A stretch of DNA of 64,000 nucleotides. Source: Bacteroides sp. Lineage in GTDB: Bacteria; Bacteroidota; Bacteroidia; Bacteroidales; Muribaculaceae. The translations under genes and the position numbers were made by a program. Below are positions 1 to 64,000 of this stretch, in pieces. The stretch spans positions 1 through 64,000 of the forward strand of contig JAAVDA010000024.1 in assembly GCA_014802045.1 (NCBI GenBank). Direction: 5' to 3'. The notes beneath the pieces are model-generated. The model was not told where the DNA came from, made no database searches, and saw only the letters and a list, made by a program, of their open reading frames with translations. The stretch's first letter is position 1. Every line of letters begins with the position of its first letter.

Positions 1-2
1 CT

Positions 3-1175
3 ATGCAACCCTGCTCTTCCGTTACCCCAACCATCTCCTACGTCGGTGTCGACGACACAGATCTCGGTTTATTTGAAAATCAATATCCCGTCCCCACCGG
101 AATATCCTACAATTCATATATTATCAAGGGAGAAAAGATCGCTCTTCTCGACACAGTAGACAGCCGTCGCACAGAAGAATGGTCTGCTCTCGTAAGCGAC
201 GTTCTTTGCGGCTCTGAGCCAGACTATCTGGTGGTGCTCCACATGGAGCCCGACCACTCTTCCGATATAGCCCGCACCCTCCTCCGCTATCCCGGCCTCA
301 AACTGGTGGCATCGCGCAAAGCCCTCGATATGATTCCGCAGTTTTTCGAAGGTATTGACCTCACAGGCCGCTCTATAGCCGTGAAAGAGGGCGACACGCT
401 CGACCTCGGAGGACGCACCCTCACATTCTTCAATGCCCCAATGGTTCATTGGCCTGAAGTGGTTATTGCCTTCGATTCGCTCGATAAAGTGCTTTTCACG
501 GCCGACGCTTTCGGCACATTCGGCGCCCTCTCCTATGGTCAGACCGACTGGACCATCCAGGCACGCCGCTACTACACCAATATCGTTGGCAAGTATGGCC
601 CTCAGGTGCAGACCCTGCTCAAAAAAGTGGCCACACTCGATATAAAGGCTATTGCTCCTCTCCACGGCCCCATACTTAAGGATAATCTCTCCCAATATAT
701 TGACCTTTACAACAAATGGAGCACCTACACCCCCGAGACTCAGGGTGTCCTCGTGGCCTATGCCTCGGTTTATGGAGGCACCGAGCAAGCTGCCCTGCGG
801 CTCGCAGACATGATTCGTGCCGAAGGCAAATATGAAGTGGCCACTATCGACCTCTGCCGTCAGGATGTTTCCGAGGCTGTGGCTCAGGCATTCCGCATGA
901 GCACTCTTGCTTTGGCTTCTGTCACCTATGATGGCGCTCTTTTCCCTGCCATGCACCATTTCCTCTATCATCTCCGCATCAAAGGTCTGCGCAACCGTAG
1001 GGTCGGACTCATTGAAAACGGTTCATGGGCTCCCGTGGCGGCCAAAGCCATGCGCGAGATGCTCGGCCAGATGCCCGGTATGGAGATTGTTGAGCCGGTC
1101 GTCACTATCCGCAGCCGCATGCACACCACCGACACCCCCACTCTTGCTGCTCTTGCAGCTTCTCTCACTGCCTGA
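3..1175 (+). CDS. Class A flavodiiron protein (FprA-type O2/NO reductase)
   Basis: Predicted cytoplasmic flavodiiron protein of 390 residues, which in anaerobes reduces O2 to water or NO to N2O. The N-terminal metallo-beta-lactamase-like domain carries the diiron ligand signature HMEPDH near residues 79-84, then a His in MVHWPEV, an Asp in TADAFGTFG and a His in APLHGP. From about residue 250 a flavodoxin domain follows, with the FMN-binding loop ASVYGGTE. No C-terminal rubredoxin or flavin reductase domain is present, so it is the basic class A form and needs an external electron donor. The ATG at position 3 gives a normal family length, but the window edge hides upstream sequence, so an earlier start cannot be excluded. 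A terminator follows. Confidence 0.93.
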   Translation: MQPCSSVTPTISYVGVDDTDLGLFENQYPVPTGISYNSYIIKGEKIALLDTVDSRRTEEWSALVSDVLCGSEPDYLVVLHMEPDHSSDIARTLLRYPGLKLVASRKALDMIPQFFEGIDLTGRSIAVKEGDTLDLGGRTLTFFNAPMVHWPEVVIAFDSLDKVLFTADAFGTFGALSYGQTDWTIQARRYYTNIVGKYGPQVQTLLKKVATLDIKAIAPLHGPILKDNLSQYIDLYNKWSTYTPETQGVLVAYASVYGGTEQAALRLADMIRAEGKYEVATIDLCRQDVSEAVAQAFRMSTLALASVTYDGALFPAMHHFLYHLRIKGLRNRRVGLIENGSWAPVAAKAMREMLGQMPGMEIVEPVVTIRSRMHTTDTPTLAALAASLTA

Positions 1176-1210
1176 ACCGCCCCACATTCTTTGTTTTAAC
1201 CGTTATTATG

Positions 1211-1240
1211 CCTCTGCAGCCAGTGTTGCGGAGGTTTTTT
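1211..1240 (+). terminator. Rho-independent terminator after the flavodiiron gene
   Basis: CCTCTGCA pairs with TGCGGAGG (one T-G wobble) around an 8-nt loop, followed directly by six T residues. Confidence 0.75.
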
Positions 1241-1280
1241 GTGTACTTTTGCGGCAAAATGTGAAATACAATTAAGGGAC

Positions 1281-1311
1281 TTTGCCGATATGTGCCTTTT
1301 TGCTATCTTTG
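1281..1311 (+). promoter_or_regulatory. Bacteroidetes-type promoter of the LolD-like gene
   Basis: TTTG at 1281-1284, 19 nt spacer, TATCTTTG at 1304-1311. This fits the -33/-7 consensus of the Bacteroidetes primary sigma factor. Transcription would start near 1316-1318, downstream of the first possible in-frame ATG at 1239, so it decides the choice of the ATG at 1365. Confidence 0.8.
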
Positions 1312-1364
1312 CACCTTTGCAAGGAAGACGCTTTTGGCTGCTGTCACATATCCCGCCCCTCTCA

Positions 1365-2045
1365 ATGATTGAAGCAAGACAAATCACCAAATCATTCGAC
1401 AATCTCCAGGTGCTAAAAGGTATAGACCTCACCGTGGAGCAGGGAGAGATTGTGTCGGTGGTAGGGCCCAGCGGAGCGGGTAAAACCACACTTCTGCAGA
1501 TTCTCGGCACTCTCGACCGCCCCGATTCAGGTTCGCTCCTTTTTGATGGTGAAGCCCCCCTTGCCATGAAGGCTGATGCTCTCGCACGCTTCCGCAACCG
1601 CACTATCGGATTCGTCTTCCAGTTTCATCAGCTTCTCCCTGAGTTCTCCCTCATCGAGAATGTGGCTCTGCCGGCCCTCATCGGCGGTCTCTCCAGCAAG
1701 GAAGCTTTCAGCCGGGCTCGGGAACTCGCTGGCTATATGGGGCTCCTTCCCCGTGCCGATCATCGCCCCGCCCAGCTCTCCGGCGGTGAGCGTCAGCGGG
1801 CTGCAGTGGCCAGAGCCCTTGTCTGCCGTCCGAAGGTCATTCTTGCCGACGAACCCTCCGGCAGTCTCGACTCCCGCAACCGTGCCGAGCTCCATAAGCT
1901 TTTTTTCGACCTTCGGCGTGACATGGGGCAGACTTTCGTCATTGTGACCCACGACGAAAACCTCGCTGCCGATGCCGACCGCCGTATCATGATGGCCGAC
2001 GGACGGATCACCGGAATTGACACCCGTCCTCAGCCCCTGATATAA
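1365..2045 (+). CDS. lolD: ABC transporter ATP-binding protein, LolD/MacB type
   Basis: A 226-residue ATPase of the LolD/FtsE/MacB branch, which energises lipoprotein release or related mechanotransmission at the inner membrane. Visible motifs are Walker [11 protein letters not shown] (about residue 36), the Q-loop region [13 protein letters not shown], the signature [15 protein letters not shown], Walker [13 protein letters not shown] and the H-loop VIVTHD. The reading frame is open further upstream, but the promoter at 1281-1311 would start transcription inside that extension, and the residues before [11 protein letters not shown] look nothing like the family. No permease gene lies next to it; Bacteroidales often encode LolC/E elsewhere. 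Assignment to LolD rather than another small exporter ATPase is probable, not certain. Confidence 0.85.
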
Positions 2046-2096
2046 TCTCCTTAACAATCAAAATAAACACAAAGCAATAAAAATCAATCATCAGAC

Positions 2097-2771
2097 ATGA
2101 AACTACAGAAAATCTTCAGCATCCTATTCGTTGCGATTGCTGCCATCACTCTCCACTCCTGCAATAGCGACAACAGCGACAACACCATCCAGGTTGCCAA
2201 TATCGTTACCTTCCAGGGCAACATCGAAGGGCAGTCTGTATTCACCTATCAGGAAATCAACGATGGCGAAAAAATCACCATCCGCTCCAACCAGACTATC
2301 GATGAGACAAAGGTGAAGGTGGGCGATCGCGTCTACATTGTGTTCAACCTCAACAACGGAACCACCCTTACCAACAACTCCGTTGTCAGCCTCCTCACCG
2401 CCATCGGTGTCCCCACTATCAACACCCAGATCGAAAACCGTCCTGCTGACTGGGAGTCAACTCAGGGCATCTACGTGCAAGATGTCATCCGCACCGGCAC
2501 ATGGCTCAACCTCCTTGCGCTCGTGCCTTCCACCACCGAGAACATGACCTTCCGTCTCCTCGCCGATCCCTCCACCATCAATAGCTCCGACGTGCAGCTC
2601 TATATGGTCTATACCAACTCTGCAGCCGAATTCGGCACATCAAACGTTTCCTCCTTCGCCAGCTTCAATATCGCCGATGTGTGGAATCTCCCCTCATGTT
2701 CCAAGGTCACTTTCCACGTGATCAACACTAACGAGATTGCAAAATCAACATTCGTATTCGAGAAAAAATAA
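2097..2771 (+). CDS. NigD-like lipoprotein
   Basis: A 224-residue predicted lipoprotein with a signal peptide and lipobox ending TLHSC (Cys at about residue 22), followed by an Asn/Asp/Ser-rich linker. The mature part contains KVGDRVYIVFN, a phrase typical of Bacteroidales NigD-like proteins with an OB-fold-like N-terminal domain followed by a beta-sandwich. The function of the family is not firmly known; some members are bacteriocin-associated. It starts 51 bp after the LolD-like gene and has no clear promoter of its own, so the two may be cotranscribed. The NigD assignment rests on overall look and that motif only. Confidence 0.6.
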   Translation: MKLQKIFSILFVAIAAITLHSCNSDNSDNTIQVANIVTFQGNIEGQSVFTYQEINDGEKITIRSNQTIDETKVKVGDRVYIVFNLNNGTTLTNNSVVSLLTAIGVPTINTQIENRPADWESTQGIYVQDVIRTGTWLNLLALVPSTTENMTFRLLADPSTINSSDVQLYMVYTNSAAEFGTSNVSSFASFNIADVWNLPSCSKVTFHVINTNEIAKSTFVFEKK

Positions 2772-2798
2772 ACAGCATACCGTCATAATCCGTCTGCC

Positions 2799-4295
2799 AT
2801 GCGCCCCAACAACCTCACAATCTACAATTCCCTCTCCCGACGCAAGGAACTCTTTGTCCCCATCCATCCCGGTAAGGTCGGTATGTATGTGTGTGGCCCC
2901 ACTGTGTATGGCGACGGCCATCTCGGTCATGCCCGCCCGGCTATCACATTTGATATCCTCTTCCGCTATCTCCGTCATCTCGGCTATTCTGTGCGCTATG
3001 TGCGCAACATCACAGACGTTGGCCACCTTGAGCACGACGCTGATTCCGGCGAAGACAAGATAGCCAAGAAGGCGCGCCTTGAGCAGCTTGAACCTATGGA
3101 AGTGGTGCAGCACTATCTCAACCGCTACCACAAGGCTATGGACGAACTCAACGTGCTCCCCCCCTCCATTGAGCCTCATGCTTCAGGCCACATCATCGAG
3201 CAGATTGAATATATCAAGAAGATTCTCGATGCCGGCTATGCCTACGAGAGCGAAGGATCGGTATATTTCGATGTGCCGGGCTACAACAGCTCCCACCACT
3301 ACGGCAAGCTCTCCGGACGCAATATCGACGAGCTCCTCGCCACTACCCGCGAGCTTGACGGCCAGAGCGAGAAGCGCAATCCCGCCGACTTCGCCCTCTG
3401 GAAGAAAGCCGCTCCCGAGCATATCATGCACTGGCCCTCTCCATGGAGCGAAGGATTTCCCGGCTGGCATCTCGAATGCTCTGTGATGGGAGAGAAATAT
3501 CTCGGAGAAACCTTCGATATCCACGGCGGTGGAATGGACCTCAAATTCCCCCACCACGAATGTGAGATAGCCCAGTCGGTGGCCCGCAACGGCCATGATG
3601 CTGTCCACTATTGGATGCACAACAACATGATTACAATCAACGGGCAGAAGATGGGCAAGTCGCTCGGCAATTTCATCACCCTCGATGAATTCTTCACCGG
3701 CTCCCACCCTCTCCTTCAGCAGGCCTACTCTCCCATGACCGTGCGTTTCTTTATTCTTCAGGCTCACTACCGCGGCACAGTAGACTTCAGCAACGAAGCT
3801 CTTCAGGCAGCCGAAAAAGCTCTTCGCCGTCTGCTCGAAGGCTATGCGCGTCTGCAGAAGCTGAAGCCTGCCGAAGCCGATTCGGAGCCCATAGATGTAG
3901 ACGCTATCATAGCACGATGCTATGAAGCTATGGACGACGACCTCAATACCCCTATGGTTATCGCCGAGCTATTCGAGGCATGCGGTATCATAAACCGCAT
4001 CAACGACGGCAAGCTCGCTGCTTCAGCCGCCACAATCGATAAGCTCCGGGTGCTCTTCTCCATCTTCCTGACAGACATCCTCGGCATCCGCACCGAAATC
4101 GGCTCATCCTCCGCTGCTGACTCCGCTTCGCGTAAGCCATTTGAAGACGCGGTCAACCTCCTGCTCCAGATCCGTTCCGAAGCCAAAGCCCGCAAAGACT
4201 GGGCCACAAGCGATCTCATCCGCAATCGCCTCTCGGAGATAGGATTTGATGTCAAGGACACTAAGGATGGCTTCGAATGGTCTATTAAATCCTGA
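2799..4295 (+). CDS. cysS: Cysteinyl-tRNA synthetase
   Basis: Charges tRNA-Cys with cysteine in the cytoplasm. The 498-residue protein has the class I HIGH-type signature within [13 protein letters not shown], the zinc-binding Cys in [10 protein letters not shown], a second Cys in HLECSVMG, the His/Glu ligands in [11 protein letters not shown], and the KMSKS motif as KMGKSLGNF near residue 285. The C-terminal helical anticodon region and the small terminal DALR-like domain are present, so the gene looks complete. It starts 27 bp after the lipoprotein gene and ends 8 bp before the HAD phosphatase gene, so these genes may form one transcript. Confidence 0.97.
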
Positions 4296-4303
4296 CCGCT
4301 TGC

Positions 4304-5170
4304 ATGGAAAATATGCTTCCGGAAGCTGCCCGGACCCATCTTTTTGTGACAGATCTCGACGGCACTCTTCTCGATTCAGACGGGAGAGTGCCGTCGTTGT
4401 CTGCACGCATTATCTCCGACCTCTCCCATCGCGGCGCTCTCATCACCGTGGCCACTGCACGCACTCCTGCCACGGTCGACCGCTTGCTATGCCACACATT
4501 CACCCGTCTACCCGCCATCGTAATGACAGGCGCAGCCCTCTGGGACCGCCGGCACCGCCGCTATATCAACACCCGTATGCTCTCCCCATCGGCTGCCACT
4601 GCTGCCATAAACCTCTGCCGCTCCTTTAATATCAATCCGTTTATCTACACTCTCGGCCGCGACTCCATTCTCCACGTCTACCACAACGGACCCCTCTCGG
4701 CTAAAGAGAGCCGCTTTGTGGCAGACCGCACCGGACTTCTCCTCAAACGCTTCCATCTCGACGAACCCTGCGGTCTCGCCGACTCCTTTCCCTCAACCAT
4801 ATTTCTCCTTGCAATGGGTCCGGTAGACGAAGTGTTTCGCGCGGCCTCCAGCCTCCGCCTCATTCCCGAAGTCGAGATATCAGCCTACCCCGACAACTAC
4901 AATCCCCTCACCGGAGTGCTCGAAATCTTCGCGGCCGGAGTCTCAAAAGCCTCCGCCATACGCTCCCTTGCTCAGCAGTGTGGAGCCACACGTATCACCG
5001 TGTTCGGCGACAATCTCAACGACCTCCCCATGCTCCGCGAAGCCGACGAAGCCGTCGCCGTGGCCAACGCCATGCCCGAAGTGCTCCGTGAGGCCTCGCT
5101 GGTCATCGGCCCAAACACCGACGAAGCCGTCGCCCGCCACATCCTCCACACCCTCCAGTCCTACTGCTGA
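4304..5170 (+). CDS. Cof-type HAD-IIB phosphatase
   Basis: A 288-residue haloacid-dehalogenase phosphatase of the Cof/YbjI group, which dephosphorylates small phosphorylated metabolites. Motif I is FVTDLDGTLLDSDG near the N terminus with both catalytic Asp residues. The C-terminal motif is VFGDNLNDLPML followed by EAVAVANAMPEV, characteristic of the IIB class with its large C2 cap in between. The start at 4304 lies 8 nt after the cysS stop. The substrate cannot be inferred from sequence. Confidence 0.9.
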   Translation: MENMLPEAARTHLFVTDLDGTLLDSDGRVPSLSARIISDLSHRGALITVATARTPATVDRLLCHTFTRLPAIVMTGAALWDRRHRRYINTRMLSPSAATAAINLCRSFNINPFIYTLGRDSILHVYHNGPLSAKESRFVADRTGLLLKRFHLDEPCGLADSFPSTIFLLAMGPVDEVFRAASSLRLIPEVEISAYPDNYNPLTGVLEIFAAGVSKASAIRSLAQQCGATRITVFGDNLNDLPMLREADEAVAVANAMPEVLREASLVIGPNTDEAVARHILHTLQSYC

Positions 5171-5200
5171 CGGGATTTTAGCATAAAATCGGCTTAACTC

Positions 5201-5229
5201 TTTGAGATTTTTTTTAAGTATTATCTTTG
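5201..5229 (+). promoter_or_regulatory. Promoter of the BF3164-like lipoprotein gene
   Basis: TTTG at 5201-5204 and TATCTTTG at 5222-5229 with a 17-nt spacer, slightly short of the usual 19. The leader to the ATG at 5269 is about 35 nt and A+T-rich. Confidence 0.6.
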
Positions 5230-5268
5230 CCGTAAATATATAACTTAATATACCAGATTATTTATAAA

Positions 5269-6357
5269 ATGAAAGGAACTCTTAAACTTCTGCCATCCGT
5301 GCTCCTTGTTGTCACTCTCTTTTCGGGATGCAAAAAAGCTCCATCTGTTGGTGAGCCTGAGGAGATTTTACTTACCTCCGAGACATTTATTCCCGATGAG
5401 CTTCTGGGTAAACCCATTTCTATGACCGTGACCGATGGCGACTTTATTGTGACCAATGATAATTCAGTCGACACTCTGATTTCTTTGTTCACCCTGCAGG
5501 GCGAGCACTGCATTGATATTCTCCCCAAGGGTGAAGGGCCTGAGGCTGCGCTCTGGGTGCCCAATGTGCAGTTCTCACGCAGCAATGCGTCTCTTTATGC
5601 GCCTGACCTCAGAAAGAATAAAATCTTGCGCATCACCGATTTCCAATCTCCATCTCCCCAACTGGCTAAAGATTTCGATATGTCTTCAGCGTCCAACGAC
5701 AGCATTATGTTTATGGGGAGAATCGGTCGTCTGGCAGATGGCAATTATTTTGCGGCAAACTTCACCTCTCTCGGTATGGCAGCTGTGCTGTCACCGGAGG
5801 GTAGCCTGCTTAAGACTGATATTCCTTTCCCCGACAAAGCCCTCGTAGACGAGAACCTCACCGATGCAGCTAATGCCATGCTCTATAAATCCATGCTTCG
5901 TATGAGTCCTGCTGGAGATTTCGGGGCGATTTTCTGCAATGAGGCCGATGTGCGTATCTTTGCCAACCTTAATGATGGCAAAGTTGACTTCTCTTCGTTT
6001 GAGGATGCCTACCCCAACGATATCTACGTCATTCAGTTTGATGCCGACAATGCTCAGGGAGCCTCCACTTCCGATTCCAAGTACTATACCATAGACCTGT
6101 CTCTATCCGACAGCTACGCCTATGAGCTCCATAGCGGCCTGCCTGATAAAGAGATTCGCGAGACTGACTTTTTCAAAGATAATAAAATGATAGGTTCTGA
6201 TAAAGTCAGAGTTTTCGACCGTCAAGGCAATAGAGTAAAAGATATTACTCTTGACCGCTATGTTACCGGAATAGCCGTATCACCTGATGATTCCTGTCTC
6301 TATGCCCTGACCCAGTCTCCTGAAGAAGGTTTCGTGATTCTCCGCTATAAACTATAA
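5269..6357 (+). CDS. BF3164-type six-bladed beta-propeller lipoprotein
   Basis: A 362-residue predicted lipoprotein with lipobox LFSGC (Cys at about residue 21). The mature protein repeats propeller-like strands such as DGDFIVTND, LPKGEGPEAALWVPNV and DGNYFAANF, and ends with GIAVSPDDSCLYAL..SPEEGFVILRY. These are hallmarks of the BF3164-like family of Bacteroidales surface or periplasmic lipoproteins, whose function is unknown. It has its own promoter and converges on recO with 10 bp between the two stop codons, so it is probably a single-gene transcript. Confidence 0.8.
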   Translation: MKGTLKLLPSVLLVVTLFSGCKKAPSVGEPEEILLTSETFIPDELLGKPISMTVTDGDFIVTNDNSVDTLISLFTLQGEHCIDILPKGEGPEAALWVPNVQFSRSNASLYAPDLRKNKILRITDFQSPSPQLAKDFDMSSASNDSIMFMGRIGRLADGNYFAANFTSLGMAAVLSPEGSLLKTDIPFPDKALVDENLTDAANAMLYKSMLRMSPAGDFGAIFCNEADVRIFANLNDGKVDFSSFEDAYPNDIYVIQFDADNAQGASTSDSKYYTIDLSLSDSYAYELHSGLPDKEIRETDFFKDNKMIGSDKVRVFDRQGNRVKDITLDRYVTGIAVSPDDSCLYALTQSPEEGFVILRYKL

Positions 6358-6367
6358 AGCTGGAAGT

Positions 6368-7096
6368 TTATTGAAAAAGAGTTCGCAATATCTCAAGGCT
6401 TCTTATGCCACTCATGTCGGCATGGTGGATTGAGAAATAGCGCATCATCAGCTCCAGCACATGGTCGCGCTCCGTACGGTTCATTCTGAACCGCCCCATG
6501 TTTGCATATGTCATGCGAGCGAGTCGTGCCACCCCCGGCGCCTCATCGCTCATCAGAAAATCGTTGTGGAGCGGGGGAGTGCTCCTGAATGTGCCGTCGG
6601 TCATGTCGAAAACCATTCCGGGGCGATAGCTTCCGGTGTCGGGCGCTATGCCCAGCATTTCGCCCAGCCCCCAGAGAAAGCGCAGATGGAAATTGGCCGC
6701 GCTCTGTGTCGGAGTGGCGTCAAGCACCCTCACCGAGTGGGCTATGAAGTCAAAAAGCCTTGCATCCGCTCCCCCCTCGCGCAGCGCCACGCCAAGCACC
6801 TCGGCCAGAAACAGCGCCACGCTCGTCTTTATCGGATTGGCCGCTATGCCGTGGGTCGCAAACATGGGCCTCACCTCTCCCAAGCGGCTTATCTCTCGCC
6901 CGGGGGTCACCTGAGCCACAATCTCGGCCAAGCTCATCGGCTGCAGCAGACACCGTCGCCTCACAGCCTCCTTGCCCCCGCCGGCCGGCAGGAGAAACGC
7001 CGCCCGCCCGGTCTCGCGCGAGTAGGCTGTGAGTATATTCTGCGAATCGTTATATCTCACCGTCCGCAGCGCCACTATGTGCATCACTTGTTTCAC
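6368..7096 (-). CDS. recO: DNA repair protein RecO
   Basis: A 242-residue RecO, which works with RecR to load RecA on SSB-coated single-stranded DNA and to anneal strands. The N-terminal OB fold reads IVALRTVRYNDSQNILTAYSRETGR, with the AFLLPAGGG segment typical of the family, followed by a helical C-terminal domain. The four-Cys zinc knuckle of many RecO proteins is absent, which is usual in Bacteroidetes. An internal Met at residue 5 is an alternative start. Confidence 0.9.
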   Translation of the reverse strand: MKQVMHIVALRTVRYNDSQNILTAYSRETGRAAFLLPAGGGKEAVRRRCLLQPMSLAEIVAQVTPGREISRLGEVRPMFATHGIAANPIKTSVALFLAEVLGVALREGGADARLFDFIAHSVRVLDATPTQSAANFHLRFLWGLGEMLGIAPDTGSYRPGMVFDMTDGTFRSTPPLHNDFLMSDEAPGVARLARMTYANMGRFRMNRTERDHVLELMMRYFSIHHADMSGIRSLEILRTLFQ

Positions 7097-7192
7097 CCTG
7101 CAAAGATAGCATTTTTGGCAAAATCTCCATAGCCCGCCCCCCGACGATGCAAATTAATTCAGCCCCCTTACTCATTTGTCAATTTAATTTGC

Positions 7193-7200
7193 TAACTTTG
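7193..7200 (+). promoter_or_regulatory. Candidate -7 box for pnp
   Basis: TAACTTTG about 50 nt before the pnp ATG. The nearest TTTG (7175-7178) is only 14 nt upstream, so the -33 element is poor. Confidence 0.45.
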
Positions 7201-7250
7201 TGCTACTTTTCGAAAATTGACATATTTTTTACAAGCATACAAACGTTTTT

Positions 7251-9509
7251 ATGTTACAACCAATCAAAAAAACCATCGCCCTGCCCGATGGTCGCGAGAT
7301 TACTCTCGAGACCGGTAAGCTGGCAAAGCAGGCGGATGGAGCGGTAGAGCTGCGCATGGGCAACACCATGCTCCTCGCCACAGTGGTTTCCGCCAAGGAG
7401 GCCGGCGAAGGAGTTGATTTCATGCCCCTTCAGGTAGAGTACAAAGAAAAATTCTCATCTTTCGGACGTTTTCCCGGTGGCTTCCTCAAAAGAGAGGGAC
7501 GTGCCTCCGACTATGAAATTCTGACCGCACGTCTTGTAGACCGTGTGCTCCGTCCTCTTTTCCCGGATAATTACCACGCTGACACTTTTGTCAACATCAC
7601 CCTTTATTCCACCGACGGCGAGGATATCCCCGACGCGCTGGCCGGTCTCGCTGCATCGGCTGCCATAGCTGTGAGCGATATCCCCTTCAACGGTCCCATC
7701 TCTGAGGTGCGTGTGGCCCGCGTAGATGGCGAATTTGTGATTGACCCCACATTCTCCCAGCTTGAGCGCGCCGATATGGAGCTCATGGTCGGTGCCACCT
7801 ACGACAATATCATGATGGTCGAGGGCGAGATGGACGAAGTCTCCGAAGCCGACCTTCTCGCTGCCCTCAAGGCCGCTCACGAAGCCATCAAGGTGCAGTG
7901 TCTCGCTCAGGTTGAGCTCGCCAAGGAAGTGGGCATAGCAAAGCGCGAATACTGTCACGAAGTCAACGACGAGGCTCTTCGTCAGGATGTTCACGACAAG
8001 TGCTACGACAAAGCCTATAAGATTGCTCAGGCAGGATGTGCCGACAAACACTGGCGCGCCGAGCAGTTTGAAGCAATCTGCAAAGAATATATCGAATCGC
8101 TCCCTGAAGAAGAGCGCGACGAGAAAACCCCGCTGGTAAAGCGCTACTATCACGACGTTGAGAAAGAGGCTGTGCGCCGCTGCATACTCGACGAAGGCAT
8201 CCGTCTCGACGGCCGCAAGACCACCGACATCCGTCCCATCTGGTGTGAGGTCGACTATATCCCCGGCCCTCACGGATCGGCCGTGTTCACCCGTGGCGAG
8301 ACCCAGTCACTCTCCACTGTGACCCTCGGCACAAAGCTCGATGAAAAGATTGTGGACGACGTGATCAATCAGGGTCGCGAGCGCTTCCTGCTCCACTACA
8401 ACTTCCCCCCCTTCTCAACCGGCGAAGCTAAGCCCGTGCGTGGTGTGGGCCGCCGCGAGGTTGGCCACGGAAATCTCGCCCATCGTGCGCTTAAGCGTAT
8501 GTTCCCCGATGATTTCCCCTACGTTTGCCGCATTGTCAGCGACATCCTTGAGAGCAACGGCTCCTCATCCATGGCCACTGTCTGCGCCGGCACTCTCGCC
8601 CTTCTCGATGCAGGCGTGAAGATGAAAAAGCCCGTCAGCGGTATCGCTATGGGTCTCATCACCGATGCCGACGGTTCAAAATATGCCGTGCTTTCAGACA
8701 TCCTCGGCGACGAAGACCACCTCGGCGACATGGACTTCAAGGTGACAGGCACACGCGACGGTATCACCGCCACACAGATGGACATCAAGTGCGACGGACT
8801 CTCCTACGAGATTCTTGAGCGCGCTCTCCTGCAGGCCCGCGACGGACGCCTCCACATCCTCGATATCATCTCGCAGACCATCCCTGCCCCCCGCGAAGAC
8901 TACAAGCCCCATGTGCCCCGTATCGTCACCATGACCATCCCCAAAGAGCTCATCGGAGCTGTGATTGGCCCGGGCGGAAAGGTGATCCAGGGCATTCAGG
9001 AAGCCAGCGGTGCCACCGTTTCTATCGACGAAATAGACGAAGGCGGCTATATCGAGGTTGCCGCTTCCAACAAAGCCTCTATCGACAAAGCTCTCGAAAT
9101 GATCAACGCTATCGTCGAACTCCCCGAAGAGGGTAAAGTCTACACCGGCAAGGTGCGTTCGATTCTTGAATTCGGCGCGTTTGTTGAATTCATGCCCAAC
9201 CGCGACGGTCTCCTCCACATCTCCGAAATCTCATGGAACCGTCTTGACGACATGGCCGCATCCGGTCTGAAGGAGGGCGACACCGTTGAGGTGAAACTCA
9301 TCGAGATAGATAAGAAGACAGGCAAATATCGACTCTCTATGCGAGCTCTTCAGGCAAAGCCCGAAGGCTATGTAGAGCGTGAGCGCGCTCCCCGAGGCGA
9401 GCGTCGTCCCAACAATGGCGACCGTCCCCGGCAGCCCCGCCGTGATGGCGACCGTCCCCGTCGTGAAGGAGGCAACCATGGCCCCCGTCGCGACAACAAC
9501 CCTGAATAA
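7251..9509 (+). CDS. pnp: Polyribonucleotide nucleotidyltransferase (PNPase)
   Basis: A phosphorolytic 3'-to-5' exoribonuclease of 752 residues acting in mRNA turnover. Two RNase PH domains are separated by the helical linker. The second holds the catalytic region [15 protein letters not shown] and the [16 protein letters not shown] segment. A KH domain ([17 protein letters not shown]) lies near residue 566 and an S1 domain ([18 protein letters not shown]) near residue 626. After the S1 domain comes a tail of about 45 residues made of Arg, Gly, Pro, Asp and Asn, probably a disordered RNA-binding extension. The ATG at 7251 gives the standard N terminus [17 protein letters not shown] hairpin follows the stop codon. 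Confidence 0.97.
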
Positions 9510-9547
9510 ACCTCTGAGGCTCTCCACGCCTCACTCCAATCTATAGC

Positions 9548-9579
9548 AAGCGGCTTCCGGCACAATCCGGGAGCCGCTT
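9548..9579 (+). terminator. Hairpin after pnp, probable terminator
   Basis: AAGCGGCTTCCGG pairs with CCGGGAGCCGCTT (one mismatch) around a 6-nt loop. The downstream T tract is weak. Confidence 0.5.
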
Positions 9580-9694
9580 CGATTTCCACCGGCAGGGGCG
9601 ACGCGTGCATCGCTCTGAAACGTCGGTCTCATGCGCCCCGACCCACACCCGAAAGAGCCGTTCTTTTTTTGCCCCGGGCCATTATAAAAACCGT

Positions 9695-9725
9695 TTTGCT
9701 GATTTGATGTTTTTTATTATTTTTG
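9695..9725 (+). promoter_or_regulatory. Promoter of the histidine kinase operon
   Basis: TTTG at 9695-9698, 19 nt spacer, TATTTTTG at 9718-9725. It favours the ATG at 9761 over the in-frame GTG at 9605. Confidence 0.75.
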
Positions 9726-9760
9726 CGGAGACATTAGACAAACGTCAGACTTTCGTTACT

Positions 9761-11872
9761 ATGCGCCCGATATTCATCACACTTATCATCTCTTTTCTTT
9801 CGGCTGTATGCTCTGCGGCGGCCGTCACTCACAGTCAGGCCACAGTCGACAGCCTCCAGAGCGCACTCTCACGCGCAATCACTCCGGCAGATAGTCTTAA
9901 TCTCCTCTACGATCTTTATGATCTCGGCACCCGAGCCGAAAAGAAGAAGCTTCACCCGGTGATTTATCCGGTGGCCAAACGTGCCGGCGACACAAAAGCC
10001 TGCATCGAACTGCTTGAGCAGATGGCTTCATTCTATCTCGGCTACGATTCTATTCAGCGGCGTGTAGAGGAAGAGATGGAGCGTCTCCCGGGGTCACCCG
10101 ACCAAAACGAAGGGCTCACATTCGTGCGTCTGATGCGGGAAATCAGCGGGTCGAGAGTGATGCCCGAAGAGGAGCGCCGCGAAAATCTCCACAAAGCCCT
10201 TGAAGCATACTCCTCCAATTCATCCGACAGTATCTATGAAAAAATAGAAAACCTCTTCACTGTCTGCATCAACATCCGTCGTGATTCCCACGGCGAACTG
10301 CTGAAAGATTTTCTGTTGCGTCTCGAAGTGCTCATAAGCTCACTTCCAAAAGATCAGTACGCAATCCGCAATCTCTACTACACCCGCACAGCACAGACAT
10401 TTACAGACAGCAGGATGTATGACGCAGCCGTGCAGGCCGACAAAAACCTGCTCGCTATAATGGATAATCTTCAGGAGAAATATTTGGCGCAGGGCAGAGA
10501 ATTCCGCAACTACAACACCAACCGCTACACCTCCTACCGACGCATTCTCAGCAATTTCCCGGCTCTCAGCACCAGAGAGATAGAAGATTTCTATCAGCGC
10601 ATAGTCGACCTTGCCGAACAAGACCCCGATGTGAAGAAAGACATTGAGTCTAACCACCTTGCCACTATCTATTATCTCATGGGTATGAAACGCTATGACG
10701 AGGCGCTTCCATATCTTAAACCTTATCTCGACAAGCCTGGCGCACTCACCTCTATGGGCCTGACGAAAATCTATAAGTTTGCCGAGCAGGCAGCCCGGGC
10801 CACTGGCGATTCGGAAACGCTTATCAAGGCCATGGAGCTTTATTTGCGTCGTCTTGAAGACCTCACAGACAAGGCTCTCGACCATAATAACCGTGAGATA
10901 AAACTCATAAGAGATTATGTGAGACTTCAGGATAAGAGCATGAGGGTGCAGTATCTCATGAAAGAAGAAACCATTAAGTCAAACAGGCGTGTGCTGATTG
11001 TGATGGTCATAGCATCGGTTATTCTGTTGCTTCTGGCAGGTTTTGTCTACAGGCAGTATCGCCATGCCCGAAAGCTCTCGGTAAACCTCGCCAACTCCAA
11101 TGTTGACCTCCTCGAACAGCGCGACCGCCTTGAGCAGAGCCGCACCGAGCTCACCGAAGCCCGCGATGAAGCCCGCCGGGCCAACAGGGTGAAATCTGAA
11201 TTCATATCCAACATCAGCCACGAAATCAGCGAACCTCTCACCACCATTGCCGGTTTCTCCCAGATGATTGTCGACAGTGTCGACGACGAAAAGCGCGCCT
11301 ATCTCGAAAGATATTCCAATATTGTCAATCTCAATATCGACCTCGTGCAGTCGCTCCTTAACGATGTGCTCAATCTCTCGGCCATCGATTCCGGCAAATT
11401 GCGGCTCAATATTCAGTCGGTGTCTGTCCACGAAATCTGTAAGATAGCCATAGAGAGCGTGGAGCTGCGCCTGGAGCCCGGAGTGGAGCTGAAGTTCGCA
11501 TCGTCCAATCAGCCCGACCTTATCATTGCTACAGACCGCCGCAGAGTGGAGCAGGTGCTCATCAATATGCTCCAGAATTCCACCAAGTTTACCGCCAGCG
11601 GCCTCATCACGCTCAGCTATGAGGTGGCTCCCGACTCATCTTCAGTTACCTTTGCAGTGACCGACACCGGCGTAGGCATACCTGAAGGAAAGCATGAGGT
11701 GATTTTCGGGCGCTACGAAAAGCTCGACCCCGGCATGCAGGGCAATGGTCTCGGTCTGGCCATTTGCCGCCTTATAGCCCGTCTGTTAAAAGGAGAGGTG
11801 TGGGCCGACAAGTCTTATAAGGATGGAGCGCGGTTCTTTTTCCGGCTGCCCATCACACCCCGCACCGTCTGA
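9761..11872 (+). CDS. Sensor histidine kinase with periplasmic helical-repeat domain
   Basis: A predicted inner-membrane sensor kinase of 703 residues. The signal peptide ends near SAVCSAAA. About 380 residues of helical, TPR-like sequence follow, then one transmembrane helix (VLIVMVIASVILLLLAGFVY), a coiled coil and the HisKA box FISNISHEISEPLTTI with the phospho-accepting His near residue 487. The ATPase domain shows the N box LINMLQNSTKFT, the G1 box DTGVGIPEG and the G2 region GNGLGLAICRLIA. The start is chosen from the promoter at 9695-9725 and the signal peptide; an upstream in-frame extension exists. A second kinase gene follows after 7 nt, and no response regulator is adjacent. The signal sensed is unknown. 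Confidence 0.88.
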   Translation: MRPIFITLIISFLSAVCSAAAVTHSQATVDSLQSALSRAITPADSLNLLYDLYDLGTRAEKKKLHPVIYPVAKRAGDTKACIELLEQMASFYLGYDSIQRRVEEEMERLPGSPDQNEGLTFVRLMREISGSRVMPEEERRENLHKALEAYSSNSSDSIYEKIENLFTVCINIRRDSHGELLKDFLLRLEVLISSLPKDQYAIRNLYYTRTAQTFTDSRMYDAAVQADKNLLAIMDNLQEKYLAQGREFRNYNTNRYTSYRRILSNFPALSTREIEDFYQRIVDLAEQDPDVKKDIESNHLATIYYLMGMKRYDEALPYLKPYLDKPGALTSMGLTKIYKFAEQAARATGDSETLIKAMELYLRRLEDLTDKALDHNNREIKLIRDYVRLQDKSMRVQYLMKEETIKSNRRVLIVMVIASVILLLLAGFVYRQYRHARKLSVNLANSNVDLLEQRDRLEQSRTELTEARDEARRANRVKSEFISNISHEISEPLTTIAGFSQMIVDSVDDEKRAYLERYSNIVNLNIDLVQSLLNDVLNLSAIDSGKLRLNIQSVSVHEICKIAIESVELRLEPGVELKFASSNQPDLIIATDRRRVEQVLINMLQNSTKFTASGLITLSYEVAPDSSSVTFAVTDTGVGIPEGKHEVIFGRYEKLDPGMQGNGLGLAICRLIARLLKGEVWADKSYKDGARFFFRLPITPRTV

Positions 11873-11879
11873 CTCAGAT

Positions 11880-13085
11880 ATGGACATCTATGCAGTGCGC
11901 CGCCGGGGCGGATGGATTCTATTGGCCGTGGCTGTGGCTGTGATAGGAATATTTGCATATTTCTCATCGTCGCTTGTGAGCGAGCTTGCCGCCCAGGAGC
12001 GCTCGCGTATGGAGCTCTGGGCCGACGCCACACGTCGGCTCGCCTCAGAGTCGGCCGACGGCGCCGATGTAGACTTTCTGCTCTCCATCATCGAGGCCAA
12101 CCGCACTATCCCGGTGCTTCTCACCGACGCAGACGGACGCATACTTCTCCATCGCAATTTCAATCTCCCTGAACCGGCCGACACTCTCGACCCCCTCTCC
12201 ATCTCCGCGGCCAACGAGGCTTTTCTCCGCAGTCGGCTCGCCGAGATGCGCCATAGTCCGCGCGTGATCGGCATTGAGATAGCTCCCGGAGTCATGCAGC
12301 ATCTCTATTACGAAGACTCGCGCCTGTTGCGGCGCCTGAGTCTTTTTCCCTATGTGCAGATGCTTGTGATGGGGGTGTTTATCGCTGTGGTCTATTTCGC
12401 TCTGACGGCCACAAAAAAGGCCGAGCAAAACAAAGTGTGGGTTGGCCTGTCGAAAGAGACAGCCCATCAGCTCGGCACCCCCATATCATCGCTCATGGCA
12501 TGGATGGACTATCTCCGCACCATTGCCCCTGAGGCGGAGAGTGCCGTCACTGAGATGGAGAAAGATGTGGAGCGTCTGGCCGCCATAGCATCACGCTTCT
12601 CCAAGATTGGCTCCAGTCCCGGTCTGGAAGAGGGGAGTGTGGGCGAGGTGATGCTCCGCTCGGCCGCCTATATGCGCAACCGTGTGTCGGGCAAGGTGGT
12701 CTGGACGGTGACAGACCTCTCGGCCGGAGCCATAGTGGAGATGTGTGAGCCGCTCCTCGAATGGGTCATGGAAAATCTTATCAAGAATGCTGTCGACGCC
12801 ATGAGTGGAGAGGGGAGTCTCACCCTTGTGTGTGCCGCCTCATCAACCCATGTGTCGATAGAAATCACAGACACCGGGCGCGGCATTGCCCGCCGCGACT
12901 TCAAGCGCATATTCCAGCCCGGATTCACCACCCGCAAGAGAGGATGGGGACTCGGCCTCACTCTTGCCCGACGCATCGTGGAGACCTATCACCACGGCCG
13001 CATCTATGTGCGTGCGTCTGAGCCCGGTCGGGGCACCACATTCCGAATAGATCTCCCTCTCAAAGACCAAACTCACACTGATTGA
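11880..13085 (+). CDS. Membrane sensor histidine kinase, NtrY-like
   Basis: A 401-residue kinase with one transmembrane helix near the N terminus (ILLAVAVAVIGIFAYFSS), a short extracytoplasmic domain of about 130 residues and a second helix (MLVMGVFIAVVYFALTA). The dimerisation/His box reads KETAHQLGTPISSLMAW (His near residue 196). This variant recurs in Bacteroidetes kinases. The HATPase domain follows (LIKNAVDAMSG, DTGRGIARRDF, RGWGLGLTLARRIVE). The ATG at 11880 lies 7 nt after the preceding kinase gene, and the antiporter gene begins 2 nt after its stop, so all three genes should be cotranscribed. No cognate regulator is nearby. Confidence 0.9.
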   Translation: MDIYAVRRRGGWILLAVAVAVIGIFAYFSSSLVSELAAQERSRMELWADATRRLASESADGADVDFLLSIIEANRTIPVLLTDADGRILLHRNFNLPEPADTLDPLSISAANEAFLRSRLAEMRHSPRVIGIEIAPGVMQHLYYEDSRLLRRLSLFPYVQMLVMGVFIAVVYFALTATKKAEQNKVWVGLSKETAHQLGTPISSLMAWMDYLRTIAPEAESAVTEMEKDVERLAAIASRFSKIGSSPGLEEGSVGEVMLRSAAYMRNRVSGKVVWTVTDLSAGAIVEMCEPLLEWVMENLIKNAVDAMSGEGSLTLVCAASSTHVSIEITDTGRGIARRDFKRIFQPGFTTRKRGWGLGLTLARRIVETYHHGRIYVRASEPGRGTTFRIDLPLKDQTHTD

Positions 13086-13087
13086 TT

Positions 13088-14578
13088 ATGACGACTGAAA
13101 ACATGCTGCTCACAGGCTCCGTGCTTCTTATTGCCGGAGTGATGTTCGGAAAATCGAGCTATAGGATAGGTTTGCCGCTGCTGCTGGTGTTCCTGCTTGT
13201 CGGGATGCTGTTTGGCACCGATGGGCTGGGGATACAGTTCAGCGACATGCATACCACACAGACCATCGGTATGGCCGCCCTGTGTGTGATTCTCTTCTCG
13301 GGTGGCATGGGCACCAAGATCTCGTCAATCCGTCCGGTATTGCTTCCCGGACTGTTGCTTTCAACAGTAGGAGTGCTTCTCACGGCTCTGCTTACCGGTC
13401 TGTTCATCTGGTGGCTCTCAGGGATGTCGTGGACCAATATCCATTTTGCCTTTCTGCCCTCGCTATTGCTGGCCGCCACGATGTCGTCTACAGATTCGGC
13501 CTCTGTGTTCGGTATTCTCGGATCACAGAAGGTAGGTCTGCGCTACAACTTACGTCCGATGCTTGAACTTGAAAGCGGGTCAAATGATCCGATGGCCTAT
13601 ATGCTCACAATCATACTGATCGGGGCGATAATGCAGCCCGGAGATCTGTCGGCCGGCGGCCTGGTACTGCAGCTGCTCATGCAGTTTGGTATCGGTATCG
13701 CGATGGGCCTGCTCGTGGCCCGTGGTACGGTCAGGCTCATGCACATCTATGTGCGTATGGGACGGAAGGCGGTGTCGGGTGAGGATGCCGGACAGGCCAC
13801 GGCTATGCTCTCCATTCTCTTGCTCGGGAGTGTGTTTCTCACATATTCACTTACCGCCGTGCTCAGTGGCAATGGCTATCTGGCGGTCTATATCGCCGGT
13901 ATAACCATAGGCAATGCGCGCATGGCCTACCTGAGAGGTATCTGCAAGTTTATGGATGGCCTCACTTGGCTGGCTCAGATAGTGGTGTTCCTGATGCTCG
14001 GACTGCTCGTCAATCCGCATGAGATGATAGATGTGGCCGCAGTGTCGCTGCTCATAGGAGTATTCATGATATTGGTTGGGCGACCTCTGAGTGTGTTTCT
14101 CTCACTCGCTCCTCTGCGGTCCATAAATATGCGCTCCAGGCTGTTTGTGTCGTGGGTGGGATTGCGTGGTGCGGTGCCGATTATTTTTGCTACTTATCCT
14201 GTGGTCGACAATGTGCCTGGGTCAGGTCAGATATTCAACATCGTGTTTTTCGTCACCCTGCTTTCGCTCTCGATTCAGGGCACTACAGTGATTTCCCTCG
14301 CCCGCAAGCTGAGGCTGTCTGAACCGCCTAAAGACGATCCGTCGGAGTTTGGTGTGGAACTTCCCGATGAGATGCCTACATCGCTCCATACACTTACCCT
14401 TACCCCCTCTCATTTGGCTCAAGGCAATACGCTCGGACAGATGAAACTCCCGGGGGGCTCTCTCGTGATGATGATTCGCCGGGGCAAGCGCTATATAGTA
14501 CCCAACGGCACGAGACGTCTCCATGTCGGCGATGTATTGCTGATAATCAGGGAAGATAGTCAGGCTGGCGGAAGCTGA
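13088..14578 (+). CDS. K+(Na+)/H+ antiporter, CPA1 family with RCK-C domain (NhaP2/CvrA-like)
   Basis: A 496-residue inner-membrane cation/proton antiporter with about twelve hydrophobic helices. The transport core includes SSTDSASVFGILGS and ELESGSNDPMAYMLT, the paired acidic motifs of the CPA1 family. The last 100 residues form a TrkA-C/RCK-C ligand-binding domain (MKLPGGSLVMMIRRGKRYIVPNG), the arrangement of potassium/proton antiporters such as NhaP2. The ATG at 13088 sits 2 nt after the kinase stop; a TTG 6 nt upstream is less likely. Cotranscription with two histidine kinases suggests a link between envelope or ion stress sensing and ion homeostasis, which is inference. Confidence 0.9.
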   Translation: MTTENMLLTGSVLLIAGVMFGKSSYRIGLPLLLVFLLVGMLFGTDGLGIQFSDMHTTQTIGMAALCVILFSGGMGTKISSIRPVLLPGLLLSTVGVLLTALLTGLFIWWLSGMSWTNIHFAFLPSLLLAATMSSTDSASVFGILGSQKVGLRYNLRPMLELESGSNDPMAYMLTIILIGAIMQPGDLSAGGLVLQLLMQFGIGIAMGLLVARGTVRLMHIYVRMGRKAVSGEDAGQATAMLSILLLGSVFLTYSLTAVLSGNGYLAVYIAGITIGNARMAYLRGICKFMDGLTWLAQIVVFLMLGLLVNPHEMIDVAAVSLLIGVFMILVGRPLSVFLSLAPLRSINMRSRLFVSWVGLRGAVPIIFATYPVVDNVPGSGQIFNIVFFVTLLSLSIQGTTVISLARKLRLSEPPKDDPSEFGVELPDEMPTSLHTLTLTPSHLAQGNTLGQMKLPGGSLVMMIRRGKRYIVPNGTRRLHVGDVLLIIREDSQAGGS

Positions 14579-14626
14579 AATCTCCGGACTTCGGGAAATG
14601 TTGATAAATTATTTGCTCTCGAAAGG

Positions 14627-14657
14627 TTGAACGGATGCAAGGAAAAATGTAACTTTG
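14627..14657 (+). promoter_or_regulatory. Promoter of the DUF1846 gene, almost leaderless
   Basis: TTG at 14627-14629, a 20-nt spacer, TAACTTTG at 14650-14657. Only 9 nt separate the box from the ATG at 14667, so the mRNA would have a leader of a few nucleotides at most. Confidence 0.6.
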
Positions 14658-14666
14658 CATTCCGTT

Positions 14667-16130
14667 ATGAAACACGGCTTCGACAACGAGAAATATCTCA
14701 AAATTCAGTCCGAACACATCAAGGAGCGCATTGCTCAGTTCGGCAACAAGCTCTATCTTGAGCTCGGCGGCAAACTTTTTGATGACCACCACGCAAGCCG
14801 GGTGCTCCCCGGATTCGAGCCCGACAGCAAGCTGAGGATGCTCACCCAGTTACAGGACCACGCAGAGATAGTGATAGTAATCAGTGCTCTCGATATCGAG
14901 AAAAACAAGGTGCGTCAGGACCTCGGCATCACTTACGATATGGATGTGCTCCGTCTGCGCGAGGAGTTCCAGAAACGCGGCTTTCTGGTCGGCTCTGTCT
15001 GCATCACCCACTACAACGGTCAGATAAGCGCCGATGCCTTCAGGCAGCGTCTCGAGCGTCTCGGCATCACCACCTACTATCACTACACCATCGAGGGCTA
15101 CCCCAACAATGTGGGCCTCATAGCCTCCGACGAAGGATTCGGCCACAATGACTACATCCGCACCTCGCGCCCTCTGGTCATCGTCACAGCTCCGGGACCC
15201 GGAAGCGGCAAGATGGCTGTGTGCCTGAGCCAGCTCTACAATGAGAATAAGCGAGGCATCGAGGCGGGCTATGCGAAGTTTGAGACCTTCCCGGTGTGGA
15301 GCCTCCCCCTTAAGCATCCTGTCAATATTGCCTACGAGGCAGCCACCGCCGACCTCAACGATGTGAATATGATCGACCCCTTCCATCTTGAGGCCTACGG
15401 CAAGACCGCCATCAACTACAACCGCGACATAGAGATATTCCCCGTGCTCAACGCGCTCTTCGAGGGCATCTACGGAGAAAACCCCTACAAATCGCCCACC
15501 GATATGGGGGTCAATATGGTTGGATTCTGCATAAGCGACGACGAAGTGTGTTGTCGCGCGTCGAAAGACGAAATAATCCGCCGCTACTTCACCTCGCTCA
15601 ATCATCTCGCTCAGGGCAACTGCTCCGACAGCGAAGTCAATAAGATTGCCCTGCTCATGAAGCAGGCCAAAATCGACACCGGTTTCCGCCGGCCTGTTGC
15701 AGCAGCCAAGGAGAGAGCCGAAAAGTGTGGCAAACCCAGCTCGGCGATAGAGCTCGCCGACGGCACTATCATCACCGCCGAATCTGGCGAACTGCTCGGT
15801 CCGAGCGCAGCTCTGATTCTCAATACCGTGAAGCATCTCGCCGGAATAGACCACAGCGTGAAGCTCATTCCCCAGGAGATGATTGAGCCTATCCAGTATA
15901 CCAAGCTCAACTATCTGCGCGGCCACAATCCGCGCCTGCACACCGACGAAGTGCTTGTGGCGCTATCCGTGCTCAGCACTCACGACGAAAACTGCCGCCG
16001 TGCTCTTGAGATGCTTCCGCAGTTCAACGGCTGTCAGGTGCATTCCACCGTGATGCTCGGCGAGGTAGACCATAAGATTTTCAAGAAGCTCGGTGTGGGT
16101 CTCACCTGCGACCCTGTGCGCAAACGCTGA
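14667..16130 (+). CDS. DUF1846 domain protein
   Basis: A soluble 487-residue protein matching the DUF1846 family from end to end, starting MKHGFDNEKYLKIQSEHI and containing LELGGKLFDDHHASRVLPGF. Crystal structures exist for the family and show a nucleoside-phosphate-kinase-like or deaminase-like fold, but the enzymatic role is not established to my knowledge. The segment APGPGSGKMAVCLSQLY resembles a P-loop. The start is set by the strictly conserved family N terminus, which puts the ATG within 10 nt of a TAACTTTG box. It is a single-gene unit with a good terminator behind it. Confidence 0.88.
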   Translation: MKHGFDNEKYLKIQSEHIKERIAQFGNKLYLELGGKLFDDHHASRVLPGFEPDSKLRMLTQLQDHAEIVIVISALDIEKNKVRQDLGITYDMDVLRLREEFQKRGFLVGSVCITHYNGQISADAFRQRLERLGITTYYHYTIEGYPNNVGLIASDEGFGHNDYIRTSRPLVIVTAPGPGSGKMAVCLSQLYNENKRGIEAGYAKFETFPVWSLPLKHPVNIAYEAATADLNDVNMIDPFHLEAYGKTAINYNRDIEIFPVLNALFEGIYGENPYKSPTDMGVNMVGFCISDDEVCCRASKDEIIRRYFTSLNHLAQGNCSDSEVNKIALLMKQAKIDTGFRRPVAAAKERAEKCGKPSSAIELADGTIITAESGELLGPSAALILNTVKHLAGIDHSVKLIPQEMIEPIQYTKLNYLRGHNPRLHTDEVLVALSVLSTHDENCRRALEMLPQFNGCQVHSTVMLGEVDHKIFKKLGVGLTCDPVRKR

Positions 16131-16153
16131 CTTCAGCAAATGGCTATGAAACA

Positions 16154-16198
16154 CGTCCGTCCTGCTCCCACATGGGAATAGGACGGACGATTTTCTTT
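16154..16198 (+). terminator. Rho-independent terminator after the DUF1846 gene
   Basis: A 10-bp perfect stem, CGTCCGTCCT with AGGACGGACG, around a 16-nt loop, followed by ATTTTCTTT. Confidence 0.8.
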
Positions 16199-16586
16199 AA
16201 TCTGTAACATCCCAATGAAAGACGTAATATGGGTCAATGTAAAAAAGTGGTTGTTAAAAGGGAGTTGTTGAGCTAATGAAAGTAGTGAGCCAGGCCGGGA
16301 TGGCCTGATATCTTGTTAGCCCCGCACGCTTGCGTGCGGGGTGGATAGTATCACACATCTCCCACGACCCCGGAGAGGGTCGGACTAATTGTAAACAAAT
16401 ATGTTCATGAATGTTATGATGCGTCTGTGCGGTACGACCCGCTCCGGGGTCGGAATGTGATTGGGGCTGGCTATTCCCGGCACGGCACGTGCCGGGTTAA
16501 CAAAATCATGGCCCTCCGGGCCTTTTTTAACTTATAAACTGAGGTTTACCACTGACCCGCTTTCTAACAATTCAACCGGGTTTTGC
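16198..16586. repeat. Island-flanking direct repeat, copy 1
   Basis: Positions 16431-16586 match 23843-23998 in the same orientation at 151 of 156 positions by my alignment. A further 33-nt block, 16198-16230, matches 23769-23801 at 31 of 33. Between the blocks this copy has about 200 nt with its own perfect hairpin CCCCGCACGC-TT-GCGTGCGGGG (16320-16341) and CGACCC-n6-GGGTCG (16365-16382), where copy 2 has only about 41 nt. The 156-bp core holds CGACCC-n6-GGGTCG, CCCGGCAC-n5-GTGCCGGG and GGCCC-n3-GGGCC followed by six T. The stretch from 16587 to 16728 shows nothing else that I recognise. Confidence 0.85.
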
Positions 16587-16728
16587 CACAGACCCATAAA
16601 ATGTATAAGGGTAGAATAGATTTGAAGGGTCTCTATCGCTGATTTTCAGTAATCAAGCGTATATTACGCCAAGTTGAGAGATTTTATCATTTAATATTCT
16701 CATTCATAGGGGAAATCTGTTGGTAGAC

Positions 16729-19584
16729 TTATTTTTTACGTTTCTTCGGTTGGCGGTTGAACCGATATTGCACGTGAAACATGAAATAGCGGGGCAACAC
16801 GCTGACGTATGTTTCTGTTCTCGCCTGAGCATTGACATTGGATGTGACGTTGCTCAGATTGTGCAACATGTCAAATCCGTCAAGCATGAGTTGAAGCTGA
16901 CCTTTCATCAGCGAATAGCTGAGTCGTGCGTTCCACACCAGGTCGGTTGTGTTCAGCTTGCGGTTGCAGTAGCCTGACCGGGTGAAAACGTTGAAGTCCG
17001 TAGAAAGCTGGAGAGCCGGAGTTATGCTGATCAATGCGTTCACGCCATATTGCTGAGTCCAGGTATTCATATTTGCCATATCGGAGTAATTCCGATAGGT
17101 CACATCAGCATTGGCTCCTATAGAATGTTTGCCAAGCGAGTAAGCTAGTTTAAGAATCTCATTGACCCCTTTAGTCACTACCTTATTGCGGCTTGGCTCT
17201 GTGTCATCTTCGCCAACGAGATCCACGCTGTTGACTATGCTTGCCTTTGTCAGAGATTGCAATGTTATCTGCTTTGTCTTGCCGAACTGCAGTCCGACAC
17301 CGTATGAGGCGTTTGCATCCCAGTTGCCGTTGACATTGTATGTCTTGTAGCGTCGTATGCCGGTGGCGCTTTCGTAGATATAGCCTTTCGACAGGGCGTT
17401 GTCGAGCAGAGAATAACGTAAGGTTATAAACTGCATTACCCGTGTCTTAGGATTGACCAATTCCGTTCCGAGCCTGAAACTGTGAAGGTGTGAATTTTTG
17501 AGACCTGAATTTCCGAGATATATGTTCATCGGGTCAACAGCGTCGGTCATGTCGACAAGATTTATCAAATCCGGAGTCTCAGAAGTCATGTTGTAGTTGA
17601 ACTCCACTTTCTTGGTGCGGTCAGCGGCCTGCCATTGAATGAAGGTATTCTCCACATTGACCAAAATAGTGTTTCGCCTGATATGCGCATCGATGTCTCC
17701 GCGAAGATAGTCAAGAGTCCTTCCCGCTACGGTGACTGGCAAGTTTACCTGTCCACTCCAGTTGCCCTTGTCGAATACGACTAGAGGCGATAACGTATTA
17801 TCATTATCCAGATAATGGCTTTTATAACTGTTTGAGCGGTCGATTGTCGAGGCATATTCCGCCATAGACGGAAGCTGTCCTATGGGAAACTGTCTGTCTG
17901 CGTCTGTTTCATGAAGGTTGTAAAGGGTAGAGTTAGCATTGCGTATGGAATGCGCGTACCGATATGTCAGTTCAAGCGATATGCCCTCAGCCAGACGCCT
18001 GTTGTAGCCGGCTGTTGCTCCGAATCTCGAATTATTATTCGGTCGGTTCTTGAAGTAGCGATCAAGATACAGATTCATGTCGGGATTCTCGCCGTATTCA
18101 ATAACGTAGCGATTAAATCTGTCATCACGTAGATTATTATAGTTACCGAAAGCTCCCAAACGTATGATGTCTGAACTACCATTGATTTTAATGCGTGAGT
18201 TGGCAGTGAGGCCGGCAGTCAGGGTCTTTGCCCGGTTTAGATTTTCATTGACCGTCCTGTTGATAAGGCCGCTTGTATATCCTGGAGTTGTGCTTTCTGC
18301 ACTTGACATAAGGTCATCAAAGGTGATTCCCTGAACATCAGAAGAGAATGTGGCACTCGCATTTGTTGTGGTGTTGTGACGATTGTTGTATTCGAAACGA
18401 GGTGTGACAGTCAGGTCAAACATCTTGCGCTTGAAATACAATTCATGATTGGTAGAAATCCGGAATGTTTTTGAATGATTCCCAATGAAAGTACGGTCGT
18501 ATGTATCTCCGGCTGTAAGAAAATTCGTCCGGTAAATACTTGTCTCGTCATCAAGAGTCTCATGACTGATCTGTACATTACCCGAAGCTTTCCATCCTGC
18601 GGTCTTCTTATCAGTGACATAATCAAATCCGCCTGTATCCGACTTCTTGACACCTGATTTTAGTTGTTCCGGCTTCCATGAATCGGCTCGCCCCGGTTTG
18701 CGGTCATCGTTCAGGTTGTTGGCGTTGGCATATACAGTCAGTCTGGTATCCGAGTTAAACCACATTCCGAAAAGCCGACCGAGATAACGGTCATGTGTGC
18801 CCCCTCCGGCTTCGGCATTTAGTATCAACCCGGTAGAATACTCTTTCTTTAGCCTCACATCCATTACAAGCTGCTTATCATTACCGAGATTTCGTCCGGC
18901 AAACTCACTTGCATCTCCGGCTTTGTCATATATTTTGACATTCTTGACTGCGTATGCTCCGATATTTTCCAACATAAGCTGATTGTTGCCGTTGAAAAAG
19001 TGCTTGCCGTCAAGTAGCAGGGACTCTATCTGTTTCCCATTATAAAGTATCTGACCATTGGATTTAAGTTCGACACCCGGCATTTGACTGATGAGCGCGT
19101 CAAGCATAGAACCGTTGGACAGTTGAAAAGCATCGGCATTAAACACCACAGTATCGCCATGATGAAAAAACTTAATGCGCGAGGAAGTCACCGTCACTTC
19201 TCCGAGTTCACGGGATTTTGGACTCAGTAAAATCAAGGGTAACTCGACTCTTCGTACACGCTCCCCATAGGCAGACGGATCTACCTTTATAAACTCGTTG
19301 TCATATCCCGAAGCACTGATTTCTATTAGGTAGGAAGAAGAACGAGACGGTAGGGTGAGAGTGAAAGCCGATGTGATTTCCTCTTCTCCATGACGCATTG
19401 CACGTCGATAGGCAGATGATGCGGAGACGTAAGCGGAGTCGGGCAACGACAACAATCGTACCGTTGCACCAACGAGGTCCTCCTTATCGTTTTTGTCACA
19501 CACGCGCCCGTCTATAGTAAATGACTGTGCGAGACTAGCGTTTATGCTAATGATTGTTAGTAATAGCGTTATGAAGAATCTCAT
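16729..19584 (-). CDS. Outer-membrane beta-barrel protein with regulatory and plug domains (OMP_b-brl_3 type)
   Basis: A 951-residue protein with a signal peptide (LLLTIISINASLAQ), an N-terminal carboxypeptidase-regulatory-like beta-sandwich (FTIDGRVCDKNDKEDLVGATV), a plug-like domain (GDTVVFNADAFQLSNGSMLDALISQMPGVELKSNGQI) and a barrel of about 700 residues ending VLPRYFMFHVQYRF followed by a basic tail. This is the TonB-receptor-like family common in Bacteroidetes, often of unknown cargo; no TonB box is obvious. It lies 19 nt after the truncated paralogue and is the last gene of the leftward unit that begins with the glycosyltransferase fragment. It is therefore probably driven by the operator-controlled promoter at 20937-20981. 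It is richer in A+T than the chromosomal neighbours. Confidence 0.88.
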   Translation of the reverse strand: MRFFITLLLTIISINASLAQSFTIDGRVCDKNDKEDLVGATVRLLSLPDSAYVSASSAYRRAMRHGEEEITSAFTLTLPSRSSSYLIEISASGYDNEFIKVDPSAYGERVRRVELPLILLSPKSRELGEVTVTSSRIKFFHHGDTVVFNADAFQLSNGSMLDALISQMPGVELKSNGQILYNGKQIESLLLDGKHFFNGNNQLMLENIGAYAVKNVKIYDKAGDASEFAGRNLGNDKQLVMDVRLKKEYSTGLILNAEAGGGTHDRYLGRLFGMWFNSDTRLTVYANANNLNDDRKPGRADSWKPEQLKSGVKKSDTGGFDYVTDKKTAGWKASGNVQISHETLDDETSIYRTNFLTAGDTYDRTFIGNHSKTFRISTNHELYFKRKMFDLTVTPRFEYNNRHNTTTNASATFSSDVQGITFDDLMSSAESTTPGYTSGLINRTVNENLNRAKTLTAGLTANSRIKINGSSDIIRLGAFGNYNNLRDDRFNRYVIEYGENPDMNLYLDRYFKNRPNNNSRFGATAGYNRRLAEGISLELTYRYAHSIRNANSTLYNLHETDADRQFPIGQLPSMAEYASTIDRSNSYKSHYLDNDNTLSPLVVFDKGNWSGQVNLPVTVAGRTLDYLRGDIDAHIRRNTILVNVENTFIQWQAADRTKKVEFNYNMTSETPDLINLVDMTDAVDPMNIYLGNSGLKNSHLHSFRLGTELVNPKTRVMQFITLRYSLLDNALSKGYIYESATGIRRYKTYNVNGNWDANASYGVGLQFGKTKQITLQSLTKASIVNSVDLVGEDDTEPSRNKVVTKGVNEILKLAYSLGKHSIGANADVTYRNYSDMANMNTWTQQYGVNALISITPALQLSTDFNVFTRSGYCNRKLNTTDLVWNARLSYSLMKGQLQLMLDGFDMLHNLSNVTSNVNAQARTETYVSVLPRYFMFHVQYRFNRQPKKRKK

Positions 19585-19603
19585 ATTTTATAAGTTTTGG
19601 TAT

Positions 19604-20476
19604 TTAGCAGGTTTCACCTGTCTTGTGTAGGAAATGGAGATAGAGGAATTCATCAAGATCGTGTTTGATTAGCGGACAAACATTATTGTAACCTTTCTTC
19701 AGAGTAACGTCGATAACATATTTATCCGGGTCAGACTCTACTTTGCGGCCAAACACTTCCCTTGAGAGACTTGCCTGTTCATAAACTTTGATATTCTTAA
19801 TCGTATATGCGGGGAGATTCTGGAGGAGTACAAACTGCTCTCCTTGGAAGAAATCCTTTCCGTCGAGGAGCAGTTTATCTACAAAGCGTCCGTTCACATA
19901 AATCTGGCCATTTTCGCGCAGCTCAACTCCGGGCATTTTTTCAAGAAGTGCATCAAGCATAGACCCCTGAGCCACAGCAAATGCATCGGCATTATATTGG
20001 ATTGTGTCACCTTTGTTTACCACTTGCACAATTGAAGCTTTTACTACAACCTCACCCAATATTACATCTTTTTCAAATTTACTGAGTTTCCGGATTTTCA
20101 GCATACCCAAATCACTGCTAAATCCATTAACTGTCACCGGGTAGCTTACCTCGTCGTAGTCAGGATGCTGGAGGCGAACAATGAAATTATTCCCCGCTCC
20201 TTTGAACGGGATATCGAATTGATAAATCAGCTCATCACCATTGCGATATTCACGCGATGTATTGAGATGATTATAATCTGATGCAACTATCACACTATCG
20301 GCATCTAAAATATCCACTTTTATAGAGTCACTCACATAATGCCCCGTCACAAGGTTCATTATGTTGCCTTTTAGACGATGCTCTAAGACTCTTGAGCTAC
20401 CTTTGTCTTGACCTGACATATAGAAGAATACACTCAAGAATATAAAAATCATTACTAGTTGTTTATAATATCTCAT
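19604..20476 (-). pseudogene. Truncated paralogue of the outer-membrane barrel protein (plug region only)
   Basis: A 290-residue reading frame with a signal peptide (MIFIFLSVFFYMSG), a beta-sandwich and a plug domain that aligns with the downstream 951-residue protein (GDTIQYNADAFAVAQGSMLDALLEKMPGVELRENGQI, then LLLDGKDFFQGE). Homology stops right after DVTLKKGYN, the point where the paralogue enters its barrel. The last 23 residues or so, ending LHFLHKTGETC, are unrelated sequence up to a stop. The barrel is missing, so this is a 3'-deleted remnant. The start and signal peptide are intact, so a secreted plug-only product could still be made. It lies between the truncated glycosyltransferase and the intact barrel gene. 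Confidence 0.75.
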
Positions 20477-20519
20477 AATTAGGATAATAATTGGTTTGTG
20501 TAAAAAGTGTTATATAGGA

Positions 20520-20909
20520 TCAATTCGGTTGTCCATGAGAGTCAATCCTTACTGCCTGGGAGCAGAACGCAGCAACTTCGGGATGGGTCTCAAGATAGTT
20601 GTATTGGATCTGCAGGCGGTCAGGCATCATGATATCGTCGGCATCCATTCGGGCAATATAGTGTCCGCGTGCTTCGCTGAGAAGGGTGTTGAGCGAGGCA
20701 ATGAAGTCGTGAGGCCGACAGATAAGACGGATACGAGAGTCGGAGTATGAGCGTACGATATCGGCACTGCTATCGGTAGATCCGTCATCGACAATGAGTA
20801 GCTCAAAGTCGGCAAAGGTCTGAGCCAATACGCTGTCAACACACTCGCGCAGATGTGTGGCGGCGTTGTACATAGCCATGCAGACGGATATTTTTGGAGT
20901 GATTGACAT
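20520..20909 (-). pseudogene. Truncated family 2 glycosyltransferase
   Basis: Only 129 residues, covering the N-terminal half of a GT-A fold glycosyltransferase: ISVCMAMYNAATHLRECVDSVLAQT, the nucleotide-binding DFELLIVDDGSTDSS and the metal-binding RMDADDIMMPDRL. It stops at RIDSHGQPN, before the acceptor-binding half; family members are usually 250-330 residues. It is therefore probably inactive, although the reading frame up to the stop is clean. It is the first gene of the leftward unit and has the operator-type promoter at 20937-20981 directly in front of it. No continuation of the gene is visible in the 43 nt before the next frame. Confidence 0.75.
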
Positions 20910-20936
20910 TTACCTTTTAGATTTTTGTTTACGATG

Positions 20937-21021
20937 CAAAATTAGATTGCGTGTGTCATCCTTCTATTACACAAAAGGGTAATTCTTTGAGGTTGAGGTT
21001 ATTTATACACTTTTGTGTAAT
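20937..21021 (-). promoter_or_regulatory. Operator-controlled promoter of the glycosyltransferase/barrel unit
   Basis: On the minus strand the -7 box TAATTTTG (20937-20944) has no TTTG at -33. The 13-mer ACACAAAAGGGTA lies at 20969-20981, leaving exactly 24 nt to the box. A second, near-palindromic copy (ACACAAAAGTGTA on this strand, 21006-21018) has its centre 37 nt further upstream. The predicted transcription start near 20931 places the first operator centre at about -44. Confidence 0.7.
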
Positions 21022-21035
21022 GTGCTTGAATTGGC

Positions 21036-21662
21036 TCACGATGCCACTAAAAGAGGATAATATCTTTGATAAAAACGTGTTAGCCCCCGCTTACTTGAAT
21101 AAACAGGAATTGTTTCAGAAGCGAGATAAATCATAGGTTCCCCTATCTGACGTGTCTCTATGCCGAGGAGATTCATTACTCGGAGTAGATGGCTGTCTGT
21201 CTCAGCAATCATATAGCTGTCGTCCTCACGCAGTATAGGAGCCACGGCGAGAGTCATAAGTTGTTTGAACAGGGTTATGGTAGACAGACCTGATGTGGAA
21301 TCTATAGCAAAGCGTCCGATATGCCAGAAGGATGTTTGCGGAGTGTAGGTTACTTTTTCCAGCGGGGAGATGTGGAAAATTTTCTGCATTGGTGTTGGGG
21401 TTAGCTTGTCCCATTTGAACACTCTTATGCATCCGATCATTTTCCCATCTGCGTTCACTACGATGAAATACATCGAAGTTCCTGAATAAGCCAGCTCTTC
21501 ATGGAATATGTCCTCGATTTCCTGATTTGATGTCTCCGGGATAGAACCGTATGAATGATGACTGTAATTCTGTGTTACAACGAATCTGGCTATATCATGA
21601 AGCCGGTCTGTTCCGACTTTGATAATAGAGTAGTCACTGCATGACCAAACAATATCCTCCAT
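21036..21662 (-). CDS. GNAT-superfamily N-acyltransferase, LuxI/FeeM-like
   Basis: A cytoplasmic protein of 208 residues, the usual size of LuxI-type synthases. Features of the acyl-homoserine-lactone synthase/FeeM branch of GNAT enzymes are visible: the central strand pair MYFIVVNADGKMIGCIRVF (residues 64-82), the signature-like WHIGRFAID (113-121; LuxI proteins have E-x-SRF-x-V here) and the C-terminal pattern LLGIETRQIGEPMIYLASETIPVY (165-188), which matches the G-x5-8-G-x-P-x-x-Y end of FeeM-like N-acyl amino acid synthases. By family it would transfer an acyl chain to an amino group of a small molecule; the substrate is unknown. It is divergent from the LuxR gene, and the shared region carries two inverted operator copies. 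The start at 21662 follows a TAGTTTTG box by 26 nt. Confidence 0.62.
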   Translation of the reverse strand: MEDIVWSCSDYSIIKVGTDRLHDIARFVVTQNYSHHSYGSIPETSNQEIEDIFHEELAYSGTSMYFIVVNADGKMIGCIRVFKWDKLTPTPMQKIFHISPLEKVTYTPQTSFWHIGRFAIDSTSGLSTITLFKQLMTLAVAPILREDDSYMIAETDSHLLRVMNLLGIETRQIGEPMIYLASETIPVYSSKRGLTRFYQRYYPLLVAS

Positions 21663-21688
21663 AGTTAAGACGGTTTTGAATTTTCCCG

Positions 21689-21733
21689 CAAAACTATTAG
21701 GAGCTAATATCCTAAATATGACACAAAAGGGTA
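21689..21733 (-). promoter_or_regulatory. Operator-controlled promoter of the GNAT gene
   Basis: Minus-strand -7 box TAGTTTTG (21689-21696), no TTTG element, and the 13-mer ACACAAAAGGGTA at 21721-21733, again exactly 24 nt upstream of the box. Confidence 0.72.
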
Positions 21734-21758
21734 TTACAGCCGACTATGGATTGAAAAT

Positions 21759-21811
21759 TACCCTTTTGTGTAGTATGTTGTGCTCTGTGTGGTGGAATTT
21801 TATTATATTTG
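21759..21811 (+). promoter_or_regulatory. Operator and promoter of the LuxR-type gene
   Basis: The same 13-mer in inverse orientation (TACCCTTTTGTGT, 21759-21771), followed on the plus strand by TATATTTG (21804-21811). The spacing here is 32 nt instead of 24. Together with the GNAT site it forms a 51-bp interrupted inverted repeat (21721-21771). Confidence 0.65.
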
Positions 21812-21834
21812 CACAATAATTGATACTCGGCATT

Positions 21835-22599
21835 ATGACTACCAATATCCAGACAGGCGACTTCTTTTCACTTCAAAATTCGGTGGAAAATATTACAGAG
21901 GCCGATTATGAAAAGACAGGACTCATTATAGAGGCAGCAGAGGCCTTCGAAAGGAGCACGTATCAGTGTGTATATATCATAGATTATTTCAAGAAGGGCT
22001 TTCTATATGTATCCAAGAATATTGCCCGTCTGTGTGGAGGCGACGCTGAGAAGATTAAAGATTTCGGATATCTATTTTATATAGACTATGTTCCGGCGGA
22101 AGATCTGAAGATGCTTCTCGAGATCAATAACAGCGGCTTCAAGCTATTCAATACCTTTCCGGTAGGAGAGAGAAAAGATTATACTATCTCGTATGATTTT
22201 CATATCTTAAGAGGACGGCGCAAGCGACTTATAAACCATAAGCTGACACCTCTGATCCTGACAAAAGATGGCCGAATCTGGCTTGCGATATGCACAATAT
22301 CGCTTGCGGCGGGTAATGATCCGGGTAATGTTATTATGAAAAGACCAGGTTCCGGGATGTTCTATCAGTATTCCCTCTATGACCACAAGTGGGAGAAGCA
22401 TAAGGAAATTACGCTGACCGATAACGAGCGGGAAGTTCTCTCACTGTCGACTCAGGGATATACTATGAATGAGATAGCCGACAATATATGCAAATCGGTT
22501 GATACCGTCAAGGCTTGTAAACGCAGTATATTTCAGAAGATGGATGTCAAGAATATCGCAGAGGCCGTGACTTATGCACAAAATCATCAGCTGATATAA
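21835..22599 (+). CDS. PAS-LuxR type transcriptional regulator
   Basis: A 254-residue protein. The N-terminal part (about 35-165) looks like a PAS-type sensor domain of the Bacteroidales kind: VYIIDYFKKGFLYVSKNIARLCGGDAEKIKDFGY, then FHILRGRRKRLINHKLTPLIL and WLAICTISLA. The C terminus (about 190-254) is a LuxR/NarL helix-turn-helix: LTDNEREVLSLSTQGYTMNEIADNICKSVDTVKACKRSIFQKMDVKNIAEAV. No receiver domain or autoinducer-binding domain of the proteobacterial LuxR type is present, so ligand sensing would fall to the PAS-like domain. The ATG at 21835 lies 24 nt behind the TATATTTG box. It is convergent with the ThiF gene with 3 nt between the stops. It is the natural candidate to bind the 13-mer operators around it (inference). 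Confidence 0.85.
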   Translation: MTTNIQTGDFFSLQNSVENITEADYEKTGLIIEAAEAFERSTYQCVYIIDYFKKGFLYVSKNIARLCGGDAEKIKDFGYLFYIDYVPAEDLKMLLEINNSGFKLFNTFPVGERKDYTISYDFHILRGRRKRLINHKLTPLILTKDGRIWLAICTISLAAGNDPGNVIMKRPGSGMFYQYSLYDHKWEKHKEITLTDNEREVLSLSTQGYTMNEIADNICKSVDTVKACKRSIFQKMDVKNIAEAVTYAQNHQLI

Positions 22600-22602
22600 T
22601 TG

Positions 22603-23358
22603 TTACGCAGGGTCGCAGCGTAGAGAGGAGAAGTAGAATTTAGGAAAGTATTTTACTTCGCGGCCGGTGATTATATCAAACATGGCATTGGCGCATAGTC
22701 CGGCCACAATCCATGAGGCAACCGAAAGTTGAGGCGGGGGTAACTCTCCCGGTTCCATTCTGTATGTCTCGATTACATCATCGAGCCAGCGGTTAGGCAT
22801 ATTCCAGAATGTACAGTAGCGGGCGACAAACTCAGCCATCTTGATCTCGAATCCTTCATAAGATGCTGATACCTCCCTTAGCTGATAGCTGCCGGGCTTG
22901 ATGATGGTGAGAAATGCTCCCCATCCGAAATTGTAAGGATGTAGTACGGGAATCTTCTTTTTAGAACAAAGTTCATCAAACACAAACGGGATGTCGCTCT
23001 TGAAATCAAGGGCGTTGATAGCTATGTCTACACCCTCAAGAAGTTCGCTGACATTATCATTATCAATGAAAGTATTATAAAAGCGGATATTAGCTTTTGG
23101 ATTAATTTTAAGAAGTCTTTTGGTAAGGGATTCCGCCTTGGGTTTGCCAATATCGCTCTTTACATAGTTCTGCCGGTTAAGATTGGAGAGCTCCACCTTA
23201 TCGCCATCGACTATCGCTATATCTTCAAATCCGAAGCGAAGAGCGCATTCTGCAATTATACTGCCAATACCGGCTCCACCGAGCAATATCCGGGTTTCAC
23301 GTATCTTTTCCTGCTCTTCCGGACTCACATAAATTCTATTGCGGTTATATCGATCCAT
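22603..23358 (-). CDS. ThiF/MoeB/HesA-family E1-like adenylyltransferase
   Basis: A 251-residue member of the family that adenylates a carboxyl terminus, either of a small protein such as ThiS or MoaD or of a peptide as in MccB. Features are YNRNRIYVSPEEQEKI with the E1-type Arg, the nucleotide-binding loop GGAGIGSIIAE (residues 27-37), DGDKVELSNLNRQNY (51-65) and the magnesium-binding Asp in INALD (118). The two CxxC zinc pairs of MoeB/ThiF are absent, and no ubiquitin-like partner or short peptide gene is found nearby. The start MDRYNRNR at 23358 is favoured over an upstream Met because it matches the family N terminus and lies 25 nt downstream of the promoter box. Its operator-type promoter puts it in the same regulon as the GNAT gene. 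Confidence 0.8.
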   Translation of the reverse strand: MDRYNRNRIYVSPEEQEKIRETRILLGGAGIGSIIAECALRFGFEDIAIVDGDKVELSNLNRQNYVKSDIGKPKAESLTKRLLKINPKANIRFYNTFIDNDNVSELLEGVDIAINALDFKSDIPFVFDELCSKKKIPVLHPYNFGWGAFLTIIKPGSYQLREVSASYEGFEIKMAEFVARYCTFWNMPNRWLDDVIETYRMEPGELPPPQLSVASWIVAGLCANAMFDIITGREVKYFPKFYFSSLRCDPA

Positions 23359-23383
23359 ACTGGGATATATTTGAATAATGCGA

Positions 23384-23428
23384 CAAAGATAGGTCGGATG
23401 AAGCGAGTCGGAATAACACAAAAGGGTA
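23384..23428 (-). promoter_or_regulatory. Operator-controlled promoter of the ThiF-like gene
   Basis: Minus-strand -7 box TATCTTTG (23384-23391), no TTTG at -33, and the 13-mer ACACAAAAGGGTA at 23416-23428, exactly 24 nt upstream of the box. Confidence 0.72.
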
Positions 23429-23463
23429 TTTCTTGTTTTTAGATCAGGGTAGGCGTATGAAAT

Positions 23464-23770
23464 TTAACTTTCGTTCACAACCTTGCTGAGAAAGGTTAGA
23501 TTACGCATATATTTCTTACGTCTGCGTTTTAGACTGAGTTTGTCAGTCTGCTTCTTAAGTAATTACATAGCATATTTGCGGCTTGAAGATAAATTTGCCG
23601 CTCCGCTCTTTGTTCTTACCCTGCATTGGTCTTCTTTGAAAGTAACATCCAGATGCCAATGCTGTTTTTTCTATGCTCCAGTGAGCGTGGAAACATTCGG
23701 CAAAATATGACGCATCGTTACGCTCTCCACTGCTGAGGTAATATGGTAATATATTGTCTCCTTGGACTTA
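23464..23770 (-). pseudogene. Remnant of an ISAs1-family transposase (C-terminal part)
   Basis: Translating the minus strand in shifting frames gives SKETIYYHITSAVES, then NDASYFAECFHAHWSIEK, then QHWHLDVTFKEDQCRVR with GAANLSSSRKYAM, a stop codon, LLKKQTDKLSLKRRRKKYM and RNLTFLSKVVNES. The order and the HWSIEN-x-LHWxLDVxFxED motif are those of the C terminus of ISAs1-type DDE transposases. Two frameshifts and an in-frame TAA at the AM-LLKK junction show that it is dead. The 5' part and both IS ends are missing or unrecognised. It lies between the ThiF promoter and repeat copy 2. Confidence 0.8.
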
Positions 23771-23998
23771 ATCTGTAATATCTCAATGAAAGACGTAATA
23801 TATACTGTAAATCAATATTTTAATAAATGATAAAATATGTGAGGTACGACCCACTCCGGGGTCGGAATGTGATTGGGGCTGGCTGTTCCCGGCACGACAC
23901 GTGCCGGGTTAACAAAATCATGGCCCTCCGGGCCTTTCTTAACTTATAAACTGAGGTTTGCCACTGACCCGCTTTCTAACAATTCAACCGGGTTTTGC
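23769..23998. repeat. Island-flanking direct repeat, copy 2
   Basis: The counterpart of the repeat at 16198-16586: a 33-nt block at 23769-23801 and the 156-bp core at 23843-23998. The three internal hairpins of the core are kept, but the T6 run after GGCCC-n3-GGGCC is broken by a C here. The two cores bracket about 7.3 kb. Confidence 0.85.
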
Positions 23999-24040
23999 TG
24001 ACCCGCTTTCGGGTGAAGATGAAGTTTTGCGTAGGGATAC

Positions 24041-24145
24041 AAAAAAGGGTAAGCTGACTACATCGCACCGCTACGACCCGGTACCGTTGCTTCGATCAAG
24101 ACCTGGCGGAGTTCCCGGGGAGCTGGTCGTGTAGGACTTACCCGC
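24041..24145 (-). ncRNA. ffs: Bacterial signal recognition particle RNA (4.5S type)
   Basis: The minus-strand transcript of about 100 nt contains the SRP domain IV core (24082-24114): GAACTCCGCCAGG, an inner ten-nucleotide apical part and AGCAACGGTA, as in many bacterial SRP RNAs. The ends pair perfectly: GGGTAAG at the 5' end with CTTACCC at the 3' end, then CTACA with TGTAG and CGACC with GGTCG. The last helix runs into six T residues that serve as terminator. The apical loop is not GGAA but UUGAUC closed by UC/GA, so its tetraloop is unusual. A promoter box TAACTTTG lies directly upstream. The RNA binds Ffh to target ribosomes to the membrane. Confidence 0.87.
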
Positions 24146-24147
24146 TG

Positions 24148-24177
24148 CAAAGTTACGCATTTTTTTGAAACTGCAAG
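24148..24177 (-). promoter_or_regulatory. Promoter of the SRP RNA gene
   Basis: On the minus strand CTTG (24174-24177), 18 nt, TAACTTTG (24148-24155), ending a few nucleotides before the predicted RNA 5' end. Confidence 0.65.
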
Positions 24178-24240
24178 CACTCCCGCCAAAAAAAAGTGCT
24201 ATGAGTGTGGAATCGTAGGGTGAAAATAGAAAGTAAGCAT

Positions 24241-24248
24241 TATCTTTG
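24241..24248 (+). promoter_or_regulatory. -7 box of the TPR gene
   Basis: TATCTTTG 34 nt before the ATG at 24283. No TTTG is seen at the expected -33 distance. Confidence 0.45.
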
Positions 24249-24282
24249 CACAATGAATCATGATGCCTAAAACCCAAACCAT

Positions 24283-27267
24283 ATGAATCGCCATTCCATC
24301 CTCACTGCCCTGATGCTCGGCACTGCCTCTGTCGGGGCTGTGGCTCAGATCAACTCGCCCGATGCCACCGGCTATCTGGAGCGCGCACGCGCGATGTTTG
24401 CCGACCGTAACTATACCGGCTGTGCCGATCAGCTCCGTCAGTTCACAAGGCTCTATCCAGCGGCCGCACAGGCTGAGGAGGCTGCGCGCCTGTCGGCTCT
24501 GTCTGCCTTGCACCTCGGTCAGAAAGATGCCCTTGAGCTCATAGATGAATGGCTGGCGGCCTATCCCTCCTCACCGTTCAGACAGTCTATGCTTGCGGCC
24601 AAGGGCGACTACTATTTCACGCGAGGAGAATATGCTGAGGCTCTCGACCGGTATGCGGCGGTAGACGAGACAGCTCTTACCGGCCTGGAGGCCGATGACC
24701 TGATTTATCGCCGGAGCTACAGCTATCTTATGCTTGCGGAGTTCGACAAGGCCCGCGAGGGGTTCAAGCAGTTGCGGGGAGCAACAGGCTATGCCACAGC
24801 AGCCAATTTCTATCTCGGCTATATGGCTTATGCCGAAGGAGAATATCATCTGGCCATGACCTATCTTCCGGAGGCGGCCGGCAATCCGGAGCTCGGACCG
24901 GCAGCCGAATATTATATGGCGCAGATACTTTTTGCGGAGGGCGACTATGAGAGAGCGCTTAATAAAGCTCTGGCCGCGCTGAAGAGCGATGCTGTGCCGC
25001 AGTTTGCTCCCGAAGCCAACCGTGTGGCAGGCGAATCTCTGTTCAATCTCGGCCGCGAGGACGAAGCTGTGGGCTATCTGCGGCGCTATGCGGCGGCCAC
25101 GGATTCGCCCAAACCATCGGCATTCTACATTCTTGGTGTGAGCGAATATAAGCTCGGCAACTATCAGGAGGCAATCGACAAGCTAAGCCGTGTGGCCAAC
25201 TGCGACGATGCTATGGGACAGAGCGCATGCCTGTTTCTGGGGCAAAGCTATGTGCAGACCGGCAACACCGATGGAGCGCTACTGGCCTTTGAGAAAGCCT
25301 ATCGCATGGGCTATGACCGCGAAGTGGCTGAAAGCGCGCTCTATAACTATGCTGTGGCAAAGAGCCGTGGCGGAAGGGTGCCGTTTGGCAATTCGGTGGC
25401 GATGTTTGAAAACTTTCTCCGGCAGTATCCCGACTCGCGCTATGCTCCTGAAGTGCAGGAGTATATTGTGAGCGGCTACATGACCGACAATGACTACGAG
25501 AGCGCTCTGAAAGCAATTGATGCGATGAAGCGCCCCACTCCGGCTGCGATGGCCGCCAAGCAGAGGGCGCTTTTCTCGCTGGGCACGCGCGACTATGCCG
25601 CCGGACGCTACACTCAGGCTCTGCAGCGGTTTGAATCGGCGGCAAGGATTTCGGGAGCCGACAGCGACCTCGTGCGCCAGTCGCTGCTCTGGCAGGGCAA
25701 CTGCCAGTATGAGCTTGACCGCTACGACCGTGCGGCCCGGAGCTTTGCCGAATATATCCGCCAGTCGCCTGCTTCCGACCCGAATATGGCGATAGCACGC
25801 TATGATTTGGCCTATGCGGAGTTTGCGGCGGCCAATTATGCGGCGGCGCTCACTGACTTCCGCCGCCTTATAGATATGAAGCCTGCAGATAAGGCAATGC
25901 TCTCTGACGCATATAACCGCGCGGGCGACTGCCTATATTATAAAAGCGATTTCAGCGGCGCTATGGCTCTCTACGACAAGGCCTATTCCATTGACCCCGA
26001 TGCGGGCGACTATGCTCTCTATCAGCAGGCGGTGATGAAAGGGCTTATGCGCGACCACAAGGGAAAGATTGCGGGCATCGACGATTTAATTGCCCGCTAT
26101 CCCTCATCGGGTCTTATTCCGGCAGCTATGCTTGAGAAGGCCGAGAGCTATGCGGCTCTGGGCGACAACAAAGGTGCGATTGCTGTCTACAATGACCTTA
26201 TAACCACCTATCCCACCACTGCCTATGGACGTAAGGGTCTGCTGCAGCTGGCCATCACATATCAGAGCGGCGGCCGCACGGCCGATGCGCTCGAAGCCTA
26301 CAAGAGTGTTGTGGCGAAATATCCCACCAGCGAGGAAGCCCGTCTGGCTGCCGACGACCTCAAACGCATCTATGCCGACCGTGGTCAGCTGGGTGAGTTT
26401 ACGGCGTTTATGGCCAGTGTGCCCGACGCACCGCAGACCGATCCGTCGGAGCTCGACGCGCTTGCATTCCGCGCGGCCGAAGCCGATTATATAAACAATG
26501 ACCGCACAGAGCGCCTGGAGGCCTATCTGCGCGATTATCCCCATGGCACTCACGAAGCTCAGGCTCTCTATCTTATGGCCGAGGCCGCCAATGCGGCAGG
26601 ACGCACGGATGAGGCTCTCGAACTTTCGAGCCGGCTTATTTCGTCACACCCCGATGCCGATGCCGTGGAAGACGCTCTGCTCATCAAGGCCGAAGCCGAG
26701 CAGTCGCAGGGGAGGGGAGAGGCCGCTCTGGCCACATTCAGACAGCTTGAGAGCCGTGCTGCCGGAGCACGCACATTGCAGAATGCACGCATGGGTGTGA
26801 TGCGTACGGCGATTGCCCTCGGTGAAAATGACGAGGCGCTTGCCGCCGCCGACAAGCTTCTCGCTTCATCGGCTGCCGGACAGACCGAGACCGCCGAGAT
26901 ACGCTTCACCCGCGCTCTCGCCCTTTCGCGCCTCGGTCGCACTCCGGAGGCCGTGAGCGTGTGGACCGATCTCGCTTCTGATCCGACCGAACTCTATGGC
27001 TCGCGTAGCGCTGTGGCTCTTGCCGAAGCCTATCTCGGCGAGGGCAACTATGCCGCAGCTCAGAGTGCCGCCGATGCTCTCATAAATGCCAACCCGCCTC
27101 ATCAATACTGGCTTGCCCGCGGCTTCATTGCCCTGAGCGATGCTCTCCGGGCGCAAGGCAATGAATTTGAGGCCGATGAATATCTTCGCAGCCTGCGTGC
27201 CAACTATCCAGGCACAGAAACCGAGATTTTCGAGATGATAGACTCCCGCTTAGACAAGCAAAACTAA
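24283..27267 (+). CDS. Large periplasmic tetratricopeptide-repeat protein
   Basis: A 994-residue protein with a signal peptide (ILTALMLGTASVGAVAQ) and TPR-type helical repeats over almost its whole length, for example AKGDYYFTRGEYAEALDRYAAVD, AEYYMAQILFAEGDYERALNKALAAL and ARYDLAYAEFAAANYAAALTDFRRLID. Proteins of this sort in Bacteroidetes are thought to be periplasmic or outer-membrane-associated scaffolds. It is followed after 14 nt by a barrel protein gene and is probably cotranscribed with it, suggesting joint action in the envelope. No catalytic motif is visible. Confidence 0.88.
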   Translation: MNRHSILTALMLGTASVGAVAQINSPDATGYLERARAMFADRNYTGCADQLRQFTRLYPAAAQAEEAARLSALSALHLGQKDALELIDEWLAAYPSSPFRQSMLAAKGDYYFTRGEYAEALDRYAAVDETALTGLEADDLIYRRSYSYLMLAEFDKAREGFKQLRGATGYATAANFYLGYMAYAEGEYHLAMTYLPEAAGNPELGPAAEYYMAQILFAEGDYERALNKALAALKSDAVPQFAPEANRVAGESLFNLGREDEAVGYLRRYAAATDSPKPSAFYILGVSEYKLGNYQEAIDKLSRVANCDDAMGQSACLFLGQSYVQTGNTDGALLAFEKAYRMGYDREVAESALYNYAVAKSRGGRVPFGNSVAMFENFLRQYPDSRYAPEVQEYIVSGYMTDNDYESALKAIDAMKRPTPAAMAAKQRALFSLGTRDYAAGRYTQALQRFESAARISGADSDLVRQSLLWQGNCQYELDRYDRAARSFAEYIRQSPASDPNMAIARYDLAYAEFAAANYAAALTDFRRLIDMKPADKAMLSDAYNRAGDCLYYKSDFSGAMALYDKAYSIDPDAGDYALYQQAVMKGLMRDHKGKIAGIDDLIARYPSSGLIPAAMLEKAESYAALGDNKGAIAVYNDLITTYPTTAYGRKGLLQLAITYQSGGRTADALEAYKSVVAKYPTSEEARLAADDLKRIYADRGQLGEFTAFMASVPDAPQTDPSELDALAFRAAEADYINNDRTERLEAYLRDYPHGTHEAQALYLMAEAANAAGRTDEALELSSRLISSHPDADAVEDALLIKAEAEQSQGRGEAALATFRQLESRAAGARTLQNARMGVMRTAIALGENDEALAAADKLLASSAAGQTETAEIRFTRALALSRLGRTPEAVSVWTDLASDPTELYGSRSAVALAEAYLGEGNYAAAQSAADALINANPPHQYWLARGFIALSDALRAQGNEFEADEYLRSLRANYPGTETEIFEMIDSRLDKQN

Positions 27268-27281
27268 AAGCTCCTCGACCA

Positions 27282-29099
27282 ATGATGAAACACCAGCTCA
27301 TTATATCTGCCGCGGCGGCAATCATCATGCCGCTCGCAGGCATGGCTCAGTCGCTCAACAAAGAAATAACCGTGGAGCGCGACATCGTGCCCGAACAGCG
27401 CGAAGCCACCCGCATCGGTTTTACTCCCCGCATCACCCTCCGTCCCGTAGCCCTCAAGCAGCTTTCTTATAGCGAGAACGGCGTAACGGCACAGGTGCCC
27501 GCTTCGATAAGTGTGCTTGACCCCGCGGCTTATGCCGACTCTATCTATGTGTCGCCCTACAAAGGCTATGCCGCAATCGGATTCATGCCCCGCTATAATG
27601 CCGCTCTATCGCTCGGCTACCGTATAATCGAAACCGAGCGGACCCGACTGGGCGCATGGATGCAATATGACGGCACAAGCTATAAGCACACGTTTGGCAA
27701 TCCACCGAGCGGAGAATGTGGAACGGATGAGAGAAAGGAGCTCACCTACAATCGTCACACCGCTACGGCAGCCGTAGATTTCCGGCAGCTTGTAGGGGCT
27801 CGTTCGGCTATAGATTTGGCTCTTGATTACACTTTTGTGCGCTACAGCAATCCGAGCCTCGACCAAATTGTAGATAAATCCTATAATCAGAATATCCACC
27901 GCCTCAATACGGATGCACTCTGGACGTCGGGTTTCAATGATTTGACCTACACTGTGGGTGCCCGCTTCTCGCGGTTTGCCTATGTCAACAGCACTCCGAA
28001 GGCCTTTTTATTAGATTTTATTGACGAGGTGAACAGTCCTACTCGTCCTGTCCGTGAAAGCAATCTGGGTCTAAACGCCTCGCTCCGGGCAGATTTCGAT
28101 GATAATTCTCTCGCCGAGCTTGGGGTCGATTTCTCATCGCTGTCATATAACCAGACCGGCGTGATAACTATGAGTGGCGGTGGAGACATCAACGGGGTTG
28201 AGCTTCCGCGGCCTTATCATCCTATTCTGTCGCAACTCTCCGGCTTCACTACCTGGCTGCTCCGATTCACTCCCCGCTACAGATATGTGACGGGCATAGC
28301 CACGGTAGACCTCGGTGTGAAGATAGACCTCACCCACAATGCCGGCAAGGCGTTCCATATCGCCCCCGATGTAACTCTTGGGCTGAATCCCTCAAGCAAA
28401 TTCTCCGTGAGCTTCCGTGCAGGTGGCGGCGAGGAGCAAAACACTCTCGGTTCGCTCTATGCGGTGAATCCTTATATGGCAAGCCTGTTTGCCTACACAA
28501 ACTCGCATGTGCCCTTCACTCTTGATGCTGAGATGACCGTAGGCCCCTTCTCCGGAGCTTATCTCACCCTATTTGGCGGATATGCGAAGGCCAATGAGTG
28601 GCTGATGCCGGTGTGGAACTATTTCAGCCTGTTCACCTTCAGCCAGTTCACCGCCGAAGACGTGAAAGGATGGCATGCCGGAGTGGCCGCGGGCTATAAA
28701 TGGCGCGATGCTGTCGATGCACGGGTGTCGTTTGAAACCGCTTCACATTCCGACAGCGATCCCTCTTCTGCCTACTATCTCTGGCGCGACAGAGCCAAGT
28801 TTGTGGTAGACGCATCAGTGCGTGTAACCCCCATCTCTCCCCTCGATATCACCCTTGGCTATAATCTGCGCAGCAAGCGCCAGATTAAGTATGTTTCGGA
28901 GACTGTAAACGCCTCACCCTACTTCTTCCAGTCTGTTGGGTCGGTGTCAAACCTCTCGGTCGGAGCCTCATGGCGCTTCACTCCGCAGTTCACCGTTTTC
29001 CTTAAAGGAGAAAATCTGCTCAACCACGATTATTCCCTCCTGAGCCTTATCCCGGCACAAGGCCTCACCGGCCTGGCCGGTCTCTCCTATAAATTCTGA
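27282..29099 (+). CDS. Outer-membrane beta-barrel protein (TonB-receptor-like, no plug)
   Basis: A 605-residue protein with a signal peptide (IISAAAAIIMPLAGMAQ) and alternating amphipathic strands through to a C-terminal LKGENLLNHDYSLLSLIPAQGLTGLAGLSYKF, which ends in an aromatic residue as barrel proteins do. There is no plug domain, although the C-terminal LKGENLLNHDY resembles the end of TonB-dependent receptors. Two adjacent ATG codons (27282, 27285) are possible starts. Coupling to the preceding TPR gene (14-nt gap) and to the mannosyltransferase gene (2-nt gap) points to one operon. Its cargo is unknown. Confidence 0.78.
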   Translation: MMKHQLIISAAAAIIMPLAGMAQSLNKEITVERDIVPEQREATRIGFTPRITLRPVALKQLSYSENGVTAQVPASISVLDPAAYADSIYVSPYKGYAAIGFMPRYNAALSLGYRIIETERTRLGAWMQYDGTSYKHTFGNPPSGECGTDERKELTYNRHTATAAVDFRQLVGARSAIDLALDYTFVRYSNPSLDQIVDKSYNQNIHRLNTDALWTSGFNDLTYTVGARFSRFAYVNSTPKAFLLDFIDEVNSPTRPVRESNLGLNASLRADFDDNSLAELGVDFSSLSYNQTGVITMSGGGDINGVELPRPYHPILSQLSGFTTWLLRFTPRYRYVTGIATVDLGVKIDLTHNAGKAFHIAPDVTLGLNPSSKFSVSFRAGGGEEQNTLGSLYAVNPYMASLFAYTNSHVPFTLDAEMTVGPFSGAYLTLFGGYAKANEWLMPVWNYFSLFTFSQFTAEDVKGWHAGVAAGYKWRDAVDARVSFETASHSDSDPSSAYYLWRDRAKFVVDASVRVTPISPLDITLGYNLRSKRQIKYVSETVNASPYFFQSVGSVSNLSVGASWRFTPQFTVFLKGENLLNHDYSLLSLIPAQGLTGLAGLSYKF

Positions 29100-29101
29100 C
29101 G

Positions 29102-29860
29102 ATGGAGAAATCAGACAGCATAGTAATAATACCCACCTACAACGAGTGTGAGAACGCGGCGGCCATAATAGAGGCTGTGCTCTCACAGCCCCATCGCTTC
29201 GATGTGCTCGTGATAGACGACGGGTCGCCCGATGGCACGGCGGCCATAGTGCGTGGAAAAATCGAAGAGCATCCGGGTCGTGTGCACCTCATTGAGCGTG
29301 AAGGCAAGCAGGGGCTCGGCACAGCCTATCTCACCGGTTTCCGATGGGCTCTTGACCATAGCTATGAGTATATCTTCGAGATGGATGCCGACTTTTCCCA
29401 CAATCCGGCCGACCTCAACGCCCTCTACAAGGCTTGCGCTGAAGATGGAGCGGATGTGGCGGTAGGTTCGCGCTATGTGACCGGTGTCAATGTGGTCAAC
29501 TGGCCTATGGGTAGGGTGCTTATGTCATATTATGCCTCGGCCTATGTGAGAATTGTCACCGGCCTGCCGGTGAGAGACACCACCGCCGGATTCGTGTGCT
29601 ATCGTGCGCGGGTGCTTAGAGCCATGGACCTCGACAATGTGCGCTTCAAGGGCTATGCCTTCCAGATAGAGATGAAATTTACCGCTTATAAATATGGCTT
29701 CCGGATTGTAGAGGTGCCGATTGTGTTTGTCAACCGTGTGCTTGGCACGAGCAAGATGAACAGTGGCATTTTCAGCGAGGCATTTCTCGGAGTGCTGAGA
29801 CTCAAACTCGGAAGCATGCTGAAAAAATATCCTGACTATGGATCACGCAAAGACTCCTGA
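29102..29860 (+). CDS. Polyprenol-phosphate mannosyltransferase (DPM1-like GT2)
   Basis: A 252-residue family 2 glycosyltransferase transferring a sugar, typically mannose from GDP-mannose, to polyprenyl phosphate at the inner membrane. Motifs are IVIIPTYNECENAAAII, VLVIDDGSPDGTA, EMDADFSHNP (metal-binding DAD) and TGVNVVNWPMGRVLMSYYASAYVR, with RDTTAGFVCYR downstream. All are typical of bacterial DPM synthases without C-terminal membrane helices. The gene starts 2 nt after the barrel gene, and its last 23 nt overlap pyrC in another frame. Confidence 0.93.
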   Translation: MEKSDSIVIIPTYNECENAAAIIEAVLSQPHRFDVLVIDDGSPDGTAAIVRGKIEEHPGRVHLIEREGKQGLGTAYLTGFRWALDHSYEYIFEMDADFSHNPADLNALYKACAEDGADVAVGSRYVTGVNVVNWPMGRVLMSYYASAYVRIVTGLPVRDTTAGFVCYRARVLRAMDLDNVRFKGYAFQIEMKFTAYKYGFRIVEVPIVFVNRVLGTSKMNSGIFSEAFLGVLRLKLGSMLKKYPDYGSRKDS

Positions 29861-31205
29861 CTCCACTCTGCTCCACAATGTGCGCATGGTCAATGAAGGC
29901 ACCCTTACCCACGGGTGGCTTCTGATCGAAGGACAGTTTATAGCCGCGCTTGGCCCCGGCGAGCCGGATGCGGATGTGAGTGCGCGTGCGGCAGTGGTCG
30001 TCAATGGCAATGGACGCCTGCTTCTGCCAGGAGCGATAGATGAGCATGTGCATTTCCGCGATCCGGGGCTGACCCATAAGGCGGATATGGCCACGGAGAG
30101 CCGTGCGGCTGTGGCCGGTGGTGTCACTTCGTTTATCGATATGCCCAACACGGTGCCTATGAGTGTGACCCGCGTGGCAGTCGAGGAAAAGATGGCCCGT
30201 GCGGCTGAAGTGTCTGTGGCCAACTACGGCTTCTTTATCGGAGCCACAAACGACAATATCGCCGAACTTCTCGCGGCAGACTATTCACGCATAGCCGGAG
30301 TGAAACTGTTTCTGGGCTCCTCTACAGGCAATATGCTTGTTGACAGCGAGTCCACAATATCAAGACTTTTCAGGGAGGTTCCGGCTCTGATTGCAGTCCA
30401 TGCCGAAGACGAAGCAACAGTGAAGCGATGCAGGGCTGAGGTGATTTCCACCTATGGCGATGAGCCGCCTATTGCCGCTCATCCGCTCATCCGTTCGCGC
30501 GAGGCTTGTGTGAAGGCCACCCGTCTTGCAGTAGAGACTGCACGTGCCACCGGAGCGCGCCTCCATGTGCTCCATATATCCACAGCCTCCGAGCTCGAAT
30601 TTTTCTCTCCCGGCCCGGTTGAAGATAAGCGTATCACAGCCGAAACCTGTCCGCAATATCTTATTTTTTCCGACGAAGACTATCCTCGGCTTGGTGCGCG
30701 CATAAAATGCAATCCTGCTATTAAAAGCGCCGCCGACCGCGCTGCTCTTCTTCAGGCTCTGGCAAGCGGAGTGATAGATGTGATAGCCACAGACCATGCT
30801 CCCCACCTGCTCAGGGAGAAGGAGGGAAATGCCCTGACAGCCGTGTCGGGCATGCCGATGATACAGTTTTCGCTCCCATCCATGCTCACCCTCGCCCGCC
30901 GGGGAGTGATGACTCTCCCGGAGGTTGTGGAGAAGATGGCTCATAATCCAGCAAAGATATTCGGCATTGACCGGCGTGGATTTCTTCGCGAGGGATATTA
31001 TGCCGACCTCACGCTGGTCGACGACTTGTGTGAGCCCTTTGAAGTGACCTCTGATATGGTGCTTTCGCGCTGTGGATGGAGCCCGCTCGAAGGTGGCACA
31101 CTGACCGCTAAAGTGGAACAGACATGGGTCAACGGCACCCTTGTGTTCTCCAACGGGAATCTGACGGGGTCGGCTCCCGCGCTTCCCCTGCTTTTCAGAA
31201 GGTAA
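29838..31205 (+). CDS. pyrC: Dihydroorotase
   Basis: Catalyses cyclisation of carbamoyl-aspartate to dihydroorotate in pyrimidine synthesis. The 455-residue class I enzyme has the metal-binding DEHVHFRDPGLTHKADM, the metal-bridging Lys region GVKLFLGSSTG, the substrate-binding HVLHIST and the catalytic Asp in IATDHAPH. The ATG at 29838 overlaps the mannosyltransferase gene by 23 nt; a later start would remove the first strand of the fold. It is translationally coupled to its upstream neighbour, with no metabolic link between them. Confidence 0.95.
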   Translation: MDHAKTPDSTLLHNVRMVNEGTLTHGWLLIEGQFIAALGPGEPDADVSARAAVVVNGNGRLLLPGAIDEHVHFRDPGLTHKADMATESRAAVAGGVTSFIDMPNTVPMSVTRVAVEEKMARAAEVSVANYGFFIGATNDNIAELLAADYSRIAGVKLFLGSSTGNMLVDSESTISRLFREVPALIAVHAEDEATVKRCRAEVISTYGDEPPIAAHPLIRSREACVKATRLAVETARATGARLHVLHISTASELEFFSPGPVEDKRITAETCPQYLIFSDEDYPRLGARIKCNPAIKSAADRAALLQALASGVIDVIATDHAPHLLREKEGNALTAVSGMPMIQFSLPSMLTLARRGVMTLPEVVEKMAHNPAKIFGIDRRGFLREGYYADLTLVDDLCEPFEVTSDMVLSRCGWSPLEGGTLTAKVEQTWVNGTLVFSNGNLTGSAPALPLLFRR

Positions 31206-31220
31206 AAATCGGGGGCAACG

Positions 31221-31252
31221 GTTGTAATTGTGATAAATATTCGATACCTTTG
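31221..31252 (+). promoter_or_regulatory. Promoter of korAB
   Basis: GTTG (31221-31224), a 20-nt spacer and TACCTTTG (31245-31252). The leader to the ATG at 31321 is about 60 nt. Confidence 0.6.
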
Positions 31253-31320
31253 CCCCGAAATGCAAAATAATACCGTTTCAGACCTTAAAGTAATAACCTT
31301 TTTGTGCAAAATATAGAGAT

Positions 31321-33174
31321 ATGTTAGAAGCGACTAATGTGAAGACGCTCGACAAAGTGGTGGTGCGCTTCTCAGGCGATTCCGGCGATGGAATGCAGCT
31401 TGTAGGCAATATATTCACCAACGTGTCGGCCGGTATCGGCAACCAGGTGTCCACTTTCCCCGATTATCCCGCTGAAATCCGTGCTCCCCAGGGTTCGCTG
31501 GGTGGTGTTTCAGGCTTCCAGGTGAGTGTCGGAACGAATGTTCACACTCCCGGCGACAGCTGCGATGTGCTCGTAGCTATGAATCCGGCGGCCCTGAAGC
31601 AGAATGTGAAATACGTGAAAGACGGCGGGGTGATTATCGTAGATATTGATTCGTTTAAGGAAGCAGATCTCCGCAAAGCCCAGTTTGTCACCGACGATCC
31701 CTTCAAGGAACTCGGCATCAAGGCTCAGGTGCTTGAGGTGCCTGTCACAAACCTTACAAAAGAAGCTCTTGCCGACAGCGGACTCGACAACAAGAGCATC
31801 CTGAAGTGTCGCAATATCTTCTGTCTCGGCCTTGTGTGCTGGCTGTTCGACCGCCCGCTCGAAAGCGCGCTTCAGTTCCTTCGCCGCAAATTTGCCAAGA
31901 AACCCGCTATTTTCGAGGCTAACTCAAAGGTGATCAATGCCGGCTACAACTACGGCAACAATATCCACGCTTCGGTTTCCACCTATCGCATTGAGTCAGA
32001 ACCCGCCCGTCCGGGCATCTACACCGACATCAACGGCAACACCGCCACCGCGTGGGGTCTCATAATGGCTTCCGAAAAGAGCGGACGCCCGCTTTTCCTC
32101 GGCAGTTATCCCATCACTCCGGCCACAGATATTCTTCATGAACTCGCCAAGCGCAAGGACCTTGGAGTGAAAGCGCTCCAGATGGAAGATGAAATCGCAG
32201 GTGTGTGCTCGGCAATCGGTGCTTCGTTTGCCGGAAATCTGGCCGTTACTTCCACCTCCGGTCCCGGTCTCGCCCTGAAGAGCGAGGGTATCGGTCTGGC
32301 GGTTATCGCAGAGCTCCCGCTGGTGGTTATCGATGTGCAGCGTGGCGGACCCTCCACCGGACTTCCCACCAAGACAGAGCAGACAGATCTCATGCAGGCG
32401 CTCTATGGCCGCAACGGCGAGTCGCCTGTGGTAGTCGTGGCTCCCGCCACTCCAACCGACTGCTTTACTATGGCATTTGAAGCATCGCGCATTGCTATCG
32501 AGCATATGACCCCGGTGATACTCCTCACAGATGCCTTTATCGGCAATGGCTCATCGGCTTGGCGCATACCCGAGGCCGACGAATATCCTGAAATCAAGCC
32601 CCGCTATATCACTCCCGATAAGGCTTCTGAAATAGGATGGCGTCCTTACACCCGCGACGAACAGACAAAGGTGCGCTACTGGGCTATTCCAGGCACCGAA
32701 GGTCTGACCCATCGTCTGGGCGGTCTTGAGAAGGATTACAACACCGGAGCCATCTCTACCGATCCTGTAAACCATGAGAAGATGGTCTATACCCGTCGTG
32801 AAAAGGTTGCCCGCATAGCCGACGATATCCCCGCCCTCGAAGTGCTCTGCAATAAGGATGCCGACACCCTCCTTCTCGGTTGGGGTGGCACATACGGCCA
32901 TCTGCGCACCGCCGCTCAGGAGCTCGACTGCGAGGGAGTGCCTATGGCATTCACACAGTTCCGCTACATCAATCCTCTGCCTGCCAACACGGGTGAAGTG
33001 CTCCGCCGCTATAAAAAGGTGATTGTAGCCGAGCTCAACACCGGCCAGTTTGCCGACTATCTTCAGGCTCGCTTCCCTGATGTGCGCATAGAGCGCATCA
33101 ACAAGGTGCAGGGACAGCCCTTCCTTGTGAGCGAGGTGAAACAACGCGTTATCGAAATCATCAATAAAGACTGA
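31321..33174 (+). CDS. korA: 2-oxoglutarate:ferredoxin oxidoreductase, fused gamma-alpha subunit
   Basis: A 617-residue subunit that oxidatively decarboxylates a 2-oxo acid, probably 2-oxoglutarate, to the acyl-CoA with reduction of ferredoxin. Residues 1-190 form the gamma domain (VVRFSGDSGDGMQLVGNIFT). The alpha domain follows (GSYPITPATDILHELAKR, MEDEIAGVCSAIGASFAGNLAVTSTSGPG, QRGGPSTGLPTKTEQ). The C-terminal domain includes LLLGWGGTYGHLRTAAQEL. The fusion of gamma and alpha is the usual form in Bacteroidetes. It forms an operon with korB, 8 nt downstream. The enzyme supplies succinyl-CoA in the anaerobic partial TCA cycle. Confidence 0.93.
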   Translation: MLEATNVKTLDKVVVRFSGDSGDGMQLVGNIFTNVSAGIGNQVSTFPDYPAEIRAPQGSLGGVSGFQVSVGTNVHTPGDSCDVLVAMNPAALKQNVKYVKDGGVIIVDIDSFKEADLRKAQFVTDDPFKELGIKAQVLEVPVTNLTKEALADSGLDNKSILKCRNIFCLGLVCWLFDRPLESALQFLRRKFAKKPAIFEANSKVINAGYNYGNNIHASVSTYRIESEPARPGIYTDINGNTATAWGLIMASEKSGRPLFLGSYPITPATDILHELAKRKDLGVKALQMEDEIAGVCSAIGASFAGNLAVTSTSGPGLALKSEGIGLAVIAELPLVVIDVQRGGPSTGLPTKTEQTDLMQALYGRNGESPVVVVAPATPTDCFTMAFEASRIAIEHMTPVILLTDAFIGNGSSAWRIPEADEYPEIKPRYITPDKASEIGWRPYTRDEQTKVRYWAIPGTEGLTHRLGGLEKDYNTGAISTDPVNHEKMVYTRREKVARIADDIPALEVLCNKDADTLLLGWGGTYGHLRTAAQELDCEGVPMAFTQFRYINPLPANTGEVLRRYKKVIVAELNTGQFADYLQARFPDVRIERINKVQGQPFLVSEVKQRVIEIINKD

Positions 33175-33182
33175 CCATCACC

Positions 33183-34205
33183 ATGCAACAGACCGATACC
33201 CCTACATATACAGCCGCCGACTATAAGAGCGACCAGCCCGTGCGCTGGTGTCCGGGTTGCGGCGACCACGCCATCCTCAATTCTCTTCACAAGGCTATGG
33301 CAACTCTGGGAGTTCCTCCGCACCTCACAGCCGTAATCTCCGGCATAGGATGCTCTTCGCGTCTCCCTTATTATATGAACACCTATGGTTTCCACACCAT
33401 CCACGGACGCGCGGCCGCAATAGCCACCGGCTTCAAGGTCGCAAATCCGCAGATGACTGTCTGGCAGGTGTCTGGCGATGGCGACGGACTCGCCATCGGA
33501 GGCAACCACTTCATCCATGCCGTGCGTCGCAATATCGATATCAACATGATGCTTCTCAACAACAAGATCTACGGTCTCACCAAGGGACAGTATTCCCCCA
33601 CGAGCGCCCGTGGTTTTGTGTCGAAGTCATCACCCTACGGCACCACCGAAGATCCCTTCATTCCGGCCGAACTCGTGTTTGGCGCACGCGGCAATTTCTT
33701 TGCCCGCACCATCGACGTAGAGCTCCAGATCTCTCAGGAAGTGCTCGTGGCCGCCGCACGCCATAAAGGCACATCGGTGGTCGAGATTCTGCAAAACTGT
33801 GTGATTTACAATAACGGCATCCACAACTTCATCACCGACCGCGAGCACCGCGCAGAGCGTACGATACATCTCGTTGACGGACAGAAAATGCTCTTCGGCA
33901 AGAACAATGAGCGTGGCCTCGTGCAGGATGGATTCCTGCTCAAAGCTGTTGAGATTGGCAAGGACGGTTATACCATCGACGATGTGCTCGTGCACGACGC
34001 CCACACCAAGAGTAATTTCCTCCACCAGCAGCTCGCCATGATGGATGGCACTGATCTGCCTCTCGCAATCGGTGTGATCCGCGATGTGGAAAGCCCTGTC
34101 TACAATGAGGAAATCGAGGCTCAGGTCTCAACCGTGCGTGCCTCGAAGGGCTTCGACAGCCTTCGTTCAATGATTCTCGCAGGCGAGACCTGGGAAGTGA
34201 AGTGA
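33183..34205 (+). CDS. korB: 2-oxoglutarate:ferredoxin oxidoreductase, beta subunit
   Basis: The 340-residue thiamine-diphosphate-binding partner of KorA. The CPGCGDHAIL and GIGCSSRLPYY segments carry Cys residues that bind the [4Fe-4S] cluster. SGDGDGLAIGGNHFIHAVRRNIDINMMLLNN is the ThDP/Mg signature (GDG-x25-NN), followed by YGLTKGQYSPTS. It is cytoplasmic and cotranscribed with korA. No separate ferredoxin-like delta subunit gene follows, so electrons go to a free ferredoxin. Confidence 0.94.
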   Translation: MQQTDTPTYTAADYKSDQPVRWCPGCGDHAILNSLHKAMATLGVPPHLTAVISGIGCSSRLPYYMNTYGFHTIHGRAAAIATGFKVANPQMTVWQVSGDGDGLAIGGNHFIHAVRRNIDINMMLLNNKIYGLTKGQYSPTSARGFVSKSSPYGTTEDPFIPAELVFGARGNFFARTIDVELQISQEVLVAAARHKGTSVVEILQNCVIYNNGIHNFITDREHRAERTIHLVDGQKMLFGKNNERGLVQDGFLLKAVEIGKDGYTIDDVLVHDAHTKSNFLHQQLAMMDGTDLPLAIGVIRDVESPVYNEEIEAQVSTVRASKGFDSLRSMILAGETWEVK

Positions 34206-34257
34206 TTGAACCTCTCGTCTCATCTGAATGTTTTATTGTCTGAATAAACTCCGACCT

Positions 34258-35124
34258 ATGAACATCCGCTCAGCAATCATTGCCTTCGGCGCCGCCACAC
34301 TTCTTGTGGCCACCGGCTGCACTTCCAATAAGAAGTATGCTGCCCTCCAGAGCCGGTATGACCAGCTCACCGCCGACTACAACTCATCGCAGGTGGCTCT
34401 CGCCGAATCCCGCGCCAACGCGCGCAGCCTTGAGACTCTTCTTGCCGAAGCGCGTCGCAATCACGACGACCTCAAGCGCAACTACGAAGCCATGCAGGGC
34501 TCACTCAATCAGAGCCTTCTGCAAAACCGGCAGGGAAGCATCAATATCTCCAAACTCGTTGATGAGATTAACGCTTCCAATCAGTATATCAAGCAGCTCG
34601 TTCAGGCGAAGTCTAAAAGCGACTCGCTCAATATGGTGCTCACCAACAATCTCACCCGTTCTCTCTCGCGCGACGAGCTCCGCGAGGTTGACGTGAAGGT
34701 GCTTAAGGGAGTGGTCTACATCTCTTTGGCCGACAATATGCTTTTCAAGTCGGGCAGCTATGAGGTGAATTCACGCGCCATGGAAACCCTTAGCAAAATC
34801 GCTAAGATTATCAAGGATTATGGCGACTACGATGTGCTCGTGGAGGGCAACACCGACGATGTGCCTATCTCGCGCACTAATATCCGCAACAACTGGGATC
34901 TCAGTGCTCTTCGTGCCTCATCTATAGTGCAGGTGCTTCAGAAAGATTTCGGTGTTAATCCGTCACGTCTGTCTGCCGCCGGCCGAGGAGAATATAATCC
35001 GCTAACCGACAACTCTTCTGAACTCGGACGCCAACGCAACCGCCGCACAGAGATTATTATCACTCCTAAGCTCGACCAGTTCCTCGAACTTATCGATAAG
35101 GCTCCCGACACCGACAATAACTGA
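34258..35124 (+). CDS. OmpA-family peptidoglycan-binding lipoprotein
   Basis: A 288-residue lipoprotein with lipobox LVATGC (Cys at about residue 21), a coiled-coil region (about 25-125: KYAALQSRYDQLTADYNSSQVALAES and further heptads) and a C-terminal OmpA/MotB domain with VLVEGNTDDVPISRTNIRNNWDLSALRA and GRGEYNPL..RQRNRRTEI. It would anchor the outer membrane to peptidoglycan. The in-frame ATG at 34228 would put ten residues in front of the signal peptide, so 34258 is preferred. A terminator hairpin follows. Confidence 0.9.
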   Translation: MNIRSAIIAFGAATLLVATGCTSNKKYAALQSRYDQLTADYNSSQVALAESRANARSLETLLAEARRNHDDLKRNYEAMQGSLNQSLLQNRQGSINISKLVDEINASNQYIKQLVQAKSKSDSLNMVLTNNLTRSLSRDELREVDVKVLKGVVYISLADNMLFKSGSYEVNSRAMETLSKIAKIIKDYGDYDVLVEGNTDDVPISRTNIRNNWDLSALRASSIVQVLQKDFGVNPSRLSAAGRGEYNPLTDNSSELGRQRNRRTEIIITPKLDQFLELIDKAPDTDNN

Positions 35125-35149
35125 CATCCTCCTATATAGGATAAGATAC

Positions 35150-35182
35150 GGAATGGCCGCATCAAGCGGCCATTCCTATTTC
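35150..35182 (+). terminator. Rho-independent terminator after the OmpA-like gene
   Basis: A perfect 11-bp stem, GGAATGGCCGC with GCGGCCATTCC, a 5-nt loop, then TATTTCG. Confidence 0.65.
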
Positions 35183-35326
35183 GATTCACCCTCTGCCTGG
35201 TGTAGCCGCAAGTTCTCTTTGCCACACGCTGCAAAGCAGATGTTTCAACCATCCCTCCCTCCCGGATGTTATATATACGATAATAGGGCTTGTGCATGAA
35301 GACAATGTTTTAATTTTCATTAAATT

Positions 35327-35358
35327 ATTGAGCTTTACCGCGATATTTCATAACTTTG
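35327..35358 (+). promoter_or_regulatory. Promoter of the FKBP gene cluster
   Basis: ATTG (35327-35330), a 20-nt spacer and TAACTTTG (35351-35358), about 55 nt before the ATG at 35415. Confidence 0.6.
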
Positions 35359-35414
35359 CGGCTGCCAAAGCCCGGTAGAAGTTAAACCGGCTCAAAACCA
35401 AAATTTTAAGACAT

Positions 35415-36041
35415 ATGGAAACTAAAGAATTAGACCGTTTAAGCTATGCCCTCGGGCTCAGTATGGGCAACAATTTCCGCAGCAGCGGAATCGAAAAGAT
35501 CGACGTGAAGGATTTTGCCGACGGGGTAGCCGCCGTATTTTCAGGCGAAACCCCTCGCATGACATATGATGAAGCCAAGGAGGAAATCCGCGTCTACTTC
35601 ACCGCCATGGAGGAGAAGCAGCGTGCTGCCGCCGCCGAGATGGCCAAGGTAAACAAGGCCGCCGGTGAGGCATTCCTCGGCGAAAACGGCAAGCGTGCCG
35701 AAGTGAAGACCACTCCCTCAGGCCTGCAGTATGAGGTTATCGAAGAGGGTCATGGCCCCCAGCCTGCCGCAACAGACCGTGTGATGGTCCACTACACCGG
35801 CAAGCTGATTGACGGCACAGTGTTTGATAGCTCTGTGGAGCGTGGCGAGCCCGCTACTTTCGGCGTAACTCAGGTTATCCCCGGATGGGTCGAAGCTCTT
35901 CAGATGATGAAAGAAGGCGCTAAATGGCGTCTGTTTATCCCCTCCAACCTCGCTTACGGCCCCAATGGTGCAGGTGGCGTGATTGGTCCGGACGCTACTC
36001 TCATTTTTGATGTCGAACTCATCAAGGTGATGAAGGCCTGA
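35415..36041 (+). CDS. FKBP-type peptidyl-prolyl isomerase 1
   Basis: A 208-residue isomerase with an N-terminal helical dimerisation region (LSYALGLSMGNNFRSSGIE) and a complete FKBP domain: VMVHYTGKLIDGTVFDSSVERGEP, VIPGWVEALQMMKEGAKWRLFIPSNLAYG. The active-site Tyr, Asp and Trp positions are all kept. No signal peptide is seen, so it may be cytoplasmic, unlike the two neighbours. It is the first of three FKBP genes in tandem, with a 5-nt gap to the second. Confidence 0.93.
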   Translation: METKELDRLSYALGLSMGNNFRSSGIEKIDVKDFADGVAAVFSGETPRMTYDEAKEEIRVYFTAMEEKQRAAAAEMAKVNKAAGEAFLGENGKRAEVKTTPSGLQYEVIEEGHGPQPAATDRVMVHYTGKLIDGTVFDSSVERGEPATFGVTQVIPGWVEALQMMKEGAKWRLFIPSNLAYGPNGAGGVIGPDATLIFDVELIKVMKA

Positions 36042-36046
36042 GGCTG

Positions 36047-36880
36047 ATGAAACTGCTCGATAAGATGCTTCGTCCCGCTCTCGTAATCGCACTCGCGGCA
36101 GGGACGCTCCTGACCGCGCATGCGGCCGGGAGTCGTCGCGTTGATGCCTCCCCCGATTCCACAGCGCGTGCGCTGGCTGCCGTGATGCTGCGCTATCTTG
36201 CCCCGGCTTCCACGCCCGCAAGAGTCGCTGCTGCCGATCTGCCGGCCTACAACGAAGGCCTCGCTAAAGGACTGGAGGCCGACCCCTCCGACCCCACGCT
36301 CACCGGGCTCATGGAAGGAGCGGCTTTGCGTGAACGATTGGCCTCTTTGTCAGGCATGGGCGTGAGTGTGGACCGTAAAGAGTTTCTTGCGGCTCTCAAG
36401 AGCGCCTTTGCCGGTAATGAACTCGGTTTCACTCCCCAGGAGGGAGAAGCCTATATCTCACGCATGCTTGGAGTCGGCACCACCCCCCAAAAGCTCGACC
36501 CCCAGACGGAGCAGGCCTTCTTAGATAGTGCTACCGCCGCAGCCGGAGCCGTAGTGACCCCTCTGGGCTGTGTGTTGCAGACCATAGATGAGGGCAATGG
36601 AGACACTCCCGGGCCTGAAGATGTTGTGATGGTGGCCTACACCGGCTCACTCTCAGACGGTACCGAATTTGACTCCACAGGAACGGAATCTATTGAGCTC
36701 CCGGTCAACGGTGTGGTGCCCGGCATGAGCGAGGGTCTCAGGCTCATGCGGCCCGGCGGCCACTACCGTCTTTATATCCCCGCTTCCCATGCCTACGGAG
36801 AGGAAGGAATAAAAGGTGTGATTCCTGGCAACGCCACTCTCGTGTTTGATATGCGGGTCACCGGTATCCGTGCCAAATAA
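36047..36880 (+). CDS. Divergent FKBP-type isomerase 2 (exported)
   Basis: A 277-residue protein with a signal peptide (LVIALAAGTLLTAHAA), an FkpA-like N-terminal region of about 140 residues and a C-terminal FKBP domain from about residue 185. The domain keeps VMVAYTGSLSDGTEFDS and YRLYIPASHAYGEEG. The Trp of the active-site floor (VIPGW in its neighbours) is Met here (VVPGM), and the HYTG His is Ala. Catalytic activity may be lowered and the protein may act mainly as a chaperone. It starts 5 nt after the first FKBP gene. Confidence 0.85.
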   Translation: MKLLDKMLRPALVIALAAGTLLTAHAAGSRRVDASPDSTARALAAVMLRYLAPASTPARVAAADLPAYNEGLAKGLEADPSDPTLTGLMEGAALRERLASLSGMGVSVDRKEFLAALKSAFAGNELGFTPQEGEAYISRMLGVGTTPQKLDPQTEQAFLDSATAAAGAVVTPLGCVLQTIDEGNGDTPGPEDVVMVAYTGSLSDGTEFDSTGTESIELPVNGVVPGMSEGLRLMRPGGHYRLYIPASHAYGEEGIKGVIPGNATLVFDMRVTGIRAK

Positions 36881-36916
36881 TATTATCCAACATTATAATA
36901 AACAAACAGACAAATT

Positions 36917-37822
36917 ATGAAGAAAATCCTTATGGCCTGCGGTGTTGCCGCAATGATGCTCCCTATGGTGAGCTGCAATAACGGCTCGCAGGCTGAATCG
37001 GCCGATAACTTCGCCGATTCTCTCGCCGTCTACATGGGTCGCACTAATGGCGCTATGTGCGCTGAGCGCATCTCTTCTCTTCCCACCCCCGACCGTGAGA
37101 AGTTTGAAAAGGAATCATTCCTGCGCGGATTCAAGCAGGTGCTTATGGCCGACACCTCTGATGTGGCCTATTTCTATGGCCTCAGCATCGCTATGAATAT
37201 CCAGCAGCAGCTCATGAGCATGGGTCGTGATGGTTTGGAGGTTAATCCTGAAACTCTTTACCGCAACTTCGCTGCAGCATTCAAGGCCGACTCTATGAAT
37301 CTCACAGCTGTGCAGATGGATCAGGGCATCTACCAGAAGCTGATGATGGAAGCTCAGGGCAAGATGAACCAGAACCGTATGGCTGCTCAGGAGCGCGAGC
37401 AGGCAGCCCGTGCAAGCGAGGCGGCCAACAACGAAGCTAAAGGAGCAGCCTTCGTGGAAGAAGCAAAGAAAGCCGACTCTTCAATACAAACCACCGCATC
37501 CGGTCTCTCCTATAAGGTTGTGACCCCCGGCACCGGCGCTAATGCAACCGACACCGATCAGATTAAGGTTCATTACACCGGCAAGCTTATCGACGGCACC
37601 GTGTTCGATAGCTCTGTTGATCGCGGCGAGCCCGTAGACTTTGCTGTCGGACAGGTTGTGCCCGGTTTCGGCGAAGGCCTCAAGCTGATGAACAAGGGTG
37701 CGAAATACACTCTCTACATCCCCGCTTCGCTTGCCTACGGCAACAATGCCGTTGGTTCGATTCCTCCCGGCTCAACCCTCGTGTTCGACGTAGAAGTGCT
37801 CGATATCACTCCCTCTAAATAA
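36917..37822 (+). CDS. FKBP-type isomerase 3 (lipoprotein)
   Basis: A 301-residue lipoprotein (lipobox MVSC, Cys at about residue 21) with an FkpA/Mip-like helical N-terminal domain (DNFADSLAVYMGRTNGAM...) and an Ala/Glu/Gln-rich helix near 155-190. The C-terminal FKBP domain reads IKVHYTGKLIDGTVFDSSVDRGEP, VVPGFGEGLKLMNKGAKYTLYIPASLAYG. The active-site Trp is Phe, which still supports activity in some FKBPs. It acts in the periplasm or at the outer membrane in protein folding. It is the last gene of the FKBP trio, and a strong terminator follows. Confidence 0.92.
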   Translation: MKKILMACGVAAMMLPMVSCNNGSQAESADNFADSLAVYMGRTNGAMCAERISSLPTPDREKFEKESFLRGFKQVLMADTSDVAYFYGLSIAMNIQQQLMSMGRDGLEVNPETLYRNFAAAFKADSMNLTAVQMDQGIYQKLMMEAQGKMNQNRMAAQEREQAARASEAANNEAKGAAFVEEAKKADSSIQTTASGLSYKVVTPGTGANATDTDQIKVHYTGKLIDGTVFDSSVDRGEPVDFAVGQVVPGFGEGLKLMNKGAKYTLYIPASLAYGNNAVGSIPPGSTLVFDVEVLDITPSK

Positions 37823-37866
37823 GCACACCCACCCATCTTCTCACTGAGAAAAAAGACACAAGCAGT

Positions 37867-37903
37867 GCCCGCCGCCGACTCATCCGCGGCGGGCGCTTTT
37901 TTT
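37867..37903 (+). terminator. Rho-independent terminator after the FKBP cluster
   Basis: A perfect 9-bp G+C stem, GCCCGCCGC with GCGGCGGGC, a 10-nt loop, GC, then seven T. The T tract runs into the -33 TTTG of the next promoter. Confidence 0.85.
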
Positions 37904-37932
37904 GTGTGCTCACGAGTTTTTATGTAACTTTG
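37901..37932 (+). promoter_or_regulatory. Promoter of the LPS-kinase-like gene, almost leaderless
   Basis: TTTG (37901-37904), a 20-nt spacer and TAACTTTG (37925-37932). The ATG at 37938 is only 5 nt behind the box. Confidence 0.72.
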
Positions 37933-37937
37933 CAACT

Positions 37938-38705
37938 ATGCAACACACACAGGTTACAGCCCCGGCCTATAGCACCTACTCATCAGCCATAGCCCGGATT
38001 CCCGACACCTTCGGAACAATAGGCCATCAAATCTATTCCGGACGAAACACTTTGCAGGCAATTCCCGCTCCGGAGGGGAGCGAGATGTGGGTTGCGAAGC
38101 GCTACAAGCGCCCCAACATCTTTCAGCGGATAGCCTATCGTGCCACCCGTCGCTCCAAAGCGAGAAAAGCCTATGAGTGTGGCATCAGGATAGAGGAGCT
38201 CGGATTTCGCACACCTCGTCCGATAGCTATGATTGACATTACCAGCGGAAACACACTTGAGCAATGCTACTTCGTGAGTGGAATGTCTGAATGCAGGTCG
38301 CTCATGGGTCTGTTTGCAGACAATCCCAACCCGCCGGCCGATATAGCCGAAGAGCTTGCGCGGTTCATAGCCACCCTTCACGCCAAAGGCATACTCCACG
38401 GCGACCTAAATCTTTCAAATATACTCTACGACGACACAGCCTCTGGCAATGACCGTTTCATACTCATCGACACCAACCGTACGAAATTCAAAGACCACCT
38501 GCCCTCCAGGCGCCGATGCATTACCAACCTCGTGCGCTTCACACATTGGCGTCCCTCCCTGAAGATGATAGTAGAAGCTTATGCCCGGCAACGAGGTTGG
38601 GATGAAAATACCGTTTATTCCGCAGTAGAGAGCAAGCTGAAACGATTCGAGCTCTCCCGCCGAGTGCGCCACACCCTCAAACGCCTCCTCCCCTCCCGCA
38701 AATAA
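37938..38705 (+). CDS. Lipopolysaccharide kinase, InaA/Kdo-kinase family
   Basis: A 255-residue eukaryotic-like-kinase-fold protein of the InaA/WaaP/KdkA group, which phosphorylates lipid A core sugars at the inner face of the inner membrane. It shows the ATP-lysine region MWVAKRYKRPNIFQRIAY, the catalytic loop LHAKGILHGDLNLSNILYDD and the metal-binding FILIDTNR (D-x-N in place of DFG). A longer in-frame reading from 37902 would begin inside the promoter, so the ATG at 37938 is preferred. It is a single-gene unit closed by a bidirectional terminator. Confidence 0.85.
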   Translation: MQHTQVTAPAYSTYSSAIARIPDTFGTIGHQIYSGRNTLQAIPAPEGSEMWVAKRYKRPNIFQRIAYRATRRSKARKAYECGIRIEELGFRTPRPIAMIDITSGNTLEQCYFVSGMSECRSLMGLFADNPNPPADIAEELARFIATLHAKGILHGDLNLSNILYDDTASGNDRFILIDTNRTKFKDHLPSRRRCITNLVRFTHWRPSLKMIVEAYARQRGWDENTVYSAVESKLKRFELSRRVRHTLKRLLPSRK

Positions 38706-38724
38706 TCCCCCGATCTTCCGGACG

Positions 38725-38757
38725 AAAAAAGGCGTGTCGGGGTGACACGCCTTTTTT
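38725..38757. terminator. Bidirectional terminator
   Basis: AAAAAA-GGCGTGTC-n5-GACACGCC-TTTTTT. It serves both the kinase gene (plus) and the inositol-phosphate synthase gene (minus). Confidence 0.88.
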
Positions 38758-38781
38758 ATGATGGGTTGTGGTAAATTCGGT

Positions 38782-40125
38782 TTAGTCGATTTCTTCGTCT
38801 GCTTCGTAGCCGCCCATTTCGCGGATTGCGTTCTTGAGCATGGTGTACTGCTGGAAGAGGTGGTTGACGGGCACTTCGCCTTTGGTGTAGTCGTGCATCG
38901 GGCTCTTGAGGAAGAAGCTCAGGAAGCGCTGTATGCCTGAACGGCCGGCGCGTGCAGCGAGGTCGCTGAGGAGCACGAGGTCAAGGCAGAGGGGAGCTGC
39001 AAGGATTGAGTCGCGGCAGAGGAAGTTGATTTTGATCTGCATGGGATAGCCCATCCATCCGAAGATGTCGATGTTGTCCCATCCTTCTTTGCTGTCGTTG
39101 CGCGGAGGATAGTAGTTGATGCGCACTTTGTGGTAGTAGCCCTGATGGCCACCTTCTTCTGCGCCGCCGCAGTTGGCGTTGTAGAGGTCGGGCTGTTCTT
39201 CGGGCACGAGGATAGACTCAAGTGTGGAGAGTTTTGAAACCTCTTTTGTGCGGAAGTTGGCGGGTTCGTCGAGCACGAGGCCGTCGCGGTTGCCGAGGAT
39301 GTTGGTAGAGAACCAGCCGTTGAGGCCGAGGCAGCGGGTGCCGATGATGGGTGCGAATCCAGACTTCACGAGGGTCTGACCGGTCTTGAAGTCTTTGCCG
39401 GCGATGGGCATGCCGGTCTGTTCGCTGAGTTCCCACATTGCGGGGATGTCTACAGTGGTGTTGGGGGCGCCCATGATGAAGGGAGCGCCCTCTTTGAGGG
39501 CTGCGTAGGCGTAGCACATAGAGGGAGCGATGTGCTCTTTGTCGTCGGCTTTCATGGCAGCTTCGAGAGCTTCGAGGGTGCCGTGGGTCTTTTCATCGAC
39601 GGGAACATAGACTTCTGTAGAAGCGGCCCAGAGGACAACTACGCGGTCAAGGTTGTTTTCTTTCTTGAAGTTGCGGATATCCTCGCGGAGCTGTTCAACC
39701 ATTTCCCAACGGGTCTTGTCGGTCATGATGTTGTCGCCGTTGAGACGCTTTGCGTAGTTGTGGTCGAAAGCAGCCTTCATGGGCTTGATGGCCTCAAGCT
39801 CGTCTTTCACGGGGTTGATGTCCTTTTCCTGGAGCACTTCGGCATACATTGCGCTCTGGTAGGCATTGGCGGGATAAACGTCCCATGCGCCGAACACGAT
39901 GTCGTCAAGCTTGGCCATAGGAACGATGTCCTCATATTTGAGATATTTTTTGTCGGCACCTTTGCCCACGCGGATTTTGTCGTACTGAGTCATAGATCCA
40001 ACGGGCTTGGCGAGACCCTTGCGGGCCATGAGAACGCCGGTCATGAAAGTGGAGCTTACAGCTCCGAGACCTACCACGAGGACGCCGAGCTTGCCGTCCG
40101 CGGGTTTAACGTTTGTCTTGTTCAT
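38782..40125 (-). CDS. myo-Inositol-3-phosphate synthase
   Basis: Converts glucose-6-phosphate to 1D-myo-inositol 3-phosphate with NAD+ as cofactor, the first step of inositol lipid synthesis. The 447-residue protein has the Rossmann loop VLVVGLGAVSSTFMTGV, the family segments AAFDHNYAKRL, VVLWAASTEVYVP and GAPNTTVDIPAMWEL, and the catalytic Lys regions GKDFKTGQTLVKS and NGWFSTNILGNRDG. The start MNKTNVKPADGK at 40125 is preferred over upstream Met codons because it leads straight into the Rossmann strand. It is separated from the rest of the inositol-lipid operon by 246 nt of A+T-rich sequence, so it probably has its own promoter; minus-strand TAATTTTG boxes occur at 40234-40241 and 40270-40277. 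Confidence 0.93.
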   Translation of the reverse strand: MNKTNVKPADGKLGVLVVGLGAVSSTFMTGVLMARKGLAKPVGSMTQYDKIRVGKGADKKYLKYEDIVPMAKLDDIVFGAWDVYPANAYQSAMYAEVLQEKDINPVKDELEAIKPMKAAFDHNYAKRLNGDNIMTDKTRWEMVEQLREDIRNFKKENNLDRVVVLWAASTEVYVPVDEKTHGTLEALEAAMKADDKEHIAPSMCYAYAALKEGAPFIMGAPNTTVDIPAMWELSEQTGMPIAGKDFKTGQTLVKSGFAPIIGTRCLGLNGWFSTNILGNRDGLVLDEPANFRTKEVSKLSTLESILVPEEQPDLYNANCGGAEEGGHQGYYHKVRINYYPPRNDSKEGWDNIDIFGWMGYPMQIKINFLCRDSILAAPLCLDLVLLSDLAARAGRSGIQRFLSFFLKSPMHDYTKGEVPVNHLFQQYTMLKNAIREMGGYEADEEID

Positions 40126-40371
40126 AATCATTAAATAATGATGGTTATTATGGTTTTGATATTTGTCGATGAATGGGCATGCCACGGGCTTGCCTCAAAA
40201 AAGTGCGTAAAAGTACACCATTTTTTTGAGATGCAAAATTATTTGCAATTTAATCTTCCCTTAATTTTGCAAAATTAAACTAAATTCAATCCTCAAAAAC
40301 CAAAATATGATAAAATGAGGGCGTAATTCAGCCAAAATAGTTATGAAATGTAAATGAACTATGACCCGAAA

Positions 40372-41085
40372 TCAGAGAAATTTTTTTAGCTCGGAGAGGT
40401 CGGTGATGATGTCGGGATCGGTTGCGGAATCCTCTTCGGATGTCCAGCCGCGGCCTTTGAGCCAGGCTGTGTGGCATCTGAGGCTGCGTGCGGGCAGAAT
40501 ATCTTTTTTGAGAGAGTCGCCTACCACGAGCACTTGCTCCGGGGGCAGTCCGAGCGCTTCTACACCAAGCATGAATATGGCGGGGTCGGGCTTGCGCACT
40601 CCCACTACGGCGCTTTCAATCACCGTCCGGAAGTAGGTGTCGAGCTTGAAATCGGCGAGCACTGAGTTGATGTTGCCGTAGAAGTTGCTGACGAGCACCA
40701 TCGGATAGCGCGCGGCCAGAGCTTGGAGTGTGGGGCGCACGGTTTCTATTGTGGTGCGCGCGCTGTCGTAGCAGTAGCGGGCTATGGGGGCGATGTAGCG
40801 CTCGGCATCTCCTTCGGCCAAAACTCCGGCGCTTACAAGGGCCTGCAGCTCGATTCGGATTTTGATGAGCATGAGGTCGAGAAAAGTGTGGTCGGGAAGT
40901 ATGTGGCGGGTGCGGGCAAGTTCACGTTCGGCAAACACGTAGGCCTCGCGAAATGCGTCATCGTCTATATGGAGCCCGGCGTGGCGATAGCCTTCGCCTA
41001 TGATGATGCTCCAGTGCATGCCTCGGCTGTCTATAGTGCCGCCGTAGTCAAATATTATTCCTTTGATGCTGTCAGTATTTTCCAT
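40372..41085 (-). CDS. HAD-superfamily phosphatase in the inositol-lipid cluster
   Basis: A 237-residue HAD hydrolase with a helical C1 cap. Motif I is IFDYGGTIDS: the nucleophile Asp (residue 13) is there, but the usual second Asp (acid/base) is Gly. Further motifs are VLVSNFYG (II), RKPDPAIF (III) and VLVVGDSLKKDILPARS (IV). A second-Asp substitution is known in HADs that are not classical phosphatases, though the FDYGGT variant recurs in Bacteroidetes. It overlaps the upstream CDP-alcohol transferase gene by 14 nt, so a role in the same pathway, such as removal of phosphate from an inositol-phosphate intermediate, is possible but unproven. Confidence 0.82.
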   Translation of the reverse strand: MENTDSIKGIIFDYGGTIDSRGMHWSIIIGEGYRHAGLHIDDDAFREAYVFAERELARTRHILPDHTFLDLMLIKIRIELQALVSAGVLAEGDAERYIAPIARYCYDSARTTIETVRPTLQALAARYPMVLVSNFYGNINSVLADFKLDTYFRTVIESAVVGVRKPDPAIFMLGVEALGLPPEQVLVVGDSLKKDILPARSLRCHTAWLKGRGWTSEEDSATDPDIITDLSELKKFL

Positions 41086-42016
41086 CTTTTAGAGCGAGGG
41101 TCAGGCGACGGCATATCCTTTCGTGGCGGATCACCATCATGATGAGAAGGAAGTTGAGCACAGTGAGCTCGAAGAGGAAGTAGAGCCATGGCATCCGCAG
41201 GAAGAGGGCGGTGAAGAGAGCTATAGTGCGCCAGTTGAAGGAGAGTATGTTGGTATATTTCATGAGAGGCAGGCTCTCTCTGCGGAAATCATCTCGGAAG
41301 CTGAGAGGAATCTGTCCGTCGGGAAAACGTTTGTCGAGCGCGGAGCGGAGGCTCTGCATGGCTGGAGATGTGGCTTCTTGCTGAAGAGTATAGCTTGTAT
41401 AGACGGTGAGAAAGAGTTTCTGCCAGAAATTTCTTTTCCAGGAGAGGGTTGCGAGCTTGCGCTTGAGGGAGAATGCGCGTTCGAGCTCGCTGCCTTCGGC
41501 TCCTTTAAGGAAGAATAGGTGAAACTGCCGGTAATAGTCGGCCATGGCGGCTTGCTTTGCGTGGCATATCCCTGTCACCACAGCGGCCACCCAGATCACC
41601 CACGGGTGGGTCATGAAGAAGTGGGAGGTGACGTTCTCGCGCAGGCAGATGGCAATGTAGATGGCCAGAAACCAGAGGTCGCCGCTGAGGCCGTCGAGTA
41701 TGCGTCCGAGGCGTGAGTATTGATGGGTCATGCGGGCGAGCTGGCCGTCGGCGCTGTCAAATGAGTTGGCCCAGATGAGAAGAAGCATTCCGCCGGCATT
41801 AATCCATATGTTATTGAAGTAAAACAACACTCCGGCAGCAATGCCAAGAAAGATTGATGCTATGGTGATGGCGTTGGGGCTGATGCCGAGACGACGTGCG
41901 AGGCAAGCCCACATATAGCCGATGGGGCGATAGAAAGCGAGGTCGATATGTTCCTCGGTGTCGAGTGATTTGAGGCTATCTCTGTAAGACGAACCGGAGG
42001 TAGATGTCTGTTGCAT
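41072..42016 (-). CDS. CDP-alcohol phosphatidyltransferase-family protein with shifted Asp
   Basis: A 314-residue membrane protein with about six helices. The family motif D-x2-DG-x2-AR-x8-G-x3-D-x3-D appears as DSADGQLAR..GRILDGLSGD. The first three Asp are in place (87, 90, 108), but position 112 is Gly and the Asp follows one residue later (113). A central soluble insertion of about 100 residues (FFLKGAEGSELERAFSLKRK onward) separates the helices. It transfers or exchanges an alcohol phosphate on a CDP-linked lipid if active. The overlap with the HAD gene and the neighbourhood suggest a part in inositol phospholipid or sphingolipid synthesis. Confidence 0.8.
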   Translation of the reverse strand: MQQTSTSGSSYRDSLKSLDTEEHIDLAFYRPIGYMWACLARRLGISPNAITIASIFLGIAAGVLFYFNNIWINAGGMLLLIWANSFDSADGQLARMTHQYSRLGRILDGLSGDLWFLAIYIAICLRENVTSHFFMTHPWVIWVAAVVTGICHAKQAAMADYYRQFHLFFLKGAEGSELERAFSLKRKLATLSWKRNFWQKLFLTVYTSYTLQQEATSPAMQSLRSALDKRFPDGQIPLSFRDDFRRESLPLMKYTNILSFNWRTIALFTALFLRMPWLYFLFELTVLNFLLIMMVIRHERICRRLTLALKDGKY

Positions 42017-42126
42017 CAGGTGTTTAGAGCTTGTTTCGTGACTAAAGTCAAGTTTCGGGCGTGCAGTTTCTGATTTATCCTGGATTGGTTGGGTTGGAGT
42101 GTGCCGTCAGGCACTCAACCTGAGTA

Positions 42127-42984
42127 TTATTTGAGTGCGCGCAGGGCATAGGTTTGCTCTCTCAGATATTGGCCGAGGGTGGCAGGCGACTGTTTGTGCA
42201 GTGCCTGCTCTTCGATCGAGATGGGGTTGCCCACACTCACATGAATCTCTTTGCCCACCTTGCGGAACACTTCTGCGGGCAGACGGAGCGATCGTGCCGG
42301 CCAGCAGGCATGACCGAGGAAATTACACCACCAGCTGTTGCCGCCATGGAAGAAGATAGGTATTACCGGGACATTGGCACGGTAGATAATCTGAAGAATC
42401 GAGTCTTGCCACGGACGGTCAATCTGATGGCCGTGCCAGTCCACCTTGCTCATCGCTCCTGCCGGGAAGAATCCCACCGGCTGGCCATCTTTGAGCTGAC
42501 GGAGAGCCTGACGGATGCCGGCCACTGATACTGCGCGCTTGGAGGGATCGTTGGAGGCCCAGGCGTCTACTGCTATGAAGTTGGGGCGCATGGCGGTGAT
42601 CTGGTTGAGAATCATATTGACCATCACCTTAAACTGCGGCCGCCGAGAGCCGATAAGATAGATTAGGGCAATGCCGTCGAGAGCGCCGAAAGGATGATTG
42701 CTCACGGTGATGAAAGCCCCCTCCGGGAGATTGTCAAGCACCTGCTCGTTGTCAATGCGGAGTTTTATTTTGAACTCGTCGAAAAGCAGACGCCGGGTGA
42801 ACTCCGGCCCGGGAGTGTCGCAGCATTTTGCATGCACGGCGTTGACCTTGTCGACCGAAAGGAAATGCAGCAGCCAGTTGACGAGTTTCTCATGTCCGTC
42901 GAGTTTAGGCACGAGGTGACGGATGTCGTCGTAGTTGAGTACGTCGGGACGAATCTCGTAGTCGGAAGATTTGATGTCTATCAT
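42127..42984 (-). CDS. PlsC-like lysophospholipid/O-acyltransferase
   Basis: A 285-residue acyltransferase with the H-x4-D motif as TVSNHPFGALDGIALI (near residue 95), the substrate-binding GFFPAGAMSK and the later VPVIPIFFHGGNSWW. The arrangement resembles the O-acyltransferase (GlsA/OlsF N-terminal) type of Bacteroidetes, which esterifies N-acyl amino acid lipids, as well as ordinary lysophospholipid acyltransferases; sequence alone does not decide. Its start overlaps the PAP2 gene by 4 nt, so it belongs to the lipid operon. A 110-nt gap with a weak hairpin separates it from the next gene. Confidence 0.82.
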   Translation of the reverse strand: MIDIKSSDYEIRPDVLNYDDIRHLVPKLDGHEKLVNWLLHFLSVDKVNAVHAKCCDTPGPEFTRRLLFDEFKIKLRIDNEQVLDNLPEGAFITVSNHPFGALDGIALIYLIGSRRPQFKVMVNMILNQITAMRPNFIAVDAWASNDPSKRAVSVAGIRQALRQLKDGQPVGFFPAGAMSKVDWHGHQIDRPWQDSILQIIYRANVPVIPIFFHGGNSWWCNFLGHACWPARSLRLPAEVFRKVGKEIHVSVGNPISIEEQALHKQSPATLGQYLREQTYALRALK

Positions 42985-43934
42985 TTGTGCTGTTTTACGG
43001 TAATATAGTCGGCGTAGCGGGCCATGAATCTTTTCCAGGCGGGAATACGCATGATGAGTTTTTCAAAAAGGGAGTAGCCAATGAGAGAGCAGACTATGCC
43101 TCCGGCCACATCTATAATGTAGTGGTGAGAAGTGTAGACCGCGGTGGTCCAGATGCCCACGGTGACTATTCCCAGGATTATGCGCCACACCATCGGCGAC
43201 CGGAAATGAACCGCATAGATGAATGCCACGAAAGTGTAGGCAGAGTGGAGTGAGGGGAAGGCCGCGAATACATTGGCATTGCGGGCATATAGTGCGTCAA
43301 ACACTCCGAGGCCGGTCATAGCATCGAAGGCTTCGAGGCCGGCGGCCGAGCCGGGGGTGCCGGGCGTGGCTTCAAATCCGTGGAGAGCCACATACCATGG
43401 CGGAGCTGCGGGATGAATGTAATATCCGGCAAATCCTATGAGGTTTACCAGCAGAAACACGATGGAGAAATGCAGATACTCCTTGCGGTGGCCTGTGAAA
43501 TAAAGCCATAATCCGAATATAACCGGTAGAGGCACCCAGCAGAGATAAAACATACCGGCAAGGAAATCGGCCCACGGGGCGGTGTGGAGCGCAAACCATT
43601 CGTTGGGAGTGAGGCGCATGCCTGCTGCGGTGATGCCGAAGAGTGACTTCTCGGCATTGTAGAGCGGAGCCACATCTACAGGATTGACTTCGTAGTTGGG
43701 GAGCAGGTTCATCCAATCGTAGGATATACCGAAGAGAAAGAACGGCATGAGAGCCACGGTGAGGCAGCGGGTGGGACGGCTCGCGAAAAATAAGAGGGCT
43801 ATGATGAGGGCGAGCACCACGTGCTCTCCCCTGAACCCTATGCCATAGGCAGTGACAGCCAGCCACACACCGAGAAACACCACACATGATATGGACTCGG
43901 AGAGAGTGAGACGTGAAGACTGTGGCATGGTCAT
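42981..43934 (-). CDS. PAP2-family membrane enzyme, AUR1-like (inositol phosphorylceramide synthase candidate)
   Basis: A 317-residue protein with about six transmembrane helices. The PAP2 active site is kept: [13 protein letters not shown] (C2 His) and [13 protein letters not shown] (C3 His-Asp). Upstream, [11 protein letters not shown] resembles the APPWY-type element of AUR1-like inositol phosphorylceramide synthases. By analogy it would move the phosphoinositol head group from phosphatidylinositol to ceramide, which fits the known sphingolipids of Bacteroidales; a plain lipid phosphatase role cannot be excluded. It overlaps both neighbours by 4 nt. Confidence 0.82.
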
Positions 43935-44623
43935 GATTTGCTCGAAAGGGCTTTACGGCAGTGGCTTATGCGGGCAAATGCGGTCATGTTGGCAAAAACG
44001 GCAATTATACCCATGGCCACGATGAGAATCAGGTCGGGGCTGAATGCCGTGAGGCCACACTGGCCGCAGATGCCGGTGGCGAGGGTGGCTGCGCTTGTCA
44101 CAACCACACGCTCCGGGCGCTGCATGAATCCGATTTTACATTCGATGCCGAGGCCTTCGGCGCGTGCGCGCACATAGCTGACCATAATGCTTCCGATGAG
44201 TGCCACGAATGCAATCACCGCGCCGGCAAACTGATTGATCTGAATGAGATAGTAGGCTATGCCGCCGAGGGTCACGAGCTCGCAGTAGCGGTCGAGCACC
44301 GAATCATACATGGCTCCGAATGTAGAGGCCATGCCTCCGAGGCGGGCCACCTGACCGTCGAGCATGTCGAAGAGCGAGAACCCGATGATGAGGGCGCCGG
44401 ACAGTGTGACCAGAGAATAGTCGAGGCCGCCTCCATGAGAGGCGCGATAGCCTGCGATGACAATTACGACTGCTGCGGCAACATTGCCGAGAAAGCCGAT
44501 GGTGGTGACAGCGTTGGGGGTGATCCCCATCTTTATAAGGAGGTGTACGAAGGGATTGATCACCTTGTAGATGCCCTGCTGAAGGGAGTCGCGCTTCTGT
44601 TTGGAGGTCTCTTTTATATTCAT
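43931..44623 (-). CDS. Phosphatidylinositol-phosphate synthase-like CDP-alcohol phosphatidyltransferase
   Basis: A 230-residue six-helix membrane enzyme with a complete family motif, [28 protein letters not shown] (Asp 86, 89, 107, 111). The following [25 protein letters not shown] is typical of bacterial and archaeal enzymes that join CDP-diacylglycerol with inositol 1- or 3-phosphate to give phosphatidylinositol phosphate. The nearby inositol-phosphate synthase gene supports this substrate. It lies between the PAP2 gene (4-nt overlap) and the GtrA gene in the minus-strand operon. Confidence 0.87.
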
Positions 44624-44662
44624 TGTTGCGGTGGTGATGATATGTCTTTTGAAGATGGTTTT

Positions 44663-45226
44663 TCAGGATTTGCGGTTTAGTCTGAGTCTGTCTACAAACT
44701 CTTCGGCCGTCTTGTCGAAACGGGTGGGACGATACACGAAATAGCGCTGGAGCACGAAGTTCCAGAACCACGACACCATGAGCGACACAAACAGACGGGC
44801 GGCCGCATAGTAGCCGTCGGGTTTGAAGCCTATGGTCTCAAGCCAGTGCCAGTCTTTGATGAGGCTGTAGACGGCCTGTGTGCCTCCGGAGTTGAGCAGA
44901 ATGCTCCCTATCCACACTATGGAGTATTTCACTATTACAGCGCGCCATGACACTCCCTGGGCATGGAAAGTGAAGCGGTAGTTGATGATACAGTTCACTA
45001 TTCCGCCGGCCACGGCTCCGATAGCCGTGGAGAGCCACGGTGCGAGTCCGAGCCACGAGAAAAACACGAATCCGAGTCCGAGGTCCACCCACGATGCTGC
45101 CTGAGAAGACACCACGGAGCGGAGAAACGTGAATATGAGCGAGTCGCTGGTCATCACGCGCTTCCCTATGCGTCCGGCCAGAGAGTCGGGAGTGGTTGAG
45201 TCGGTGTCGTTTTGCTGGTCGGTCAT
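44663..45226 (-). CDS. GtrA-family membrane protein
   Basis: A 187-residue protein with four transmembrane helices of the GtrA family, which is linked to transport of polyprenyl-linked sugars or lipid head groups across the inner membrane. Typical segments are FLRSVVSSQAASWVDLGLGF, IGAVAGGIVNCIINYRFTFH and FVSLMVSWFWNFVLQRYFVY. The start MTDQQND at 45226 overlaps the pgpA-like stop as ATGA, which fixes it; the frame stays open upstream but lies within pgpA. A role in flipping an inositol lipid intermediate is inference from position. Confidence 0.85.
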   Translation of the reverse strand: MTDQQNDTDSTTPDSLAGRIGKRVMTSDSLIFTFLRSVVSSQAASWVDLGLGFVFFSWLGLAPWLSTAIGAVAGGIVNCIINYRFTFHAQGVSWRAVIVKYSIVWIGSILLNSGGTQAVYSLIKDWHWLETIGFKPDGYYAAARLFVSLMVSWFWNFVLQRYFVYRPTRFDKTAEEFVDRLRLNRKS

Positions 45227-45720
45227 AGTATGAATGTATTGATTATCACGAGAATCACAACGGCATAGATGCCCGACAGAATATCGTCGGCCATCATTCC
45301 ATAGCCCCGGGGGAGCCGCTCCATCCATCGGATGCCGAGCGGTTTGAATATATCGAAGAATCGGAAGAGCGCAAGAGAGAGGAGTATCTCCCACCATGGG
45401 CATGAAGGGAGAACTGGAAGGAGTGAAATCCATTGGCCTACGGTTTCGTCTACGCAGGCAATCACCGGATCTTTGCCCCAGTAGCGCTCAGACACGGAGC
45501 TGGCCCATGTGCCGGCGATTGTGAGCGCCACTACAGCCACAGCTGTCACTATGAGGGTCACTTCGGCAGAAGCCCAGATATAGAGCGGAAGCCAGAGGAT
45601 GATGGCGAGGATGGCCCCCCATGTGCCCGGCGCCAGAGGGAGGAATCCCACGCCGAGAGAGGTGGCTATCAGTTTAGGAAGCAGGGGAAATTTCCCTGAC
45701 TGCGGTTGCGTCTGTTTCAT
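45223..45720 (-). CDS. pgpA: Phosphatidylglycerophosphatase A-like phosphatase
   Basis: A 165-residue membrane protein of the PgpA family. Characteristic parts are TSLGVGFLPLAPGTWGAILA, KDPVIACVDETVGQWISLLP and FRFFDIFKPLGIRWMERLPRGYGMMADDILSGIYA, with the conserved DExxG and ADD acidic residues. Next to a PIP synthase it may dephosphorylate phosphatidylinositol phosphate rather than, or besides, phosphatidylglycerophosphate; this is inference. The ATG shares one base with the stop of the ATP-grasp gene, and its own stop overlaps the GtrA start. Confidence 0.88.
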   Translation of the reverse strand: MKQTQPQSGKFPLLPKLIATSLGVGFLPLAPGTWGAILAIILWLPLYIWASAEVTLIVTAVAVVALTIAGTWASSVSERYWGKDPVIACVDETVGQWISLLPVLPSCPWWEILLSLALFRFFDIFKPLGIRWMERLPRGYGMMADDILSGIYAVVILVIINTFIL

Positions 45721-46604
45721 CAGCGTCGGGAGGGGGATGATTCGTTGTGTTTCTTGATTTCGGCCATTATGGCGCGGGCTATATGGGGTGCGGCCTCGGT
45801 GCGGCACGGTGCGAAGCTGGGCCAGTCGTTGAAGTCAATGATGCGTATTTCCCCTTCGGGAGATATGATGCAGTCGCCCCCGTAGATTTTCACATCGAGT
45901 ATTTCGGCCGCCTTGCGACAGATATCCTTGAGCCGCTCCAGGTCAAATGCTATTTCTCTCACGCGGCCGTTGATCTCTTCTTTGCCATACTTGCTGTAGT
46001 GGTCCATAAAGGGATAGAACCAGTAGAAGAACTGTGTGCCCGCTATGCCATAGAATTTTATGAGATCGCCTTCGAGGTGACGGTTGATCACCGCCCGCTT
46101 TATGCCTCTCAGAAAATATTCCTGAAGCACCTCCTGAGCCTCTTCGGCGTGGCGAGCGTAGCTCACATCCTCCTTGTGCATGGTGTGGAAATCGCCGCGT
46201 TTTATCCAGCAACGGTTGAATTTGGCTTTTACCAGACGGTCGCGCACGGCCTCGTCGGTGCTCACGATCAGACTCTCCGGATAGGGAATATTGCTTCCGA
46301 TGAGTATGCGTGTCATCCGTTCGCGGGTGCAGTTCTCTATACCGTAGCCTGAATTGATCACGAGGCATCCGTCGTCTTCCATTTTCTGGAGAATCTCGAT
46401 GCTGCGGTGGTCGCGACACATATTGACAATGATGCGCTCCGTCACCTTGCCGGTCATGAGCTGCTCCTCGCTATAGATATTCACCTCACATCCGCGCTTG
46501 CGGAGCTGCTCGGCCACGATATTGAGTATGGCTGTGTCGTTGCCTATATGATTGGGCGAGAAAGCTCCCGCTCTCATTACTGCGGCTATTTTATTTTCTG
46601 CCAT
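45720..46604 (-). CDS. ATP-grasp family protein in the inositol-lipid cluster
   Basis: A 294-residue protein with an N-terminal Rossmann-like domain (IAAVMRAGAFSPNHIGNDTAILNIVAEQL) and an ATP-grasp core: RCWIKRGDFH, NRHLEGDLIKFYGI and the metal-binding IRIIDFNDWPSFAPCR. Enzymes of this kind ligate a carboxylate to an amine or phosphorylate a small molecule. Its start overlaps the nucleotidyltransferase gene by 14 nt, and the two are probably a functional pair. The substrate is unknown; a head-group modification of the inositol lipid is possible. Confidence 0.8.
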   Translation of the reverse strand: MAENKIAAVMRAGAFSPNHIGNDTAILNIVAEQLRKRGCEVNIYSEEQLMTGKVTERIIVNMCRDHRSIEILQKMEDDGCLVINSGYGIENCTRERMTRILIGSNIPYPESLIVSTDEAVRDRLVKAKFNRCWIKRGDFHTMHKEDVSYARHAEEAQEVLQEYFLRGIKRAVINRHLEGDLIKFYGIAGTQFFYWFYPFMDHYSKYGKEEINGRVREIAFDLERLKDICRKAAEILDVKIYGGDCIISPEGEIRIIDFNDWPSFAPCRTEAAPHIARAIMAEIKKHNESSPSRR

Positions 46605-47331
46605 TTTTAATGTGTTGAATGGACTGGTTTTCAAATTCCCCCACCATCTGGCGGGCTGTGGCTATATCAGAGATATGATCCACGTCTATCACTTTGCCGA
46701 GCGGACGGGCCTTGAGCCGCAGACCGTCGGCAATCAGTTCGCGCTGAAAATTGCGCATTCGTGTGACCCCCTCGGCCAGACAGCGGCGCAGAGTGGCGAG
46801 TGCGCGCGGGGTGAGCATATATATGCCGGCCGACACATAGGGGGTGTCGCTTTCCTCGCGCCTGTCATGAAAAGCTGTGATATTCATGTCGGAGTCCACG
46901 GCCACATACAGGGGCTTTTCATCGTCGATGAAATCGGTCACACACATATAACCGTCGGTTTCAGTATCGGCCTCAAAAGCCTCCACACACTCTCTGAACA
47001 GTGTGGGAGAGAAAATGGTGTCGACCGTGGTGACAGCGAATTTACCGTCGAATCCGGCTGTGGCTTCGGCAAACGTGTGCATCGAATCTGGAGTGGTTTT
47101 CACTCTCACCACAACCTCCGGCTCCCTATCGCGCGTGCGGAGCCAATCGGCCACCTCGCTCATCTGCTCGTTGACAACCACTGTCACCGAACCCGCACCG
47201 GAATCACCCATGATGTCAAGCAGCCTCCCTATCATCGGGCGTCCGTCGATATCTACAAGTGGTTTCGGCACACTCACTCCCTCGCTCACGAGGCGGCTTC
47301 CCTCGCCGGCTGCTATGATGGCGAATTCCAT
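46591..47331 (-). CDS. NTP-transferase (sugar/alcohol-phosphate nucleotidyltransferase)
   Basis: A 246-residue nucleotidyltransferase of the GT-A-like NTP_transferase fold. The N-terminal FAIIAAGEGSRLVSEGVSVPKPLVDIDGRPMI holds the G-x-G-x-R signature and the catalytic Lys. VTTVDTIFS gives a metal-binding Asp, and VIDVDHISDIATA the second acidic site. It would activate a phosphorylated alcohol or sugar with CTP or another NTP; inositol phosphate is a plausible substrate given the context. It starts 6 nt after the pdxA stop. Confidence 0.85.
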   Translation of the reverse strand: MEFAIIAAGEGSRLVSEGVSVPKPLVDIDGRPMIGRLLDIMGDSGAGSVTVVVNEQMSEVADWLRTRDREPEVVVRVKTTPDSMHTFAEATAGFDGKFAVTTVDTIFSPTLFRECVEAFEADTETDGYMCVTDFIDDEKPLYVAVDSDMNITAFHDRREESDTPYVSAGIYMLTPRALATLRRCLAEGVTRMRNFQRELIADGLRLKARPLGKVIDVDHISDIATARQMVGEFENQSIQHIKNGRK

Positions 47332-47337
47332 GCGGGG

Positions 47338-48444
47338 TCAGGCGTCGTCTGATTTGGAAAGATCGAGCACCACGTTGTCGCTCTTGTTTTTCTCCACATA
47401 TTGTTTCCGGAGTGGATTCTTGCGGGCGGAGTCGTAGGCGCTGCGGTGGCGGGCGATATCGATGGCTGCATAGATTGCTTCGCGCATGGATTCCTCGTTG
47501 GCCTCACCGCGTCCGGCAATATCGTAGGCAGTGCCGTGGTCTGGTGATGTTCTCACGAAAGGCAGTCCGGCGGTGAAGTTCACTCCCGAGTCCATTGCGA
47601 GTGCCTTGAAAGGGGCGAGGCCCTGATCGTGATACATAGCCAGCACGCCGTCAAACTTTCGGAACGTGCCGTTGCCGAAAAATCCGTCGGAGGCATATGG
47701 GCCGAAGCAATTGATCTTCTTGGCCTGAGCTTCTGCAATGGCCGGAATAATCTCTTCTGTTTCCTCACGGCCGAGCAATCCCTGCTCTCCGGCGTGGGGA
47801 TTGAGCGACAAAACGGCTATTCGCGGACGGTCAATTCCGAAATCGCGCCTCAATGAAGCATCGAAATCTTTTATCTTTTCAAGCACAGCATCCCGGGTCA
47901 CGGCTGCTGCCACCTGAGCCAGCGGACAATGGGTGGTGACGAGAGCCACACGGAGCCCGGAAGCCGTACACATAATCATCAGTGCACGCTCTGATTCGCC
48001 GGCCGATGCTTCAAGATATTCCGTATGACCCGGAAACCGGAAAGTGTCGCTCTGTATGTTGTGCTTGTTGATTGGCGCGGTGACCAGCACATCTATATCT
48101 CCGGTCTTGAGATCGGCCACAGCCTGTTCGAGGGCGGCAAAGGCGGCTTGTCCGGCAGCGGGGGAGTCGATGCCCGGTTCCACTTTGGTGTCTTCCGCCA
48201 CCACGTTGATTATATTATATTGATCCTCGCGGGCGTCTTGAGCCGAACGAATCTGGTTGAGAGGTATGCCGGCCATCCCGATAGCCTTGCGATAGTATGC
48301 GGCAATCTTCGCCGAACCATACACCACCGGGGTGCATAGCTCGAGTATGCGGTTGTCTTCCAGGGCTTTGATAATCACCTCATAGCCCACACCATTGATG
48401 TCGCCATGGGTAATTCCTACCCGGAGTTTTCTATTGTCGTTCAT
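47338..48444 (-). CDS. pdxA: 4-Hydroxythreonine-4-phosphate dehydrogenase
   Basis: Oxidises 4-phosphohydroxy-threonine in the DXP-dependent pyridoxal phosphate pathway. The 368-residue protein begins RVGITHGDINGVGYEVIIKAL, with VTAPINKHNIQS, FPGHTEYLEA, MYHDQGLAPFKALAMDSGVNFT and TSPDHGTAYDIAG in order; these contain the metal-binding His residues. It is the first gene of the long minus-strand operon, although it has no obvious connection with lipid synthesis. Confidence 0.94.
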   Translation of the reverse strand: MNDNRKLRVGITHGDINGVGYEVIIKALEDNRILELCTPVVYGSAKIAAYYRKAIGMAGIPLNQIRSAQDAREDQYNIINVVAEDTKVEPGIDSPAAGQAAFAALEQAVADLKTGDIDVLVTAPINKHNIQSDTFRFPGHTEYLEASAGESERALMIMCTASGLRVALVTTHCPLAQVAAAVTRDAVLEKIKDFDASLRRDFGIDRPRIAVLSLNPHAGEQGLLGREETEEIIPAIAEAQAKKINCFGPYASDGFFGNGTFRKFDGVLAMYHDQGLAPFKALAMDSGVNFTAGLPFVRTSPDHGTAYDIAGRGEANEESMREAIYAAIDIARHRSAYDSARKNPLRKQYVEKNKSDNVVLDLSKSDDA

Positions 48445-48608
48445 GGAAATCTGCTGGTTTTCTAATCAATCGGCTAAATTAGTGATTTTTCTCCAAATCT
48501 CCCCTCCTCTCGGCCGAAATCTTTCTTTTCATGGCGATATCTCATTTTTTTGTCAGTGCTTTCGAATAAAATTCGTATTATTGCGCTTCAAAAGAAAAAT
48601 GTGTCCCT

Positions 48609-48836
48609 ATGTGTCTTGCTTTGCCGGGAAAAGTGATAGAAGTGACCGATGACGGTCTGCTGCGCATGGCTCTCGTGGATTTCTGCGGTGTGTGTCGCAA
48701 TGTGTGTGTGGATACTGTCGACTCAGTGTCGCCGGGCGACTATGTGGTGGCCCATGCCGGAGTGGCTATCTCCGTGCTCGATGAAGCCACGGCGCTCGCC
48801 ACTATAGACGACCTCAAAAAAATGGCCGGATGCTGA
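48609..48836 (+). CDS. hypC: Hydrogenase maturation chaperone HypC
   Basis: A 75-residue chaperone beginning with the invariant MCLALPGKV; the Cys after the start Met carries the Fe(CN)2CO precursor to the large subunit. The rest (VDFCGVCRNVCVDTVDSVSPGDYVVAHAGVAISVLDE) matches HypC/HybG. The first gene of the hydrogenase locus, it overlaps hypD by 7 nt. The 164 nt between it and pdxA hold divergent promoter sequence, with only weak boxes (TTTG at 48549-48552, TATTATTG at 48576-48583). Confidence 0.95.
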   Translation: MCLALPGKVIEVTDDGLLRMALVDFCGVCRNVCVDTVDSVSPGDYVVAHAGVAISVLDEATALATIDDLKKMAGC

Positions 48837-49927
48837 TTTCGCCGGACTCTTCCGCCCCCTACCGCGATGCCGCCTCGATGCGGGGATTGCTGCAGCGGAT
48901 AGAAGCTGCCGTGACCCGTCCGTGGAACATCATGGAGGTATGCGGTGGCCAGACATTCACCCTTACCCGCTACAGACTTGAGGAGCTCCTCCCATCGGAG
49001 GTGAAGATGCTCCACGGACCCGGATGCCCGGTGTGTGTCACTCCGGCCGAGGTAATAGACACCGCTATCAGCATTGCCTCACGCAAGGAGGTGATATTAT
49101 GCTCATTTGGCGATATGCTCCGTGTGCCGGGCACTGACGGGTCTCTTCTTCGGGCGAAAGCTGCCGGAGCCGACGTCAGACTGCTCTATTCTCCGGTAGA
49201 TGCCATAAAGATAGCCCGGGAAAACCCCGGCAGAGAGGTGGTGTTTCTTGCCATCGGATTTGAGACAACCATGCCATCCTATGCCGTGATGGTTGAGAAA
49301 GCCGCCGAAGCCGGCATAGGCAACCTCTCGCTCCTCACCTCGCTCTACACTGTGCCGGCGGCCGTCAGAGCCATAAAGAAAGACCCCGATTCAAGAGTGG
49401 ATGCTTTGCTTGCGGCGGGCCATGTGTGTGCGGTCACCGGCACCGCCCCCTACAAGGCTCTGGCCGCCCAACTCAACATGCCGGTAGTTGTGACCGGTTT
49501 TGAGCCGGCAGATATGCTTCTGGGCATACTCCGGGCTGTAGAGATGCTCGAAAGGGGCGAATCGGCATGCGTCAACGCCTATCGGAGGGTGGTGAAGGAG
49601 GAGGGCAATCGGGTGGCGCAGGAAGCTGTGAGCCGTGTCTTTTCCCAGGCTCCCGCCCACTGGAGAGGAATAGGCACTATAGAGGGGAGCGGCATGGTGC
49701 TCCGCCCCGGATATGAACATTTTGATGCCCGCCGGCGTTGGAAAGATGTTAAGCCTGCGGTGTGTCTGGCCGAAAGCTCTCCCTGCATAGCCGGACGGAT
49801 CATGAGAGGGCTTGCAAATCCGTCAGACTGTGTGTCGTTCGGATGCGGATGCACTCCCGACAATCCTCTCGGCGCTCCGATGGTCTCGGCCGAAGGAGTC
49901 TGCGCTGCTCACTACAGATACCGATAG
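48830..49927 (+). CDS. hypD: Hydrogenase maturation protein HypD
   Basis: A 365-residue [4Fe-4S] protein that assembles the Fe(CN)2CO group with HypC. Motifs are IMEVCGGQTFTLTRY, KMLHGPGCPVCVTP, AIGFETTMPSYA, LAAGHVCAVTGTAPY and, near the end, CIAGRIMRGLANPSDCVSFGCGCTPDNPLGAPMVS, which contains cluster ligands. It is translationally coupled to hypC (7-nt overlap), and hypE follows after 56 nt. Confidence 0.96.
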   Translation: MLISPDSSAPYRDAASMRGLLQRIEAAVTRPWNIMEVCGGQTFTLTRYRLEELLPSEVKMLHGPGCPVCVTPAEVIDTAISIASRKEVILCSFGDMLRVPGTDGSLLRAKAAGADVRLLYSPVDAIKIARENPGREVVFLAIGFETTMPSYAVMVEKAAEAGIGNLSLLTSLYTVPAAVRAIKKDPDSRVDALLAAGHVCAVTGTAPYKALAAQLNMPVVVTGFEPADMLLGILRAVEMLERGESACVNAYRRVVKEEGNRVAQEAVSRVFSQAPAHWRGIGTIEGSGMVLRPGYEHFDARRRWKDVKPAVCLAESSPCIAGRIMRGLANPSDCVSFGCGCTPDNPLGAPMVSAEGVCAAHYRYR

Positions 49928-49983
49928 AAACTATCCATACCAATAAAAACTATCCATCCCCAATAAATTCATCACTCATATAT

Positions 49984-51027
49984 ATGACCCCCACCTGTCC
50001 GATACCCGACCGAATCACCGACCGAATAGAGCTTGCCCACGGAAGCGGAGGCTCGATGACTTCGCGTTTGATAGAGCGAATCTTCCGGCCCCGTTTCGGC
50101 AATAGTCTTCTTGACCGAGGGCTCGACAGCGCCATCCTGCCGCCATCGGGAGAAAGAATGGCATTCACTACCGACACTTTCGTGGTGAGCCCCCTTTTCT
50201 TCCCCGGAGGAAATATCGGCGATCTGGCGGTTAACGGCACGGTCAACGACCTCCTGTCGGTTGGAGCGACCCCGAGATATATATCTGTGGGATTCGTTAT
50301 CGAAGAGGGACTTCCGATTGCCGATCTCAAGCAAATTGCCGATTCCATGGCCGCCGCAGCGAGAGAGGCAGAAGTAGAAATCGTCACCGGCGATACCAAG
50401 GTGGTGGAACACGGAAAGTGTGACGGGATTTATATCAATACCGCCGGAATCGGCATCCTCCCTCCATCGCTTGATCTTGACCCTGACAACATTCGTCCTG
50501 ACGATGTGATTATAATTACCGGTCCCATAGCTTCGCATGGCATGGCCGTTATGTCGCAGAGAGAACAGCTCGGATTCAGCTCTGCCATTGAGAGCGACAC
50601 CGCATCTCTCGGCGATATAGTCCATGCACTTCTCTCGGTGGCTCCGGGGCTCCGTGTGCTCCGCGACCCCACCAGAGGCGGCCTTGCCGGCACTCTGTGT
50701 GAATTTGCCGCCGCCTCTGGCGTGAATATAGAGATAGTTGAAGATGCTATCCCCATAAATCCCCGGGTCAGCTCGGCCTGCGAACTTCTCGGTCTTGACC
50801 CGCTCCATGTGGCCAACGAGGGGATAATGGTGGCCGTAGTGCCTCCGGCTGAGGCCGAGGCCGCTCTGGCAGCTGTGCGCCGTTCGGCCCACGGAGCAGA
50901 CGGCGCCATTATCGGAAAGGCCTGTGCGCCCGATCCTGAAGGGGGGCGGGTGTGGCTTCGCCTTCCGTTAGGCAACCGTCGGCTCATCGAGCCTCTGGCC
51001 GGCGACCAATTGCCCCGAATATGCTGA
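49984..51027 (+). CDS. hypE: Hydrogenase maturation protein HypE
   Basis: A 347-residue ATP-dependent dehydratase that turns the C-terminal Cys thiocarboxamide into thiocyanate as the CN source. Family features are ELAHGSGGSMTSRLIE, TTDTFVVSPLFFPGGNIGDLAVNGTVNDL and LRDPTRGGLAGTLCE. The protein ends with the invariant PRIC, the carbamoylation site. The ATG at 49984 gives the standard N terminus; the frame upstream overlaps hypD and is not coding. HypA, HypB and HypF are not in the window. Confidence 0.96.
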   Translation: MTPTCPIPDRITDRIELAHGSGGSMTSRLIERIFRPRFGNSLLDRGLDSAILPPSGERMAFTTDTFVVSPLFFPGGNIGDLAVNGTVNDLLSVGATPRYISVGFVIEEGLPIADLKQIADSMAAAAREAEVEIVTGDTKVVEHGKCDGIYINTAGIGILPPSLDLDPDNIRPDDVIIITGPIASHGMAVMSQREQLGFSSAIESDTASLGDIVHALLSVAPGLRVLRDPTRGGLAGTLCEFAAASGVNIEIVEDAIPINPRVSSACELLGLDPLHVANEGIMVAVVPPAEAEAALAAVRRSAHGADGAIIGKACAPDPEGGRVWLRLPLGNRRLIEPLAGDQLPRIC

Positions 51028-51049
51028 AAATATCCTTAAGCCTCCAAAT

Positions 51050-52159
51050 ATGAAAGAGAAAGACAACACTGTTTACGGCCATCTCCGCGACAAGGGCTAT
51101 ACCCGCCGCGACTTCATGAAGTTTTGCGGCATAATGGCCGCCATGATGGGCCTCCAGAAGAGCGGCATTGCCCAGATTGCCGAAGCTCTCGAAACCAAGC
51201 CCCGCGTGCATGTGATATGGGAACATTTCCAGGAATGCACATGCTGCAGCGAGTCGTTTGTCCGAGCCTCCCATCCTCTGGTGGGAAAAATACTCCTCGA
51301 CCTTATATCGCTCGACTACGATGACCTTCTTATGGCGGCCAGCGGACATCCGGCAGAAGAAACCAAGGAGGGCTCGATGCAGGAGAATTACGGTAAATAC
51401 ATTCTCTGCGTAGAGGGTACGGTGCCTACAGGCAGCTATGGCTACTGCACTCTCGGAGGCAAATCGGCTCTTGAAGAGTTCAACCACGCCGTTGAAGGAG
51501 CCGCCGCCATAATAGCATGGGGCAACTGTGCCTCTTCAGGATGCGTCCAGGCCGCCTATCCTAACCCCACGGGGGCTAAACCGGTCCACAAACTCGTCCA
51601 CGGAAAGCCGGTGGTCAATGTGCAGGGGTGCCCGCCGATAGCCGATGTGATGGCCGGTGTGATTGTCTATTACATCACTTTCGGGCGTCTACCCGAACTT
51701 GACAATATGGGCCGCCCGAAGATGTTCTATCGCGACCGCATCCACGACACCTGCTATCGCCGCGCGTTCTACGATGCCGGTCTCTTCGTGCAGAGTTTCG
51801 ACGACGAGAATGCCAAGAAAGGATATTGTCTCTACTATATGGGATGTAAGGGTCCCAACACATTCAATTCATGCGGTGTGATGAGATGGAACGACTGCAT
51901 CTCATATCCTATTCAGAGCGGCCATCCCTGCATAGGCTGTGCTGAGCCGGGATATTTCGATCAGGAGCCCTTCTATCAGCACCTCCCCTCCGTCAACGGT
52001 ATCGGCATCGAAGCCACCGCCGACAAGATAGGAGCCGCCGCTACTGTGGCAACCCTGGCCGGAGTGGCGATCCATGCCGTGGTCACAAACGTGCAGAAGA
52101 GAAAACTGATTAAAAACGAGGACGAACCAGTCAAAAACAACGAGGTAGATGGAAATTAA
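51050..52159 (+). CDS. [NiFe] hydrogenase small subunit (group 1, Tat-exported)
   Basis: A 369-residue iron-sulphur subunit of a membrane-bound uptake hydrogenase. The Tat signal is YTRRDFMKFCGIMAAMMGL. Cluster ligands appear in HFQECTCCSES, AWGNCASSGCVQAA, NVQGCPPIAD, CLYYMGCKGPNTFNSCGVMRWND and CIGCAEPGYFDQEPFY. A C-terminal hydrophobic helix (AAATVATLAGVAIHAVVTNV) anchors the enzyme in the membrane. Small and large subunit genes overlap by 11 nt. It passes electrons from H2 oxidation to the cytochrome b encoded two genes downstream. Confidence 0.95.
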   Translation: MKEKDNTVYGHLRDKGYTRRDFMKFCGIMAAMMGLQKSGIAQIAEALETKPRVHVIWEHFQECTCCSESFVRASHPLVGKILLDLISLDYDDLLMAASGHPAEETKEGSMQENYGKYILCVEGTVPTGSYGYCTLGGKSALEEFNHAVEGAAAIIAWGNCASSGCVQAAYPNPTGAKPVHKLVHGKPVVNVQGCPPIADVMAGVIVYYITFGRLPELDNMGRPKMFYRDRIHDTCYRRAFYDAGLFVQSFDDENAKKGYCLYYMGCKGPNTFNSCGVMRWNDCISYPIQSGHPCIGCAEPGYFDQEPFYQHLPSVNGIGIEATADKIGAAATVATLAGVAIHAVVTNVQKRKLIKNEDEPVKNNEVDGN

Positions 52160-53954
52160 AGTAGTTGTAGATCCCGTGACCCGAATCGAGGGTCATCTGC
52201 GCATGGAGGCCGTGGTGCGCGACGGCGTGATAACCGAGGCATATTCCACCGGCACTATGGTGCGCGGTATAGAGATAATAGTGAAAGACCGCGACCCGCG
52301 CGATGTGTGGGCTTTCGTGATGCGTGTGTGCGGAGTGTGCACGTCCATGCACGGCCTGGCATCGGTGCGCTCCATCGAGAATGCACTCGGCATCGAGATA
52401 CCCTACAATGCGGAGATGGTGCGCAATATCATGCTTGCAACCCTGCAGAGCCGCGACCATCTCGTCCATTTCTATCAGCTCGATGCGCTCGACTGGGTAG
52501 ATATAGTGGCAGCCCTCAAGGCCGATCCTGCTGAAGCCTCGCGCATAGCTCAGTCGCTGAGTCCGCTCAATAGTTCCTATTCACCGTGGGGAGAAAATTC
52601 ACCCGGCTATTTCTCTGATGTGCAGCGCAGGGTGAAGAAGTTTGTAGAGGCCAATCCGAAAAACAATCTGTTCTCCACCAACCGCTGGTGCTGGGGCTCG
52701 AAACTCTATAAGCTCCCCCCTGAAGTGAGCCTCATCGGTCTGGCCCATTATCTGCAGGCTCTTGAATTCCAGAAAGAAATCTGCAAGATTCAGACCATCT
52801 TCGGCGGCAAGAGCCCTCATCCCAACTATCTCGTAGGTGGCATGGCATGCGCCATAAATATGCAAGACCCCAATGCCATCAACATGGCTCGTCTGGCTTT
52901 CGTTAAGGAGATTGCCGAGCAGGTGAGCCGGTTTGCCAACGAGGTGTTCCTCCCCGACTGTCTGGCCATTATGGCTTTCTATCCCGAATGGGCTCACATA
53001 GGAGGAGGCCTGCACAACTATCTCAGCTATGGCGACTATCCGATGAACCACTACGGCGACTTCGGCAATTGCCTGCAGAAGCAAGGTATTGTGATGAACC
53101 GCGACCTCTCTCACGTTGAACCCTTTGATGCCAAGCGCCTTGACGGCCTTCAGGAGTTTGTCAACAACGCCTGGTATAAATATTCCGTAGGCAAAGACAA
53201 AGGACTTCATCCATCTATCGGCGAGACAGTGTTTGACTACACCGGACCCACATCGCAGTTTGACTGGCTCCCGGGCGATCAGCCTTACAGCTGGATAAAG
53301 ACACCGCGCTACATGGGCCACCCGATGGAGGTAGGGCCGTTGGCACGTCTGGCCGTCAACTACGCTTCCGGCAATGACATGACTATCGACATCACCGACC
53401 GTGCCGTGAAGCAGTGGAGCGCCCTGACCGACAAGTTCAATTCACGCGCCTGCGGCATAGACCGCAATTCGCTCTTCTCAACCGCCGGCCGCATCATTGC
53501 CCGTGCGGTTGATGCTGTCGAAGCCGCCGAATATATGTCGATATGCTACAATAAGCTGATAGATAATATCAAGGCCGGCGATGAAACTATGTTCAACGGC
53601 AGCAAGTGGCAGCCCTCCACATGGCCTTCTGACTGCATGGGATTCAGCCTCAACGAGGCTCCACGCGGTGCGCTGGCCCACTACTCTCACATAACACACG
53701 GAAAGATAGCCAACTATCAGATGGTGGTGCCCACCACATGGAATGCTTCTCCACGCGACCCCGCCAATCTCCGCTCGGCCTTCGAGGAATCGATTATCGG
53801 CACCCCTGTGGCCGGATTCGCACCCGACAGCCCGGAAATGGCTCTGAGCATCATCCGTACGCTCCATTCGTTTGACCCATGTATGGCCTGTGCCGTGCAT
53901 CTCTATGACGAAAACGGCACCGTAGTCCATAAGATTGACATCAATGCCCAATAA
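52149..53954 (+). CDS. [NiFe] hydrogenase large subunit (group 1)
   Basis: A 601-residue catalytic subunit. The nickel ligands are in the L1 motif RVCGVCTSMH (about residues 59-68) and the L2 motif DPCMACAVH (576-584). After that His there are 17 residues, the tail removed by the maturation protease once nickel is in place. Other typical stretches are DPVTRIEGHLRMEAVV and GEALAHYSH-like ...PRGALAHYSHITHGKI. It is exported together with the small subunit. The enzyme oxidises H2 for anaerobic respiration. Confidence 0.96.
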   Translation: MEIKVVVDPVTRIEGHLRMEAVVRDGVITEAYSTGTMVRGIEIIVKDRDPRDVWAFVMRVCGVCTSMHGLASVRSIENALGIEIPYNAEMVRNIMLATLQSRDHLVHFYQLDALDWVDIVAALKADPAEASRIAQSLSPLNSSYSPWGENSPGYFSDVQRRVKKFVEANPKNNLFSTNRWCWGSKLYKLPPEVSLIGLAHYLQALEFQKEICKIQTIFGGKSPHPNYLVGGMACAINMQDPNAINMARLAFVKEIAEQVSRFANEVFLPDCLAIMAFYPEWAHIGGGLHNYLSYGDYPMNHYGDFGNCLQKQGIVMNRDLSHVEPFDAKRLDGLQEFVNNAWYKYSVGKDKGLHPSIGETVFDYTGPTSQFDWLPGDQPYSWIKTPRYMGHPMEVGPLARLAVNYASGNDMTIDITDRAVKQWSALTDKFNSRACGIDRNSLFSTAGRIIARAVDAVEAAEYMSICYNKLIDNIKAGDETMFNGSKWQPSTWPSDCMGFSLNEAPRGALAHYSHITHGKIANYQMVVPTTWNASPRDPANLRSAFEESIIGTPVAGFAPDSPEMALSIIRTLHSFDPCMACAVHLYDENGTVVHKIDINAQ

Positions 53955-53956
53955 CC

Positions 53957-54721
53957 ATGAAAAGTGTACGCCGAAATCTTCGAGAGGTGTATGTCTGGCA
54001 GTTGCCGGTGAGGTTTTTCCACTGGATCAACGCCGCTTGCATCATCATTCTCTGCATCACCGGTTATATAATTGGCAATCCGCCGGCTGTGCAGCACGCC
54101 ACCCCCGCCATTGACAACTACTGGTTTGGATGGGTGAGGTTTGCCCATCTCGCCACAGGAATGATTTTCGTGGTCAATATCCTGTTTCGCGTCTATTGGG
54201 CTTTCGTCGGCAACAGATTCGCCAGATGGTTCAACTTCGTGCCCCTCACCGCCGAGCAGTGGCGCAGTATCTTCAACACTTTGCGTGTCGACATCCTCTT
54301 GCTCACCAAGACCCCCGTCTATGATATAGGCCACAACTCTCTTGCAGCCACAACCTATCTCGGTCTGTTTCTGCTATCCATACTTCAGGCTCTCACGGGC
54401 TTCATGATGATGTTCGTCACCACCAACAATGTAGGGGAGCCGGTCACCACATGGATGCTTTTCGGCATGAATGGCTTTTTTGTGGTGCGCTATATCCACC
54501 ATTTTCTCATGTGGGCGTTTGTGCTCTTCATGATTATCCATGTCTATCTGGTGTTTTACCACGACTACATAGAGCGCAACGGCATAGCATCGTCTATGAT
54601 TGGCGGGTGGAAGTTTATCCGCGAGGATGTGGTGGAAGACTATGAGAAGGATATCCGCGACCAGTGTCTGCGCCATCACACCCCCGACGAATGCGTAAGA
54701 GACGAATATGACCCCGACTGA
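53957..54721 (+). CDS. Hydrogenase b-type cytochrome subunit
   Basis: A 254-residue integral membrane dihaem cytochrome b of the HyaC/HydC family. Four or five helices carry His ligands in VRFFHWINAACIII, WVRFAHLATGMIF and HHFLMWAFVLFMIIHVYLVFYHD. It passes electrons from the hydrogenase to menaquinone. It starts 2 nt after the large subunit gene and overlaps the protease gene by 14 nt. Confidence 0.94.
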   Translation: MKSVRRNLREVYVWQLPVRFFHWINAACIIILCITGYIIGNPPAVQHATPAIDNYWFGWVRFAHLATGMIFVVNILFRVYWAFVGNRFARWFNFVPLTAEQWRSIFNTLRVDILLLTKTPVYDIGHNSLAATTYLGLFLLSILQALTGFMMMFVTTNNVGEPVTTWMLFGMNGFFVVRYIHHFLMWAFVLFMIIHVYLVFYHDYIERNGIASSMIGGWKFIREDVVEDYEKDIRDQCLRHHTPDECVRDEYDPD

Positions 54722-55196
54722 CCTCAACGACCGCGACGTCATGCAGCAGAGGGTGCTGATAATGGGTATCGGCAACCTCGTGCTGCAGGACGAAGGGTTC
54801 GGCATCCATGTGATTCGCGAGCTTCAGAATACTCAGCTCCCACCGTATGTTGACCTTCTCGACGGTGGAACGGCCGGGCTCCATCTCATGGGCTATCTGC
54901 AGCAATATGAGCGCGTGGTGGTGGTCGACGCCGCTCTCGACTCATATCCGGAAGGCACCCTTCGGTGTCTGAAGCCTTCGTTCGGCGAATTTCCCCCGCT
55001 GGTCACAGCCCACGAGATTGGGCTGAAAGATGTGCTCGAAGCGCTCACCGTCACAGGATTCTGTCCCGAAGTGACCCTGATTGTGTGTAGCGTAAAGAAA
55101 TACACCTCGCTTGGCGTAGACCTCTCCCCGGCAGTCCGGGCATCCGTGCTCCCCGCCGCCCGCATGGCCCTCAAAGTGGCCGATTGCGGCTCGTGA
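54708..55196 (+). CDS. Hydrogenase maturation endopeptidase (HyaD/HybD-like)
   Basis: A 162-residue protease that cuts the C-terminal tail off the large subunit. It shows ILIMGIGNLVLQDEGFGIHVIREL with the metal-binding Glu, VDLLDGGTAGLHLM with the Asp, and PPLVTAHEIGLKDVL with the His. The order small-large-cytochrome-protease is that of hya-type operons. It converges with the MFS transporter gene. Confidence 0.94.
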   Translation: MTPTDLNDRDVMQQRVLIMGIGNLVLQDEGFGIHVIRELQNTQLPPYVDLLDGGTAGLHLMGYLQQYERVVVVDAALDSYPEGTLRCLKPSFGEFPPLVTAHEIGLKDVLEALTVTGFCPEVTLIVCSVKKYTSLGVDLSPAVRASVLPAARMALKVADCGS

Positions 55197-55214
55197 GGAA
55201 GTCATCAGGGCTTG

Positions 55215-56819
55215 CTAAACCCTCCCCGGGGTGAGAAGCTTCACCCCGGGGCGCAGCCGGCGGCGTATGCTGCTCCATTTCGGGAAGATGGCAAACGGTC
55301 GCACATTTCCCGGATAAAGAATTATGATCGCCAATGCTATAAGAGCAATGATGAGAAGCCAGCCGTAGATTTCCTTCATAGACACGATTAGAGCCCGGAG
55401 CTGCACCATGCCGGTGAGCTGCCCTAAGGGGATGAATGTGGCGGTAGGATTGGTTGATGTGAGCGGAGCGCCGAGCAGAGCGGCATTCTTGGCCACAGTG
55501 TGGCTAAGCCATTCGCCCACTATGGCCGGACCGAACGACGCGCCCATCACTGCTCCCGCAAAACCGTTGATGGTGAGAGCCTGCGGAAATATCTCGAACG
55601 GCAGACCGCTCTGCACTATAGAGGTGAGAAACACAATTGAGATTATCACCGAAGCCGCACCACGAATGGCAAGAGGCATAAACAGTGCTTCCTTCTCCAC
55701 CCCATAGTCGATATTGAAGTAGAACCACGCGAGATATATTGCTGCGAGCCCAAACCCTATGGCTGTCATGGTCTTATAGCGCCATCTGCGGAGAGCGAAA
55801 GTGAGATACGTAAACCCCGCCCCGATTATCACCCCCACAAGCACATAGAGATTCAGGTCTATGAGATTTGTCTCGTCAAAACCGAGTATAGCCGCGGCAT
55901 AACTGTGTTCAAACACATGCTCTGTGGCCATAACGGTGAAAAACACCAGATAGACCGCTATGGCTCTCACAACATTCCGGTTGGTCATGGCTCTGAAACC
56001 GATATAAGGATGATGAAGGAAGGATGCGCGCCATAGATTGATGAGCAGGCAGGCAACCCCCAGTAGCATCGCACCACGGATTTCCACCGCTTCCCACCAG
56101 TCATAGAAATTACCATACACACAGATAAATGTGAAGCAGATGAAGAATCCCGACCAGAGGAGGGCGCCAATCCAGTCGATGCCGAGCAGCGGTATGAACA
56201 TCGGGCCGCGTACTGGCCGCACGAAAATCAGCACCATCAGCATCATCAGGCAGAGCAGACCGCCCATTATATAGTGCATATACTCCCACTGCGAGAAAAA
56301 TGCGGTGTAGACTGTGGCCAGACCGGATAGTTGGATAGCCCCGTCTACAACGAGGTAGACATAGCAGAAAAACACAGCCATATCACGGGTGGGCGTGAGC
56401 CAGAGCTGTATGGTGGAGTTGCAGGCTAATGTGCCCTGCATCCTGAACCACCCGGCCACAAAGCAGGTGCCCACAAGCACCGGCACACTGTCGGTGTTGG
56501 CGCATATTATTGTGGCGGCGAGCAGCACAATCCCTGTGGCTATGAGCTGGGTGCGGTTGGAAAACCTGAATTTGAAGCGAAACATCACTGCAAAATTGAT
56601 GCTCATGCCTATCAGGGAGGCATATCCCGCCATGAGGATATCTTCCTGCATGAGAGCGGTTGTGCCCACCATATCTGTCACAGCTGCCAGATATAGCCCG
56701 CCGCTAAACTGAATGATGAGAACGAAAAAGATAAACAGCCAGGGTTTCAGGCGACGGGGTATGAAATCGGACACATCTGGAATGTCAAATGGCCCTTGAG
56801 GGGCGTGCCAGTCTGCCAT
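55215..56819 (-). CDS. MFS transporter of the DHA2/EmrB type
   Basis: A 534-residue inner-membrane protein with about fourteen hydrophobic helices. The order of genes, with a membrane fusion protein and TolC homologue just upstream on the same strand, identifies it as the pump of a tripartite EmrAB-TolC type efflux system, although the usual motif A of MFS proteins is hard to see. It starts 1 nt after the stop of the fusion-protein gene. The last codons contain a perfect palindrome. Confidence 0.85.
   Translation of the reverse strand: MADWHAPQGPFDIPDVSDFIPRRLKPWLFIFFVLIIQFSGGLYLAAVTDMVGTTALMQEDILMAGYASLIGMSINFAVMFRFKFRFSNRTQLIATGIVLLAATIICANTDSVPVLVGTCFVAGWFRMQGTLACNSTIQLWLTPTRDMAVFFCYVYLVVDGAIQLSGLATVYTAFFSQWEYMHYIMGGLLCLMMLMVLIFVRPVRGPMFIPLLGIDWIGALLWSGFFICFTFICVYGNFYDWWEAVEIRGAMLLGVACLLINLWRASFLHHPYIGFRAMTNRNVVRAIAVYLVFFTVMATEHVFEHSYAAAILGFDETNLIDLNLYVLVGVIIGAGFTYLTFALRRWRYKTMTAIGFGLAAIYLAWFYFNIDYGVEKEALFMPLAIRGAASVIISIVFLTSIVQSGLPFEIFPQALTINGFAGAVMGASFGPAIVGEWLSHTVAKNAALLGAPLTSTNPTATFIPLGQLTGMVQLRALIVSMKEIYGWLLIIALIALAIIILYPGNVRPFAIFPKWSSIRRRLRPGVKLLTPGRV
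55224..55251. terminator. Strong palindrome at the 3' end of the MFS gene
   Basis: CCCCGGGGTGA pairs with TCACCCCGGGG (11 bp) around GAAGCT. It lies just downstream of the hydrogenase operon and within the last MFS codons. There is no T tract, so it is only a possible bidirectional termination or mRNA-stabilising structure. Confidence 0.4.
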
Positions 56820-56820
56820 A

Positions 56821-57852
56821 TCAGTATCTCACTTTGCATTCCACATTCATGCCTGCGCGCAGACGGGCCATATCCTCGGCATTATTGTCTACAAAGCTGA
56901 TGCGCACAGGCACCCTCTGACGCACTTTCACGAAATTGCCGGCTGAATTATCCTGCGGCAGGAGCGAGAGGCTCGCACCGGTAGCGGTGGAGATGGCGCT
57001 GACCTTACCCTTGAATTTTACTCCCGGAAGCGCGTCTACTTCAATCTCCACTTCCGAGCCGGGAGCTATGTGGCGGAGCTGGGTCTCCTTGTAGTTGGCT
57101 GTCACCCAGATGTCTGAAGAATCCACGATGTCGAGCAGCGTCTGTCCGGGCTGCACGAGCTGACCCACCTGAATCTCCTTGCGCGAGGTGTAGCCGTCGC
57201 ACGGGGCGAGTATCACAGTGTAGCTGAGATTGAGCTCGGCGGTTTCGAGCAGAGCTTTGGCGAGTTCGATTCCGGCCTCCGACTGCGAGATGCGCTGCCG
57301 GTTGATATCCACCACCGACGAAGTGGCTCTGCGCTGCCTCGCAAGCATATCGTAGCGTGCCTTCTTGGCGTCGTAGTCGGTCTTCGCCCGGTCATATTGC
57401 TGGCGGGTCACGGCATCCTTGGCAAGAAGCTGCTCATAGCGGCCCAGTTCGGTTGCCGCATTGTCCATCAGCACCTTCGCTTCGGCAATTGAAGCCTCGC
57501 TCACAGCCACATTAGCCGAAGCCGATTCTACCGACCGGTCGGCCACCGATCGGCCTGCAAGCGCGTTGGCATAGTCTGCTCTGGCTCTGGCCACATTGAG
57601 GCGCATATCCGCATCGTCGATTATCACGAGGGTATCACCTTTCTTCACAGCTTCATATTCGCTGAAACGGATTTCCCTGATGTAGCCCTGCACACGGCTG
57701 TTCACCGGCACAATCTGCTGTTTCACCTGGGCATTGTCGGTAAACTCCACGTTTCCAGGACTTATGAATTTTCCACCGATCCATACGGCGGCGATGATTA
57801 CTACGGCAAGAGTGAGAAGATAAGATAATATTTTTTTTGAACGATGTGTCAT
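56821..57852 (-). CDS. Membrane fusion protein, HlyD/EmrA family
   Basis: A 343-residue periplasmic adaptor with one N-terminal membrane helix (YLLTLAVVIIAAVWIGGKF). It has a biotinyl-lipoyl-like half (VPVNSRVQGYIREIRFSEYEAVKKGDTLVIID), a long alpha-helical hairpin of about 110 residues and the second half (ILAPCDGYTSRKEIQVGQLVQPGQTLLDIVDSSDIWVTANYKETQL). It bridges the MFS pump and the TolC homologue. It starts 5 nt before the TolC-like gene ends on the upstream side. Confidence 0.93.
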   Translation of the reverse strand: MTHRSKKILSYLLTLAVVIIAAVWIGGKFISPGNVEFTDNAQVKQQIVPVNSRVQGYIREIRFSEYEAVKKGDTLVIIDDADMRLNVARARADYANALAGRSVADRSVESASANVAVSEASIAEAKVLMDNAATELGRYEQLLAKDAVTRQQYDRAKTDYDAKKARYDMLARQRRATSSVVDINRQRISQSEAGIELAKALLETAELNLSYTVILAPCDGYTSRKEIQVGQLVQPGQTLLDIVDSSDIWVTANYKETQLRHIAPGSEVEIEVDALPGVKFKGKVSAISTATGASLSLLPQDNSAGNFVKVRQRVPVRISFVDNNAEDMARLRAGMNVECKVRY

Positions 57853-57857
57853 GACAG

Positions 57858-59171
57858 TCAGATTTTGCCCGCAGTGAAAAGCAGGCGATAGTAATAATAG
57901 ATGATATTGATTTTAGCGTTCACAAGCTGCTGCTCGGCATCGAGGCGCGAATTGGCAGCATCAAGCATATCGGTGATGAGAGCCATGTCGGCCGAATATC
58001 GGGTAGCAGTGATGTTATAGTTGCGTTCGGCCAGCTCCACGCTTTTTTCTCTGGTCTTTAGCTCCTCAAAGGCTTCGAGATATTTTATGTGGTCGGCTCT
58101 CACGGCCATATCCACCCCTTCGCGGGCTGCTCCAAGCCCGTCAATGGCGTGGCGCGTGGCCTCGCGGCTTTTTGCGATGGATTTGTTGGTCTTGAACAGA
58201 GATGAGAGATTATAGCTCACCCCGACTCCAACCCACCAATAGCTCAGATTCCTGTTGATTGGCGGCACCTCCACAAGTATCGGGCCATCGATGGTCCATC
58301 CCGCCTGAAGCCCGATTTTCGGCAGACGGTCGGCCGCGGTTAGTTTCTCGGCCGTGTGGCTGATTTCCACCCCGTTGCGGGCAAGTTTTATCACCGGCGA
58401 CGATGCTGCGGCCTCTTCAAGCCACCATGTCTCGCTTTCGCAGGGGAGGGAGCGGGCGAGTATAGTGGAGTCGGGTATCACGACCGTTTTGTCCGGCAAA
58501 CCCGCTATAGTCACCAGATTATTGTTGAGTATAGCGAGAGTGTTGTCGAGCTTCACCAGCTCAAGGTTCAGATTTTCAAGCAGAAGCTCATAGCGGGTAA
58601 TATCGTTCTGCAGAGCGGTGCCCTGCTCAAACCTGGCTCTCATATCCTCAACCACCCTCTCCGCAGCAGAGATATTGCTTTCCACCACTCTCCTGAGATT
58701 GGTGCATTTATAGATGTCAAGGTAAAATCCGGTCAGCTCAAACCTTATGTTGTCGCGCTTCAGATCTGTGGCAAATCTGGCCGCCGTATTCTTTAGCTCT
58801 GACATCTCTATGGCAGATGTTATGGCTCCGCCGGTGTAGACCGGCTGACTGATGTTGATTGAGAGGCCCGTGCCGAGATGAGGAATTTTTGCGGTCTGAT
58901 AGTCAGAGAAATCTCTGCGGGTCGTAAAACCGTTGCCGATATAGCTTGCCGACAGAGTGGCGTTTATGTCCGGCAGACGTCCGCTCATAGCTACGCTTTT
59001 TTCTTTTTCGGCCTCCTTCTGAGCCGAGAAAAGGGGACGGAGCTGCGCGCTGTTGGCTTCGGCCGACTCGAAAATCTCTTCGAGCGTCACCACCTTCTGC
59101 GCGTCTACCGTAGCCCCTAAGATTGCAGAGGCCGCACACAGCAGCCCCGCGAGCAATCGAAGATTGTTCAT
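57858..59171 (-). CDS. TolC-family outer-membrane efflux protein
   Basis: A 437-residue protein with a signal peptide (LLAGLLCAASAILGATVDA) and two structural repeats of the TolC family, rich in long helices (YLDIYKCTNLRRVVESNISAAERVVEDMRARFEQGTALQNDI and its C-terminal counterpart ERNYNITATRYSADMALITDMLDAANSRLDAEQQLV). First gene of the minus-strand efflux operon. A possible minus-strand -7 box TAATTTTG lies at 59394-59401. Confidence 0.93.
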   Translation of the reverse strand: MNNLRLLAGLLCAASAILGATVDAQKVVTLEEIFESAEANSAQLRPLFSAQKEAEKEKSVAMSGRLPDINATLSASYIGNGFTTRRDFSDYQTAKIPHLGTGLSINISQPVYTGGAITSAIEMSELKNTAARFATDLKRDNIRFELTGFYLDIYKCTNLRRVVESNISAAERVVEDMRARFEQGTALQNDITRYELLLENLNLELVKLDNTLAILNNNLVTIAGLPDKTVVIPDSTILARSLPCESETWWLEEAAASSPVIKLARNGVEISHTAEKLTAADRLPKIGLQAGWTIDGPILVEVPPINRNLSYWWVGVGVSYNLSSLFKTNKSIAKSREATRHAIDGLGAAREGVDMAVRADHIKYLEAFEELKTREKSVELAERNYNITATRYSADMALITDMLDAANSRLDAEQQLVNAKINIIYYYYRLLFTAGKI

Positions 59172-60257
59172 AGGGTAAGTGTTGTAAACTGTCTATAATG
59201 TGGAAAAATCAGAATGCCCTGAAACACAAACACGGGCACATATGGCATATCGACCGAAATGCCGGAAGTCAGGAAAGCGGAGCAGTGCTCTTCCAGTTTT
59301 CAAGAAAGCCCCAGTTCATCACGAAGGGACAATTGTGTGAATAGTAAGTGAGTCTTTTGTCCATTTGCAAGTGACTCTTTGTGAATCACGATGCAAAATT
59401 ACAAAATAATCGCGAAACAAGCATAATCTAAACTCCAACCCGAGATACAAGCTGGTAATACGGTGTCGCGCTCCGTAGTCCGAAAAGTGATGAGTTGATA
59501 GAGGCCGCGAAGCGGGCTGATATGCCAGCCTCGGGTGAGTGAGCCGTTAGGCGAACGTGACCCGGGGAGAGAGATGAGAAAAGATGACGACCCCGTAGGA
59601 GGTCGCATAATTCCGGCAGGTAGTCTCGCGGCCGAGACGGTTCCCGCCATTATAGCTACCTCCCACGAAGACCTGAATCAAGCACCGTAGGCGCACAATG
59701 CCACCCCTCTCCCACGATTCCACTATCCGTGGCTACGCTTCGGAGAAGCGTAAATTGTTGAAAACCCCACATGTAGCGAAGCGGAATGTGGGGTGTGGGG
59801 CGGCGATGTAAACGGAGCGTCGTAGATGCGACTGTCATTTCTCATTTTTCATTTTTCATTTTTCATTTCTCATTTTTCATCTTTCATTTCTCATTTCAGA
59901 TCCCCCCTCAGACCCGCGGTGAGCGGGTCGCGCTACAATAGCCTGTCGGTTGAGCTTCAGCGAAACCACAGGGACACAATATCCCACCCCTCTATTTCTC
60001 CTCGCGCGCTCGATGCGCGCGAGGAGAAAAGTCTATACTATAGAGGCCGCGAAGCCCTAAACTCTTGCCACACCCCTAACGGTGAAGCAAGGGCTTTTTT
60101 TATTCCGGCTCTTTTTGTAATTTTGTCAAATCCTGTGTGTAAGAGTTCCATTCAGTAGTGGACCGTTGATATTCGATGTGTATCAGAAAGTATTGTATCA
60201 CCGTAATTTGCAAGATGTAATACAGTATATATTTAATTGATCATATATGACAAAACT
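59172..60257. other. Gene-free region rich in palindromes
   Basis: About 1.1 kb without a recognisable gene. Several strong hairpins are visible: GCTACGCTTC..GAAGCGTA near 59731-59752, CCCCACAT..ATGTGGGG (59764-59792), GACCCGC..GCGGGTC (59912-59930) and CTCCTCGCGCGC..GCGCGCGAGGAG (59998-60025). The phrase GAGGCCGCGAAG occurs twice, near 59501 and 60043. A 7-bp tandem array lies at 59836-59898. Upstream-most sequence (59172-59400) carries the leader of the efflux operon. Confidence 0.6.
59836..59898. repeat. Heptamer tandem repeat, nine units
   Basis: Nine contiguous 7-nt units, CATTTCT, CATTTTT x3, CATTTCT, CATTTTT, CATCTTT, CATTTCT, CATTTCA. All start with CAT and no unit is missing a base. 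Confidence 0.9.
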
Positions 60258-61022
60258 ATGATAGACAAAATTGTGCCACTAATAATTCTTCTTTTTGTCG
60301 TTGGTCTTAATTGCGTAGTTATAATCTTAATACGTAGTAATCCAGAGATAATATCAGGGTTCAAAATGGGTGATGAGCCAGAGCAAAGAGATAGTAATAT
60401 AATGTGGGTCGGGTTACTGCTGCGATATATACATCGAGCTAATTGGATAACACTCATATGTGGTATAATAGGAATAGTAGGTAAATGGCAGTTGATTTAT
60501 CTACTGTCTTTAATCGTTCCTATAAGTTGTGCAATATTATTGGCTTATGGAAATAAGCCGACACTTGTTAGAAAAGGAAATAGAAAAAGAGGATATTTTG
60601 TAGCCTTATTTACAGGAATTATTATCCTTTGCCTCTCGGTATTTTACTCATGGAGAAGGAATCTCGAAGTAACTTTTTCAGGAGACAAAATGGAAATCTC
60701 AGGGTTATATGGGATGAATATACCTATTGAAGATATTACTCAGTTGACACTCTGCCCTTCACTACCCAAGATAGCGATTAGGACAAATGGATTTGCATTC
60801 GGCAATACTCGTTTAGGACACTTTCGTACTGAAGAGAGTAAAAATATCATTCTATTCACCCACTCTGATAGTATATTTGTGCGGGCGATTAAGGATGATG
60901 GAACGGTATTCTATATTTCATATAGGGAAAGTGAAGCTACCAAACAATTGTTCTTGAAAATCCAGGATAGACTGGGCAAGTCAGTCGAGACTGAAGAGGG
61001 TGTGGCGGATGTCGGAGGCTAA
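60258..61022 (+). CDS. DUF3784-type membrane protein with bacterial PH-like domain
   Basis: A 254-residue protein. The N-terminal half has four hydrophobic helices, of which IVPLIILLFVVGLNCVVIILI followed by PEIISGF and WITLICGIIGIVGKW resemble the DUF3784 family. The C-terminal half, after FTGIIILCLSVFYSW, looks like a bacterial PH domain (VTFSGDKMEISGLYGMNIPIEDITQL...). The gene is strikingly A+T-rich compared with its neighbours, suggesting recent acquisition. The ATG at 60258 is preferred to the TTG at 60237. Its 3' end overlaps the antisense B3/4 pseudogene by about 40 nt. Function unknown. Confidence 0.72.
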   Translation: MIDKIVPLIILLFVVGLNCVVIILIRSNPEIISGFKMGDEPEQRDSNIMWVGLLLRYIHRANWITLICGIIGIVGKWQLIYLLSLIVPISCAILLAYGNKPTLVRKGNRKRGYFVALFTGIIILCLSVFYSWRRNLEVTFSGDKMEISGLYGMNIPIEDITQLTLCPSLPKIAIRTNGFAFGNTRLGHFRTEESKNIILFTHSDSIFVRAIKDDGTVFYISYRESEATKQLFLKIQDRLGKSVETEEGVADVGG

Positions 61023-61660
61023 TCCGTAGCGAGTGAAGAGATCGGTGAATTGAGCCAGCACGTTCTCAGCATCGATCTCCGGATCAAAGAGATGGACGGT
61101 GACAAGGAGATGTGTGGTGTTGTCAGATAGTTTGGTACGCTCATTGTCGCTGGTAGGTGTGCCTATACCTCCAGTAGCATCACGTACAATAGGCATGCCG
61201 GCAATGTTAATCTCTCCACGGCCTATGCCTGTATATGGCTCTCTTTCGCGGCCTATGCCCACATGAAGGGTGTGGCCGTCGACTTTGTCGGCATCAAAGC
61301 AGCCGACTGCACAGCCGGTAAGGAGAGAGCTGATTGCCGGCATCGACGAGAGCACTGACATTATATAGTCCCAGACCGCGGACTATGCGCCTCATGAGCT
61401 GTTCCTGCGAGGGGCGGTAGCGGTTGGGTTCTTTACCGCAGGCTTTGTAGGCGGCACGAGTGGCTGCGATGGGAGATAATAGGTTGATACTTTCAAGCGG
61501 GGTGCGGGAGGCGATATCGGCGGCAAGAGCATCTATCTCGGCACTTTGGGTGGGAGAGGTGGATGTGTTCTTTACCCGGACCCTCTACTACGAGGATGCG
61601 GTAGCCGTAGATACGGTCAGAAAAATCAGGGTCAAATTCTACGGTGGTGGTTGTATCCAT
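60981..61660 (-). pseudogene. Frameshifted B3/4 (tRNA-binding) domain protein
   Basis: The minus strand encodes, in three successive frames, one protein of the B3/4 family (related to the editing domain of PheRS beta). Frame one, from the ATG at 61660, gives MDTTTTVEFDPDFSDRIYGYRILVVEG. The next frame gives VKNTSTSPTQSAEIDALAADIASRT, then ATRAAYKACGKEPNRYRPSQ and RRIVRGLGLYNVSALVDAGNQL. The third gives LLTGCAVGCFDADKVDG, then EPYTGIGRGEINIAGMPIVRDA and GGIGTPTSDNERTKL to the stop. One extra base near 61580 (GGTCCGGG context) and one near 61326 (CTCTCTCC context) explain both shifts. Otherwise the reading is well preserved, so inactivation is recent or the bases are sequencing errors. Confidence 0.82.
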
Positions 61661-61735
61661 GCGGCAAAAGTAACAAATTTCAGATAAACCATGCCGGATG
61701 CAGAGGAAAGATTTTCATTTTTCGGCGGATTGATG

Positions 61736-61743
61736 TAACTTTG
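61736..61743 (+). promoter_or_regulatory. -7 box of yqeY
   Basis: TAACTTTG 26 nt before the ATG at 61770. A TTTG -33 element is not evident. Confidence 0.45.
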
Positions 61744-61769
61744 TGACTTCTTAATCAAGACATACAACG

Positions 61770-62219
61770 ATGGATTTATTTGACCGTATAAGCGCCGATA
61801 TCAAGGCCGCGATGCTCGCCAAAGATAAGGTGCGCCTCGAGACTCTGCGCGGCATAAAGAAAGAATTTCTCGAAGCCAAGACCGCCAAGGGTGGCGACGG
61901 CACACTCTCCGACGAGACCGCTACAAAGATAATGACCAAGATGGTGAAGCAGCGTCGTGAGACTGCCGAGATTTATGCTCAGCAGCAGCGTCCGGAGCTT
62001 GCCGCCAACGAACTCGCCGAGGCTGCCGTGATAGAGGAATATCTGCCCAAGCAGCTCACTGAAGAGGAGCTCACAGAGGAGCTGCGCAAGATCATAGCTC
62101 AGACCGGTGCCACATCTGCCAAGGAGATGGGCAAGGTGATGGGTGTGGCTTCTAAAGCTCTCGCCGGACGTGCCGACGGCCGCGCAATATCGGCAAAGGT
62201 AAAGGAACTTCTTGCTTAA
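61770..62219 (+). CDS. GatB/YqeY domain protein
   Basis: A 149-residue protein of the YqeY family, similar to the tRNA-binding C-terminal domain of GatB. It begins MDLFDRISADIKAAMLAKDKVRLETLRGIKKEF and has the second helical subdomain EEYLPKQLTEEELTEELRKIIAQTGATSAKEMGKVMG. A role in tRNA-dependent processes is suspected but not shown. It is 13 nt upstream of serS and probably cotranscribed with it. Confidence 0.92.
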   Translation: MDLFDRISADIKAAMLAKDKVRLETLRGIKKEFLEAKTAKGGDGTLSDETATKIMTKMVKQRRETAEIYAQQQRPELAANELAEAAVIEEYLPKQLTEEELTEELRKIIAQTGATSAKEMGKVMGVASKALAGRADGRAISAKVKELLA

Positions 62220-62232
62220 TCACTATAGTGAC

Positions 62233-63504
62233 ATGCTTACACTTCAGCAGATAAAAGAAAATCCCGACTTCGTCGTGGAGCGTCTCGCTGTCAAGGGTTT
62301 TGACGGACGTGAGGCGATTGATACCATACTCAAGCTCGACGCAACCCGCAGAGAGCTCCAACTGAGCAACGATACCCGTGCGGCCGAGCTCAATAAGTGT
62401 GCGGCCGAAATCGGCGCCCTCATGAAGCAGGGCCGCAAAGAGGAGGCTGCCGAAGCCAAAATAAAGGTTGCTGCCATGAAGGAGGTGCAGAAGGAGATTG
62501 CCGACCGTCTGGCTAAGGCCGAGACCGAGATACGCGACATTCTGCTCACCATACCCAATCTCCCCTGTGCGGCTGTTCCCGCCGGGCTCACCGCGGCCGA
62601 CAATGTGGTGGAGAAGACCGGAGGCCCCATGCCCGACCTGCCGGAAGATGCTCTGCCCCACTGGGATCTCGCCAAGAAATACAATCTGATAGATTTCGAC
62701 CTCGGTGTGAAGATAACCGGAGCCGGATTCCCGGTCTATCTCGGCAAGGGTGCCCGCCTGCAGCGTGCCCTCATCCAGTTCTTCCTCGACGAAGCCGGAA
62801 AAGCCGGCTATCTTGAGGTGCAGCCCCCCTATGTGGTAAATGAAGCCTCGGGCTATGGCACCGGGCAGCTCCCCGACAAAGAGGGTCAGATGTATTATAT
62901 CAACGAAGACAACCTCTATCTCATTCCCACCGCCGAGGTGCCCGTCACAAACCTCTACCGCGATGTGATTATCCCCGAAAAATCACTTCCGATAAAAAAC
63001 TGCGCCTACTCCGCCTGCTTCCGTCGTGAAGCCGGCAGCTATGGCAAGGATGTGCGAGGCCTCAACCGCCTGCATCAGTTTGACAAGGTCGAAATCGTGC
63101 GCATCGAGAAGCCCGAAGATTCTTATGCCGCTCTTGAAGAGATGAAAGCCCACGTGCAGGGTCTGCTCGACAAGCTCGGTCTCCCCTGGCACATTCTTCG
63201 TCTCTGTGGAGGCGACATGAGCTTCACCTCGGCCATTACTTTTGACTTCGAAGTATGGTCTGCCGCCCAGAAGAGATGGCTTGAGGTATCGTCTGTGTCA
63301 AACTTTGAGACCTATCAGGCCAACCGCCTGAAGTGCCGCTATCGCGATGCCGACAAGAAGACACGCCTCTGCCACACCCTCAATGGGTCTGCTCTCGCTC
63401 TGCCGCGTATCATGGCGGCTCTGCTCGAAAACAATCAGACTCCACAGGGTATCGTGGTGCCGGAATGCCTGCGCCGCTACACCGGATTTGATATCATCGA
63501 CTGA
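62233..63504 (+). CDS. serS: Seryl-tRNA synthetase
   Basis: A class II synthetase of 423 residues. The N-terminal coiled-coil tRNA-binding arm (about 27-105) is followed by the catalytic core: the motif 1 region GYLEVQPPYVVNEASGYGTGQLP, LIPTAEVPVTNLYRDV, motif 2 ACFRREAGSYGKDVRGLNRLHQFDKVE and motif 3 HTLNGSALALPRIMAALLENNQ. The ATG at 62233 gives the standard N terminus MLTLQQIKENPDFV; an earlier in-frame ATG at 62212 would overlap yqeY and is less likely. Confidence 0.96.
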   Translation: MLTLQQIKENPDFVVERLAVKGFDGREAIDTILKLDATRRELQLSNDTRAAELNKCAAEIGALMKQGRKEEAAEAKIKVAAMKEVQKEIADRLAKAETEIRDILLTIPNLPCAAVPAGLTAADNVVEKTGGPMPDLPEDALPHWDLAKKYNLIDFDLGVKITGAGFPVYLGKGARLQRALIQFFLDEAGKAGYLEVQPPYVVNEASGYGTGQLPDKEGQMYYINEDNLYLIPTAEVPVTNLYRDVIIPEKSLPIKNCAYSACFRREAGSYGKDVRGLNRLHQFDKVEIVRIEKPEDSYAALEEMKAHVQGLLDKLGLPWHILRLCGGDMSFTSAITFDFEVWSAAQKRWLEVSSVSNFETYQANRLKCRYRDADKKTRLCHTLNGSALALPRIMAALLENNQTPQGIVVPECLRRYTGFDIID

Positions 63505-63529
63505 CATATAGCCACAATATTGTCCGCTG

Positions 63530-64000
63530 ATGGAGAAAAAAAGCATATGGGACCTCGACCGTGATTCGGTCGAGGTCTTTCGTTCGAAAAAAAAGCTGCC
63601 TCTCACGGTGGTGCTCGATAATATAAGGAGTCTCAATAATATTGGCTCGATATTCCGCACCTCCGATGCCTTCATGGTGAGACGGATAATGCTCTGCGGC
63701 ATAACGGCCACACCTCCCTCGGCCGAGATTCACAAGACCGCCCTCGGAGCCGAAGAGTCGGTGAGTTGGGAATATTATCCCGAGACGATGGATGCAATAA
63801 GAGTGCTGAAGGCAGAGGGCACTATGGTGTGCGTGCTTGAACAGGTGAAAGACAGCGTGATGCTCCACGATTTTCACCCCTGTCCCTCCGGAAGCTTTGC
63901 TATCGTAGCGGGTCACGAGGTGCATGGTGTGGATCAGGCTGTGGTAGATGAAGCCGATGTGTGTCTGGAGATTCCGCAGTTTGGCACTAAACACTCCCTA
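63530..64000 (+). CDS. TrmH/SpoU-family RNA 2'-O-methyltransferase (partial)
   Basis: The first 157 codons of an AdoMet-dependent tRNA/rRNA 2'-O-ribose methylase with the SPOUT knot fold. Motif 1 is NIRSLNNIGSIFRTSDAF, motif 2 is FAIVAGHEVHGV, and the motif 3 start CLEIPQFGTKHSL is cut by the window edge. The usual motif 2 GNE is GHE, as in many relatives. The first codons contain a perfect 11-bp hairpin (63551-63577). It starts 25 nt after serS. Confidence 0.85.
   Translation, partial: MEKKSIWDLDRDSVEVFRSKKKLPLTVVLDNIRSLNNIGSIFRTSDAFMVRRIMLCGITATPPSAEIHKTALGAEESVSWEYYPETMDAIRVLKAEGTMVCVLEQVKDSVMLHDFHPCPSGSFAIVAGHEVHGVDQAVVDEADVCLEIPQFGTKHSL

Follow-up and report, generated by a model that had tools for sequence, protein, structure and literature searches.

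A shared operator at fixed promoter distance points to a LuxR-type regulon with a putative signal synthase in a gut Muribaculaceae genome

In this study, we analyzed a stretch of 64,000 nucleotides from Bacteroides sp. (Muribaculaceae; contig JAAVDA010000024.1 of assembly GCA_014802045.1), called the window below, together with the whole genome and related genomes. From sequence comparison it appears probable that a PAS-LuxR protein activates promoters without a -33 box from a position near -41, in feedback with a putative acyl-signal synthase. The operator sites, their spacing, their pairing and the link between LuxR and operator are supported by comparison; LuxR binding, activation, the product of the GNAT acyltransferase and the sensing of this product are what we infer from them.

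The original prediction had listed four exact copies of a 13-mer operator and one copy with a single mismatch, and all five were found again in the window: 20969-20981 (+), 21721-21733 (+), 21759-21771 (-) and 23416-23428 (+) without mismatch, and 21006-21018 (-) with one. These signs give the orientation of the 13-mer itself; the following list of operators and -7 boxes uses the opposite sign, the direction in which each operator faces.

20937..20944 (-), -7 box TAATTTTG of the glycosyltransferase operon
20969..20981 (-), operator of the glycosyltransferase operon, 24 nt from its -7 box; in the direction of the promoter it reads TACCCTTTTGTGT
21006..21018 (+), partner operator TACACTTTTGTGT, head-to-head with operator 20969..20981 at a centre distance of 38 bp
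21689..21696 (-), -7 box TAGTTTTG of the GNAT gene
21721..21733 (-), operator of the GNAT gene, 24 nt from its -7 box
21759..21771 (+), operator facing luxR and partner of the GNAT operator, 32 nt from the luxR -7 box
21804..21811 (+), -7 box TATATTTG of luxR
23384..23391 (-), -7 box TATCTTTG of the ThiF gene
23416..23428 (-), single operator of the ThiF gene, 24 nt from its -7 box

The 13-mer represents an imperfect 14-bp palindrome, TAC[C/A]C-TTTT-GTGTA, read in one of its orientations. With up to two mismatches, 8 matches were obtained in the window, against a mean of 0.71 and a maximum of 3 in 100 dinucleotide shuffles. The near-matches at 12821, 24039 and 27828 had no box within the approximately 80 bases inspected downstream, and site 24039 was rejected as a regulon member for this reason. 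In the genome as a whole, which is 75.7% complete and comprises 37 contigs, 11 exact 13-mers were found, four in the window cluster, four on contig C3 and three on contig C15. C3 is a redundant assembly of the window locus (99% identical) and was therefore not counted as a further gene copy; C15 carries a genuine paralogue of the cluster with approximately 75% DNA identity. Thus, as had been expected, exact copies in this 75.7% complete genome were confined to the cluster, its assembly duplicate C3 and the paralogue C15, and neither of the off-cluster one-mismatch copies (C21, C28) had a box. Repeats of 161 bp flanking the cluster were rejected as a part of the system, as they belong to a dispersed repeat with 14 matches in the genome. 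That the 13-mers are chance repeats or a recent duplication of intergenic DNA has a negligible probability: the C3 copy is indeed an assembly duplicate, but the number of matches exceeds that in shuffled sequence, flanks and spacers differ from site to site, and other genera as well as one further family follow the spacing rule.

The distance of exactly 24 nt between 13-mer and TAnnTTTG box, predicted for the glycosyltransferase, GNAT and ThiF promoters, was exact in all three, and reading of their spacers showed no TTTG at -33, again as predicted. The operator centre, proposed near -44, had to be revised to near -41 on the assumption that the box is centred at -7. The box at 32 nt from the luxR-facing operator was missing from the original prediction. 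As in a class II promoter, a site is fixed beside a core promoter without an upstream element, with 24 nt to the box and the operator centre 30.5 nt from it. In the logo of class A promoters the -33 TTTG is not conserved, and the spacer sequence is conserved only weakly, so that distance is kept more than sequence. A centre near -41 without a -33 element is the usual position of a class II activator. It is improbable that the operator is a repressor site at which bound LuxR or another protein blocks transcription, since this position is that of an activator and since repression would not need a fixed 24 nt across weakly conserved spacers; head-to-head sites around divergent promoters could nevertheless allow looping repression, and the differing distance of the luxR-facing site would also fit.

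The spacing rule was followed in 397 genomes of the family by searching for the exact 13-mer plus TAnnTTTG with gaps of 14-44 nt and a reversed control. The search gave 34 operator-box matches in 10 of the 397 genomes and 0 in the control; the gap was 24 nt in 25 matches, 31-33 nt in eight, all of them facing luxR, and 42 nt in one. A close LuxR orthologue (at least 71% identical) is carried by 12 of the 397 genomes. All 10 operator genomes are among them, so that exact operator-box units in the family are confined to genomes with a close LuxR, in agreement with the original prediction; the remaining two have one-mismatch operators, likewise at 24 nt. Outside the family, one match was found among 378 sampled genomes of the order, a count that is too low because the pattern missed the sites of genome G744, where the centre is turned the other way or the box reads GACCTTTG. 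The GNAT-LuxR-ThiF triad recurs in two other Bacteroidales families, in one of them with the same operator and spacings. There, G744 has a perfect 14-bp palindrome between GNAT and luxR, with 24 nt to TACTTTTG for GNAT and 31 nt to TATCTTTG for luxR, and another one before ThiF with 24 nt to GACCTTTG. The GNAT gene of G749 is interrupted in the assembly, and this genome gave no operator that was clearly of that form. Five of 20 loci fetched for LuxR had no operator-box unit (L088, L090, L091, L095, L096), four of 20 fetched for the pattern had no LuxR in the stretch (L068, L073, L074, L076), and in G198 and G271 several kb separate LuxR from the other genes. Due to shared ancestry, the counts for which P values were calculated, and the P values themselves, are only illustrative.

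The original prediction mentioned neither head-to-head pairing (38±1 bp) nor the luxR-facing spacing; also absent from it were the weak FeeM/LuxI likeness of the GNAT, the RiPP-like operons of relatives and the truncated look of the glycosyltransferase, all described below. Between GNAT and luxR, the operators 21721..21733 and 21759..21771 stand head-to-head with centres 39 bp apart. On the strand of operator 21006..21018, the stretch from the operator to the convergent end of GNAT contains no gene start. Among operator pairs less than 120 bp apart, 31 of 34 were head-to-head at 37-39 bp. A partner at this distance was present at 44 of 69 promoters; of the 25 without it, one has a partner elsewhere within 15-99 bp. 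The pairs are thus inverted repeats approximately 25 bp apart, and invertible promoters are known in Bacteroidales (PMC8748976). Nevertheless, it is very unlikely that the 13-mers serve a site-specific recombinase as the repeats of an invertible promoter or form stem-loops in RNA, and both readings were rejected. Each single site is already a near-palindrome, 25 of the 69 promoters lack a partner at 37-39 bp, the operators keep a fixed distance to the -7 box, the site arrangement is the same in both assembled haplotypes (C3 and C24), and the cluster proteins that could be annotated include no recombinase.

The proposed regulator and the two genes that recur with it are the following.

21036..21662 (-), GNAT acyltransferase, 208 aa, nearest to FeeM/LuxI-type synthases (below the family cut-offs)
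21835..22599 (+), LuxR-type regulator with PAS-like fold and GerE helix-turn-helix, 254 aa from ATG
22603..23355 (-), ThiF/E1-like adenylyltransferase, 250 aa

The most likely start codons are ATG 21835 for LuxR and ATG 23355 for ThiF, both corrections to the original prediction; the first-listed ThiF start, TTG 23421, was rejected because it precedes the promoter box. Of the proteins encoded by the three recurring genes, LuxR alone is recognised as DNA-binding. Its C-terminal GerE domain scored 45.2 bits (Pfam, curated cut-off 23.5), and GerE matched 25 of 25 LuxR homologues (E up to 1). Across relatives, the operator letters track the recognition-helix residues of LuxR, and the link between LuxR and operator is well supported by such comparison. 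The PAS-LuxR protein had been named as candidate regulator; its role as regulator is supported by co-occurrence, recognition-helix tracking and the other family, and the PAS part comes from the predicted fold. No Pfam PAS domain was matched in any of the 25 homologues, and an autoinducer-binding domain was not among the 24 Pfam families that they matched. The N-terminal fold was predicted as PAS-like (pLDDT 88.6). The top Foldseek matches were the Bacteroides regulator 3clo and, at ranks 3-10, chains of VqmA, with RhlR first at rank 14; further matches were heme PAS, the light sensor EL222 and HIF PAS domains.

The window GNAT reached 18.9 bits with Pfam FeeM (PF21926; curated cut-off 27) and 16.6 bits with Autoind_synth (cut-off 24), and was below the cut-off of TIGR03694. 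FeeM is the best Pfam family for these GNATs, matching eight of nine homologues (E up to 1, best 9.8e-7), and Autoind_synth matched two of nine weakly. By fold, FeeM, TofI, PaiA and LasI were ranks 1 to 4 in Foldseek, with SpeG chains close behind, and a sequence-profile search of the PDB gave one generic GNAT only. These GNATs share an invariant W-H-I-G-R where LuxI has the motif W-E-x-S-R. The protein is divergent, and its likeness to FeeM/LuxI synthases is weak. In the genus, GNAT is rare (one of 34 genomes, the source genome itself), and LuxR occurs without it in C15, in the LuxR-A clusters of G235, G067 and G027 (as fetched) and in class B clusters. The window ThiF matched Pfam ThiF at 8.7e-38 and has the glycine-rich loop and the DGD/NRQ region, which we take to be adenylation motifs; five ThiF-like relatives of class B keep the C-terminal half and have lost the adenylation region.

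These data bear on an alternative that is possible, although we would not favour it: a LuxR regulon without a self-made signal, in which PAS-LuxR senses a diet or host molecule or redox, and GNAT and ThiF are tailoring enzymes for an exported peptide or other product. PAS folds bind many ligands, and the fold matches here include heme PAS, EL222 and HIF PAS; the GNAT likeness to signal synthases is weak, GNAT is absent from C15 and class B clusters, and peptide tailoring fits the domains of ThiF, GNAT and glycosyltransferase. Against this stand the triad kept together in two other families, the divergent operator region common to GNAT and luxR, the FeeM and autoinducer synthase matches of the GNATs, and the window cluster itself, in which no peptide precursor was seen. 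The probable effector genes of the window are the following.

16729..19584 (-), probable outer-membrane protein, 951 aa, assigned by reading (best Pfam match CarbopepD_reg_2, E 0.12, below cut-off)
19604..20476 (-), probable plug-like piece of an outer-membrane barrel protein, 290 aa (Pfam Plug E 0.12)
20520..20909 (-), family 2 glycosyltransferase, 129 aa, covering Pfam positions 1-120 of 168

The glycosyltransferase looks truncated and the effector operon of the window partly degenerate. The plug-like gene, likely part of the glycosyltransferase operon, encodes a protein that shares 33% identity with a barrel protein of locus L058 across 108 aa, and an 89% relative of the 951-aa protein in G027 stands under an operator of the 13-mer type. 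In related clusters, RiPP-like operons with radical SAM and C39 peptidase-ABC genes are found under the operator, L057 and L062 having both the maturase and the exporter (Pfam), and small ORFs of 76 and 84 aa show a GG motif by reading, without NCBIfam match. No radical SAM/C39-ABC pair was seen in the window cluster.

Compared with known systems, the locus resembles LuxI/LuxR AHL signalling in that a synthase-like gene adjoins a LuxR-type regulator and is under the same operator, and in the palindromic operator itself, the lux box being one near -42. It differs by the lack of a Pfam autoinducer-binding domain, a GNAT below the LuxI cut-off, the ThiF partner, double operators and the Bacteroidetes promoter type. 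VqmA, the receptor for DPO, has the same domain order (PAS-LuxR), but identity is 14-17% and full-length TM-scores are about 0.3-0.4; the VqmA operator differs from the 13-mer operator, and we know of no FeeM-like GNAT or ThiF linked to VqmA. FeeM N-acyl amino acid synthases are closest to the GNAT by family and fold, though below cut-off, and to our knowledge no LuxR regulon is linked to FeeM. For 3clo, 18-19% identical to LuxR, a literature search with its identifiers gave no relevant paper. Bacteroidales radical-SAM/PCAT RiPP clusters, as presented in sections of PMC10352776, share small ORF, radical SAM, PCAT and outer-membrane protein with the related clusters; here, the operons are under a common operator, and LuxR and ThiF have 0 occurrences in the main-text portion of that paper. 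Within the open-licence literature, which leaves most subscription journals outside, we found neither a LuxR-type operator described in Bacteroidales nor a linked LuxR, FeeM/LuxI-like GNAT and ThiF.

In the mechanism that we propose, the PAS-LuxR would bind the 14-bp palindrome, and with the operator centre about 30 bp upstream of TAnnTTTG its dimer would replace the absent -33 element and recruit RNA polymerase (class II). A second head-to-head operator 38 bp upstream at GNAT and most effector promoters would probably allow cooperative binding; the ThiF promoter would work with one operator and luxR with a site at another distance (31-33 nt). LuxR would activate GNAT, ThiF and perhaps luxR, which would make the circuit self-amplifying. 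The most likely product of GNAT is an acylated small-molecule signal, for which ThiF possibly activates a carboxyl group, and sensing by the PAS domain would switch on the effector operons for RiPP-like production and export and for outer-membrane proteins together. The system looks like a cell-to-cell signalling circuit in uncultured gut bacteria. Tentatively, and with the balance slightly below even, it may be read as native quorum sensing of gut Bacteroidales, with a FeeM/LuxI-fold enzyme and an E1-like helper, an acyl signal of new chemistry, PAS-LuxR, paired dimers 38 bp apart and RiPP/outer-membrane operons as targets.

Passages of a human gut AHL study (PMC9738069) report AHLs and Bacteroides luxR-like genes, name no synthase gene and propose that the synthases of the gut may be unlike those already known. 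If the quorum-sensing reading is true, the GNAT would be a candidate for the acyl-signal synthase that was missed when gut metagenomes were searched with known LuxI genes. The locus offers a candidate synthase together with a receptor and an operator code for genome-wide prediction, and the need for a signal might be a reason why some gut RiPP operons would be silent in culture.

All five 13-mer operator sites that the original prediction had placed in the window were present, and its three 24-nt distances from operator to TAnnTTTG -7 box were exact. At up to two mismatches the window held 8 operator matches against 0.71 expected, and none of 100 shuffles reached 8. A luxR-facing operator, additional to the three 24-nt units, lies 32 nt from its box. 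The proposed search of the whole genome (75.7% complete) for the 13-mer gave 11 exact copies, confined to the window cluster (4), contig C3 (4) and contig C15 (3); contigs C21 and C28 carried one-mismatch sites without a box. C3 and the window locus with its neighbours share 99% identity in two blocks, covering ~18.8 of 19.0 kb fetched, and given this identity C3 was taken as assembly redundancy rather than as a separate copy. The fetched part of C3 (28000-47000; L018) contains N letters, its 290-aa plug-like protein ends differently from that of the window, and at this region the MAG looks like a mixture of two strains. C15 is a true paralogue of the window cluster: its LuxR is ~85% identical but frameshifted, its ThiF is 80% identical, and its two barrel-like proteins share 47 and 50% identity with a Pfam OMP_b-brl_3 protein from a related locus (L069), while no GNAT was found in this cluster. 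The spacings are 24 nt at both target promoters and 31 nt at luxR. The frameshift, due to assembly error or decay, splits the paralogous luxR (L019:7786-8632). A 161-bp direct repeat flanks the island in the window (16426-16586 and 23838-23998, 95-96% identical); a stretch with this repeat matches 14 times in this genome, so it is a dispersed repeat.

The predicted spacing was also recovered in related genomes. Allowing gaps of 14-44 nt, the exact 13-mer plus TAnnTTTG matched 34 times (33 listed, one known from other comparisons of this genome and of the order) in 10 of 397 family genomes, and the reversed-pattern control gave no match in the same genomes. The gap was 24 nt in 25 matches, 31-33 nt in 8, all luxR-facing, and 42 nt in one (G251, contig C6); after removal of the redundant C3 copies, these numbers were 22, 7 and 1 of 30. 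At a fixed gap of 24 nt and with no more than two mismatches, matches occurred in 119 of the 397 genomes (control: 18, counted from the table), the extra ones including related class B operators such as TACACTTTTGGGTATGGC and TACCCATTTGGGTATGGC. A scan of 384 order-level genomes, 378 from outside the family, for a degenerate operator-box form matched only this genome and one other (control: 2 genomes); the pattern undercounts, as the operators of G744 described below illustrate. When any four central bases were allowed, 52 of 66 units in the fetched loci had 24 nt, 10 had 31-33 nt and 4 had other gaps, part of these loci having been chosen for a match at 24 nt. Several spacers of luxR-facing operators (31-33 nt; e.g., window 21772-21811, G202:C25:8270-8322) share TATGGC and ATTTTAT.

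Logos were built from 33 promoters of class A, to which the window cluster belongs, and 36 of class B. Operator arms and box, which were selection criteria, were conserved, and the box extends to TAnnTTTGC. The class A spacer was weakly conserved (most positions <0.4 bit, a few up to 0.9), with no conserved TTTG at the expected position of the -33 element. Operators are frequently paired: of the 34 pairs at distances <120 bp in the fetched loci, 31 were head-to-head with centres 38 bp (n=23), 39 bp (n=7) or 37 bp (n=1) apart, and the other three were same-strand at 39, 59 and 37. A partner operator (at least 12 of 14 positions) lies 37-39 bp upstream at 44 of 69 promoters, and only one of the remaining 25 has a partner elsewhere within 15-99 bp. 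Among the listed class A promoters, ThiF is single-site and GNAT double-site; class A effector promoters are mostly double-site, with L062 and L071 single. Partner operators could merely reflect divergent promoters, but they are retained also without a visible second promoter to serve (e.g., 21006-21018), which argues for cooperative binding at the pairs. One cluster (L058) has two GNAT genes (8719-9345 and 12060-12686) whose proteins are identical in alignment; a double operator and then an effector gene come after each of them.

The cluster-encoded LuxR, already named as candidate regulator, likely binds the operator, judging from co-occurrence and from the recognition helix. Close orthologues (71-100% identity; next best ≤53%) occur in 12 of 397 family genomes, and these 12 include every one of the 10 genomes that carry the exact operator-box unit (hypergeometric 2.8e-18, illustrative only because genomes share descent). 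The other two carry TACACTTTTGTGT (G196) and TATCCTTTTGTGT (G027), each 24 nt from a box. Operator letters follow five recognition-helix residues (63 sites from related, non-independent sequences, uncorrected for the tree), in a tally of loci with one detected helix only; L019, L068, L073, L074 and L076 have operators, with no helix detected.

Recognition-helix residues and operator letters
ACKRS: C at operator position 4 in 20 of 21 sites
AYKRS: C at operator position 4 in 1 of 1
ASKRS or ACKRG: A in 7 of 9 sites
KYRQR: A in 16 of 17 sites, G at position 11 in 17 of 17
KYRKQ or KYRKR: C in 10 of 11 sites
KYRKA or KYRKS: A and T in 4 of 4 sites

Among 20 loci fetched by LuxR, 14 had an operator-box unit by pattern and L077 had one with one mismatch; the five without (L088, L090, L091, L095, L096) count against the link to LuxR. 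Class B clusters (L065-L067, L069, L070, L080, L082, L084-L087, L089, L092-L094) have operator variants at 24 nt and a LuxR ~50% identical, adjoining a short ThiF-like protein of 127-209 aa; five such proteins, when aligned, had lost the adenylation region and kept the C-terminal motifs.

In related clusters, the same operator and spacing precede operons with small ORFs, which show a GG motif by reading and gave no NCBIfam match, and with radical SAM, OMP_b-brl_3 barrel and C39-peptidase ABC exporter genes (L057, L062); L071 has a small ORF with radical SAM and barrel. Under the same operator, L054:6063-10671 and L056:8780-13570 hold plug and DUF4249 proteins with lipoprotein-like ORFs as effector operon, and no RiPP genes were seen there. 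GNAT is rare, occurring in 1 of 34 genomes of the genus and, at 1e-8, in 3 of 374 genomes of the order. The other two (G744, G749) belong to other families, and both GNATs sit with LuxR (45 and 48%) and ThiF (53 and 60%). G744 carries TACACTTTTGTGTA, a perfect palindrome, both between GNAT and luxR, 24 and 31 nt from the respective boxes, and before ThiF, 24 nt from GACCTTTG; in GNAT direction its centre reads AAAA in place of TTTT. The luxR-side site also has a second box-like sequence, TAAATTTG, at a distance of 2 nt. No clear operator was found in G749, where GNAT is broken in the assembly.

The predicted LuxR structure (pLDDT 88.6) combines a PAS-like N-terminus with a GerE HTH. Its best fold matches were 3clo, a regulator from Bacteroides, and VqmA, a quorum-sensing receptor; PAS proteins of the heme, light-sensing and HIF/ARNT types came next, with RhlR at rank 14, and full-length TM-scores were low (0.3-0.46). 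The label PAS-LuxR follows the predicted fold; Pfam returned neither a PAS nor an autoinducer-binding domain. The predicted GNAT structure (pLDDT 86.6) ranked FeeM 1, TofI 2, PaiA 3, LasI 4 and BjaI 7, with SpeG soon after, at TM-scores of ~0.5-0.6 and among 360 chains at E ≤0.001. Pfam FeeM matches 8 of 9 GNAT homologues (best 9.8e-7), and the exosortase-associated acyltransferase model TIGR03694 gave E 2.4e-5 at 23.9 bits, far below its cut-off of 111.95. The GNAT is FeeM/LuxI-like and a putative synthase. ThiF of the window retains E1-like motifs. With a short glycosyltransferase and a 290-aa protein that matches the Pfam plug domain only weakly, the effector operon of the window may have undergone partial decay. 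For the 951-aa protein, Pfam gave nothing above cut-off, and BLAST found no match with the six barrel or plug proteins compared; its relative in G027 (89%) has a promoter of this same type.

Class II activators usually sit near -41. The centre of the 14-bp palindrome lies 30.5 nt upstream of the first base of the box. Promoters of B. thetaiotaomicron have elements centred at -7 and -33 (PMC7366714); if the box is set at -7, the operator centre falls near -41, a small shift from the -44 of the original prediction. LuxR would activate GNAT and ThiF, and perhaps luxR too, giving a positive loop, the hallmark of autoinduction. There is about an even chance that the ligand of LuxR is made by GNAT. 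The cluster may work similarly to LuxI/LuxR or VqmA systems, although the features tested place it outside the LuxI/LuxR AHL family. A study of gut AHLs reports that no synthase gene was found (PMC9738069); the present locus offers another sort of candidate.
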